This document shows, piece after piece, positions 1 to 33,393 of a DNA stretch of 33,393 bases; position 1 is the first letter of the stretch; the number at the start of each line of letters is the position of its first letter. The DNA comes from Rouxiella badensis. GTDB lineage: Bacteria > Pseudomonadota > Gammaproteobacteria > Enterobacterales > Enterobacteriaceae. The position numbers were made by a program, and so were the translations under genes. Under the pieces are notes generated by a model. That model did not search any database. It was not told the DNA's origin and saw only the letters and a program-made list of their open reading frames with translations. The stretch lies in assembly GCF_002093665.1 (NCBI RefSeq), contig NZ_MRWE01000047.1, positions 1-33,393 on the forward strand, written 5' to 3'.

Positions 1-132
1 AAGAATTAAAATGGCTCATTATTTTTCAACCACTGCAAATAGATGATAAAAATAATAAAGAGCCTGCCTCTGATAAAATAATACAGAAGATTTTTCTAAA
101 TAGTTTCTAAAAGACGAGGGTATTCCGCTTAT

Positions 133-1053
133 TTATACCGGTTGACTGGCCTGATGAATAACGTCAAGTACCTGATGTAAATGGCTGGCATCAATTTGGC
201 CGGGTGCTGAAGGTTTACCGACCATGCCGAAGGTCAAGGCTGAACCGGTTAATTCACCGGACAAGCGAGACACCACGCCTATGCCTTTCATCGACATTGT
301 CAGCAGCGGCCTTTCGGCATACTGGCTGTGCATTTCCCAGGTCGCATTCATCAGACTTAATACGTCTCCCGAGTCATGAGGCATGGTGGCTATTTTAAGG
401 ATGTCGGCCCCCAGCGCCTGCTGGTGACGGAGACGGCGAATGAGTTCTTCCTTCGGCGGCGTTTTCTTGAAATCATGGCTAGACATCACTATCGCGACAC
501 CTTGTTGATGTGCCTGTGCCACAACCTTGCTTACCACCGCTTCACTGCGGAACATCTCTACGTCCAGCAGATCGGCTTTGCCGTTGTTGAGGATTTCCAG
601 ATAAAGACTGCCATACGCTGCGTCGCTGATGGCCTTCGCACCGCCCTCGGCCTCAGTCCTGAAGGTCACTAACATCACTTTGTTGGGTAAGAGTTCAGCA
701 ACCTGACGCGTCATTTTAGCCACGGCAATTTTGTCTAGCGCGTTGTCCAGATAGTCGAGGCGAAATTCAACCACATCAATCTCTTTCACCGCGGCCAACT
801 GTCGTACGGAGTCCAACACTTCAGATTCCTGAGTGGCCGTTGTCGGCACAATCAGCTTTGGTGCACCCTCACCGATAGAGATTCCTTTCACCTTTAATAA
901 TTTAATCATGCGCTTGTTCCCTCCCTTGGGGACTGCAATGGCGCCTGACGGTGTCAGGCTGTCAGAGTGAGAAATGGCCGCTGAGGCATTTTTAAGGACA
1001 AAAGCTCCCGCAATCAGCGCTGCGCCTGATTTCATAAATTCCCGGCGTTTCAT
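133..1053 (-). CDS. Tat-exported type I 3-dehydroquinate dehydratase
   Basis: The 306-residue protein is a class I (Schiff-base) 3-dehydroquinate dehydratase, which converts 3-dehydroquinate to 3-dehydroshikimate. Visible family residues are E97 and R99 in VEFRLD, R132 in TFRTEA, H193 in SSHDF, the Schiff-base lysine K220 in ADILKIA, R263 in VSRLSGE and Q286 in APGQI. Unlike the roughly 250-residue biosynthetic AroD, it starts with MKRREFMKSGAALIAGAF and then ASAA near residue 26. This is a twin-arginine signal followed by a hydrophobic stretch, so the enzyme is probably exported folded to the periplasm. The start at 1053 has GAGGACG about 10 bases upstream. It is the last gene of a minus-strand cluster with an MFS transporter and a putative dehydroshikimate dehydratase, which suggests quinate/shikimate catabolism rather than aromatic amino acid synthesis. 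The fold is certain; the location and pathway are inferred. Confidence 0.88.
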   Translation of the reverse strand: MKRREFMKSGAALIAGAFVLKNASAAISHSDSLTPSGAIAVPKGGNKRMIKLLKVKGISIGEGAPKLIVPTTATQESEVLDSVRQLAAVKEIDVVEFRLDYLDNALDKIAVAKMTRQVAELLPNKVMLVTFRTEAEGGAKAISDAAYGSLYLEILNNGKADLLDVEMFRSEAVVSKVVAQAHQQGVAIVMSSHDFKKTPPKEELIRRLRHQQALGADILKIATMPHDSGDVLSLMNATWEMHSQYAERPLLTMSMKGIGVVSRLSGELTGSALTFGMVGKPSAPGQIDASHLHQVLDVIHQASQPV

Positions 1054-1128
1054 AAAATAACGTCCTCAAGACATAAGGCTAGTGATGGTTTTGACTAAAA
1101 TCGAGGTTAAGTATTCTTAGATAAGGAT

Positions 1129-2403
1129 TCAGCTTTGCGCGTCTTCGAGGTACTTGTTGCGGACTGCAGCGCCTCCGGCCAACATCATGATGATAGCCAT
1201 CACGGTCAAGAACCAGAATGAGGCATGCCAGCCCGCGGTGAAACGGTGCAGTTGTCCGAAGAAGAAAGGCCCTGCGGCAGCAAATACGTATCCGATACCC
1301 TGGGTGAAAGAAGACAACGACGCAGCTCCTTGAACGCTGCGCGTGCGCAGGTTAATCAGCTGGAAGGTGGCAGGGATAGTCATCAGGCCAGGTGCCGCAA
1401 CGACGGCCCAAACCCAGGATTCACCCGGCATATACAGGAAGCCCATATATCCCACAATCTGCATGACGCCGCCGATTGCCACCACAATGTACGGTTTTTT
1501 CATCCTCCCGAGATAAATTGGCACCAGAATGGAGTGCGCGATCCCGACGATGTTATATACAAACAGCATGTCGCCCGCGTTAGCTGCGCTGATCCCATTC
1601 TGAATGAGATAGGTAGGCAACCAATTGAGCATGGCGTACATACTCATCATGCTGACACCAAAGAGGATAACCATCGACCAGGCAACTGGCCATTTCCACA
1701 CCGCAATGTGTTTAACAGCGGATTGCGCTTTCTGCTGCGGTTTTGCCACCGTCGCATCGCTCTGGTGATGGGTACGGATAGTCTGTAATACCCAAGGCAG
1801 CGCCGCGATCAATGCGGTCAGAGACCATAGCGCCACGTTGGCACGCCAGCCGTCGGACTGAGAAATAGGCACCGCAATCGCCGACGGCAGACCGGCCGAT
1901 ACCGCAATCATGACCGCATAAGTTGCCGTCAGACCGCCTACGCTGTCGGGAAAATATTTCTTGATGGTAGGTTGAACCAGCACATTTCCGAAGCCCATTC
2001 CGGCCAGCGCCAAAATACTGCAAGCCACAAAAACTGGGAAGCTAGCGGTGAAGGTTCGCAGCCCGATACCGGCGCAGACCAGCAGCATGGAGAGCAACAG
2101 CGCGCCTTCATAGCCCAGTCGGCGAGACACAGAGGCGGTAAGCGAACCAAACACCGCAAACGACAACAGCGGCAACACACCGAGGATATTCGCGTTAAAC
2201 CCGGAAATATCGTGCTCGATAAAACCATAGATGGCGCTAAGTGACGTGACGGCGGCGCGCAGGTTAAGCGACACTAAAACCAGACCAACCAATACCAGCG
2301 TTCGCCTGGCTGGAATAGTCGAATTGGAGGCGGGTTTATTGGTTTGAGGGGCCGCTTTCGCGGCCGGAGTCTCCAGATTGATAGAACTAGGTAGCTCAGA
2401 CAT
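1129..2403 (-). CDS. MFS transporter, CynX/NimT-like
   Basis: The 424-residue protein has about 12 hydrophobic segments after a polar N-terminal tail of about 33 residues. The first membrane segment contains LVSLNLRAAVTSLSAI, similar to the opening motif of the CynX/NimT branch of the major facilitator superfamily (R-x-A-x-T-S). The start is preceded by GAGGAG. It lies between the exported dehydroquinate dehydratase, 75 bases downstream, and the putative dehydroshikimate dehydratase, 33 bases upstream, all on the minus strand, so they are probably one operon. From context it may import 3-dehydroshikimate, shikimate or quinate. The substrate cannot be read from the sequence. Confidence 0.85.
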   Translation of the reverse strand: MSELPSSINLETPAAKAAPQTNKPASNSTIPARRTLVLVGLVLVSLNLRAAVTSLSAIYGFIEHDISGFNANILGVLPLLSFAVFGSLTASVSRRLGYEGALLLSMLLVCAGIGLRTFTASFPVFVACSILALAGMGFGNVLVQPTIKKYFPDSVGGLTATYAVMIAVSAGLPSAIAVPISQSDGWRANVALWSLTALIAALPWVLQTIRTHHQSDATVAKPQQKAQSAVKHIAVWKWPVAWSMVILFGVSMMSMYAMLNWLPTYLIQNGISAANAGDMLFVYNIVGIAHSILVPIYLGRMKKPYIVVAIGGVMQIVGYMGFLYMPGESWVWAVVAAPGLMTIPATFQLINLRTRSVQGAASLSSFTQGIGYVFAAAGPFFFGQLHRFTAGWHASFWFLTVMAIIMMLAGGAAVRNKYLEDAQS

Positions 2404-2436
2404 CTTGTCTCTCCTCAGAAATGAAAGCGCTCTACG

Positions 2437-3279
2437 TTAGTTTGAAAACTGATGAGTTTTACCAAAACAGGTTTCTTGCAACGCTTTCATGGCCTGACGC
2501 GCTACGCTGGCTGGATCTTGCGCTTTCAAGACATCGCTAAACACTTCCAGACCTAAAGGACCGGTGTAATCCTGTTCTTGCAGATACTCGATAAGAGTAT
2601 GAATCGGGAACTTGCCCTGCCCCGGCAGCAGTCGACGATGGCGGGCGGTGTCGATAAGGTTTTCAGGATCTGGCTGCTCGGAGAGGTCAGAAAGCTGGAC
2701 CAAAAAGATTTTATCCATCGGAATACCGTGTAAATCCGCTACCGTGCGTTGACGAACAAAAATGTGGAAGGCATCAACGACCAGCCCAAGATTAGGTTCA
2801 TTAACGCGCTGAACCATTTTCCAGGCATCGGCGGTATTGTTGATTTTGGTACTCCAGGCCATACCTTCATAGGCAATGCGCAAACCCCGTTGACCCGCCT
2901 GACGAGCCAGCCAGCGTAAATCTTCTTCAATACGCTCACCGACGCACTCTTTATGCGTGCAGGCCGGTGTAAGTAATAGGGTCGCACCGAGAGCAACCGC
3001 GGTATCCAACATCCGCAGCGCCTCGTGGCGTTTATCTTCGCGGATGCTGTCAGGCGCTCCGTCAAAATCCAGCAGCACCTGATAATCAGTCAATCCGACG
3101 GGCAACTTCTGCAATAGCGTTTTAATACCTGCGGTATCTCCCCCGCTGGCTTCAACGTCTTGTCTCCAAAGCTCAACCTGTTGAAAACCGGCGTCATGCG
3201 CAGCACGCAGTTTGTCATCAGTCGTTCCACCTAAACATACGGTGTTAATAAACAATGGATTTTCTGCCTTTTTCATCAT
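2437..3279 (-). CDS. Xylose-isomerase-like TIM-barrel protein, probable 3-dehydroshikimate dehydratase
   Basis: The 280-residue protein belongs to the sugar phosphate isomerase/epimerase (AP endonuclease 2-like) TIM-barrel family. The usual metal ligands and neighbours are visible: E138 in AYEGMAW, D169 and H172 in VVDAFHIF, Q195 in LVQLSD and E245 in LEVFSD. The segment RHRRLLPGQGKFP (about 213-225) followed by GPLGLEVFSD resembles metal-dependent 3-dehydroshikimate dehydratases (QuiC/AsbF type), which make protocatechuate. The neighbouring 3-dehydroquinate dehydratase supports this reading. It is the first gene of the minus-strand cluster, divergent from a LysR regulator. Two adjacent ATGs (3279 and 3276) follow a GGGAGA ribosome site, and the second has the better spacing. 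Another isomerase or epimerase of the same fold remains possible. Confidence 0.75.
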   Translation of the reverse strand: MMKKAENPLFINTVCLGGTTDDKLRAAHDAGFQQVELWRQDVEASGGDTAGIKTLLQKLPVGLTDYQVLLDFDGAPDSIREDKRHEALRMLDTAVALGATLLLTPACTHKECVGERIEEDLRWLARQAGQRGLRIAYEGMAWSTKINNTADAWKMVQRVNEPNLGLVVDAFHIFVRQRTVADLHGIPMDKIFLVQLSDLSEQPDPENLIDTARHRRLLPGQGKFPIHTLIEYLQEQDYTGPLGLEVFSDVLKAQDPASVARQAMKALQETCFGKTHQFSN

Positions 3280-3729
3280 AATTCTCCCGATACTGGTGCT
3301 TGTTTTCGCCGTAGCGAACTCTTTATTTTGCGCAAAGCGCGACCAAAAAATAGGTGAGCGATGCCGTACAGAACAAAAATGACTCTGCCGGAAACCTGCT
3401 TAAAGCCAGGACTTGAAAGCGAGAATAAAGCGTTTCACATCAGCTTGTTTGAACAGCGAAATCGAGTCATATACTGACCTACCCTCTTTAATGGACTTAA
3501 TCATAATGGGACCTTCTTTACGATGTTCGTCTTATTCTCGAGCCTTAAGAGTAGTCATAAACTTTATTGGGAAGGGAATACTGTTTAACAGTGGTAAGCC
3601 ATACCGAAAAAGTAGTATGTTGGATTAATTACCTTTGATCTGCGTCAACGTTATTCGTCAAGTTTGTCAGTCTATTTTTATTCACTGAAATCTTCTTATT
3701 ATAGACAATAATATTTATAAAGGTTTTGT
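3280..3729. promoter_or_regulatory. Divergent intergenic region between TIM-barrel gene and lysR
   Basis: This 450-base AT-rich gap separates divergent genes, the usual place for LysR-type control of the flanking operon. It has a perfect 10-base palindrome TTTGCGCAAA at 3327-3336, close to the minus-strand operon start. Arms GTCTAT and ATAGAC lie about 24 bases apart shortly before the lysR start. No convincing coding region was found. A 71-codon TTG-start frame at 3413-3628 has no ribosome site and no recognisable protein. Which element is the LysR box cannot be decided from one sequence. Confidence 0.5.
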
Positions 3730-4620
3730 ATGGATTTAAAACGGTTGCGTTATTTCTGCGTTATTGTAGAACAAGGCTCTATCAGCAAGGCTTCACGTAT
3801 TCTCAATATTTCACAGCCCCCGCTCAGCAAGCGGCTTCAGGAGCTGGAGGAGGAGGTAGGCACGCCGCTGGTATCCCGTAACGGGAGCGGAATTACCACC
3901 ACCGAGGCAGGCATGGTTTTGTATCTGCGGGCGTGCGATATTCTGCGCAACGTCGAGGAGGCACGCAGTGAAGCCATCTTCGTGGCAAACAATAAGAAGG
4001 AGATTTTACGTATCGGTATTTCCTACTTGTTTCAACGCCATTTCAGCCCGCTAATATCTGAATTTTATCAAAAACTTGAAGGCGTAAAGATCGAAACAAT
4101 CGTCGCTGACTCCAGCACGCTTGAGTCAATGCTGGATAAAAAACGCATCGATATCGGCCTTTTTCAACAGCCAAAAATGGCAAGCAGTTACGAATGTATC
4201 AGTATGCAACCGGTGAAAGCAGTCGCCGTTGTCTCAAAAAAATTGCTGCCAGCGCCGCCAAAAGATCACATATTGCTCTCCGAACTGGGGCAACTTCCAC
4301 TGATTTTAATTAGAAGAATCAATGGCGAAGGCACGTTTGAGTACATTAATAATCAGCTGCTTAGGCTTGGCGTGCGGCCCAATATTATTATTTCCGCCAA
4401 TGAGCCGAGAATGGTATGTGAGTTAATCGCATCAGGAATTGCCGCAGCGTCAATGATGCCCGCCTGCGAGGTACCGCCACAGGCACTGGAATATTGTCAT
4501 ATCGTGGATATTTACCCGACGCCGAATATCTTTTTCCCGACGTTCGTGAAATTAGCTGCTGCACCGCATCAGCCAGAATTACTGAATATTTTGTTACATT
4601 ACCAGGATCAAAACATTTAA
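3730..4620 (+). CDS. LysR-family transcriptional regulator
   Basis: The 296-residue protein has the LysR layout. A winged helix-turn-helix spans residues 1-60, with the typical LRYFCVIVEQGSISKASRILNI and SQPPLSKRLQELEEEVG segments. A linker helix follows, then a periplasmic-binding-protein-like effector domain from about residue 90 to the end. It is transcribed divergently from the dehydroquinate/dehydroshikimate dehydratase cluster, the classic arrangement for a LysR activator and its target. The effector may therefore be an aromatic hydroaromatic acid or protocatechuate. AAAGG lies about 7 bases before the ATG. The family is certain; the target and ligand are inferred. Confidence 0.9.
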   Translation: MDLKRLRYFCVIVEQGSISKASRILNISQPPLSKRLQELEEEVGTPLVSRNGSGITTTEAGMVLYLRACDILRNVEEARSEAIFVANNKKEILRIGISYLFQRHFSPLISEFYQKLEGVKIETIVADSSTLESMLDKKRIDIGLFQQPKMASSYECISMQPVKAVAVVSKKLLPAPPKDHILLSELGQLPLILIRRINGEGTFEYINNQLLRLGVRPNIIISANEPRMVCELIASGIAAASMMPACEVPPQALEYCHIVDIYPTPNIFFPTFVKLAAAPHQPELLNILLHYQDQNI

Positions 4621-4851
4621 TAGGAAACATTCCGAGAGAGTATTATTTAATATCCATACTTGCGCTGGTAAATTAATGTTTCAGTAGCAACCGCCTGTGA
4701 TGTTAATTATTGATTAATACAGATCCAAAGATGTTAAAGATCCGGGCAGATATTCAGGGCAATGTGCTCTATTTTTCACAGAGCTGGCTTTTATCTTGTC
4801 AGCTCTTTACCCTACTCACCCTTGATATTTAGTTTGGAACGAGTGTTCGTA

Positions 4852-5217
4852 ATGAAAAAGTTATTCCTGGTCGTTGTGGTGGTGGTTGGTTTGGCCGTTT
4901 GGTGGTTCAAGCGTACACCACCGCGAGACCCTCACTACGATGCCGCAGCGTGCGTCGCGGTCGATGTGATGGGTAAGGCAGCTCCCGACACCGATAGCGC
5001 TTTCTTAAATAAAATCCGCACCGTGATTGATAATGAAAACAGCGATTATTCAGTGAGTAAGGTCAAGTTTAGCGAGAGTGTGGCTATGGTATCCATTAAA
5101 CGATATCAGTCACTGAGCTCAGGGCAGAAGGCCATAGCAGGTCAGAATCTAGACAGCTGTATCAATGTCATGGCGGCAGGTCCGTCAGAAAAGGCAAATC
5201 AGCAGACGAATTTGTGA
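4852..5217 (+). CDS. Small membrane-anchored or exported protein of unknown function
   Basis: A 121-residue protein beginning MKKLFLVVVVVVGLAVWWFKR, which is a single N-terminal membrane anchor or uncleaved signal, followed by a soluble domain of about 100 residues. I do not recognise the family. The frame is open upstream to 4762, but 4852 is chosen because it starts directly with the charged and hydrophobic anchor; GGAACGAG sits about 10 bases before. The mature part holds two cysteines, in AAACVAV and LDSCINV, which could form a disulfide in the periplasm. It is convergent with a DsbA-like gene and separated from it by a strong hairpin. No function is proposed. Confidence 0.65.
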   Translation: MKKLFLVVVVVVGLAVWWFKRTPPRDPHYDAAACVAVDVMGKAAPDTDSAFLNKIRTVIDNENSDYSVSKVKFSESVAMVSIKRYQSLSSGQKAIAGQNLDSCINVMAAGPSEKANQQTNL

Positions 5218-5226
5218 AGGGGAGAT

Positions 5227-5254
5227 AACGCAGAGCCCTCTCAGGCTCTGCGTT
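5227..5254. terminator. Probable bidirectional terminator hairpin
   Basis: A perfect 11-base inverted repeat, AACGCAGAGCC at 5227-5237 and GGCTCTGCGTT at 5244-5254, with a 6-base loop, lies in the 50-base gap between two convergent genes. There is no long T tract on either side, so it may act as a bidirectional 3' end or mRNA stabiliser rather than a textbook intrinsic terminator. Confidence 0.7.
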
Positions 5255-5267
5255 CAGACAGAGATAA

Positions 5268-6056
5268 TTATTTGCCCTGCGCCTTGCTGATGGCAGCCTG
5301 CAGCTGTTCTGCCGACACTGCGCCAGGCAGCACGGTAGTGTTGTCGGCGTTAGCGCCACTGACTGGCATCACGATAAAGCCAGGCGTGCCCTGGAAGCCC
5401 AAAGATTTTGCCAGTTCGTCATTTTTCGCCAACGCGGCATGCGTTTCCTGACGGTGTGCGTCGCTTGGCAGCGCAGCATGTGCTTTTTCAACCGCACCCG
5501 AGATATCCGCATCGGTCAGCTTGCCTTCGTCATGCCCAGTCGCATAAATCGCATTGTGGTAGGCCAGGTAAGCCTGCGCGCCCTTCTGCTTATAGACATA
5601 CTGCCCGGTTTCAGCAGCAGTGATTGATGCTTTCCAGCGGTCGCCAAAGATTGGCCACTCTTTGAAGATGAAGCGCACGTTAGGATTCGCCTTGATGGTT
5701 TGCTCCACCACCGGCGCCATGTGGCTACAGTACATGCACTGGTAATCGAAGAACTCTACGAAGGCAACTTTTGCATCCGCAGGGCCGTAAGACGGAGTGT
5801 CTTTGTCCTGCAACAGCGCAGGCGCATTACCCAGCACCGCGTTGAGAGAATCCGTTTCCTGCTGTTGCTGCTGCTGAGCCTGCAGCTTCTGGCTTGCCTG
5901 CACCAACACTTCCGGGTGCGCGATGATGTATTCAGAGGCAATCTTGCCGATAGCCTGTTGTTGGGCATCGGTGAAAGTCGCGCTGCTGTCTGCGGCGGCG
6001 GCCAAACCCGGCGTCGCAATCAGCGCTGCCAGCAATGTCATCATATGACGTTTCAT
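5268..6056 (-). CDS. DsbA-family thiol:disulfide oxidoreductase (ScsC/BcfH-like)
   Basis: A 262-residue periplasmic thioredoxin-fold protein. A signal peptide (MKRHMMTLLAALIATPGLAAAA) precedes an N-terminal helical region of about 65 residues that includes six consecutive glutamines (about 61-66). The thioredoxin domain follows, with active site CMYC at residues 107-110 in EFFDYQCMYCSHMAP and a cis-proline loop in FQGTPGF. The helical extension and CMYC resemble the trimeric ScsC/BcfH branch more than classic DsbA (CPHC). It should oxidise or isomerise periplasmic disulfides. The start at 6056 was chosen over an upstream in-frame ATG because it has AAGGAAG at good spacing and begins the signal peptide. 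No fimbrial or copper-resistance partner lies beside it. Confidence 0.87.
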   Translation of the reverse strand: MKRHMMTLLAALIATPGLAAAADSSATFTDAQQQAIGKIASEYIIAHPEVLVQASQKLQAQQQQQQETDSLNAVLGNAPALLQDKDTPSYGPADAKVAFVEFFDYQCMYCSHMAPVVEQTIKANPNVRFIFKEWPIFGDRWKASITAAETGQYVYKQKGAQAYLAYHNAIYATGHDEGKLTDADISGAVEKAHAALPSDAHRQETHAALAKNDELAKSLGFQGTPGFIVMPVSGANADNTTVLPGAVSAEQLQAAISKAQGK

Positions 6057-6193
6057 AAAAACACTTCCTTTGAGTATGAGACTAAATTCTTTCACAATTT
6101 TAAAACAGATGAATGACATAAAAGCTAATGTATTACGCTAACGGCTTGCACCTATTAATTGTGAACTTTTATGAATCACGCGGCCATTTTGGC

Positions 6194-6228
6194 AAAAAAC
6201 CACGCAATAGACGTGGTTTTTGTTTTTA
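6194..6228 (-). terminator. Intrinsic terminator downstream of yiaF
   Basis: Arms AAAAACCACG (6195-6204) and CGTGGTTTTT (6212-6221) surround a 7-base loop and give a T run on both strands. It lies just past the yiaF stop on the minus strand and before the DsbA-like gene, so it probably separates the two units. Confidence 0.75.
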
Positions 6229-6250
6229 ACTGGCGAAGTTAAAACCGCAA

Positions 6251-6967
6251 TCAGAAGCTGCCCGCCACGAGTTTTTGCGCATCGACCAGCGCCTGCTGTT
6301 TGCCCAACAGTCCGGTCATCATCGCATTGTACTGCGTCACCTGCTGCTGACTTGGGAACTGCACGGAACCGTTGGCGAACGCCACCTGATTCCCCTGCTG
6401 ACCGAGGAAATCGCCCACGGCAATAATGTCCTGAGTCAGGCTTGAGAGTGCGGGAACGACCGGAAGCAACGCATTGGCGGGTTGAGTCACATCCTGAGCA
6501 TAGACTTGATTATAAACGGCTTTCAGGTCATCAGGCTGTTTGAGCGCGGCCTGCGCGGTGTCGGCGGTCGCCTTGGCAGTTTGAATCTGCTGGGTAAGCG
6601 TATTCAGCGTACCGGCCGCCTGTTGCACTGCCGCTTTCTGCTGCAGGTAATCCTGTGGCACGCGAATTTGGGCCAGTGTGTTCACGGCAGGGGCGAGGCT
6701 ATTGTTAACTGACTGCTTCATCTGACGCGAGAAGGTCAGAATAATGGTGTAATCGTCGGCGTATTTACCGAATTTCTGCCTTTGGTCTTCGCTCAGCGTC
6801 GGCAGATTTTGCCCGCTGCGCATCACCGTATTCTGCAGATAATCAATGAAGGCTTTCCTTTGTTCCGGCTCTTTATCGCCACAGGCGGTAAGTTGAAAAA
6901 CCATGAGTAATGCAACTACAGGCGCCAGCCAGCGCGCGAATGTCCTGCTCCTGATCCCTACAGCCAT
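6251..6967 (-). CDS. yiaF: DUF3053 lipoprotein YiaF
   Basis: A 238-residue lipoprotein. The N-terminal signal ends in the lipobox LTAC, with C29 as the lipidated residue, followed by the polar, helix-rich domain of the DUF3053 family (E. coli YiaF). AGGAG and AGGAA lie 5-14 bases before the ATG. Glutamine- and alanine-rich helices occupy much of the mature part. In E. coli yiaF lies beside ghrB; here ghrB is more than 20 kb away, so the order has been rearranged. Its cellular role is not established. It is divergent from the guanidine operon. Confidence 0.85.
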   Translation of the reverse strand: MAVGIRSRTFARWLAPVVALLMVFQLTACGDKEPEQRKAFIDYLQNTVMRSGQNLPTLSEDQRQKFGKYADDYTIILTFSRQMKQSVNNSLAPAVNTLAQIRVPQDYLQQKAAVQQAAGTLNTLTQQIQTAKATADTAQAALKQPDDLKAVYNQVYAQDVTQPANALLPVVPALSSLTQDIIAVGDFLGQQGNQVAFANGSVQFPSQQQVTQYNAMMTGLLGKQQALVDAQKLVAGSF

Positions 6968-7084
6968 TTCCTGACTCCTGATTCAATATTATTATTAACA
7001 GCTGATAACCTGAGCTTATTAGGATAGATGATCCTGCTTGCTTAGGATACAGCAAAGAAGCAACTGCCCCGCGCCAGTGCAGTC

Positions 7085-7101
7085 TGCACGAATGCGGTGA
7101 A
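7085..7101 (+). promoter_or_regulatory. Possible NtrC enhancer site
   Basis: TGCACGAATGCGGTGAA matches the NtrC consensus TGCACCANNNTGGTGCA at 11 of 14 defined positions. It lies about 145 bases upstream of the -24 element, within the usual enhancer range. It overlaps a second inverted repeat, GTGCA-GTC-TGCAC, at 7077-7089. The match is suggestive only. Confidence 0.4.
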
Positions 7102-7244
7102 AAATTACCCTCGCCCAACTTGACCCATCCGCTTTTCATCCGCCCTCAACCACCGCCGATATCTTTTAATAAATTAATTATCCCGCTGTTTATAAAGGCA
7201 TTAACCCTGACATTCCCCTGATTTATTTCTGATTAAAAGCGATC

Positions 7245-7260
7245 TGGCAAGGATATTGCC
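7245..7260 (+). promoter_or_regulatory. Sigma-54 (RpoN) type promoter of the guanidine operon
   Basis: TGGCAAGGATATTGCC fits the -24/-12 consensus TGGCAC-N5-TTGCW, with invariant GG at 7246-7247 and GC at 7258-7259 separated by exactly 10 bases. The predicted start of transcription is near 7271, which places the whole riboswitch inside the leader. The orientation is towards the guanidine genes, and nitrogen-regulated RpoN control suits a nitrogen-scavenging operon. Confidence 0.72.
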
Positions 7261-7317
7261 TGTTTGTCAGCAGCAGGAGCGATAGCGGGAAACCGGTGTC
7301 GCCATACAATTTGAAAT

Positions 7318-7415
7318 AAGGTCACTAGGGTTCCGGTCCGCGTTTTGCGGATGGCTGGTCCGAGAGTGACCGACCGCCCTCTGGCGGTTACACGGCGGGA
7401 TAAAAGCCCGGGAGG
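7318..7415 (+). ncRNA. Guanidine-I (ykkC) riboswitch aptamer
   Basis: The conserved ykkC landmarks appear in order: CTAGGGTTCCGG (7325-7336), GGCTGGTCCGAGAG (7353-7366), ACACGGCGGGATAAAAGCCC (7390-7409) and the closing GGGAGG (7410-7415). Stems are also visible: GGTCAC (7320-7325) pairs with GTGACC (7366-7371), TCCGC (7337-7341) with GCGGA (7347-7351), and CCGCC with GGCGG around 7374-7387. This class senses guanidinium and typically switches on guanidine exporters or guanidine carboxylase operons. It sits 70 bases before the ABC-transporter start codon, which fits. Confidence 0.95.
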
Positions 7416-7448
7416 CCAAAGCGAGAACCTTTCTCGCCGCCGACCTCC
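7411..7448 (+). promoter_or_regulatory. Riboswitch expression platform hairpin
   Basis: GGAGG at the end of the aptamer (7411-7415) can pair with CCTCC (7444-7448), enclosing a perfect 7-base hairpin GCGAGAA-CCT-TTCTCGC (7421-7437). The GGAGG is also part of the conserved aptamer end, so ligand binding and this hairpin should exclude each other. No T tract follows, so the off state may involve Rho or a pause rather than a classic intrinsic terminator. Confidence 0.55.
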
Positions 7449-7484
7449 TGCACCTTATCCGTGGTTAACGTCAGAGGAAATATA

Positions 7485-8549
7485 ATGTTTAAAGCTTGCC
7501 AACGCCTGCTGTCCTGCGCCTTATGCCTTGCAGCCCTTCTTAGCCAGCCCGCTCTGGCCGCCACTAAACCTACTTTCAAAATCGCCTGGTCTATTTATGC
7601 CGGCTGGATGCCCTGGGACTTTGCCCAGCAGAGCGGCATCCTCAAGAAATGGGCCGACAAATACGGTATCAACATTCAATTTGTACAGGTAAACGACTAC
7701 ATCGAGTCGGTTAACCAATATACCGCAGGAGGATTTGACGGCTGCACCATGACCAATATGGACGCGCTAACCCTCCCTGCAACCGGCGGCGTAGACAGCA
7801 CTGCGCTTATCGTCGGCGACTACTCCAACGGTAACGATGGCATCATGCTCAAAGGCGCAGGTGATGTGAAATCGCTGAAAGGCCAGTCCATCAATCTGGT
7901 CCAGCTGTCGGTGTCCGAATACCTGCTGGCGCGCGCGCTTGAAAAGTCCGGCATGACCGAGAAAGACGTCACCGTGGTCAACACCGCCGACGCCGACCTG
8001 GTTGCCGCCTTCGGCACTCCGGCCGTGAAGTCGATTGTCACCTGGAACCCGCTGCTGGCAGAGGCTAAAAAGCAGCCCGACAGCCATGAAATCTTCTCCT
8101 CAGCCCAAATCCCGGGCGAAATCCTCGACCTTTTAGTGGTGAACAGCACCACCCTGAAGGCCCATCCTGAGCTCGGCAAGGCGCTGACCGGTGCCTGGTA
8201 CGACACGCTCAATGCCATGAAAGGTAACGGCCCGGAAGCCCTCAAGGCCCGCAGCTTTATGGCGCAGGAGTCGGGTACCGACCTCAAAGGCTTTGACGAT
8301 CAGCTGGCCGCGACCTACCTGTTCAGCACCCCGAAGCAGGCGCTGGACTTTATGAAAGGTCCACAGATTAAAACCACCATGCAGTCCGTGGCTGAGTTCT
8401 CCTTCAAGCACGGCCTGCTCGGCGAAGGCGCGCCGGATGCCACCACCGTCGGGATAACCACACCGTCCGGCAACTGGGGAAATCCGTCCAACCAGAAGCT
8501 GCATTTTACCGACACGTTCGTGAAGCTGGCTGCGGCCAACAAGCTGTAA
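7485..8549 (+). CDS. ABC transporter periplasmic binding protein of the guanidine/urea carboxylase region
   Basis: A 354-residue exported substrate-binding protein. A signal peptide ending in QPALA|ATKP is followed by a NMT1/SsuA/TauA-like two-lobe fold (KIAWSIYAGWMPWDFAQQSG, then IQFVQVNDYIESVNQYTAGG). It resembles the binding proteins found with urea carboxylase genes. It is the first gene after the guanidine-I riboswitch, so the likely ligand is guanidine or a guanidino compound rather than urea. The ATG at 7485 has AGAGGAA at good spacing; the in-frame start 24 bases earlier lacks this. The permease follows after 35 bases. Confidence 0.88.
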   Translation: MFKACQRLLSCALCLAALLSQPALAATKPTFKIAWSIYAGWMPWDFAQQSGILKKWADKYGINIQFVQVNDYIESVNQYTAGGFDGCTMTNMDALTLPATGGVDSTALIVGDYSNGNDGIMLKGAGDVKSLKGQSINLVQLSVSEYLLARALEKSGMTEKDVTVVNTADADLVAAFGTPAVKSIVTWNPLLAEAKKQPDSHEIFSSAQIPGEILDLLVVNSTTLKAHPELGKALTGAWYDTLNAMKGNGPEALKARSFMAQESGTDLKGFDDQLAATYLFSTPKQALDFMKGPQIKTTMQSVAEFSFKHGLLGEGAPDATTVGITTPSGNWGNPSNQKLHFTDTFVKLAAANKL

Positions 8550-8584
8550 TTGCTATCCCTGTTAACTATCTGAAAGGCATTCCG

Positions 8585-9397
8585 ATGCGTAAAATGATCA
8601 ACTACCAACCGCAACGCCTGTCACGCAGCCTGCTCGGGCTTTTACCCCTGCTGCTGCTGATCCTGGTTTATTTGATGGCGTCGGATGCCCGTCTGTCGGC
8701 CAATGCCTTCGATAAGCTGCTGCCGAGCTTTAGCGCCATGGGCGACGCCCTTTACCGCGTAGCGTTTCAAGCCGATCCACGTACCGGCCAATATCTGCTG
8801 TGGACCGACACTTACGCCAGCCTGATTCGCCTGCTGAGCGGCATCGCCATCAGCGCCTTTCTGGGACTGGTGCTGGGTATCTTCTGCGGCGCGCTGCCCG
8901 CCGTGCGTTCGCTGATTTCTCCACTGGTGACGCTGTTTGCGCTGATCCCCCCGCTGGCGGTCCTGCCTATTCTTTTTATCATTTTCGGCCTCGGTGAACT
9001 GTCAAAAATCGTGCTAATCGCCGTCGGTGTGACGCCGTTTATCGCCCGCGACCTTCAACAGCAGGTGCAGTCAATCCCCCACGAACAGCTGATCAAGGCG
9101 CAGACCCTTAGCGGCCACAGTGGGCAAATCATGTGGCGGATAATCCTGCCTCAGCTGATGCCGCGCCTGTTCGACGCGGTACGCCTGTCGCTCGGCTCGG
9201 CCTGGCTGTTCCTGATTGCCGCCGAGGCCATCGCCGCCACCGAAGGGCTCGGTTATCGCATCTTCCTGATGCGCCGCTATCTGGCAATGGACGTTATCTT
9301 GCCCTACGTCGCCTGGATAACGCTGCTCGCCTTTGCCCTCGATGCCTTGCTGCGCCTGATAAGCCGCCGCTGCTGGCCCTGGTATTACGTTAAATAA
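8585..9397 (+). CDS. ABC transporter permease (guanidine uptake)
   Basis: A 270-residue inner-membrane permease of the SsuC/TauC type (binding-protein-dependent transport system family). It has about six hydrophobic segments and the cytoplasmic EAA-like loop that docks the ATPase (EQLIKAQTLSGHSGQIMWRI, continuing ILPQLMPRLFDA). AAAGG lies about 8 bases before the ATG. It stands between the binding protein and the ATPase in one operon under the riboswitch, so it should form the membrane channel of the importer. The substrate is inferred from context only. Confidence 0.88.
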   Translation: MRKMINYQPQRLSRSLLGLLPLLLLILVYLMASDARLSANAFDKLLPSFSAMGDALYRVAFQADPRTGQYLLWTDTYASLIRLLSGIAISAFLGLVLGIFCGALPAVRSLISPLVTLFALIPPLAVLPILFIIFGLGELSKIVLIAVGVTPFIARDLQQQVQSIPHEQLIKAQTLSGHSGQIMWRIILPQLMPRLFDAVRLSLGSAWLFLIAAEAIAATEGLGYRIFLMRRYLAMDVILPYVAWITLLAFALDALLRLISRRCWPWYYVK

Positions 9398-9415
9398 GCC
9401 CCACTGGAGCAAAAA

Positions 9416-10144
9416 ATGAGCTTACTCAGTATGCGCAATCTGGAAAAACACTACGGCAATCAGGTGGTACTCGAGCGGGTCAACGCCGAAGTTCAGGAGG
9501 GAGAGTTCGTCTCTATCGTCGGGGCATCAGGCTGTGGCAAAACCACCTTCCTGAAAATGATGCTCGGTACGGAAAGCCCCAGTAAGGGCGAACTGCTGCT
9601 CGACGGCAAACCGGTCATTCAGGAACCGGGAGAAGATCGCGGCGTAGTTTTCCAACGTTATTCGGTTTTCCCACATCTGACCGCACTGCAAAACGTGATG
9701 ATCGGTGAAGAGTTCGTCCAGGCGCGCTGGCTGGGTCGCGTGTGGGGCAGCAAGCGTAAGGCGATTGCCGAACGCGCCACCGACATGCTGACCCAGGTCG
9801 GGCTCGGCCATGCGCTGGATAAGTACCCTCACCAGCTTTCCGGCGGCATGCAGCAACGTCTGGCACTGGCGCAGGCGCTGACCAAGAAGCCGCGTATCCT
9901 GCTGCTCGACGAACCCTTCGGTGCCCTGGATCCAGGCATCCGCAAAGACATGCATCAGTTGATAACCGAACTATGGCAGAAACACAAACTCACCATTTTC
10001 ATGATAACCCACGACCTCAAGGAGGGTTTTTCCCTCGGTTCGCGCCTGTGGGTGTTCGACAAAATCCGTCATGACCCTCAGGCACCTGACGCCTGGGGCG
10101 CAAGTATTACCTACGACATTCCGCTAGAGGAGCGAAAAGCATGA
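9416..10144 (+). CDS. ABC transporter ATP-binding protein (guanidine uptake)
   Basis: A 242-residue ABC ATPase with Walker A GASGCGKTT (36-44), the Q-loop glutamine at about 80, signature LSGGMQQ (141-147), Walker B ILLLDE (161-166) and the switch histidine in ITHD (H199). It is of the SsuB/TauB subfamily and powers uptake with the preceding binding protein and permease. Its stop overlaps the start of the next gene (ATGA at 10141-10144), so translation of the transporter and the catabolic genes is coupled. Confidence 0.92.
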   Translation: MSLLSMRNLEKHYGNQVVLERVNAEVQEGEFVSIVGASGCGKTTFLKMMLGTESPSKGELLLDGKPVIQEPGEDRGVVFQRYSVFPHLTALQNVMIGEEFVQARWLGRVWGSKRKAIAERATDMLTQVGLGHALDKYPHQLSGGMQQRLALAQALTKKPRILLLDEPFGALDPGIRKDMHQLITELWQKHKLTIFMITHDLKEGFSLGSRLWVFDKIRHDPQAPDAWGASITYDIPLEERKA

Positions 10145-10875
10145 GTGAATCCCACGAAATTCTGTACCAAACCCAGCTTCAAGCCGGTTCACACTGGTCA
10201 ATGCGGGTAAAAAGCGGATCGGCGCTGCGCCTGACCGACGTCGAGGGCGGCGCCAACCTTGGCATGCTGTTTTACAATCCAGAGAACCTGCTCGAACGCT
10301 ACAACGCGCCGGATACCCTGAAGTGCCAGCACACCTTCCGACTCACCGAAGGACACTGCCTCTACTCAGACATGGGGCGCATTTTCTGCGGCATCGAGCA
10401 CGACAGTTTTGGCTGGCACGATACCGTCTGCGGCACCCTGAATGCGGCGCAGACCGAGCAGCGGTTTGGTGCGCTGAGCTATCAGCAGGCGCACAACGCC
10501 CGTCATCAGAACGGCTACGACAGTTTCCTGGTTGAACTGGCAAAATACGGGCTTGGAAAACGCGATATGGCCGCCTGCGTGAACCTGTTTTCAAAAGTCA
10601 CCGTCGACGAAAACGGGTATCTGGCGCTCGACACACGCCCGCAGCCGACGGCCAGCGTCACGCTGCGTTTCGCGATGGACACGCTGGTGGTGATGCACAC
10701 CTGTCCGCATCCCATGACCGAGGCAGCACGCTATCCGCGAGCGCCTATCGATATCGCCCTGCTGGCCGGTAGCGCGCCGCTGCCCGCTCACTGCCTGCAA
10801 TCGGCGGAGAACCAGCGCGGCCAGGCCAACAATGACCTCTACCATCACACTACTTGCTGCCAGGGAGCACACTGA
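10141..10875 (+). CDS. DUF1989 protein, carboxyguanidine deiminase subunit (urea-carboxylase-associated protein 1)
   Basis: A 244-residue protein of the DUF1989 family, long annotated as urea amidolyase/carboxylase-associated protein 1 (UAAP1). In guanidine degradation, two such proteins form carboxyguanidine deiminase (CgdAB), which converts the carboxylated guanidine to allophanate and ammonia. Visible landmarks are [11 protein letters not shown] (37-47), [14 protein letters not shown] at 92-95, [16 protein letters not shown] and a cysteine-rich tail (HTCPHP, then TTCCQGAH). The last two regions supply His/Cys residues that could bind a metal. The start overlaps the ATPase stop by 4 bases and the stop overlaps the next start by 1 base. 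The riboswitch supports the guanidine reading over urea. Confidence 0.85.
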
Positions 10876-11510
10876 TGATCCAGACAAGCCAACAGCATAC
10901 CGAAACCGCCCTTTTTCGTCAGTCCATCGCCGCCGGAGACTATTGGCTGCACCGCATCGAGGCCGGACAAACGCTGCGCATCGTCGATAGCGAAGGCAAT
11001 CAGGCCGCGGATACGCTGTTTTTCAACGCCGACGACGTCGGTGAGCGCTACAGCATGACCGATACTCTGCGCGGACAAAGAAACGTCTTTCTGAGCGCCG
11101 GCACCACGCTACGCTCGAACGACGACCGTCCGATGCTGGAGATAGTCGCCGACACCTGTGGACGCCACGATACCTTGGGCGGCGCCTGTGCCACCGAGAG
11201 CAACACCGTGCGCTATTCGTTGGAAAAGCGCCATATGCACGCCTGCCGCGACAGCTGGATGTTGGCGATTAGCGAGAACCCGCAGTATGGGCTCACCAAA
11301 CGCGACATTACTCACAACATAAATTTCTTCATGAACGTCCCCGTGACTTCGCAGGGCGGATTGACCTTTGAAGACGGGCTCTCCGCGCCGGGGAAATACG
11401 TAGAGTTGGTGGCGAAAATGAACGTCTTAGTGCTTATCTCCAACTGTCCGCAGCTGAATAATCCTTGTAACGGCTACAACCCTACGCCGATTGAAGTGGT
11501 GATCTGGTAA
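10875..11510 (+). CDS. DUF1989 protein, carboxyguanidine deiminase subunit (urea-carboxylase-associated protein 2)
   Basis: A 211-residue paralogue of the preceding DUF1989 protein. It shares [11 protein letters not shown] (41-51), [15 protein letters not shown] at 97-100, [18 protein letters not shown] and [13 protein letters not shown] near the end. The two are expected to form the heteromeric carboxyguanidine deiminase acting on the product of the adjacent carboxylase. The ATG at 10875 overlaps the preceding stop (TGATG) and has AGGGAG about 7 bases upstream. An earlier in-frame start at 10854 would extend it into the neighbouring gene and is less likely. Confidence 0.85.
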
Positions 11511-11605
11511 ATCCAGTCAGATAACGCGTGCTTCGGGACGACCCGCAAAATGCCACGCAACAGCAATACAGCAGGACGACCTGCCCGTCGCACAGAGAGT
11601 CAACC

Positions 11606-14600
11606 ATGTTTAAATGCGTTCTGATTGCCAATCGTGGCGCCATTGCGGTGCGCATCATCCGCACCCTCAAGCAGTTGGGCGTACGCGCCGTGGCGGTCTA
11701 CGCCGAGGCCGACCAGCATTCACTGCACGTTCGCCAGGCCGATGAGGCCTTCTGCCTCGGGGCGGGCAGCGTGCGCGACACTTACCTCAATCAGGATAAA
11801 TTGCTGGCTATCGCGCATCAGTGCGGCGCACAGGCAATTCATCCCGGTTACGGATTTCTCAGCGAAAACGCCGCTTTCGTCGAGCGTTGCACTGCCGAAG
11901 GTGTGGTGTTTCTCGGACCAACCGCCGCGCAGATGGCCGCTTTTGGCCTCAAACACAGCGCCCGTCAGCTGGCGGAGAAATGCCAGGTTCCGCTGCTCCC
12001 GGGCAGTGGATTGCTGATAGATTTACTGCAGGCGCTGCAAAGCGCCGACGAGATTGGTTATCCGGTCATGCTCAAGAGCACCGCAGGGGGCGGCGGTATA
12101 GGCATGCAGCGCTGCGACGACGCCGCCAGCCTCAGTGAGGCATTCACTCGCGTTAAACGCCTCGCAGGCAATAATTTCGCCGATGATGGCGTATTTTTAG
12201 AGAAATTTGTCGCCAAAGCTCGACATATCGAGGTGCAAATCTTTGGTGACGGCGCAGGAAACGTTATTGCGCTCGGTGAAAGGGACTGCTCCGCTCAGCG
12301 CCGAAATCAGAAGGTCATCGAAGAAACGCCTGCCCCGAACCTGCCGCAGCCAGTGCGTGAGGCGCTGCAACAGACCGCGGTGCGTCTGGGTAAAGCGGTC
12401 AACTATCGCAGCGCTGGCACGGTAGAATACGTTTACGACGTCGGCAGTGAGCAGTTTTATTTTCTCGAGGTGAACACCCGTTTACAGGTAGAGCACGGCG
12501 TTACCGAGCAGATTTATGGCGTGGATATTGTCAGCTGGATGGTACAGCTCGGCGCTGACTGCCTGCCGCCGCTCTCAGCGTTCGCCAACCTGACGCCGCA
12601 GGGCCACGCTGTCCAGGTACGCCTCTATGCCGAAGACCCGGCCAAACATTTCCAACCCTGCGCGGGGTTGTTAAGCCACGTCAGTTTTCCGCTCGCACCC
12701 GACGGCGCTCAGCTGCGCATCGACGGCTGGATTGACAGCGGTTGTGAGGTTTCTCCTTTCTATGACCCGATGCTCGCCAAAGTCATCATTCATGCCGAAA
12801 ATCGGCCACTGGCGCTGGCGGCATTGAACCAAACGCTACGCGATACTGAACTCTATGGCATTGAAACCAATCTTGATTATCTGCGTCATCTGCTCGCACA
12901 GCCCGCCGTTATCAAGGGGGAGGTGATCACGGCGACGCTGGCGGGCGTAGACTATCGCCCGGCCACCTTTGACGTACTCACGCCCGGCACATTGACCAGT
13001 ATTCAGGATGCACCAGGCCGCTGCGGTTATTGGCACGTAGGAGTACCGCCTTCGGGTCCGTTCGACAGCCGCTCATTTCGTTTGGGCAACCGCCTGCTCG
13101 GCAACGACGAGCAGGCAGCGGGACTGGAAATCACCTTACGGGGCCCGACGCTGCGCTTTAATCGCGACTGCGCTATTGTCATCAGCGGAGCAGAGATCGA
13201 CGCCCGTCTCGACGGCGAGAAACTGTCGATGTGGCAAGTCTGTACCGTGCACGCCGGGCAAACGCTGGCGCTAGGTCCGGTCGAGGGTGAGGGCTGCCGC
13301 AGCTATTTGCTGCTGGCGGGTGGCATCGACTGCCCACGCTATCTCGGCAGTCGCAGTACTTTCACGCTCGGCAAGTTCGGCGGTCATGCAGGCAGACAAC
13401 TGCGCAGCGGTGACGTGCTGCACCTCGCCGCGCCGCGTTTAACAGAGCGAAAGTCCCTACCGATCAGCTTGCTGCCAGAGTGGCACGAGGTGCGCACCCA
13501 GCGGGTCATTTATGGCCCGCAGGGTGCGCCGAAATTTTTCACCGAGCAAGATATTGCGGCATTTTTCGACGCCGTCTGGCAGGTGCATTACAACTCCAGC
13601 CGCACTGGCATTCGCCTGATCGGCCCTAAACCCGAATGGGCGCGCAGTGACGGCGGCGAAGCGGGTATGCACCCGTCCAATATCCACGACAACGCCTATG
13701 CCTTTGGAACCGTGGATTTTACCGGTGATATGCCGGTAATCCTCGGCCCCGACGGTCCTTCGCTCGGCGGCTTTGTCTGCCCGGCCACGGTGATTCAGGC
13801 AGATCTGTGGCAGCTCGGGCAATTAAAATCCGGCGACAGGATAAGGTTTGTGCCCGTGTCGCTTGAGGATGCCGACCGGTTGGCGCGCGATGCTGAGGTG
13901 GAACTCTCAACGCTGCACTCCCAGCCGAAGGCTGGGATCGCGACAATTTTACAAAATCCACTGTTATGGCACCGCGCAGCGCAGGATGCGCTGCCGTCGG
14001 TGAGCTATCTCGCCGCAGGCGATCGATTTATTTTGGTGGAATATGGCGATCCGATTTTGGATATTGCCCTGAGATTTCGCGCTCATGCCCTGATGCAGTG
14101 GTTGGAAAACAACCGATTGGCGGGCGTGCTGGAACTGACGCCCGGCATTCGATCGCTGCAAATTCATTTTGATAGCCTGCTTTGCCCGCGCGACGCCTTG
14201 ATCAGCCATCTACAGCAGGCAGAAGCCTCACTTGGCGATTTACAGCAGGCCGAGGTGCCTTCACGCACCGTCTGGCTGCCGCTCAGCTGGGACGACGACG
14301 CCTGCCGTGAAGCTATCGAGAAATACACTCAGTCCGTTCGCCCCGGAGCACCCTGGTGCCCGAGCAATATCGAATTTATACGCCGAATCAACGGTCTAAG
14401 CAGTGTTGAAGAGGTGCGGGAAACTCTGTTTAACGCCCGCTATCTGGTCATGGGGCTCGGCGACGTTTATCTGGGTGCGCCGGTCGCTACGCCGTTGGAT
14501 CCGCGCCATCGCTTGGTCACCACCAAATACAACCCGGCACGCACCTGGACGGCAGAAAACTCGGTCGGCATCGGCGGTGCCTACCTGTGCGTCTACGGCA

Positions 14601-15202
14601 TGGAAGGCCCCGGTGGCTATCAGTTCGTGGGCCGTACGCTGCAAATGTGGAACCGTGACCGGCAGACCGAGGCCTTTGTACAACCCTGGCTGCTGCGGTT
14701 TTTCGATCAGATTCGTTTTTATCCGGTGAGCGCCGAGGAGCTGAAGACGATTCGCCAGAACTTCCCGTATGGCGATTATCCGCTGCGCACCGAGGAGGGC
14801 AAATTCCGCCTCGACGAGTATCAGGCCGCTTTGGCGACGCAGCAGTCGGAAATTACCGCGTTTCAGCTTAAGCGACAGCAGGCATTCGACCAAGAGCTGG
14901 CGCGCTGGCGTGCAGACGGACAGTTCACCTTTGACAGCAGTTTGCAGGAAGCGTCGTTGGAGCCTGAACAGGCGATCCCCGAGGGCTGCCACGGCATTGA
15001 CAGCCATGTCGCCGGCAACGTGTGGCAATGGCTCGTGAAACCAGGCGATAAAGTATCATTGGGTCAAACGCTCGGGATCCTGGAGTCGATGAAAATGGAG
15101 ATCCCGATTTCTTCGCCGGTCAGCGGTACGGTGAAGAGTCTGACTCGTCAGCCCGGCTCGCAGGTTCAGGCCGGACAAACGCTGTTGATCGTAGAAGAGT
15201 AG
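11606..15202 (+). CDS. Biotin-dependent guanidine carboxylase (annotated as urea carboxylase)
   Basis: A 1198-residue multidomain enzyme. An N-terminal biotin carboxylase domain covers about 1-450 (MFKCVLIANRGAIAVRIIRT start, ATP-binding KSTAGGGGIGM from K157). A carboxyltransferase region related to KipI/KipA (AHS1/AHS2) covers about 460-1000. The C-terminal biotinyl domain has ESMKME, with the biotin lysine K1163 exactly 35 residues from the end. This is the urea carboxylase layout without a fused allophanate hydrolase. With a guanidine-I riboswitch and the DUF1989 pair in the same operon, the substrate is most likely guanidine. The frame is open upstream to 11528, but 11606 begins the conserved domain. 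It ends the operon, and no allophanate hydrolase follows. Confidence 0.92.
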   Translation: MFKCVLIANRGAIAVRIIRTLKQLGVRAVAVYAEADQHSLHVRQADEAFCLGAGSVRDTYLNQDKLLAIAHQCGAQAIHPGYGFLSENAAFVERCTAEGVVFLGPTAAQMAAFGLKHSARQLAEKCQVPLLPGSGLLIDLLQALQSADEIGYPVMLKSTAGGGGIGMQRCDDAASLSEAFTRVKRLAGNNFADDGVFLEKFVAKARHIEVQIFGDGAGNVIALGERDCSAQRRNQKVIEETPAPNLPQPVREALQQTAVRLGKAVNYRSAGTVEYVYDVGSEQFYFLEVNTRLQVEHGVTEQIYGVDIVSWMVQLGADCLPPLSAFANLTPQGHAVQVRLYAEDPAKHFQPCAGLLSHVSFPLAPDGAQLRIDGWIDSGCEVSPFYDPMLAKVIIHAENRPLALAALNQTLRDTELYGIETNLDYLRHLLAQPAVIKGEVITATLAGVDYRPATFDVLTPGTLTSIQDAPGRCGYWHVGVPPSGPFDSRSFRLGNRLLGNDEQAAGLEITLRGPTLRFNRDCAIVISGAEIDARLDGEKLSMWQVCTVHAGQTLALGPVEGEGCRSYLLLAGGIDCPRYLGSRSTFTLGKFGGHAGRQLRSGDVLHLAAPRLTERKSLPISLLPEWHEVRTQRVIYGPQGAPKFFTEQDIAAFFDAVWQVHYNSSRTGIRLIGPKPEWARSDGGEAGMHPSNIHDNAYAFGTVDFTGDMPVILGPDGPSLGGFVCPATVIQADLWQLGQLKSGDRIRFVPVSLEDADRLARDAEVELSTLHSQPKAGIATILQNPLLWHRAAQDALPSVSYLAAGDRFILVEYGDPILDIALRFRAHALMQWLENNRLAGVLELTPGIRSLQIHFDSLLCPRDALISHLQQAEASLGDLQQAEVPSRTVWLPLSWDDDACREAIEKYTQSVRPGAPWCPSNIEFIRRINGLSSVEEVRETLFNARYLVMGLGDVYLGAPVATPLDPRHRLVTTKYNPARTWTAENSVGIGGAYLCVYGMEGPGGYQFVGRTLQMWNRDRQTEAFVQPWLLRFFDQIRFYPVSAEELKTIRQNFPYGDYPLRTEEGKFRLDEYQAALATQQSEITAFQLKRQQAFDQELARWRADGQFTFDSSLQEASLEPEQAIPEGCHGIDSHVAGNVWQWLVKPGDKVSLGQTLGILESMKMEIPISSPVSGTVKSLTRQPGSQVQAGQTLLIVEE

Positions 15203-15208
15203 AATAAG

Positions 15209-15231
15209 GCCGCCCATGCCCACTGGGCGGC
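15209..15231 (+). terminator. 3' hairpin of the guanidine operon
   Basis: GCCGCCCA (15209-15216) and TGGGCGGC (15224-15231) form a perfect GC-rich 8-base stem starting 7 bases after the carboxylase stop. A T run comes only at 15242-15247, so it is a weak or atypical intrinsic terminator. Confidence 0.55.
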
Positions 15232-15289
15232 GCACATCACATTTTTTCATGCTATTTATCGCTCTTTTCGTGCAATGTGATTTATTTAA

Positions 15290-15297
15290 CTATGCTT
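15290..15297 (+). promoter_or_regulatory. Possible -10 element for kdoO
   Basis: CTATGCTT resembles the extended -10 of stationary-phase (sigma-S) promoters (CTATACTT) and lies 40 bases before the kdoO start. No clear -35 was seen, which is not unusual for this class. Weak evidence. Confidence 0.3.
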
Positions 15298-15337
15298 GTA
15301 TTCATAAACAATAATTTGAGTGGCGACTTAGAGAAAG

Positions 15338-16237
15338 ATGGCCGAAAAGAATCAATTGGACACGCAATCCATCATTACCTTCCCAAATGATGACTGGAGA
15401 GCCAAAACTGGAGCAATTTCTTCAGCCGTAGAGGAGCTTGAGCAGGGTAAGATTTTATTTTTCCCTCATCTTGGCTATCCATTGAATACACAGCAACAAA
15501 GCCTGCTGGACCCCGCTCTGGTTGATCCAAAAAGAAAAAACATCAGCTATGACGTGGGCAGACACCAGATTAAGGGCGTTGCCAATTCGGAGAAAGAGCC
15601 ACAGGTAAGAAAACTGCTGGAAGACTACTATCAGGCCTGTAGTGCGTTGATAGACACTGTTCTGCCTGAATATCAGAGTGTTTTGCGCAGACCGGTCAAT
15701 AGTTTACGTTTGCACCCGGTCAGTGAATGGCGCAACAAGAGTTCCTGGCGAAAAGATGACAGCCGTCTGCACGTTGACGCTTTTCCTTCGCGCCCGAATT
15801 ACGGCGAACGTATCCTGCGCATTTTCACCAACATCAATCCCCACGGTGAAGACCGGGTTTGGCGCATTGGGGAACCGTTCCCGCAGCTCGCAGAAAGATA
15901 TTTACCGAAGCTGGCCGGTTTCTCTCCGTTCAAAAGCTGGCTACAGCATAAGTTGCATATCACCAAAACGCCGCGCAGCCACTACGACCATCTGATGTTG
16001 CAGATGCACGACAAGATGAAGTCGGACGACAACTACCAGAAAAATGGCCAGCAGATTACCCAGCGCTTCCCGCCGGGCAGCAGCTGGATATGTTTCTCTG
16101 ACCAGACGCCGCACGCTGCGATGTCGGGCCAGTTTATGCTGGAGCAGACCTTCCTGCTGTCGGTGAAAGACATGCACAATCCGGACGCGTCCCCCCTGCG
16201 CACGCTGCAACGGATAACCAACAAACGCCTACTGTAG
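15338..16237 (+). CDS. kdoO: Kdo 3-hydroxylase, Fe(II)/2-oxoglutarate dependent
   Basis: A 299-residue protein resembling the Kdo hydroxylase family (KdoO of Burkholderia and Yersinia), which hydroxylates the outer Kdo of lipopolysaccharide to D-glycero-D-talo-oct-2-ulosonic acid (Ko). The iron-binding HxD is visible at H145/D147 in RLHVDAFPSRPN and the distal histidine at H259 in SDQTPHAAMSG. The length fits the family. AGAGAAAG precedes the ATG. It follows the guanidine operon with its own upstream region, so it is probably a separate unit. Its 3' end overlaps the convergent isonitrile-hydratase-like gene by 9 bases. Confidence 0.78.
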   Translation: MAEKNQLDTQSIITFPNDDWRAKTGAISSAVEELEQGKILFFPHLGYPLNTQQQSLLDPALVDPKRKNISYDVGRHQIKGVANSEKEPQVRKLLEDYYQACSALIDTVLPEYQSVLRRPVNSLRLHPVSEWRNKSSWRKDDSRLHVDAFPSRPNYGERILRIFTNINPHGEDRVWRIGEPFPQLAERYLPKLAGFSPFKSWLQHKLHITKTPRSHYDHLMLQMHDKMKSDDNYQKNGQQITQRFPPGSSWICFSDQTPHAAMSGQFMLEQTFLLSVKDMHNPDASPLRTLQRITNKRLL

Positions 16238-16909
16238 GCTGATTTCCTGGATGATTTGCCGGCGGCGTTCACGCAGCGCCGCCGTTGAAGCCAGCTGCTG
16301 CGCTACCAGCGCCGCCGGAGCCACGTCAGGATGTCCGGCGTTGAAAGGCGGCGCGGGGGCGTACTCCAGCCCCAGCTGAATGCGCTGCGCCCGTTCCTCA
16401 CCGGCAAGCTCCGCAACCAGGGTCAGCGCAAAATCAATCCCCGCCGTTACGCCGCCTCCGCTGAAGATATTGCCGTCGCGCACCACCCGCTCCGACACGG
16501 GAATAGCACCAAACCACGCCAGCGTATCGAGATACATCCAATGGCAGGCGGCGCGTTTTCCCCTGAGTATTCCCGCTGCCGCCAGAATCAGTGAGCCGGT
16601 ACAGACTGAAGTTACATAGGTCGCGTTGTCCGCAAGCCTTTGGATATGGCTGATAAAATCGGGATTTTTCATCGCGTCGGTGCAGCCTCCCCCGCCCGGT
16701 ACACAAAGCACGTCGCACTCGGTCAGACTTTCCAGTGGCTGGAGGCTGGCAAAATTCAGGCCCTCCGAGACAATGCTTTCACCGCCGAGCGAGGCGGCAA
16801 TCAACCGCGCACCCGGCAAATGCATCAGCACCTGCCAGGGACCGGTGAAGTCCAGCTGCGTCACGCCGGGATACAGCGGAAACACCACGGTTAAAGGTTT
16901 ATTCATCAT
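16229..16909 (-). CDS. DJ-1/PfpI family protein, isonitrile hydratase-like
   Basis: A 226-residue glutamine-amidotransferase-like protein of the DJ-1/PfpI superfamily. The nucleophile elbow is TSVCTGSL, with C103 and T104, and D20 lies in TQLDFTGP. These match the Asp/Cys/Thr set of Pseudomonas isonitrile hydratase (InhA), which converts isonitriles to N-substituted formamides, and the length is similar. It is divergent from a GlxA-type regulator with inverted repeats in between. AGGAG lies about 5 bases before the first of two adjacent ATGs. The real substrate is unknown; many InhA-like proteins are uncharacterised. Confidence 0.78.
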   Translation of the reverse strand: MMNKPLTVVFPLYPGVTQLDFTGPWQVLMHLPGARLIAASLGGESIVSEGLNFASLQPLESLTECDVLCVPGGGGCTDAMKNPDFISHIQRLADNATYVTSVCTGSLILAAAGILRGKRAACHWMYLDTLAWFGAIPVSERVVRDGNIFSGGGVTAGIDFALTLVAELAGEERAQRIQLGLEYAPAPPFNAGHPDVAPAALVAQQLASTAALRERRRQIIQEISLQ

Positions 16910-17012
16910 CGACTCCTGTTAATTAGGTTGTTCTACTTAACCTAACCGATCTACATTTGACCTAAAGGTCATAGTTCCCTCAAAAAGCGCCATTTACCTG
17001 AGGTATAGGCTC
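16910..17012. promoter_or_regulatory. Divergent promoter region with two inverted repeats
   Basis: The 103-base gap between the InhA-like gene and the glxA-type gene holds TTAGGTT (16923-16929) with AACCTAA (16939-16945), 9 bases apart, and TGACCT-AA-AGGTCA (16958-16971). Both are perfect inverted repeats sharing an ACCTAA core, so they are likely operators for the adjacent regulator. Confidence 0.55.
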
Positions 17013-17960
17013 ATGCGACAGCTCGGCTTTATTATCTTTCCCGACTTCAACCTGCTCGATTTTGCCGGCCCACTGACGGCGTTTGATACCGTCTCCCGCG
17101 ATCTGCCCTCCCCGCTTTACCAGTGTCACGCTCTCTCCGTCGACGGCGGATTAGTGAAAAGTACGCCGGGAATCGAGGTAATGAGTGAACCGCTGGATAA
17201 CCAAAGGCATTTCGACACGCTGGTCATAGCCGGGGGGCGCGGGGTCATGGCAGCCATGAACAATGCCCAAATACAGGATTTTTTGCGCCATCAGTATCGC
17301 CTCGGGCGGCGCGTGACTAGCGTCTGCTCGGGAGCGTTTATCCTTGCGGCCACCGGTCTGCTTGACGACAAACGCGTGACGACACACTGGTCAAAGGCGC
17401 AGAGGCTGCAACGGTGTTTTCCGGCAATTCGAGTCGATCAGGACAAGATTTTTATCCAGCAAGGCAGACTCTGGACGTCGGCGGGGATCTCTGCCGGTAT
17501 CGATCTGGCGTTGGCGCTGATTGAACAGGATGAAGGTCGCGAGGTCGCGGCGAGTACGGCACGCCAGCTGGTGGTTTACCAACGCCGTGCGGGCGGCCAG
17601 TCGCAGTTTTCGGTTTTACAAGCGTTAGACCCAAGTTCGGATCGCATACGCATGGCCCTGAGCTATGCGCGTGAACATCTTGCAGCCCCCTTGTCGGTGG
17701 GTGATTTGGCCGATGCAGCCTGCCTGAGCCTGCGTCAGTTTGGACGACTTTTTCGCAGCGAAACCGGGCAAACTCCGGCCAAAATCATCGAACAGCTGCG
17801 CGTCGAAGCCGCCCGCGAACGCATCGAATGCGGCCACGAGACGCTAGAGGTTGTCGCCCGTCAGGTGGGATTCGTTGATCCCGAAAGAATGCGGCGGGCG
17901 TTTATACGCCTTACCGGCCAGCCGCCACAGGGATTGAGACGGCTGGCACAGCGCGGTTAG
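17013..17960 (+). CDS. GlxA-family AraC-type transcriptional regulator
   Basis: A 315-residue regulator with an N-terminal DJ-1/PfpI-like domain (about 1-185; LLDFAGPLTAFD and the elbow TSVCSGAFIL with C105) and a C-terminal AraC helix-turn-helix pair (about 215-312; LSVGDLADAACLSLRQFGRLF, then VARQVGFVDPERMRRAF). GlxA-type proteins sense small molecules through the DJ-1 domain. It probably controls the divergent isonitrile-hydratase-like gene, whose enzyme has the same fold as its sensor domain. Its stop overlaps that of the convergent PLP-enzyme gene. Confidence 0.88.
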   Translation: MRQLGFIIFPDFNLLDFAGPLTAFDTVSRDLPSPLYQCHALSVDGGLVKSTPGIEVMSEPLDNQRHFDTLVIAGGRGVMAAMNNAQIQDFLRHQYRLGRRVTSVCSGAFILAATGLLDDKRVTTHWSKAQRLQRCFPAIRVDQDKIFIQQGRLWTSAGISAGIDLALALIEQDEGREVAASTARQLVVYQRRAGGQSQFSVLQALDPSSDRIRMALSYAREHLAAPLSVGDLADAACLSLRQFGRLFRSETGQTPAKIIEQLRVEAARERIECGHETLEVVARQVGFVDPERMRRAFIRLTGQPPQGLRRLAQRG

Positions 17961-19147
17961 AGTCCTTCCAACGCTTGCTCAAAATCGGCAATCAGGTCTT
18001 CGGTGTCCTCGATGCCGATACTGATCCTCACCAGTCCTTCGGTGATACCACTCTCGAGACGAATTTTCTCAGGAACCGCGCTGTGCGTTGTGCTGGCAGG
18101 GTGACAGGCCAGCGAGTCGGTGTCCCCCAGTGACACGGCCTGTGTGACCAACGTCAGCTTGTCGAGGAACTGCCGTGCAGCGCCGCGTCCTCCCTTCAAT
18201 TCTACCGCCATAATACCGCCGAACAGCTTCATCTGTTTGCGTGCGACCTCATAGCCGGCATGAGTCTTCAGGCCCGGATAAAATACGGCGGCAATCGCCG
18301 GATGCTCATTGAGGTATTCGGCAATTTTTTGCGCGCTGTGGGAGCTGGCTTCTACGCGCAGCGGCAAGGTTTTTAATCCACGGGTCATCAGCGCCGCCTC
18401 GAACGGGCTTAGACAACCACCAAACTGCTTCAGGCACAGCGTTCGGATAGGATCGATAAGCTCGCGTCGCCCAGCGACAACACCGCCGGTCGCATCGCCG
18501 TGACCGCTGATATATTTGGTCGCCGAGTGCAGCACCACGTCGATGCCCAACTGCAGTGGACGGGTAAGATAAGGCGTAGCAAAGGTGTTATCGACCACGC
18601 TGACCGCCCCGGCCTCACGGCATAAACGCGCGACCTCTTCCAGCGAGAGGATACCCATCACCGGATTGGCAGGCGTTTCAACGAACACCATTTTGGTTTT
18701 TTCGGTGAAGGCCGCTTTCAATGCGTCGAGATCGGGCACAAACACAGGTTTGATGCCGTAGCGCGGCAGCAGATTGCGAATCAGCCCTTCGGTTCCGCCA
18801 TACAGCGCGCCAATATGAATAATCTCGTCGCCGCTTTTGAGCAGCGCAAACAGGGTCGCACTCACCGCTGCCATACCACTGGCGCACGCCACCGCCGACT
18901 CGGCGTCCTCAAGCACCGCCATTCGCTCCTCAAAGGCCGTGACCGTGGGATTGCCAAAACGGCTGTACATATAACCCGGCTCTTCACCGCTAAAACGACG
19001 TTCACCGCTGTCGAAGTCGCCGTAAGAGAAGGAAGAGGTGGCCGTGATAGGGGTGGTGATCGCCCCGCTTTGCGCGTCCGGGTGTTGTCCGCCGTGAACG
19101 GCCAGCGTGCGCATACCGAGTGACGCGTGATTACCTGACTTTTTCAT
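17957..19147 (-). CDS. Methionine gamma-lyase-like PLP enzyme (Cys/Met metabolism family)
   Basis: A 396-residue fold-type I PLP enzyme of the Cys/Met metabolism family. Landmarks are YSRFGNPT (61-68), SGMAAVSA (90-97), the PLP-stacking tyrosine Y116 in GALYGGT, D186 in VVDNTFATP and the Schiff-base K211 in SATKYISGHGD. The HGD after the lysine and overall similarity suggest methionine gamma-lyase, which makes methanethiol, ammonia and 2-oxobutyrate. However, the cysteine next to the active site in typical MGL (LYGCT) is glycine here (G118), as in cystathionine synthases and lyases. The physiological substrate is therefore uncertain. Confidence 0.82.
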   Translation of the reverse strand: MKKSGNHASLGMRTLAVHGGQHPDAQSGAITTPITATSSFSYGDFDSGERRFSGEEPGYMYSRFGNPTVTAFEERMAVLEDAESAVACASGMAAVSATLFALLKSGDEIIHIGALYGGTEGLIRNLLPRYGIKPVFVPDLDALKAAFTEKTKMVFVETPANPVMGILSLEEVARLCREAGAVSVVDNTFATPYLTRPLQLGIDVVLHSATKYISGHGDATGGVVAGRRELIDPIRTLCLKQFGGCLSPFEAALMTRGLKTLPLRVEASSHSAQKIAEYLNEHPAIAAVFYPGLKTHAGYEVARKQMKLFGGIMAVELKGGRGAARQFLDKLTLVTQAVSLGDTDSLACHPASTTHSAVPEKIRLESGITEGLVRISIGIEDTEDLIADFEQALEGL

Positions 19148-19307
19148 AGGGCATCCTGTTTATTAAATTTGGCCAATTAAGAATTATGGTAGCAGGATGT
19201 AAGGCCGTGAATAAGTAGTACAGCTCTTATATTCGATATGAATATCAATAAGAAGATTAAGTGCGGGGCGGCTAGAAATCCGTACGTCCAAATCATAAAC
19301 AGCAGGC

Positions 19308-19350
19308 AAAAAAAACCCGATTCGGACACAAGGCCGGAACCGGGTTTTTC
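19308..19350 (-). terminator. Intrinsic terminator downstream of glyS
   Basis: Read on the minus strand, an AAAACCCGG arm and a CGGGTTTT arm with an inner CCGG/TCGG extension are followed by a run of eight Ts. It starts 15 bases past the glyS stop, a standard Rho-independent terminator. Confidence 0.85.
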
Positions 19351-19364
19351 AATAATCGGCGAGC

Positions 19365-21434
19365 TTATTGCAGGACAGAGATATCCGCCACCTGCAGGAA
19401 CAGCTCGCGCAGTTTGCTCAACAGCGTCAGACGATTGATACGCACCGCTTCGTCTTCAGCCATCACCATCACGCCGTCAAAGAAGGCGTCGACCGGCTCG
19501 CGCAGAGCAGCCAGTTCAACCAGCGCTTGCTGATACTGACCCGCAACAAACAGTGGCTCGAGCTTGTCGCGCAGGACCACCAGGTGGGTTGCCAGCTTCA
19601 CCTCAGACGGCTCTTTCAATACCGACGCGTGAACCTGGTCGTAAAGGGCCTCGTTCGATTTTGCCAGAATGTTAGACACGCGCTTGTTGGCCGCAGCCAG
19701 CGTTGCCGCTTCGTCCAGGGTGCGGAAGTAGGTCACGGCCTTAACGCGAGCGTCAAAGTCGGCCGGTTTGGTCGGACGACGAGCCAGCACGGCCTGAATG
19801 GTGTCAACCGCGTGGCCTTCTTCCTGATACCAGGCACGGAAACGACCCAGCATGAAATCGACAACGTCATCGACGACTTTCTCGTTGGTCAGCTTGTCGC
19901 CATACAGACGTACCGCTTCTTCGGTCAGCGTTTGCAGATCCAGAGGCAGGTTCTTTTCAACGATGATACGCAGCACGCCTAGCGCGGCACGACGCAGCGC
20001 AAACGGGTCTTTGTCGCCCTTCGGATGTTGCCCGATGCCGAAGATACCGGCCAGGGTGTCCATCTTGTCAGCGATCGCCAGCGCACAGGCCACCAGCGAT
20101 TCAGGCAGCTGATCACCGGCAAAACGCGGCTGATACTGTTCGTTCAACGCAACGGCAACTTCTTCCGCTTCGCCGTCGTGACGGGCATAGTGCATGCCCA
20201 TCACGCCCTGCGTGTCGGTGAACTCGAATACCATGTTGGTCATCAGGTCGCATTTAGACAGCAAACCTGCGCGCCTGGCGTTCTCGACATTGGCACCGAT
20301 TTTATCGGCTATCCACCCAGACAGCGCCTGAATACGGTCGGTCTTGTCACGCAGCGTGCCCAGCTGTTTCTGGAACAGCACGGTCTCAAGGCGCGGCAGA
20401 TTGTCTTCAAGACGCTTTTTACGGTCTGTGTTGAAGAAGAACTCGGCATCGGCCAGACGCGGACGAACCACTTTCTCGTTACCGGAGATTATCTGCTGCG
20501 GGTCTTTCGACTCGACGTTGGCAACGAAGATGAAGTTCGGCAGCAGTTTTCCGGCGGCGTCGTACACCGGGAAATACTTCTGGTCACCCTTCATGGTGTA
20601 AACCAGCGCTTCCGCAGGGACGGCCAGGAATTTTTCTTCGAATTTCGCGGTCAGCACGACCGGCCATTCAACCAGTGAGGTCACTTCTTCCAGCAGGCTG
20701 TCGCTCAGGTCGGCGATACCGCCAATCTCGGCGGCAGCCGCTTCAGCGCCCTGCTTGATGACGGCTTTACGCTGCTCGTAGTCGGCAATCACCTTGCCGC
20801 GCTCGAGCAGAATTTGCGGATACTGGTCGGCGTTGTCGATAGTGAATTCGGACTCGCCCATAAAGCGGTGACCACGAACGGTGCGCGCAGAGTCGATGCC
20901 CAGAATAGTACCGGCAATAAGCTCGTCACCCAGCAGCAGGGTCACGGTGTGAACCGGACGCACGAACTGCACGTCGGAGTCGCCCCAACGCATCAGTTTT
21001 GGAATAGGCAGTTTTTGCAGGGAAGTCGCTATCATCGCTGGCAGCAGCGCCTGAGCGCTCTCGCCCTTAACGTGTGCACGATAAACCAGCCACTCGCCTT
21101 TGTCGCCCACCAGACGATCGGCCTGTTCGACGGTGATTCCACAGCCGCGCGCCCAGCCTTCGGCCGCTTTGGTGGCGTTACCTTCGGCGTCAAACGCCTG
21201 AGCAATCGCAGGACCGCGTTTCTCGACTTCGCGATCGGCCTGCGCCGCGCTGAGGTTGGCAACTTTTACCGCCAGACGACGCGGTGCAGCAAACCACTCA
21301 ACCGCGCCGTGTGCCAGATTGGCCGCGTCCAGCTCAGCGGTCAGATTGGCCGCGAAAGATTCGGCAAGGCTACGCAGCGCCTTTGGTGGCAGCTCTTCCG
21401 TGCCGATTTCCACCAGAAATGTTTTTTCAGTCAT
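19365..21434 (-). CDS. glyS: Glycyl-tRNA synthetase beta subunit
   Basis: The 689-residue beta subunit of the bacterial alpha2beta2 glycyl-tRNA synthetase recognises tRNA-Gly. The N-terminus [19 protein letters not shown] and length match E. coli GlyS (689) almost exactly. Conserved stretches are visible through the HD-like middle ([17 protein letters not shown]) to the C-terminal anticodon-binding region. The ATG at 21434 gives the E. coli start; a GTG one codon upstream is also in frame. It lies 9 bases after the glyQ stop, so the two subunits are co-translated. Confidence 0.97.
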
Positions 21435-21443
21435 CACTGTTTC

Positions 21444-22358
21444 TCACTTCTCGTTCTTTTTGCACATCGGGAAGCCCAGCGCCTCGCGGGAAGCGTAGTA
21501 GGCTTCGGCCACCATCTTGGTCAGGGTACGGATGCGCAGAATATAGCGCTGACGCTCGGTCACGGAGATGGCCTTGCGCGCGTCCAGCAGGTTGAAGCAG
21601 TGCGCCGCTTTCAAAATACGCTCGTAGGCAGGCAGAGCCAGCGGATTCTCGAGAGCCAGCAGCTTTTGCGCTTCTTTCTCGTGCTGTTCAAAGCTGTGGA
21701 ACAGGAAGTCTACGTCGGCGTATTCGAAGTTATAGGTGGATTGCTCCACTTCGTTCTGATGGAACACGTCGCCGTAAGTGGTTTTACCCAGCGGGCCATC
21801 GCTCCACGTCAGGTCGTAAACGCTGTCTACGCCCTGAATGTACATCGCCAAACGCTCGAGACCGTAGGTGATTTCACCGGTAACCGGCTTGCACTCAAGG
21901 CCGCCGACCTGCTGGAAATAGGTAAACTGCGTCACTTCCATCCCGTTCAGCCACACTTCCCAGCCGAGACCCCAGGCGCCAAGCGTCGGGTTTTCCCAGT
22001 TGTCTTCTACGAAGCGGATATCGTGAACGGTAGGATCCAGACCCAGCTCTTTCAGCGAGCCGAGGTAGAGCTCCTGAATGTTTTCAGGCGAAGGTTTGAT
22101 CATCACCTGGAACTGATAATAGTGCTGCAGGCGGTTAGGGTTTTCGCCATAACGGCCGTCGGTAGGACGACGGGAAGGCTGAACGTAGGCGGCAGCAAAC
22201 GGCTCCGGGCCTAGCGCGCGCAGGCTAGTCATCGGGTGGGAAGTTCCCGCGCCGACTTCCATATCCAATGGCTGAACGATAGTACAGCCCTGTTGTGCCC
22301 AGTAATCCTGAAGCGTCAGGATCAGGCCCTGAAAGGTCTTGGTATCAAACTTTTGCAT
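21444..22358 (-). CDS. glyQ: Glycyl-tRNA synthetase alpha subunit
   Basis: The 304-residue catalytic alpha subunit of glycyl-tRNA synthetase activates glycine. It is nearly identical to E. coli GlyQ from [20 protein letters not shown] to the C-terminal [11 protein letters not shown], and class II motifs such as [16 protein letters not shown] are intact. The start at 22358 matches E. coli; the frame runs 20 codons further upstream but that extension is not conserved. It is the first gene of the glyQS operon, with a candidate promoter at 22403. Confidence 0.97.
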
Positions 22359-22402
22359 GTTGGTTTCGCACGCGAGACAAGTGAGTTTATAAAGAGTCGG
22401 AC

Positions 22403-22408
22403 AGTATA
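22403..22408 (-). promoter_or_regulatory. Candidate -10 of the glyQS promoter
   Basis: On the minus strand TATACT lies about 45 bases before the glyQ start, with a weak -35 (CTGATT) 17 bases upstream. A sigma-70 promoter is expected here. Confidence 0.4.
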
Positions 22409-22475
22409 CCCGCTGCACGGAAGATAATCAGCTACCGCTTCCGACTTTCTCTGCCTCACAAAAAGGCATAAAACA

Positions 22476-22487
22476 GACCAAATGGTC
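22476..22487. promoter_or_regulatory. Inverted repeat GACCA-AA-TGGTC
   Basis: A 5-base inverted repeat with a 2-base spacer lies between the divergent glyQ and MFS genes. It could be an operator for the MFS gene. No regulator is encoded next to it. Confidence 0.3.
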
Positions 22488-22609
22488 CGCCGTTTGCCAC
22501 ATTAAGGCGCAAGGCAACCAGGCATAGCCCGGCGTCGGGACGACGAGTGCCCGTAATCCGGTCGCGCAGGCGTTTATTTGCCCCGCCGTGCCTGACTGGC
22601 ATCAACATT

Positions 22610-22647
22610 GCTAGCCTCCTTATAACGCGAACGCTAAGGAGGCAAGC
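22610..22647 (+). promoter_or_regulatory. Shine-Dalgarno-sequestering hairpin before the MFS gene
   Basis: GCTAGCCTCCTTA (22610-22622) and TAAGGAGGCAAGC (22635-22647) are complementary at 12 of 13 positions around a 12-base loop. The right arm contains the full ribosome-binding site AAGGAGG, 7 bases before the ATG at 22650. In RNA this would bury the site in a stable stem. Confidence 0.7.
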
Positions 22648-22649
22648 CT

Positions 22650-23990
22650 ATGTCAACCGAACACAATCAGAGCCATTACCGCTATCGCATTTTCGCGATG
22701 GTCTTTTTTATCGCCTTGATCAACTACATCGATCGCGGCGCGCTCTCCTTTGCGGCCAATGATATTTCGGCCGAATACCACTTCACTAAACTCCAGCTCG
22801 GCGCAGTGCTCGGATATTTCGGCTTTGGTTACCTGTTTGGTTCTCTCTGCGGGGGATTGCTGGCCGACAGAATCGGGACCAAAAAAGTTTGGCTTATCGC
22901 CGGCGGCCTGTGGTCGTTGCTGGAAATTGGCACCGCGTGGGCCGGTGAGCTTGGGGTCGCACTGTTCGGCGGCTCGGCAATCATGGGCTTTGCGGTATTG
23001 CGTATTCTGTTTGGCTTCTCGGAAGGGCCGGCCTACGCGTTGATGAACAAGACTATTGCCCATTGGGCACCACGCAGAGAGCGCGGCTTCTCACTGGGCA
23101 TTGGGCTGCTAAGCACCCAGGTTGGTGCGCTGCTGACCGCGCCCCTGGCGGTAGGTTTACTGCTGCTTACCCACGACTGGCGCACGATGTTTATTGTACT
23201 GGGCGTCTTTTCGCTGCTGGCAATCGCCGTGTTTGCCCGTGGGTTTACCGATACCCCCGCGCAGCATCCTAAGGTGACGCCAGCAGAACTGGCCGCTATC
23301 GCGCAAGACGCAGAGGTACAGGATACCGGCTCTCGCCAGCCGTGGTGGGCGTTTTTTACCAGCCGTACGCTGGTGCTGAATGCACTGGGCTATTTCTCGT
23401 TCCTGTACGTCACCTTTGTGCTGGTCACCTGGAGCCCTAAATATTTGCAGGATACCTTCCACTATGACCTGCATTCCCTGTGGTACGTCGCGATGATCCC
23501 CTGGACCGGCGCCTGCTTCACCGTGCTGCTCGGCGGCAAGATAGCCGATACGCTGCTGCGTAAAACCGGCAACCTGCGTCTGGCGCGCAACGTTTTTGCC
23601 GCCGTCACGCTGCTGCTGACCGCCACCTGTTTCGTACTTATTCCCTACGCCAGCTCACCGTTCGAGATAATTCTGCTGATGACTCTGGGCAACGCCTTGA
23701 ATGCTCTGGTAAATAACCTGTACTGGTCGGTGGTGATTGACGTCTCGCCGAAGGCGTCGGTTGGCACCTACAGCGGCATGACGCTGGCGATAGCCAACGT
23801 GGCGTCGATACTCGCGCCGACGTTAAGCGGCTATCTGGCGCAGTACCACGGCTATGGTGCGATGTTCACCGCGACGGCGGCCGTGTCTTTTTGCAGCATG
23901 CTGTGCATGACCCTGCTACAGCCTGAGAAACGGATGAAAAAACGGGAACCTATGCCGCAGGGTAAACAGGTAGCGCTTGCAGAAAAATAG
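22650..23990 (+). CDS. MFS transporter, anion:cation symporter (ACS) type
   Basis: The 446-residue protein has about 12 membrane segments. Its first segment is RYRIFAMVFFIALINYIDRG, and YLFGSLCGGLLADRIGTKKV carries the family GxxxDRxGxK-like loop motif, as in ACS-type sugar-acid and organic anion transporters. It ends with a basic cytoplasmic tail. The substrate is not recognisable. No catabolic gene is adjacent: glyQ is divergent and tag follows after 52 bases. An unusually strong Shine-Dalgarno is locked in a hairpin just upstream, suggesting translational control. Confidence 0.85.
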   Translation: MSTEHNQSHYRYRIFAMVFFIALINYIDRGALSFAANDISAEYHFTKLQLGAVLGYFGFGYLFGSLCGGLLADRIGTKKVWLIAGGLWSLLEIGTAWAGELGVALFGGSAIMGFAVLRILFGFSEGPAYALMNKTIAHWAPRRERGFSLGIGLLSTQVGALLTAPLAVGLLLLTHDWRTMFIVLGVFSLLAIAVFARGFTDTPAQHPKVTPAELAAIAQDAEVQDTGSRQPWWAFFTSRTLVLNALGYFSFLYVTFVLVTWSPKYLQDTFHYDLHSLWYVAMIPWTGACFTVLLGGKIADTLLRKTGNLRLARNVFAAVTLLLTATCFVLIPYASSPFEIILLMTLGNALNALVNNLYWSVVIDVSPKASVGTYSGMTLAIANVASILAPTLSGYLAQYHGYGAMFTATAAVSFCSMLCMTLLQPEKRMKKREPMPQGKQVALAEK

Positions 23991-23998
23991 CATTAAGA

Positions 23999-24032
23999 CC
24001 AAGATTGCGGAGGCCATTTTCCGCAATCTTGG
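23999..24032 (+). terminator. Perfect hairpin between the MFS gene and tag
   Basis: CCAAGATTGCGG (23999-24010) and CCGCAATCTTGG (24021-24032) form a perfect 12-base stem with a 10-base loop. It starts 8 bases after the MFS stop and ends 10 bases before tag. There is no T tract. It may terminate, or set the relative expression of the two genes. Confidence 0.55.
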
Positions 24033-24042
24033 GAGCAAGACG

Positions 24043-24609
24043 ATGACACGATGCAGTTGGGTCTCGAACGATCCACTTTATATTGAATATCACGATAAAG
24101 AGTGGGGTGTGCCGATAAAAGACGGCCGCGTGCTGTTCGAAATGCTGTGTCTGGAGGGTCAGCAGGCCGGACTTTCATGGATTACCGTGCTACGGAAACG
24201 TGAAAATTATCGCCGCTGCTTTCACCAGTTTGTGCCTGAGCGTATCGCCGAAATGACCGAGCAGGACGTCGAGACGCTGGTGCTTGAAAGCGGGATTATC
24301 CGTCACCGCGGTAAAATTCAGGCCATCATCACCAATGCCAAAGCCTGGCTCGAGATGCAGGCCAGCGGCGAAGACTTCTCAACCTTTGTCTGGCAGTTCG
24401 TTGACCACCAGCCCATCGTTAACAGCCCACAGGGTCCGGGTGAGGTGTTGGCAAAAACCGAGATTTCCGATGCCATGTCCAAGGCCTTGAAAAAACGCGG
24501 GTTCAAGTTTATTGGGTCGACAATCTGCTATGCGTTTATGCAGGCCAGCGGCCTGGTGAACGATCACCAGACAAACTGCCTATGCCATCCACAACGCATG
24601 ACTGCGTGA
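24043..24609 (+). CDS. tag: DNA-3-methyladenine glycosylase I
   Basis: The 188-residue Tag glycosylase removes 3-methyladenine from alkylated DNA. It matches E. coli Tag closely: MTRCSWVSNDPLYIEYHDKEWG start, CLEGQQAGLSWITVLRKREN with the catalytic glutamate, GIIRHRGKIQAII and KRGFKFIGSTICYAFMQA. The zinc-site residues C4 and H17, and the C-terminal NDHQTNC histidine and cysteine, are present. The start at 24043 matches E. coli; the frame is open further upstream but overlaps the MFS gene and a hairpin. GGGAG precedes the ATG. Confidence 0.96.
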   Translation: MTRCSWVSNDPLYIEYHDKEWGVPIKDGRVLFEMLCLEGQQAGLSWITVLRKRENYRRCFHQFVPERIAEMTEQDVETLVLESGIIRHRGKIQAIITNAKAWLEMQASGEDFSTFVWQFVDHQPIVNSPQGPGEVLAKTEISDAMSKALKKRGFKFIGSTICYAFMQASGLVNDHQTNCLCHPQRMTA

Positions 24610-25043
24610 TCCGCCGCGCGGACTCTCAAGATATCAACGCATTAGTGCTGCTCTGGCTACGCAGCACGATAAAAGCACACCCTTTTATCAGCGAAAGTTA
24701 CTGGCTTGAAAGTGCGGCGATGGTCAAAGAAACCTTTTTACCTCAGGCCCGTACCTGGGTTGCCTGCCGGGCAGAAAATAAAGAAATAGTCGGTTTCATC
24801 AGCGTACTAAATCAGCAGTTTATTGGGGCGTTATTTATCATTGAGGAATTTTACGGTAGCGGGTTGGCGCAGGAATTAATGTCGGTAGTAAAAAATTATT
24901 ATTCAAAGCTGCTGCTTGAGGTTTATCAACAAAACGATCGTGCCGTGGCTTTTTATCGTAAGGAGGGATTTGGCGTTATTACCGATACACATCATCCCGG
25001 CACCGGCCTGCCGACGTGGGTGATGAGCTGGCAAAGCTTGTAG
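24582..25043 (+). CDS. yiaC: GNAT N-acetyltransferase YiaC
   Basis: A GNAT acetyltransferase of 153 residues from the ATG at 24582. E. coli YiaC, a lysine acetyltransferase, aligns from VIRRADSQD here, so a GTG start at 24606 (145 residues; GTGA overlap with the tag stop) is a real alternative. Family features are visible: HPFISESYWLES, an acetyl-CoA loop region at FYGSGLAQELM, LLLEVYQQNDRAVAFYRKEGF and LPTWVMSW at the end, all close to E. coli. The order tag-yiaC-yiaD is conserved, but bisC, which lies between yiaC and yiaD in E. coli, is absent. Confidence 0.9.
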   Translation: MPSTTHDCVIRRADSQDINALVLLWLRSTIKAHPFISESYWLESAAMVKETFLPQARTWVACRAENKEIVGFISVLNQQFIGALFIIEEFYGSGLAQELMSVVKNYYSKLLLEVYQQNDRAVAFYRKEGFGVITDTHHPGTGLPTWVMSWQSL

Positions 25044-25308
25044 TGAAGCAAATTATTAATATTAACTTAATAATAACACCCTCTTATTTTAATGATATTT
25101 ATTATTCACAACGCATTAAGCGGTTTATCTTTTATGCTCCCGCTATGTTTCTATTTAATTAAATAAATCGGAGTAACGTAAATAAAGTTAAATGTTTTTC
25201 CTATATCACTCAAAGCGGATTTATCTGAGTGATAAATTTTGGCTTTTCTCGCATAAAGAGCGCGGACGGTTATCAACAAGCCGAATTTATCTTGAAGGAA
25301 AAATAAAA

Positions 25309-25971
25309 ATGAATAAACGTATTCTCGTTATTGCCAGCGGTCTGTGCCTTACGCTGGGACTCTCGGCCTGTACCACCAACCCTTACACCGGCGAGCAGGA
25401 AGCAGGTAAATCCGGCATTGGCGCAGGGATTGGTGCCGTATTAGGTGCCGGTGTGGGGATGCTTTCTTCATCTAAACATGACCGCGGCAAAGGCGCTCTG
25501 ATTGGCGCAGCAGCAGGCGCGGCGCTCGGCGGCGGCGCAGGCTATTACATGGACGTGCAGGAAGCCAAGCTGCGCGACAAAATGAAAGGCACCGGCGTTA
25601 GCGTTACCCGCCAGGGCGATAACATCGTGCTGAACATGCCAAACAACGTCACCTTCGACAGCAACAGCAGCACGCTGAAACCGGCGGGCGCCAACACGCT
25701 GACCGGCGTAGCGATGGTATTAAAAGAGTATCCCAAGACCGCGGTTAACATCGTCGGCTATACCGACAGCACCGGCGGCCACGACCTCAACATGCGACTG
25801 TCACAGCAGCGTGCAGACGGTGTAGGCAGCGCGCTTATCACTCAGGGCGTTGCCGGCAGCCGCGTACACACCTCCGGCGCGGGTCCGGCGAACCCTATCG
25901 CCTCCAACAGCACGGCAGAAGGCAAGGCCCAGAACCGTCGCGTAGAAATTACGCTCAGCCCGATGCAGTAA
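25309..25971 (+). CDS. yiaD: OmpA-domain lipoprotein YiaD
   Basis: A 220-residue outer-membrane lipoprotein. It has a signal with lipobox LSAC (C21 lipidated) and a glycine-zipper region (about 35-85: GIGAGIGAVLGAGVG and GALIGAAAGAALGGGAG). A C-terminal OmpA-like peptidoglycan-binding domain spans about 105-220, with NMPNNVTFDSNSS, VGYTDSTG and AQNRRVEI. It closely resembles E. coli YiaD, a BAM-suppressor-type protein. The start at 25309 has GAAGGA upstream; the longer open frame lacks a signal. A perfect terminator follows. Confidence 0.94.
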   Translation: MNKRILVIASGLCLTLGLSACTTNPYTGEQEAGKSGIGAGIGAVLGAGVGMLSSSKHDRGKGALIGAAAGAALGGGAGYYMDVQEAKLRDKMKGTGVSVTRQGDNIVLNMPNNVTFDSNSSTLKPAGANTLTGVAMVLKEYPKTAVNIVGYTDSTGGHDLNMRLSQQRADGVGSALITQGVAGSRVHTSGAGPANPIASNSTAEGKAQNRRVEITLSPMQ

Positions 25972-25996
25972 TCGACAAATACAAAAGTTTTTACTT

Positions 25997-26024
25997 AAAC
26001 ACCGGCAAGAAATGCCGGTGTTTT
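25997..26024 (+). terminator. Intrinsic terminator of yiaD
   Basis: AAACACCGGCA (25997-26007) and TGCCGGTGTTT (26013-26023) form a perfect 11-base stem with a 5-base loop followed by Ts, 25 bases after the yiaD stop. Confidence 0.9.
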
Positions 26025-26128
26025 CTCCTTTGTCTCCCCGCACTGTGCTAGTCTCGATAATTATCAGAAAACCCCTTTTTCTCTATTATCGCAACAGGTT
26101 ATCTGGCGACCATCACAGGAGATCCAGC

Positions 26129-27166
26129 GTGAGCAGGGCTAAGACAACGCAGACACCAGCTCCCAGAGCAACCATCAGGGACGTGGCCAGCGCCGCCAAA
26201 ACGGGTAAAACCAGCGTTTCGCGTTATTTGAACGGGGAACAGCATCTCCTTTCCGATGCGTTGAAAGAACGTATCGAACGGGCCATTGCCCTGTTGGACT
26301 ATCAGCCTAGCCAGATGGCGCGTAGCCTCAAAAGTGGCGAAACACGCCTGATTGGCCTGATCATTGCCGATATTACCAATCCCTACTCTGTCGAAGTCAT
26401 GCGTGGCGTTGAAGCCGCCTGTCGCCAGCAGGGTCTGACGCTGTTGGTATGTAACACTAACAACGAATTCAATCAGGAAAAACATTACCTGCAATTGCTC
26501 AGCAGCTATCGCGTAGACGGCATCGTGGTCAATGCGGTCGGCATGCGTGAAGACGCCATCTCGTCGTTGCAACAGTCTCAGCTGCCGATGGTGCTCATCG
26601 ACCGCAAAGTGGCCAATTTCTCCTGCGACGTTATCGGCCTCAACAATGCCGAGGCAACGACCGAAGTGACCCAGCATCTTTTGGATCAGGGTTTTGAGGC
26701 CATTCTGTTCCTCAGCGAGCCCGTGACCATCAATACCCGTCTCGTGCGCCTGCATACTTTCCTCAAACAGATGCAGAAAGAGCCGCAAAAATTCGCCGAG
26801 CAGGGTGAGGTGGAGCTGAATGACAGCGCCGGCCTGGAAAAACTGTTGCTGAATTTTACCGAGCGCTATCCGGACAAACGACGGGCGGTCATCTCGGTGA
26901 ACGGTGCGCTGACGCTGGTCATCGCTCGCACTATGCGAAAAATCGGCATAGTCTGGGGTAAGGATATGGGTCTGCTGGGATTTGACGATCTCGAATGGGC
27001 AGAACTGGCCGGTGTCGGGATAACCACGTTAAAACAGCCCACCTACGACATGGGATACGCGGCCCTGGGGCAACTGGTGAAACGCATTCAGGGAAGCGAC
27101 GAACCTATCCAGGAACATGCATTTTCGGGTGAACTGATCGTTAGAGGTTCAACCCAACCGATTTAA
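26129..27166 (+). CDS. ptxS: LacI-family regulator, PtxS-like
   Basis: A 345-residue LacI-type repressor with an N-terminal helix-turn-helix (TIRDVASAAKTGKTSVSRYL, about residues 13-32) and hinge (LDYQPSQMARSLKSG). The periplasmic-binding-protein-like effector domain (from LIGLIIADITNPYSVEVMRG) runs to the end. It lies directly upstream of KguE-like and KguT-like genes, as ptxS does in Pseudomonas, and a PtxS-type operator sits in the downstream gap. This suggests it represses 2-ketogluconate use. The start is a GTG at 26129 with AGGAG 7 bases upstream. An ATG further upstream falls in the yiaD terminator and is not credible. Confidence 0.85.
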   Translation: MSRAKTTQTPAPRATIRDVASAAKTGKTSVSRYLNGEQHLLSDALKERIERAIALLDYQPSQMARSLKSGETRLIGLIIADITNPYSVEVMRGVEAACRQQGLTLLVCNTNNEFNQEKHYLQLLSSYRVDGIVVNAVGMREDAISSLQQSQLPMVLIDRKVANFSCDVIGLNNAEATTEVTQHLLDQGFEAILFLSEPVTINTRLVRLHTFLKQMQKEPQKFAEQGEVELNDSAGLEKLLLNFTERYPDKRRAVISVNGALTLVIARTMRKIGIVWGKDMGLLGFDDLEWAELAGVGITTLKQPTYDMGYAALGQLVKRIQGSDEPIQEHAFSGELIVRGSTQPI

Positions 27167-27180
27167 GTCACACTCGACAC

Positions 27181-27206
27181 GACAGCCTAAAATCGTGACG
27201 GCTGTC
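27181..27206 (+). terminator. Weak hairpin after ptxS-like gene
   Basis: GACAGCC (27181-27187) and GGCTGTC (27200-27206) form a 7-base stem starting 15 bases after the stop, with only a short T-rich tail. Confidence 0.4.
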
Positions 27207-27254
27207 TCGTTCTTGACCCACAAGAACCTATTTTCCTGATAAGCAACTTCCACT

Positions 27255-27268
27255 TGGTACCGGTTCCA
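27255..27268. promoter_or_regulatory. PtxS/LacI-type operator
   Basis: TGGTACCGGTTCCA is palindromic at 12 of 14 positions with a central CG. It matches the known Pseudomonas PtxS operator TGAAACCGGTTTCA at 11 of 14. It lies about 150 bases before the kguE-like start, where the PtxS-like repressor would act. Confidence 0.65.
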
Positions 27269-27360
27269 GTTAACGTAATGTTAACAGAAACTACGCCTGT
27301 GATTAAAATTGGCCTACCTTTAATATCGGGTCTACTGCGCTATTTGAATTTTCTATCCGC

Positions 27361-27373
27361 TGGTCTCAGACCA
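27361..27373. promoter_or_regulatory. Inverted repeat TGGTCT-C-AGACCA upstream of kguE
   Basis: A perfect 6-base inverted repeat around one base, 46 bases before the kguE-like start, a good position for a second repressor. The shape is GntR-like, but no such regulator is adjacent. Confidence 0.4.
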
Positions 27374-27418
27374 TCTTTCAAATTTTAAACAACGCGACGT
27401 CGCTTTAAGGATATTGGC

Positions 27419-28195
27419 ATGAAAACACCAGAGAACGGGGCTGAAATCGTTATTGTTACCGCTGCTTATGGCTACCAGGCAGTCAAAGATTTAGGCGGGC
27501 AAACGCCTTTGCTCAAGCATATAGCCGAGGCCGGCGCCGACGGCGTCGAGATCCGCCGTGAACTGTTTACTGATGGAGAAGTTAACGACCTCAAGGTACT
27601 CGGCGAAAAAATCCGCCAGCACGGGCTGTTTGCATTTTATTCGGTCCCTGAATCGCTGTTTCTGGAGGACGGCAAGGTTAACCCTTCTCTGGAAAGCTTC
27701 CTTATTGAGGCCGACAGCCTCGATGCACGAAAGCTGAAGATTGCCCTGGGGGCTTTCGTTCCGGGTGAAGATCTTACGCCGCTAAAAGTTCTGCTCCAAC
27801 AGCACGCCGTTGAACTGGTGGTAGAGAATGACCAGACCAAAAACGGTGTCCTGCATCCGATGAATGCCTTCTTCTTTGCCGCAGAGTCTTTGCACCTTCC
27901 TGTCGCGATGACCTTTGACATGGCTAACTGGCTATGGGTGGGACAAGACGCGCTGGAAGCCGCTAATACACTCCGTGAACACGTCAGCTATGTGCATGTG
28001 AAAGCCGCCGAACAACGCAATGGCAAATACCATGCCGTGGCGCTCGACGACAGCGACGGCAGCTGGAAACCTGTGTTGGACGCCCTGCCACGCCATGCCC
28101 CACGCGGCATTGAATTTCCTTTAGAAGGCGATGACCTCACCGCCGTGACCCGCCATTACGTTGAATTACTGCGTAAGGAAGCGAAAGAAGCGTAG
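27419..28195 (+). CDS. kguE: KguE-like sugar phosphate isomerase/epimerase
   Basis: A 258-residue TIM-barrel protein of the xylose-isomerase-like family that resembles Pseudomonas KguE of the 2-ketogluconate operon. Visible features are GADGVEIRRELF (39-50), E136 in LVVENDQT, D167 in AMTFDMANWLW, a metal-type histidine in YVHVKAAE and a C-terminal glutamate in GIEFPLEG. AAGGA precedes the ATG. It is followed by a KguT-like transporter and GhrB. The exact reaction of KguE is not firmly established. Confidence 0.78.
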   Translation: MKTPENGAEIVIVTAAYGYQAVKDLGGQTPLLKHIAEAGADGVEIRRELFTDGEVNDLKVLGEKIRQHGLFAFYSVPESLFLEDGKVNPSLESFLIEADSLDARKLKIALGAFVPGEDLTPLKVLLQQHAVELVVENDQTKNGVLHPMNAFFFAAESLHLPVAMTFDMANWLWVGQDALEAANTLREHVSYVHVKAAEQRNGKYHAVALDDSDGSWKPVLDALPRHAPRGIEFPLEGDDLTAVTRHYVELLRKEAKEA

Positions 28196-28286
28196 CGATA
28201 ATCAGGTGGCAAGATGAGTCAAATCTTCAATAAATGCAGCCAAAAGTGTCGATATTGCCAATTTTCTGAGGGAAAGGAGCCTAAAG

Positions 28287-29555
28287 ATGAGCAAGGTTAA
28301 ATTAGCCGCCAAACGTTGGTGGTTCATAATGCCCATCATTTTTATCTCCTACAGTCTGGCCTACGTCGATCGTTCTAACTTCAGCTTTGCCGCCGCCGCC
28401 GGGATTAATGAAGATCTCGGCATGACCAAAGGGATGTCATCACTGCTGGGCGCCCTGTTTTTTCTCGGCTATTTCTTCTTTCAGATCCCGGGAACGATTT
28501 ACGCCGAGAGACGCAGCGTCAAGAAACTGGTTTTCTGGTGTCTGGTGCTGTGGGGCGCTTTTGCGTCTTTAACCGGCATCGTCAACAGCGTTCCGGCTCT
28601 GTTGATCATCCGTTTTATGCTCGGCATTGTCGAGGCTGCGGTCATGCCCGCCCTGCTGGTGTATATCAGCAACTGGTTTACCCAGTCGGAACGATCGCGC
28701 GCCAATACCTTTCTGATTTTGGGAAATCCAGTCACGGTGCTGTGGATGTCGGTGCTCTCGGGCTACCTCATCCACGCCTTTGGCTGGCGTGAGATGTTTA
28801 TTTTTGAAGGGATACCTGCGGTGATCTGGGCTTTCTTCTGGTGGTTCCTGGTCAAGGATAAACCTTCAGAAGTCAGTTGGTTGAGCAAGAACGAGAAGCA
28901 GGCATTGGCCGATGCACTGGCCGAGGAACAGGACAATATCAAGGCCGTCGCTAACTACGGTGAAGCGTTCCGGTCGCGCAATGTCGTTCTGCTCTGTATT
29001 CAGTATTTTACCTGGAGTATCGGGGTTTACGGCTTCGTTTTATGGCTGCCTTCTATCCTGCGCGCCGGAAAATCGATGGGCATGGTGGAGGCCGGTTGGC
29101 TCTCTTCGGCCCCGTATCTGGCCGCAACAATTGCCATGATTCTGGTGTCATGGGCCTCCGATAAACTGCGTAACCGCAAACTGTTCATCTGGCCGTTATT
29201 ACTGATTGGTGCCGTAGCCTTCTTGGGCTCATGGGCCGTCGGTCAGCATAATTTCTGGATATCTTACGGCCTGCTGGTCATCGCGGGGGCAGCAATGTAT
29301 GCGCCTTATGGTCCGTTTTTCGCCATTATCCCTGAAATGTTGCCCAAGAACGTGTCGGGCGGCGCGATGGCGTTAATCAACAGCCTCGGCGCGCTCGGCT
29401 CCTTTTTCGGTTCCTGGTTCGTTGGCTACCTTAACGGCAGCACCGGGGGTCCGAATGCCTCGTTTATCTTTATGGCGAGCTCCTTGCTGGTCTCCGTCAT
29501 CCTGACCCTGATGGTCAAACCGGAAAAAACGTCGGAACCGCTTGAGGCGCACTAA
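28287..29555 (+). CDS. kguT: KguT-like 2-ketogluconate MFS transporter
   Basis: A 422-residue MFS protein of the ACS family with about 12 membrane segments (SYSLAYVDRSNFSFAAAAG in the first, GTIYAERRSVKKL in the following loop). It resembles the 2-ketogluconate transporters of Pseudomonas (KguT) and related plant-associated enterobacteria. AAAGGAG lies 7 bases before the ATG, and the gene follows kguE by 91 bases and precedes ghrB by 94. From context it imports 2-keto-D-gluconate; the specificity is inferred. Confidence 0.8.
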   Translation: MSKVKLAAKRWWFIMPIIFISYSLAYVDRSNFSFAAAAGINEDLGMTKGMSSLLGALFFLGYFFFQIPGTIYAERRSVKKLVFWCLVLWGAFASLTGIVNSVPALLIIRFMLGIVEAAVMPALLVYISNWFTQSERSRANTFLILGNPVTVLWMSVLSGYLIHAFGWREMFIFEGIPAVIWAFFWWFLVKDKPSEVSWLSKNEKQALADALAEEQDNIKAVANYGEAFRSRNVVLLCIQYFTWSIGVYGFVLWLPSILRAGKSMGMVEAGWLSSAPYLAATIAMILVSWASDKLRNRKLFIWPLLLIGAVAFLGSWAVGQHNFWISYGLLVIAGAAMYAPYGPFFAIIPEMLPKNVSGGAMALINSLGALGSFFGSWFVGYLNGSTGGPNASFIFMASSLLVSVILTLMVKPEKTSEPLEAH

Positions 29556-29649
29556 AATAGTCTTTATTTTAATCAGATAGTTGTATTTCTAAACGAACAG
29601 CTTTACTAAACGCAGAGTCTACCTAATCGCTAGCTTGATGGAGTAAGTA

Positions 29650-30630
29650 ATGAAGCCGTCTATTGTCCTCTACAAAAAAATCTCAGCCGATCTGCTTAAA
29701 CGCCTGGAACAGCACTACTCAGTCGTTCAATTTAATGGAATTACAGCCGAAAACCGCACGCAGGTTTATGAAGCCCTGGAACAGGCTGAAGGTTTAATCG
29801 GGTCCGGCGGCCCAATCAACAAAGAACTGATCGACCACGCGCCTCGCCTGCGCGCCGTTTCAACCGCCTCTGCCGGATTCGACAGTTTCGACGTCGCCGA
29901 ACTCAGCCGTCGCGGTATTCCGCTGTTGAACGCACCAGCAGCCCTGACCGATACCGTTGCCGACCTGGTGTTCTCACTGGTGCTGGCCGCGTCGCGTCGC
30001 GTGGTTGAGTTGTCTAACCGCACCAAGGCCGGCGAATGGGATGGCAACGCGCCAGCCGACTGGTTCGGTCTGGACGTGCACCATAAGACGCTCGGTATCG
30101 TCGGCATGGGCCGCATCGGTCTGGCGGTGGCGCAGCGCGCCAACCTCGGCTTCGACATGCCGATTCTCTACAACGCACGCAGCCAGCATGCCGAAGCCGA
30201 AGAACGTTTTGGCGCGCGTAAATGTTCGCTCGACACCCTGCTGGCTGAGTCGGATTTCGTTGTCGTTATCCTGCCGCTGAGCGATCAGACTTTCCACATC
30301 ATCGGCAAAGAACAGTTCGCCAAGATGAAATCTACCGGCATCCTGATAAGCGCAGGACGCGGTCCGGTTATCGACGAGCAGGCACTGATTGAAGCGCTGA
30401 AAGACGGCACTATCTACGCCGCCGGTCTGGACGTTTATGAAAAAGAGCCCATGGCGAAAGACTCTGGCCTGCTGAAGCTGGATAACGTGGTCACCCTGCC
30501 ACATATCGGCTCTGCGACCGCACAAACCCGTTATGACATGGATGCACTGGCGGTAGAAAACTTGATTACCGCACTGTCAGGCGAGACCAACGAGTTCGTG
30601 GTCAACGCGAAAGACCTGAAAAAATCCTGA
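29650..30630 (+). CDS. ghrB: Glyoxylate/hydroxypyruvate and 2-ketogluconate reductase B
   Basis: A 326-residue D-2-hydroxyacid dehydrogenase close to E. coli GhrB (324), which uses NADPH to reduce glyoxylate, hydroxypyruvate and 2-keto-D-gluconate. Visible are the Rossmann motif GIVGMGRIG (149-157) and the catalytic triad R237 (SAGRGPV), E266 (DVYEKEP) and H285 (LPHIGSAT). In Pseudomonas the equivalent KguD reduces 2-ketogluconate-6-phosphate. With no kinase gene here, it may reduce free 2-ketogluconate to gluconate. In E. coli ghrB follows yiaD; here the kgu genes lie between them. Confidence 0.92.
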
Positions 30631-30653
30631 TTTTTTTGTACGCCAGTGCTGAA

Positions 30654-30692
30654 GGCGCGACCTCTGTTACCCCAACGGGACAGAGGCGCGCC
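30654..30692 (+). terminator. Long hairpin after ghrB
   Basis: GGCGCG-A-CCTCTGT (30654-30667) pairs with ACAGAGG-CGCGCC (30680-30692): 13 pairs with one bulged A and a 12-base loop, 23 bases after ghrB. There is no T tract, so it is a possible Rho-type end or mRNA stabiliser. Confidence 0.5.
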
Positions 30693-30809
30693 CCAGTGTC
30701 TCTCGCCCTCTCTTTTCATGAATCTGCATCTTGGTGCTTCATCCGATTGCACTGCTTTGACGCAGGCGTTAAGGTGGGCATCACTTTCTGATAACACTAC
30801 AAGCTTGCT

Positions 30810-32069
30810 ATGACGTTTTCTGTTTTCGGCGAAAAATTTACCCGTTTTTCTGGCATTACCCGCCTAATGGGCGACATGAATGACGGTTTACGTACCCCCG
30901 GTGCAGTGATGCTCGGCGGTGGAAATCCGGCTCAAATTCCTGAGATGCAGGCCTATTTCCAGGAATTACTGGGCGATATGCTGGCCGAGGGCAAACTCGC
31001 CGAAGCGCTGTGCAACTATGATGGCCCACAGGGCAAAGACGTTTTGCGTCATGCGCTGGCTAAAATGCTCAATGAAGAACAGGGCTGGGAACTGACCGCA
31101 GACAATATCGCGCTCACCAACGGCAGCCAGAGTGCGTTCTTCTATCTGTTTAACCTGTTCGCCGGTCGTCGCAGCGACGGATCGCTGAGCAAGGTTCTGT
31201 TCCCGCTGGCACCTGAATATCTGGGCTATGCGGACGCAGGCGTAGAAGAAGACCTGTTTGTTTCGGCGAAGCCGAACATTGAGCTGTTACCGGAAGGTCA
31301 GTTTAAATATCACGTCGATTTCGATCATTTGAATATCGGTAACGATATCGGCCTCATCTGCGTATCGCGTCCGACCAACCCGACCGGTAACGTGCTGACC
31401 GACGAAGAGCTTTTCCGCCTCGACGCGCTGGCGCAGCAGCACGACATTCCGCTGCTCATCGACAATGCCTACGGCGTGCCTTTCCCGGGGATTGTCTTCA
31501 CCGATGCAACGCCACTTTGGAACCCGAACATTATCCTGTGCATGAGCTTGTCCAAGCTTGGCCTGCCAGGTTCACGCTGTGGGATAGTGGTAGCCGATGA
31601 GAAAATCATCAAGGCAATCAGTAATATGAATGGGATCATCAGCCTGTCTCCGGGCAGCGTGGGGCCTGCAATGGCCAGCGAAATGATTGCCCGTGGCGAT
31701 TTGTTGCGACTGTCTCAGGAAGTCATCAGGCCGTTCTACTATCAGCGCGTGCAGGAAACCATTGCCACGCTGCGTCGTTATCTGCCGGAAGAACGCTGCC
31801 TTATCCACAAGCCGGAAGGCGCCATTTTTTTGTGGCTGTGGTTCAAGGATTTGCCGATTACCACTGAGGTACTTTACCAGCGTCTTAAGCAGCGCGGTGT
31901 GCTAATGGTACCGGGCGACTACTTCTTCCCAGGACTCGAGCAGCCATGGGCGCATACCCAGCAGTGTATGCGCATGAACTATGTTCCAGAAGCGAGCCAG
32001 ATTGAGCGCGGTGTGGCTATTCTCGCCGAAGAGATTGAGCGAGCACATCAGGAACATCGCATCGCCTGA
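30810..32069 (+). CDS. avtA: Valine--pyruvate aminotransferase
   Basis: The 419-residue PLP aminotransferase AvtA (transaminase C) exchanges amino groups between valine, alanine and their keto acids. It is very close to E. coli AvtA (417) along its whole length, from MTFSVFGEKFTRFSGIT through LTNGSQSAFFYLFNLFAGRR to CMRMNYVPEASQIE. The Schiff-base lysine is K249 in SLSKLGLPGSRCG. The upstream ribosome site is weak. A strong terminator follows. Confidence 0.96.
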   Translation: MTFSVFGEKFTRFSGITRLMGDMNDGLRTPGAVMLGGGNPAQIPEMQAYFQELLGDMLAEGKLAEALCNYDGPQGKDVLRHALAKMLNEEQGWELTADNIALTNGSQSAFFYLFNLFAGRRSDGSLSKVLFPLAPEYLGYADAGVEEDLFVSAKPNIELLPEGQFKYHVDFDHLNIGNDIGLICVSRPTNPTGNVLTDEELFRLDALAQQHDIPLLIDNAYGVPFPGIVFTDATPLWNPNIILCMSLSKLGLPGSRCGIVVADEKIIKAISNMNGIISLSPGSVGPAMASEMIARGDLLRLSQEVIRPFYYQRVQETIATLRRYLPEERCLIHKPEGAIFLWLWFKDLPITTEVLYQRLKQRGVLMVPGDYFFPGLEQPWAHTQQCMRMNYVPEASQIERGVAILAEEIERAHQEHRIA

Positions 32070-32105
32070 GGTAATGACGTCTCAGGTTCATGATGTTAGT
32101 AAATA

Positions 32106-32145
32106 AAAAACCGGAAGGCCTGTGCGGCACTTCCGGTTTTTTTTT
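32106..32145. terminator. Bidirectional intrinsic terminator between avtA and ibpB
   Basis: AAAAACCGGAAG (32106-32117) and CTTCCGGTTTTT (32130-32141) form a 12-base stem with a run of nine Ts on the plus strand and six on the minus strand. It lies between convergent avtA and ibpB and probably serves both. Confidence 0.93.
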
Positions 32146-32177
32146 GGCCTATTCGGCCCAATAATCTCGGTTAAGGC

Positions 32178-32627
32178 TTACTGCGGCGTATTTTCCAGCG
32201 CCCGATTTTCAGGTGGGGTATTATCGGTCGCGATAGCGATACGCTGTGGCTGGAGTGCCGGTGGGACATCGCGCACCAGGCTGATGTGCAGCAGACCGTT
32301 CACGAACTCGGCGGACGATACCTGCATATGCTCGGCCAGCGTAAAGCTCAGGGTAAATGCCTTACAGACCAGACCCTGATGCAGATATTCCACTTTGCTG
32401 TCAGGCGCGGCCGGTGTACCACTGACGGTCAACCTTGGACCTTCAACCTCGATATTAAGCTCGCTTTGTTTAAAACCGGCAAGCGCGAGGGAGATGCGAT
32501 AGTGATTATCGTCTGACTTCTCAATATTGTAAGGGGGGAAATTGAGGTCTCCACCCTGCAGCGAGCTGGCTAATTTATCAAAGCCAATCCATTGACGCAG
32601 AAGTGGTGAAAGATCGTGGTTACGCAT
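32178..32627 (-). CDS. ibpB: Small heat-shock protein IbpB
   Basis: A 149-residue alpha-crystallin-type small heat-shock chaperone. Features shared with E. coli IbpB are [56 protein letters not shown] and [10 protein letters not shown] with the crystallin-domain GLL motif. The start at 32627 has AAGGAG upstream and matches IbpB; the longer frame lacks similarity. It is the second gene of the ibpAB operon. IbpB works with IbpA on protein aggregates, keeping them accessible to DnaK/ClpB. Its tail is somewhat longer than in E. coli. Confidence 0.95.
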
Positions 32628-32680
32628 ATTAACTCCTTCAGTGAAGCGAGATGATGACATTCTTCTGCGGTGCGCCGGCG
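32628..32680 (-). promoter_or_regulatory. Possible ROSE-like RNA thermometer before ibpB
   Basis: On the minus strand CTTC-ACT-GAAG folds immediately over the GAAGGAG ribosome site, and CTC upstream can pair with GAG. E. coli has a thermometer at this place. The match to the ROSE consensus is loose. Confidence 0.35.
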
Positions 32681-32750
32681 CAATGCCGCGGCACAGCCTC
32701 CTTACGGCAGGCTAAACAGAAGTTTGTTTTTTAATTAAACGCTTAAAAAA

Positions 32751-33161
32751 TTAGATAATTTCAATACGTCGTGGCTTTGAGGCTTCCGGCACGACACGTT
32801 GCAAATCTATATAAAGTAAACCGTTACTCAAATTGGCCGATTTAACGTGAATATGTTCCGCTAATTGAAATTTTCGTTCGAAATTACGTTCGGCAATCCC
32901 CTGATATAAATAGGTCCGCTCGGCGGGAGCTTGAGTATGTGCGCCTTTTACCACCAGCAAATTGTCCTGTGCGGTGATATCTAATTCAGACTCGGCGAAG
33001 CCTGCCACGGCAATCGCGATGCGATAATTATTTTCGTCAACTAATTCAACGTTGTATGGAGGGTATCCCCCACCCTGATTTTGACCAGATTCGATCAGAT
33101 TAAACAGTCGGTCGAAACCAATCGCAGAACGGTACAGTGGAGAGAGATCGAAATTACGCAT
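32751..33161 (-). CDS. ibpA: Small heat-shock protein IbpA
   Basis: The 136-residue small heat-shock protein IbpA is nearly identical to E. coli Ibp[70 protein letters not shown] and [22 protein letters not shown] precedes the ATG. It binds aggregating proteins under heat stress. It is the first gene of the ibpAB operon, with a sigma-32 type promoter 111 bases upstream and a probable thermometer in the leader. Confidence 0.97.
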
Positions 33162-33262
33162 TAAAACTGCCTCCTAATATTGCAGCGAGGAAAATAAAGA
33201 CCTTCCATTTGGACAGATCGATAACGCATAAATACCCTAACGGCGTATTCTTTTGCAGCGTC
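33162..33262 (-). ncRNA. Probable ROSE-type RNA thermometer in the ibpA leader
   Basis: The leader of about 100 bases ends CCTCGCTGCAATATTAGGAGG before the ATG. CCTC can pair with GAGG of the ribosome site, and CTGC with GCAG just after it, so the site can be masked at low temperature. ibpA leaders in Enterobacterales carry ROSE elements. Only the last hairpin was examined. Confidence 0.45.
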
Positions 33263-33271
33263 GTATGATAA

Positions 33272-33299
33272 AAATGGCGTTGAAAGAGTAAATTTCAAG
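33272..33299 (-). promoter_or_regulatory. Sigma-32 heat-shock promoter of ibpAB
   Basis: On the minus strand CTTGAAA (-35, 33293-33299) and CGCCATTT (-10, 33272-33279) are separated by 13 bases, one base off the sigma-32 consensus CTTGAAA-N13-CCCCATnT. Confidence 0.85.
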
Positions 33300-33393
33300 T
33301 TCTCTAAAAAAAATTTTTTTATTTAAAAAAAAGACCGCATTGGGGGTCCTGGCAGGATTTATGCTGGCTGATTTTCACCGATCGCCGCGATTC

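Follow-up and report, generated by a model that had tools for sequence, protein, structure and literature searches.

A predicted nitrogen-responsive guanidine-assimilation operon in Rouxiella badensis with its allophanate hydrolase encoded elsewhere

Introduction

Does an operon whose genes are named for urea in the NCBIfam collection serve guanidine, and how would its pathway be completed when no allophanate hydrolase is encoded within it? We address these questions for a stretch of 33,393 nucleotides of Rouxiella badensis (assembly GCF_002093665.1, contig NZ_MRWE01000047.1, positions 1–33,393, forward strand), referred to here as the window. Our reading, to which we give a probability of roughly 0.8, is that the locus is a guanidine-assimilation operon for nitrogen limitation, in which guanidine riboswitches would act as a second gate and the allophanate hydrolase, AtzF, would be borrowed in trans. 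A locus that NCBIfam would call urea carboxylase thereby becomes a testable guanidine pathway, and nitrogen control of such a locus bears on the question of whether enteric bacteria meet free guanidine as a nutrient or as a poison.

Results

Gene order

The operon is genuine, and the gene order given in the initial annotation (riboswitch, ABC importer, two DUF1989 proteins and a 1198-residue carboxylase) is borne out by family matches: a guanidine-I riboswitch, the importer, CgdA, CgdB and the carboxylase all lie on the + strand. The importer comprises a periplasmic substrate-binding protein (7485–8549; NCBIfam TIGR03427, 509.4 bits against a curated cut-off of 333.9), a permease (8585–9397; PF00528) and an ATPase (9416–10144; PF00005). 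CgdA (carboxyguanidine deiminase subunit A, UAAP1, DUF1989; 10141–10875) matches TIGR03425 at 289.2 bits (cut-off 205.95) and its neighbour CgdB (subunit B, UAAP2, DUF1989; 10872–11510) matches TIGR03424 at 330.9 bits (cut-off 284.7), in keeping with the previous assignment of the DUF1989 pair as carboxyguanidine deiminase. The carboxylase gene, gca (11606–15202), encodes 1198 amino acids that match TIGR02712 at 1808.1 bits, above the curated cut-off, and a profile search of the window's ORFs identified the next gene as a Kdo hydroxylase. The binding protein and gca are taken to start at ATG codons at 7485 and 11606; their longest ORFs begin with GTG at 7461 and 11528, respectively. A guanidine-II-like riboswitch, a sigma54-like box, NtrC-like sites and the lack of AtzF in the operon, all described below, had not featured in the initial annotation.

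Guanidine riboswitches

The guanidine-I aptamer (7314–7416, + strand) matches RF00442 over the full model (1–107) with a score of 99.9 bits and an E value of 2.4e-17, the gathering score being 63, and is the sole guanidine-I match reported genome-wide among the 150 of 169 first-pass candidates that were scored. The riboswitch recognised previously is thus upheld, with its start at 7314 and not at 7318, which falls four bases late. The leader from the aptamer to the first gene (7417–7484, + strand) holds a stem, GGGAGG/CCTCC, that resembles a terminator but lacks a T run; the terminator scan found no intrinsic terminator 3' of the window aptamer; the stem of a Pantoea locus (L046), unlike that of the window, has TTTTTTTT. 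The leader's Shine-Dalgarno region, CGTCAGAGG, is complementary to CCTCTGGCG in aptamer stem P2. Because the leader fold has a z of -2.21 and a comparable CTCTG/CAGAGG-type pairing occurs in 22 of 32 loci (counted by eye, two of the 32 not being parsed), the predicted Shine-Dalgarno/P2 pairing suggests translational control of the importer leader.

A candidate guanidine-II riboswitch lies before gca (11530–11584, + strand). It scores 30.6 bits with RF01068, below the gathering score of 32, and is the only guanidine-II match reported for the genome; at the gathering score, none was found in the loci of five genus-mates. The element nonetheless places two hairpins with ACGA loops, conforming to the ACGR pattern, before a guanidine-related gene. 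Two such hairpins are present in 48 of 51 cgdB-gca leaders, including those of the window's genus, and in none of 5000 dinucleotide shuffles of the window leader; folded alone, the guanidine-II leader gives an uninformative z of -0.68.

The carboxylase and its active site

The part of PMC11410670 that sets out residue criteria assigns Asp at Kluyveromyces lactis positions 1330 and 1584 to guanidine carboxylases and Asn at 1330 to the urea type. By alignment, Asp704 of the window carboxylase occupies the position of K. lactis Asn1330, and Asp953 (in GLGDVYLG, its number derived by hand from the alignment offset) that of Asp1584. The active-site comparison proposed with the initial annotation has thus been carried out: at residue 704 the enzyme carries the Asp of guanidine carboxylases, and the urea-type Asn, which was to count against that reading, is not found there. 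A second carboxylase of the same genome, adjoining AtzF, has Asn at the equivalent of 704, a difference that lends further support to the earlier reading; the two proteins are 53% identical. Taken together, these residues support the classification of the window enzyme as a guanidine carboxylase, with activity and substrate preference predicted accordingly from the alignment. TIGR02712 itself bears the name urea carboxylase, and this explains the label usually given to the gene.

Going by the family names, the locus might instead be a urea operon, in which urea is imported and carboxylated: the carboxylase matches TIGR02712 at 1808.1 bits, and the binding protein scores 509.4 bits with TIGR03427, 'putative urea ABC transporter substrate-binding protein', each above its cut-off. 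We regard this as the least probable of the readings considered here, given Asp704 in place of Asn, the guanidine-I and guanidine-II riboswitch matches and the presence, in the same genome, of an Asn-type paralogue that stands beside AtzF.

The deiminase subunits and the importer

Cys106, Cys125 and Cys192 of CgdB align with cysteines of trimethylamine N-oxide (TMAO) demethylase, which we take to be metal (zinc) ligands; a literature search on the zinc ligands of that enzyme found no paper. Cysteine occupies all three positions in each of 64 aligned CgdB rows. Gly takes the middle position of the triad in the window CgdA, as it does in 64 of 64 CgdA rows, and the other two positions are Cys in 49 and 53 of 64 rows. 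The matches of the binding protein to taurine- and nitrate-binding proteins whose structures are known are weak, and for this reason the importer's ligand, guanidine, is one that we infer.

A sigma54-like promoter and NtrC-like sites

The consensuses used for scoring were GG-N10-GC for sigma54 (-24/-12) promoters and TGCACC-N5-GGTGCA for NtrC sites. By these standards the window has, upstream of the aptamer on the + strand, a sigma54 promoter-like box, CTGGCAAGGATATTGCC, at 7244–7260 (score 14 of 15) and two NtrC-like sites. The first (7065–7081) matches TGCACC-N5-GGTGCA with 2 of 12 positions mismatched and lies 179 bp upstream of the box; the second (7085–7101), also with two mismatches, is 20 bp from the first. 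No sigma70 promoter was found upstream of the riboswitch in 7000–7600, which says little, since shuffles of the same region give only 0.5 on average.

In 42 of the 52 loci examined, a box scoring at least 13 lies 28–53 nt ahead of the aptamer; the set was counted without L060, L061 and L068 (same genomes as L022, L021 and L018) and without the distant loci L027–L029, L063, L065–L067, L069, L070 and L076. The ten guanidine operons that lack it at the usual place comprise eight titled Pantoea, one Erwinia and one Enterobacter cancerogenus. In eight of the distant loci (the set minus L066 and L070), the box lies at 53–59 nt in two and at 106 nt in two, and in the remaining four it is absent or is followed by no recognisable aptamer. 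At least one NtrC-like site is present in 25 of 31 loci, counted after near-duplicates and box-less loci were dropped; dinucleotide shuffles give a mean of 0.36 loci and a maximum of 3 in 200 rounds. Two of five Rouxiella regions have no such site at two mismatches. On this evidence sigma54 and NtrC appear to control the operon.

The window box is also a short palindrome, for which the terminator scan gives a weak stem at 7246–7260. We prefer the promoter reading to that of a terminator stem, because other genera keep the box and not the palindrome.

AtzF is encoded outside the operon

Family profiles found no AtzF in the window operon, which thus does not complete the guanidine pathway alone. 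The only AtzF of the genome above the cut-off is encoded on another contig (C29), beside the second, Asn-type carboxylase. One AtzF was found in each of 42 named genomes with an Asp-type carboxylase, within the operon in 7 and elsewhere in 35; of the latter, 32 stand beside an Asn-type carboxylase and three occur in genomes without a second carboxylase (two Dickeya, one Prodigiosinella). A census of the family, which overlaps with the named genomes and in which the Asp/Asn class was assigned by bit score except for fetched loci, found the guanidine type in 44 of 295 genomes and AtzF in all 44: within the operon in 9, beside the urea type in 30 and alone in 5. Among census genomes without the urea type, AtzF is present in 14 of 14 that have the guanidine type versus 2 of 206 that do not; the genomes are related and partly common to several sets, so these counts are not independent events. 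Bacillus-type and fragment matches (L079–L085) were excluded throughout.

An operon without AtzF, such as that of the window and those of 35 of the 42 named genomes, could be taken as the sign of a detoxification system that converts guanidine to allophanate, which is then excreted or decays with no gain of nitrogen. We consider this very unlikely: every Asp-type genome searched (42/42; 44/44) has AtzF somewhere, the five standing-alone cases included, the first genes of the operon encode an ABC importer that includes a periplasmic binding protein, and the sigma54-like boxes and NtrC-like sites link it to nitrogen limitation.

Somewhat less probable still is a variant in which the carboxyguanidine route holds and allophanate, which decays spontaneously by decarboxylation to urea, passes to the Asn-type carboxylase or to urease and not to AtzF. 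The Asn-type enzyme is indeed available in 30 of 44 Asp-type genomes of the family, but urea carboxylase would regenerate allophanate, so that AtzF would be needed anyway, and the two Dickeya genomes and the Prodigiosinella genome retain AtzF where a second carboxylase was not found. A search of this genome at E <= 1e-20 yielded no urease alpha subunit, on which ground the urease route for the last step was rejected.

As for an AtzF supplied in trans, the urea-linked atzF genes share the promoter feature of the window: all 43 that were examined have a sigma54-like box upstream, whereas 5 of 6 orphan atzF genes lack one (L066 was left out of the operon-linked AtzF in this survey). In a tree built with 29 of the 43 urea-linked copies, and again without L066 among the operon-linked ones, the urea-linked clade takes in all 6 orphan copies together with 2 of the 18 operon-linked copies. 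The urea amidolyase operon, in which atzF precedes the gene for an Asn-type urea carboxylase, resembles the window operon in its homologous carboxylase and sigma54-like box, and differs in having Asn for Asp704. It differs also in its leader: nine atzF loci (L017, L023, L118, L119, L120, L121, L127, L130 and L135) gave no guanidine riboswitch match at the gathering score, and the possibility that the atzF operon carries one was rejected on that basis.

Discussion

The favoured reading may be set out as follows. Under nitrogen limitation, NtrC and sigma54 would start transcription slightly downstream of 7244–7260. By analogy with the known riboswitch families, guanidinium bound to the guanidine-I aptamer would allow the importer and CgdAB to be made, and guanidinium bound to the guanidine-II aptamer would open translation of gca. 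Guanidine would enter through the ABC importer and be converted, with ATP, to carboxyguanidine by the carboxylase; CgdAB, with CgdB as the putative metal-bearing subunit, would then yield allophanate and one ammonia. Allophanate would be finished by the genome's only AtzF, from the Asn-type carboxylase operon with its own sigma54-like box. Since this sole AtzF is encoded beside the urea-type carboxylase, the final enzyme would be common to guanidine and urea catabolism, and both would lie within the nitrogen regulon. A weak point is predicted: a single deletion of atzF, in the other operon, should block urea use and full guanidine use together.

With less assurance, we lean towards extending this scheme to the majority of the surveyed Enterobacterales that carry the operon (35 of 44 such census genomes). 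They would possess a split module, with a riboswitch-bearing front end lacking AtzF, an AtzF acting in trans from a present or ancestral urea amidolyase operon and kept even after loss of the urea carboxylase, and sigma54/NtrC control tying the two. Such a module would be a nutritional response gated by both nitrogen limitation and guanidine, not a means of detoxification, and suggests nitrogen control over many enteric guanidine-riboswitch operons.

Known systems offer close parallels. In the operon described in part of a published review, as in the window, a guanidine-I riboswitch precedes the importer and cgd genes and a guanidine-II riboswitch precedes gca, with the same enzymes; there, however, gca and the allophanate hydrolase are both downstream of the guanidine-II riboswitch, whereas atzF of R. 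badensis lies outside the operon, on another contig and adjoining the Asn-type carboxylase. The gca/mgdH operon of Vreelandella boliviensis, in the sections of PMC12508155 that present it, likewise has a guanidine-I riboswitch upstream and a guanidine-II riboswitch that separates cgdB from gca, together with an ABC importer, cgdA, cgdB and gca; it differs in having mgdH, mgdL and atzF, none of which was found next to the window gca. For nitrogen control, the relevant part of PMC5491218 reports lowered expression, in an ntrC mutant of Burkholderia cenocepacia, of genes whose annotations are urea carboxylase, the binding protein that goes with it and an aminomethyltransferase. These genes of strain H111 (I35_7283–7286), read as urea genes by the authors of PMC5491218, resemble those of the window in comprising a binding protein, a carboxylase and, going by its name, an aminomethyltransferase, a likeness drawn by annotation. 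Pairs of Asp-type and Asn-type carboxylases within single genomes, such as that of R. badensis, provide natural controls.

Identity of the guanidine operon

The window spans an entire contig (C46) of the 4.78 Mb genome (G000) and carries a guanidine-I riboswitch (7314-7416, + strand; 99.9 bits, gathering score 63) followed, all on the same strand, by genes for a binding protein, a permease, an ATPase, two DUF1989 proteins (CgdA and CgdB) and a biotin-dependent carboxylase of 1198 amino acids (gca, 11606-15202). By phmmer this carboxylase aligns along its length with urea amidolyase of K. lactis (3va7, 5i8i) and, deriving positions by hand from the alignment offset, yeast Asn1330 and Asp1584 correspond to Asp704 and Asp953. 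Both positions served to call guanidine carboxylases in a 2024 comammox paper (PMC11410670), and a review assigns Asp to guanidine enzymes and Asn to urea enzymes (PMC12186494). The initial annotation had proposed that this operon, usually annotated as urea carboxylase, provides for guanidine uptake and guanidine nitrogen, and the active-site comparison agrees: Asp704 stands in place of the urea-type Asn, which is found at the 704-equivalent of a second carboxylase of the same genome, 53% identical and adjoining the allophanate hydrolase AtzF. Across the loci compared, Asp is present in every locus bearing CgdAB and Asn in every carboxylase directly after AtzF. One family carboxylase matches in several pieces (G033:C1:3393122-3396311), in a genome with a low completeness estimate (49).

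Both DUF1989 proteins exceed their NCBIfam cut-offs. Aligned with trimethylamine N-oxide demethylase, CgdB retains three of the demethylase cysteines (Cys106, Cys125 and Cys192) in 64/64 alignment rows; in CgdA the middle position is Gly in all 64 and the other two are Cys in 49 and 53, some rows being one genome fetched twice. In the demethylase the three aligned cysteines are zinc ligands. CgdB is probably the catalytic subunit.

Between cgdB and gca lies a guanidine-II riboswitch match (11530-11584) of 30.6 bits, under the gathering score of 32 and the sole one for the genome among the candidates scored (150 of 302 first-look candidates in one genome scan). This is the arrangement described for Vreelandella and three enterics in PMC12186494 and PMC12508155. 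Of 51 cgdB-gca leaders, 48 contain a pair of hairpins with ACGA or ACGG loops, L065, L066 and L067 lacking the pair (52 loci were taken, the L070 contig being without cgdB, and three genomes are included twice); in 5000 rounds of dinucleotide shuffling the window leader never gave two such hairpins. In L173 (genome G221) the P2 region of guanidine-I and the leader 5' of the first gene differ in sequence from other enterics and are nevertheless complementary over 14 bases, which looks like compensatory change.

Directly 3' of gca lies the gene for the Kdo hydroxylase KdoO (15338-16237, +; NCBIfam 436.5 bits, cut-off 300), which is outside the guanidine pathway. Further on, ORFs of 690 and 324 amino acids (19365-22418, -) resemble glyS and glyQ, as judged by place and size. 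Since L037, L039, L040, L043 and L061 also have glyS-like ORFs of 689 amino acids, named by eye, 3' of the guanidine operon, this neighbourhood seems to be kept in several enteric genera.

Allophanate hydrolase is encoded outside the operon

The operons described in PMC12186494 and PMC12508155 include an allophanate hydrolase, whereas that of the window has none. The only AtzF over the family cut-off in this genome is encoded on another contig (G000:C29:31038-32723; 815.7 bits, cut-off 511), three other matches reaching at most 202 bits, and the Asn-type carboxylase starts 12 bases after the atzF stop codon. A search for a urease alpha subunit (E <= 1e-20) found none in this genome, which leaves AtzF as its sole allophanate exit identified.

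AtzF occurs once (E <= 1e-90) in each of the 42 named genomes carrying an Asp-type locus (L037-L078, from a similarity search, several being metagenome bins). It lies beside the Asp-type carboxylase in seven (L063, L065, L066, L067, L069, L070, L076), all with a single carboxylase, and elsewhere in 35. Of these unlinked copies, 32 adjoin an Asn-type carboxylase, in one case split in two pieces; a genome-wide search found no second carboxylase in the other three (two Dickeya, one Prodigiosinella).

As the 42 genomes came from a similarity search, the count was repeated on a sample of 295 genomes of the family, some of them also among the 42. Asp-type carboxylase is present in 44 (43 scoring at least 1529 bits, plus G319, where the gene is split) and, with class likewise taken from bit score, the Asn type only in 45 more. 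All 44 have AtzF. It lies no more than 600 bases from the Asp-type gene in nine, none of which has the Asn type, and no more than 600 bases from the Asn-type gene in 30; in five, spanning three genera, it stands alone. Where a full Asn-type gene is lacking, AtzF occurs in 14/14 genomes with the Asp type versus 2/206 without it (Fisher p 2.6e-20, uncorrected for kinship); of the two exceptions, the AtzF of G232 precedes an Asn-type gene of which at least a fragment is present, and that of G305 is below the cut-off. We found no report of this split arrangement in the literature searched, which under-represents subscription papers.

An unrooted AtzF tree built from 53 fragments (18 operon-linked, 29 urea-linked, 6 orphans) has one clade (100/100) that unites all 29 urea-linked copies used, all six orphans and two operon-linked copies (L070 and L158, sisters), the other 16 operon-linked copies falling outside it. 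From this placement, the orphans look like urea-type AtzF retained after loss of the urea carboxylase, and L070 and L158 like a urea-type copy captured by a guanidine operon, both as expected from shared use. The deep order of the tree is unsure owing to long branches, that of L067 most of all.

Two small genes, HD-type and MarR-like as named by eye, adjoin atzF in the window's genome (L001, 31-1195) and their look-alikes adjoin the guanidine operon in Pantoea (L046, 14188-15308), a hint of either a common insertion spot or rearrangement between the atzF and guanidine operons.

Putative nitrogen control

A sigma54-type box, CTGGCAAGGATATTGCC (7244-7260), ends 53 nt 5' of the guanidine-I aptamer. 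Scored against a sigma54 consensus, boxes of at least 13/15 lie 28-53 nt upstream of the aptamer in 42/52 loci. Of the ten without one there, eight are titled Pantoea, one Erwinia and one Enterobacter cancerogenus; it is present in other loci of Pantoea and Erwinia. Across all loci in the set, scores this high come up roughly every 7,300 strand bases, a figure that counts real sites too. Eight more distant loci gave a mixed picture: the box-to-aptamer distance is 59 nt in L028, 53 nt in L029 and 106 nt in L063 and L069, L027 and L076 have no such box, and in L065 and L067 the aptamer core is not recognisable. NtrC-like sites (at most 2 mismatches in 12) lie 30-230 bp 5' of the box in 25/31 loci, whereas 200 shuffles gave 0.36 loci on average and never more than 3; the window has two, spaced by 20 bp, and two of five Rouxiella loci have none at this threshold. 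A sigma54-type box also precedes atzF in 43/43 urea-linked copies, 1/6 orphans and 1/18 operon-linked copies, the last being weak.

COG3665 is presumably DUF1989. In a sigma54 survey, 59% of 102 sigma54-controlled COG3665 genes are named urea carboxylase (PMC12316311). Expression of B. cenocepacia I35_7283-7286, which carry annotations as urea carboxylase and its relatives, is reported to be lower in an ntrC mutant (PMC5491218). Looking for the word guanidine in the main texts of these two papers gave no hit. In the literature searched, in which subscription papers are under-represented, we found no report of a guanidine-riboswitch operon under sigma54 control.

Earlier publications describe the pathway, the two riboswitches and the Asp/Asn rule. 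We infer the binding, catalysis, transport and regulation steps of a model in which nitrogen shortage, through NtrC and sigma54, would turn on both the guanidine and urea operons, guanidinium, through the two riboswitches, would add the guanidine-specific front end, and AtzF from the urea operon would perform the final step.

Another sigma54-like box (22596-22612, +; score 14) lies upstream of an ORF at 22650.
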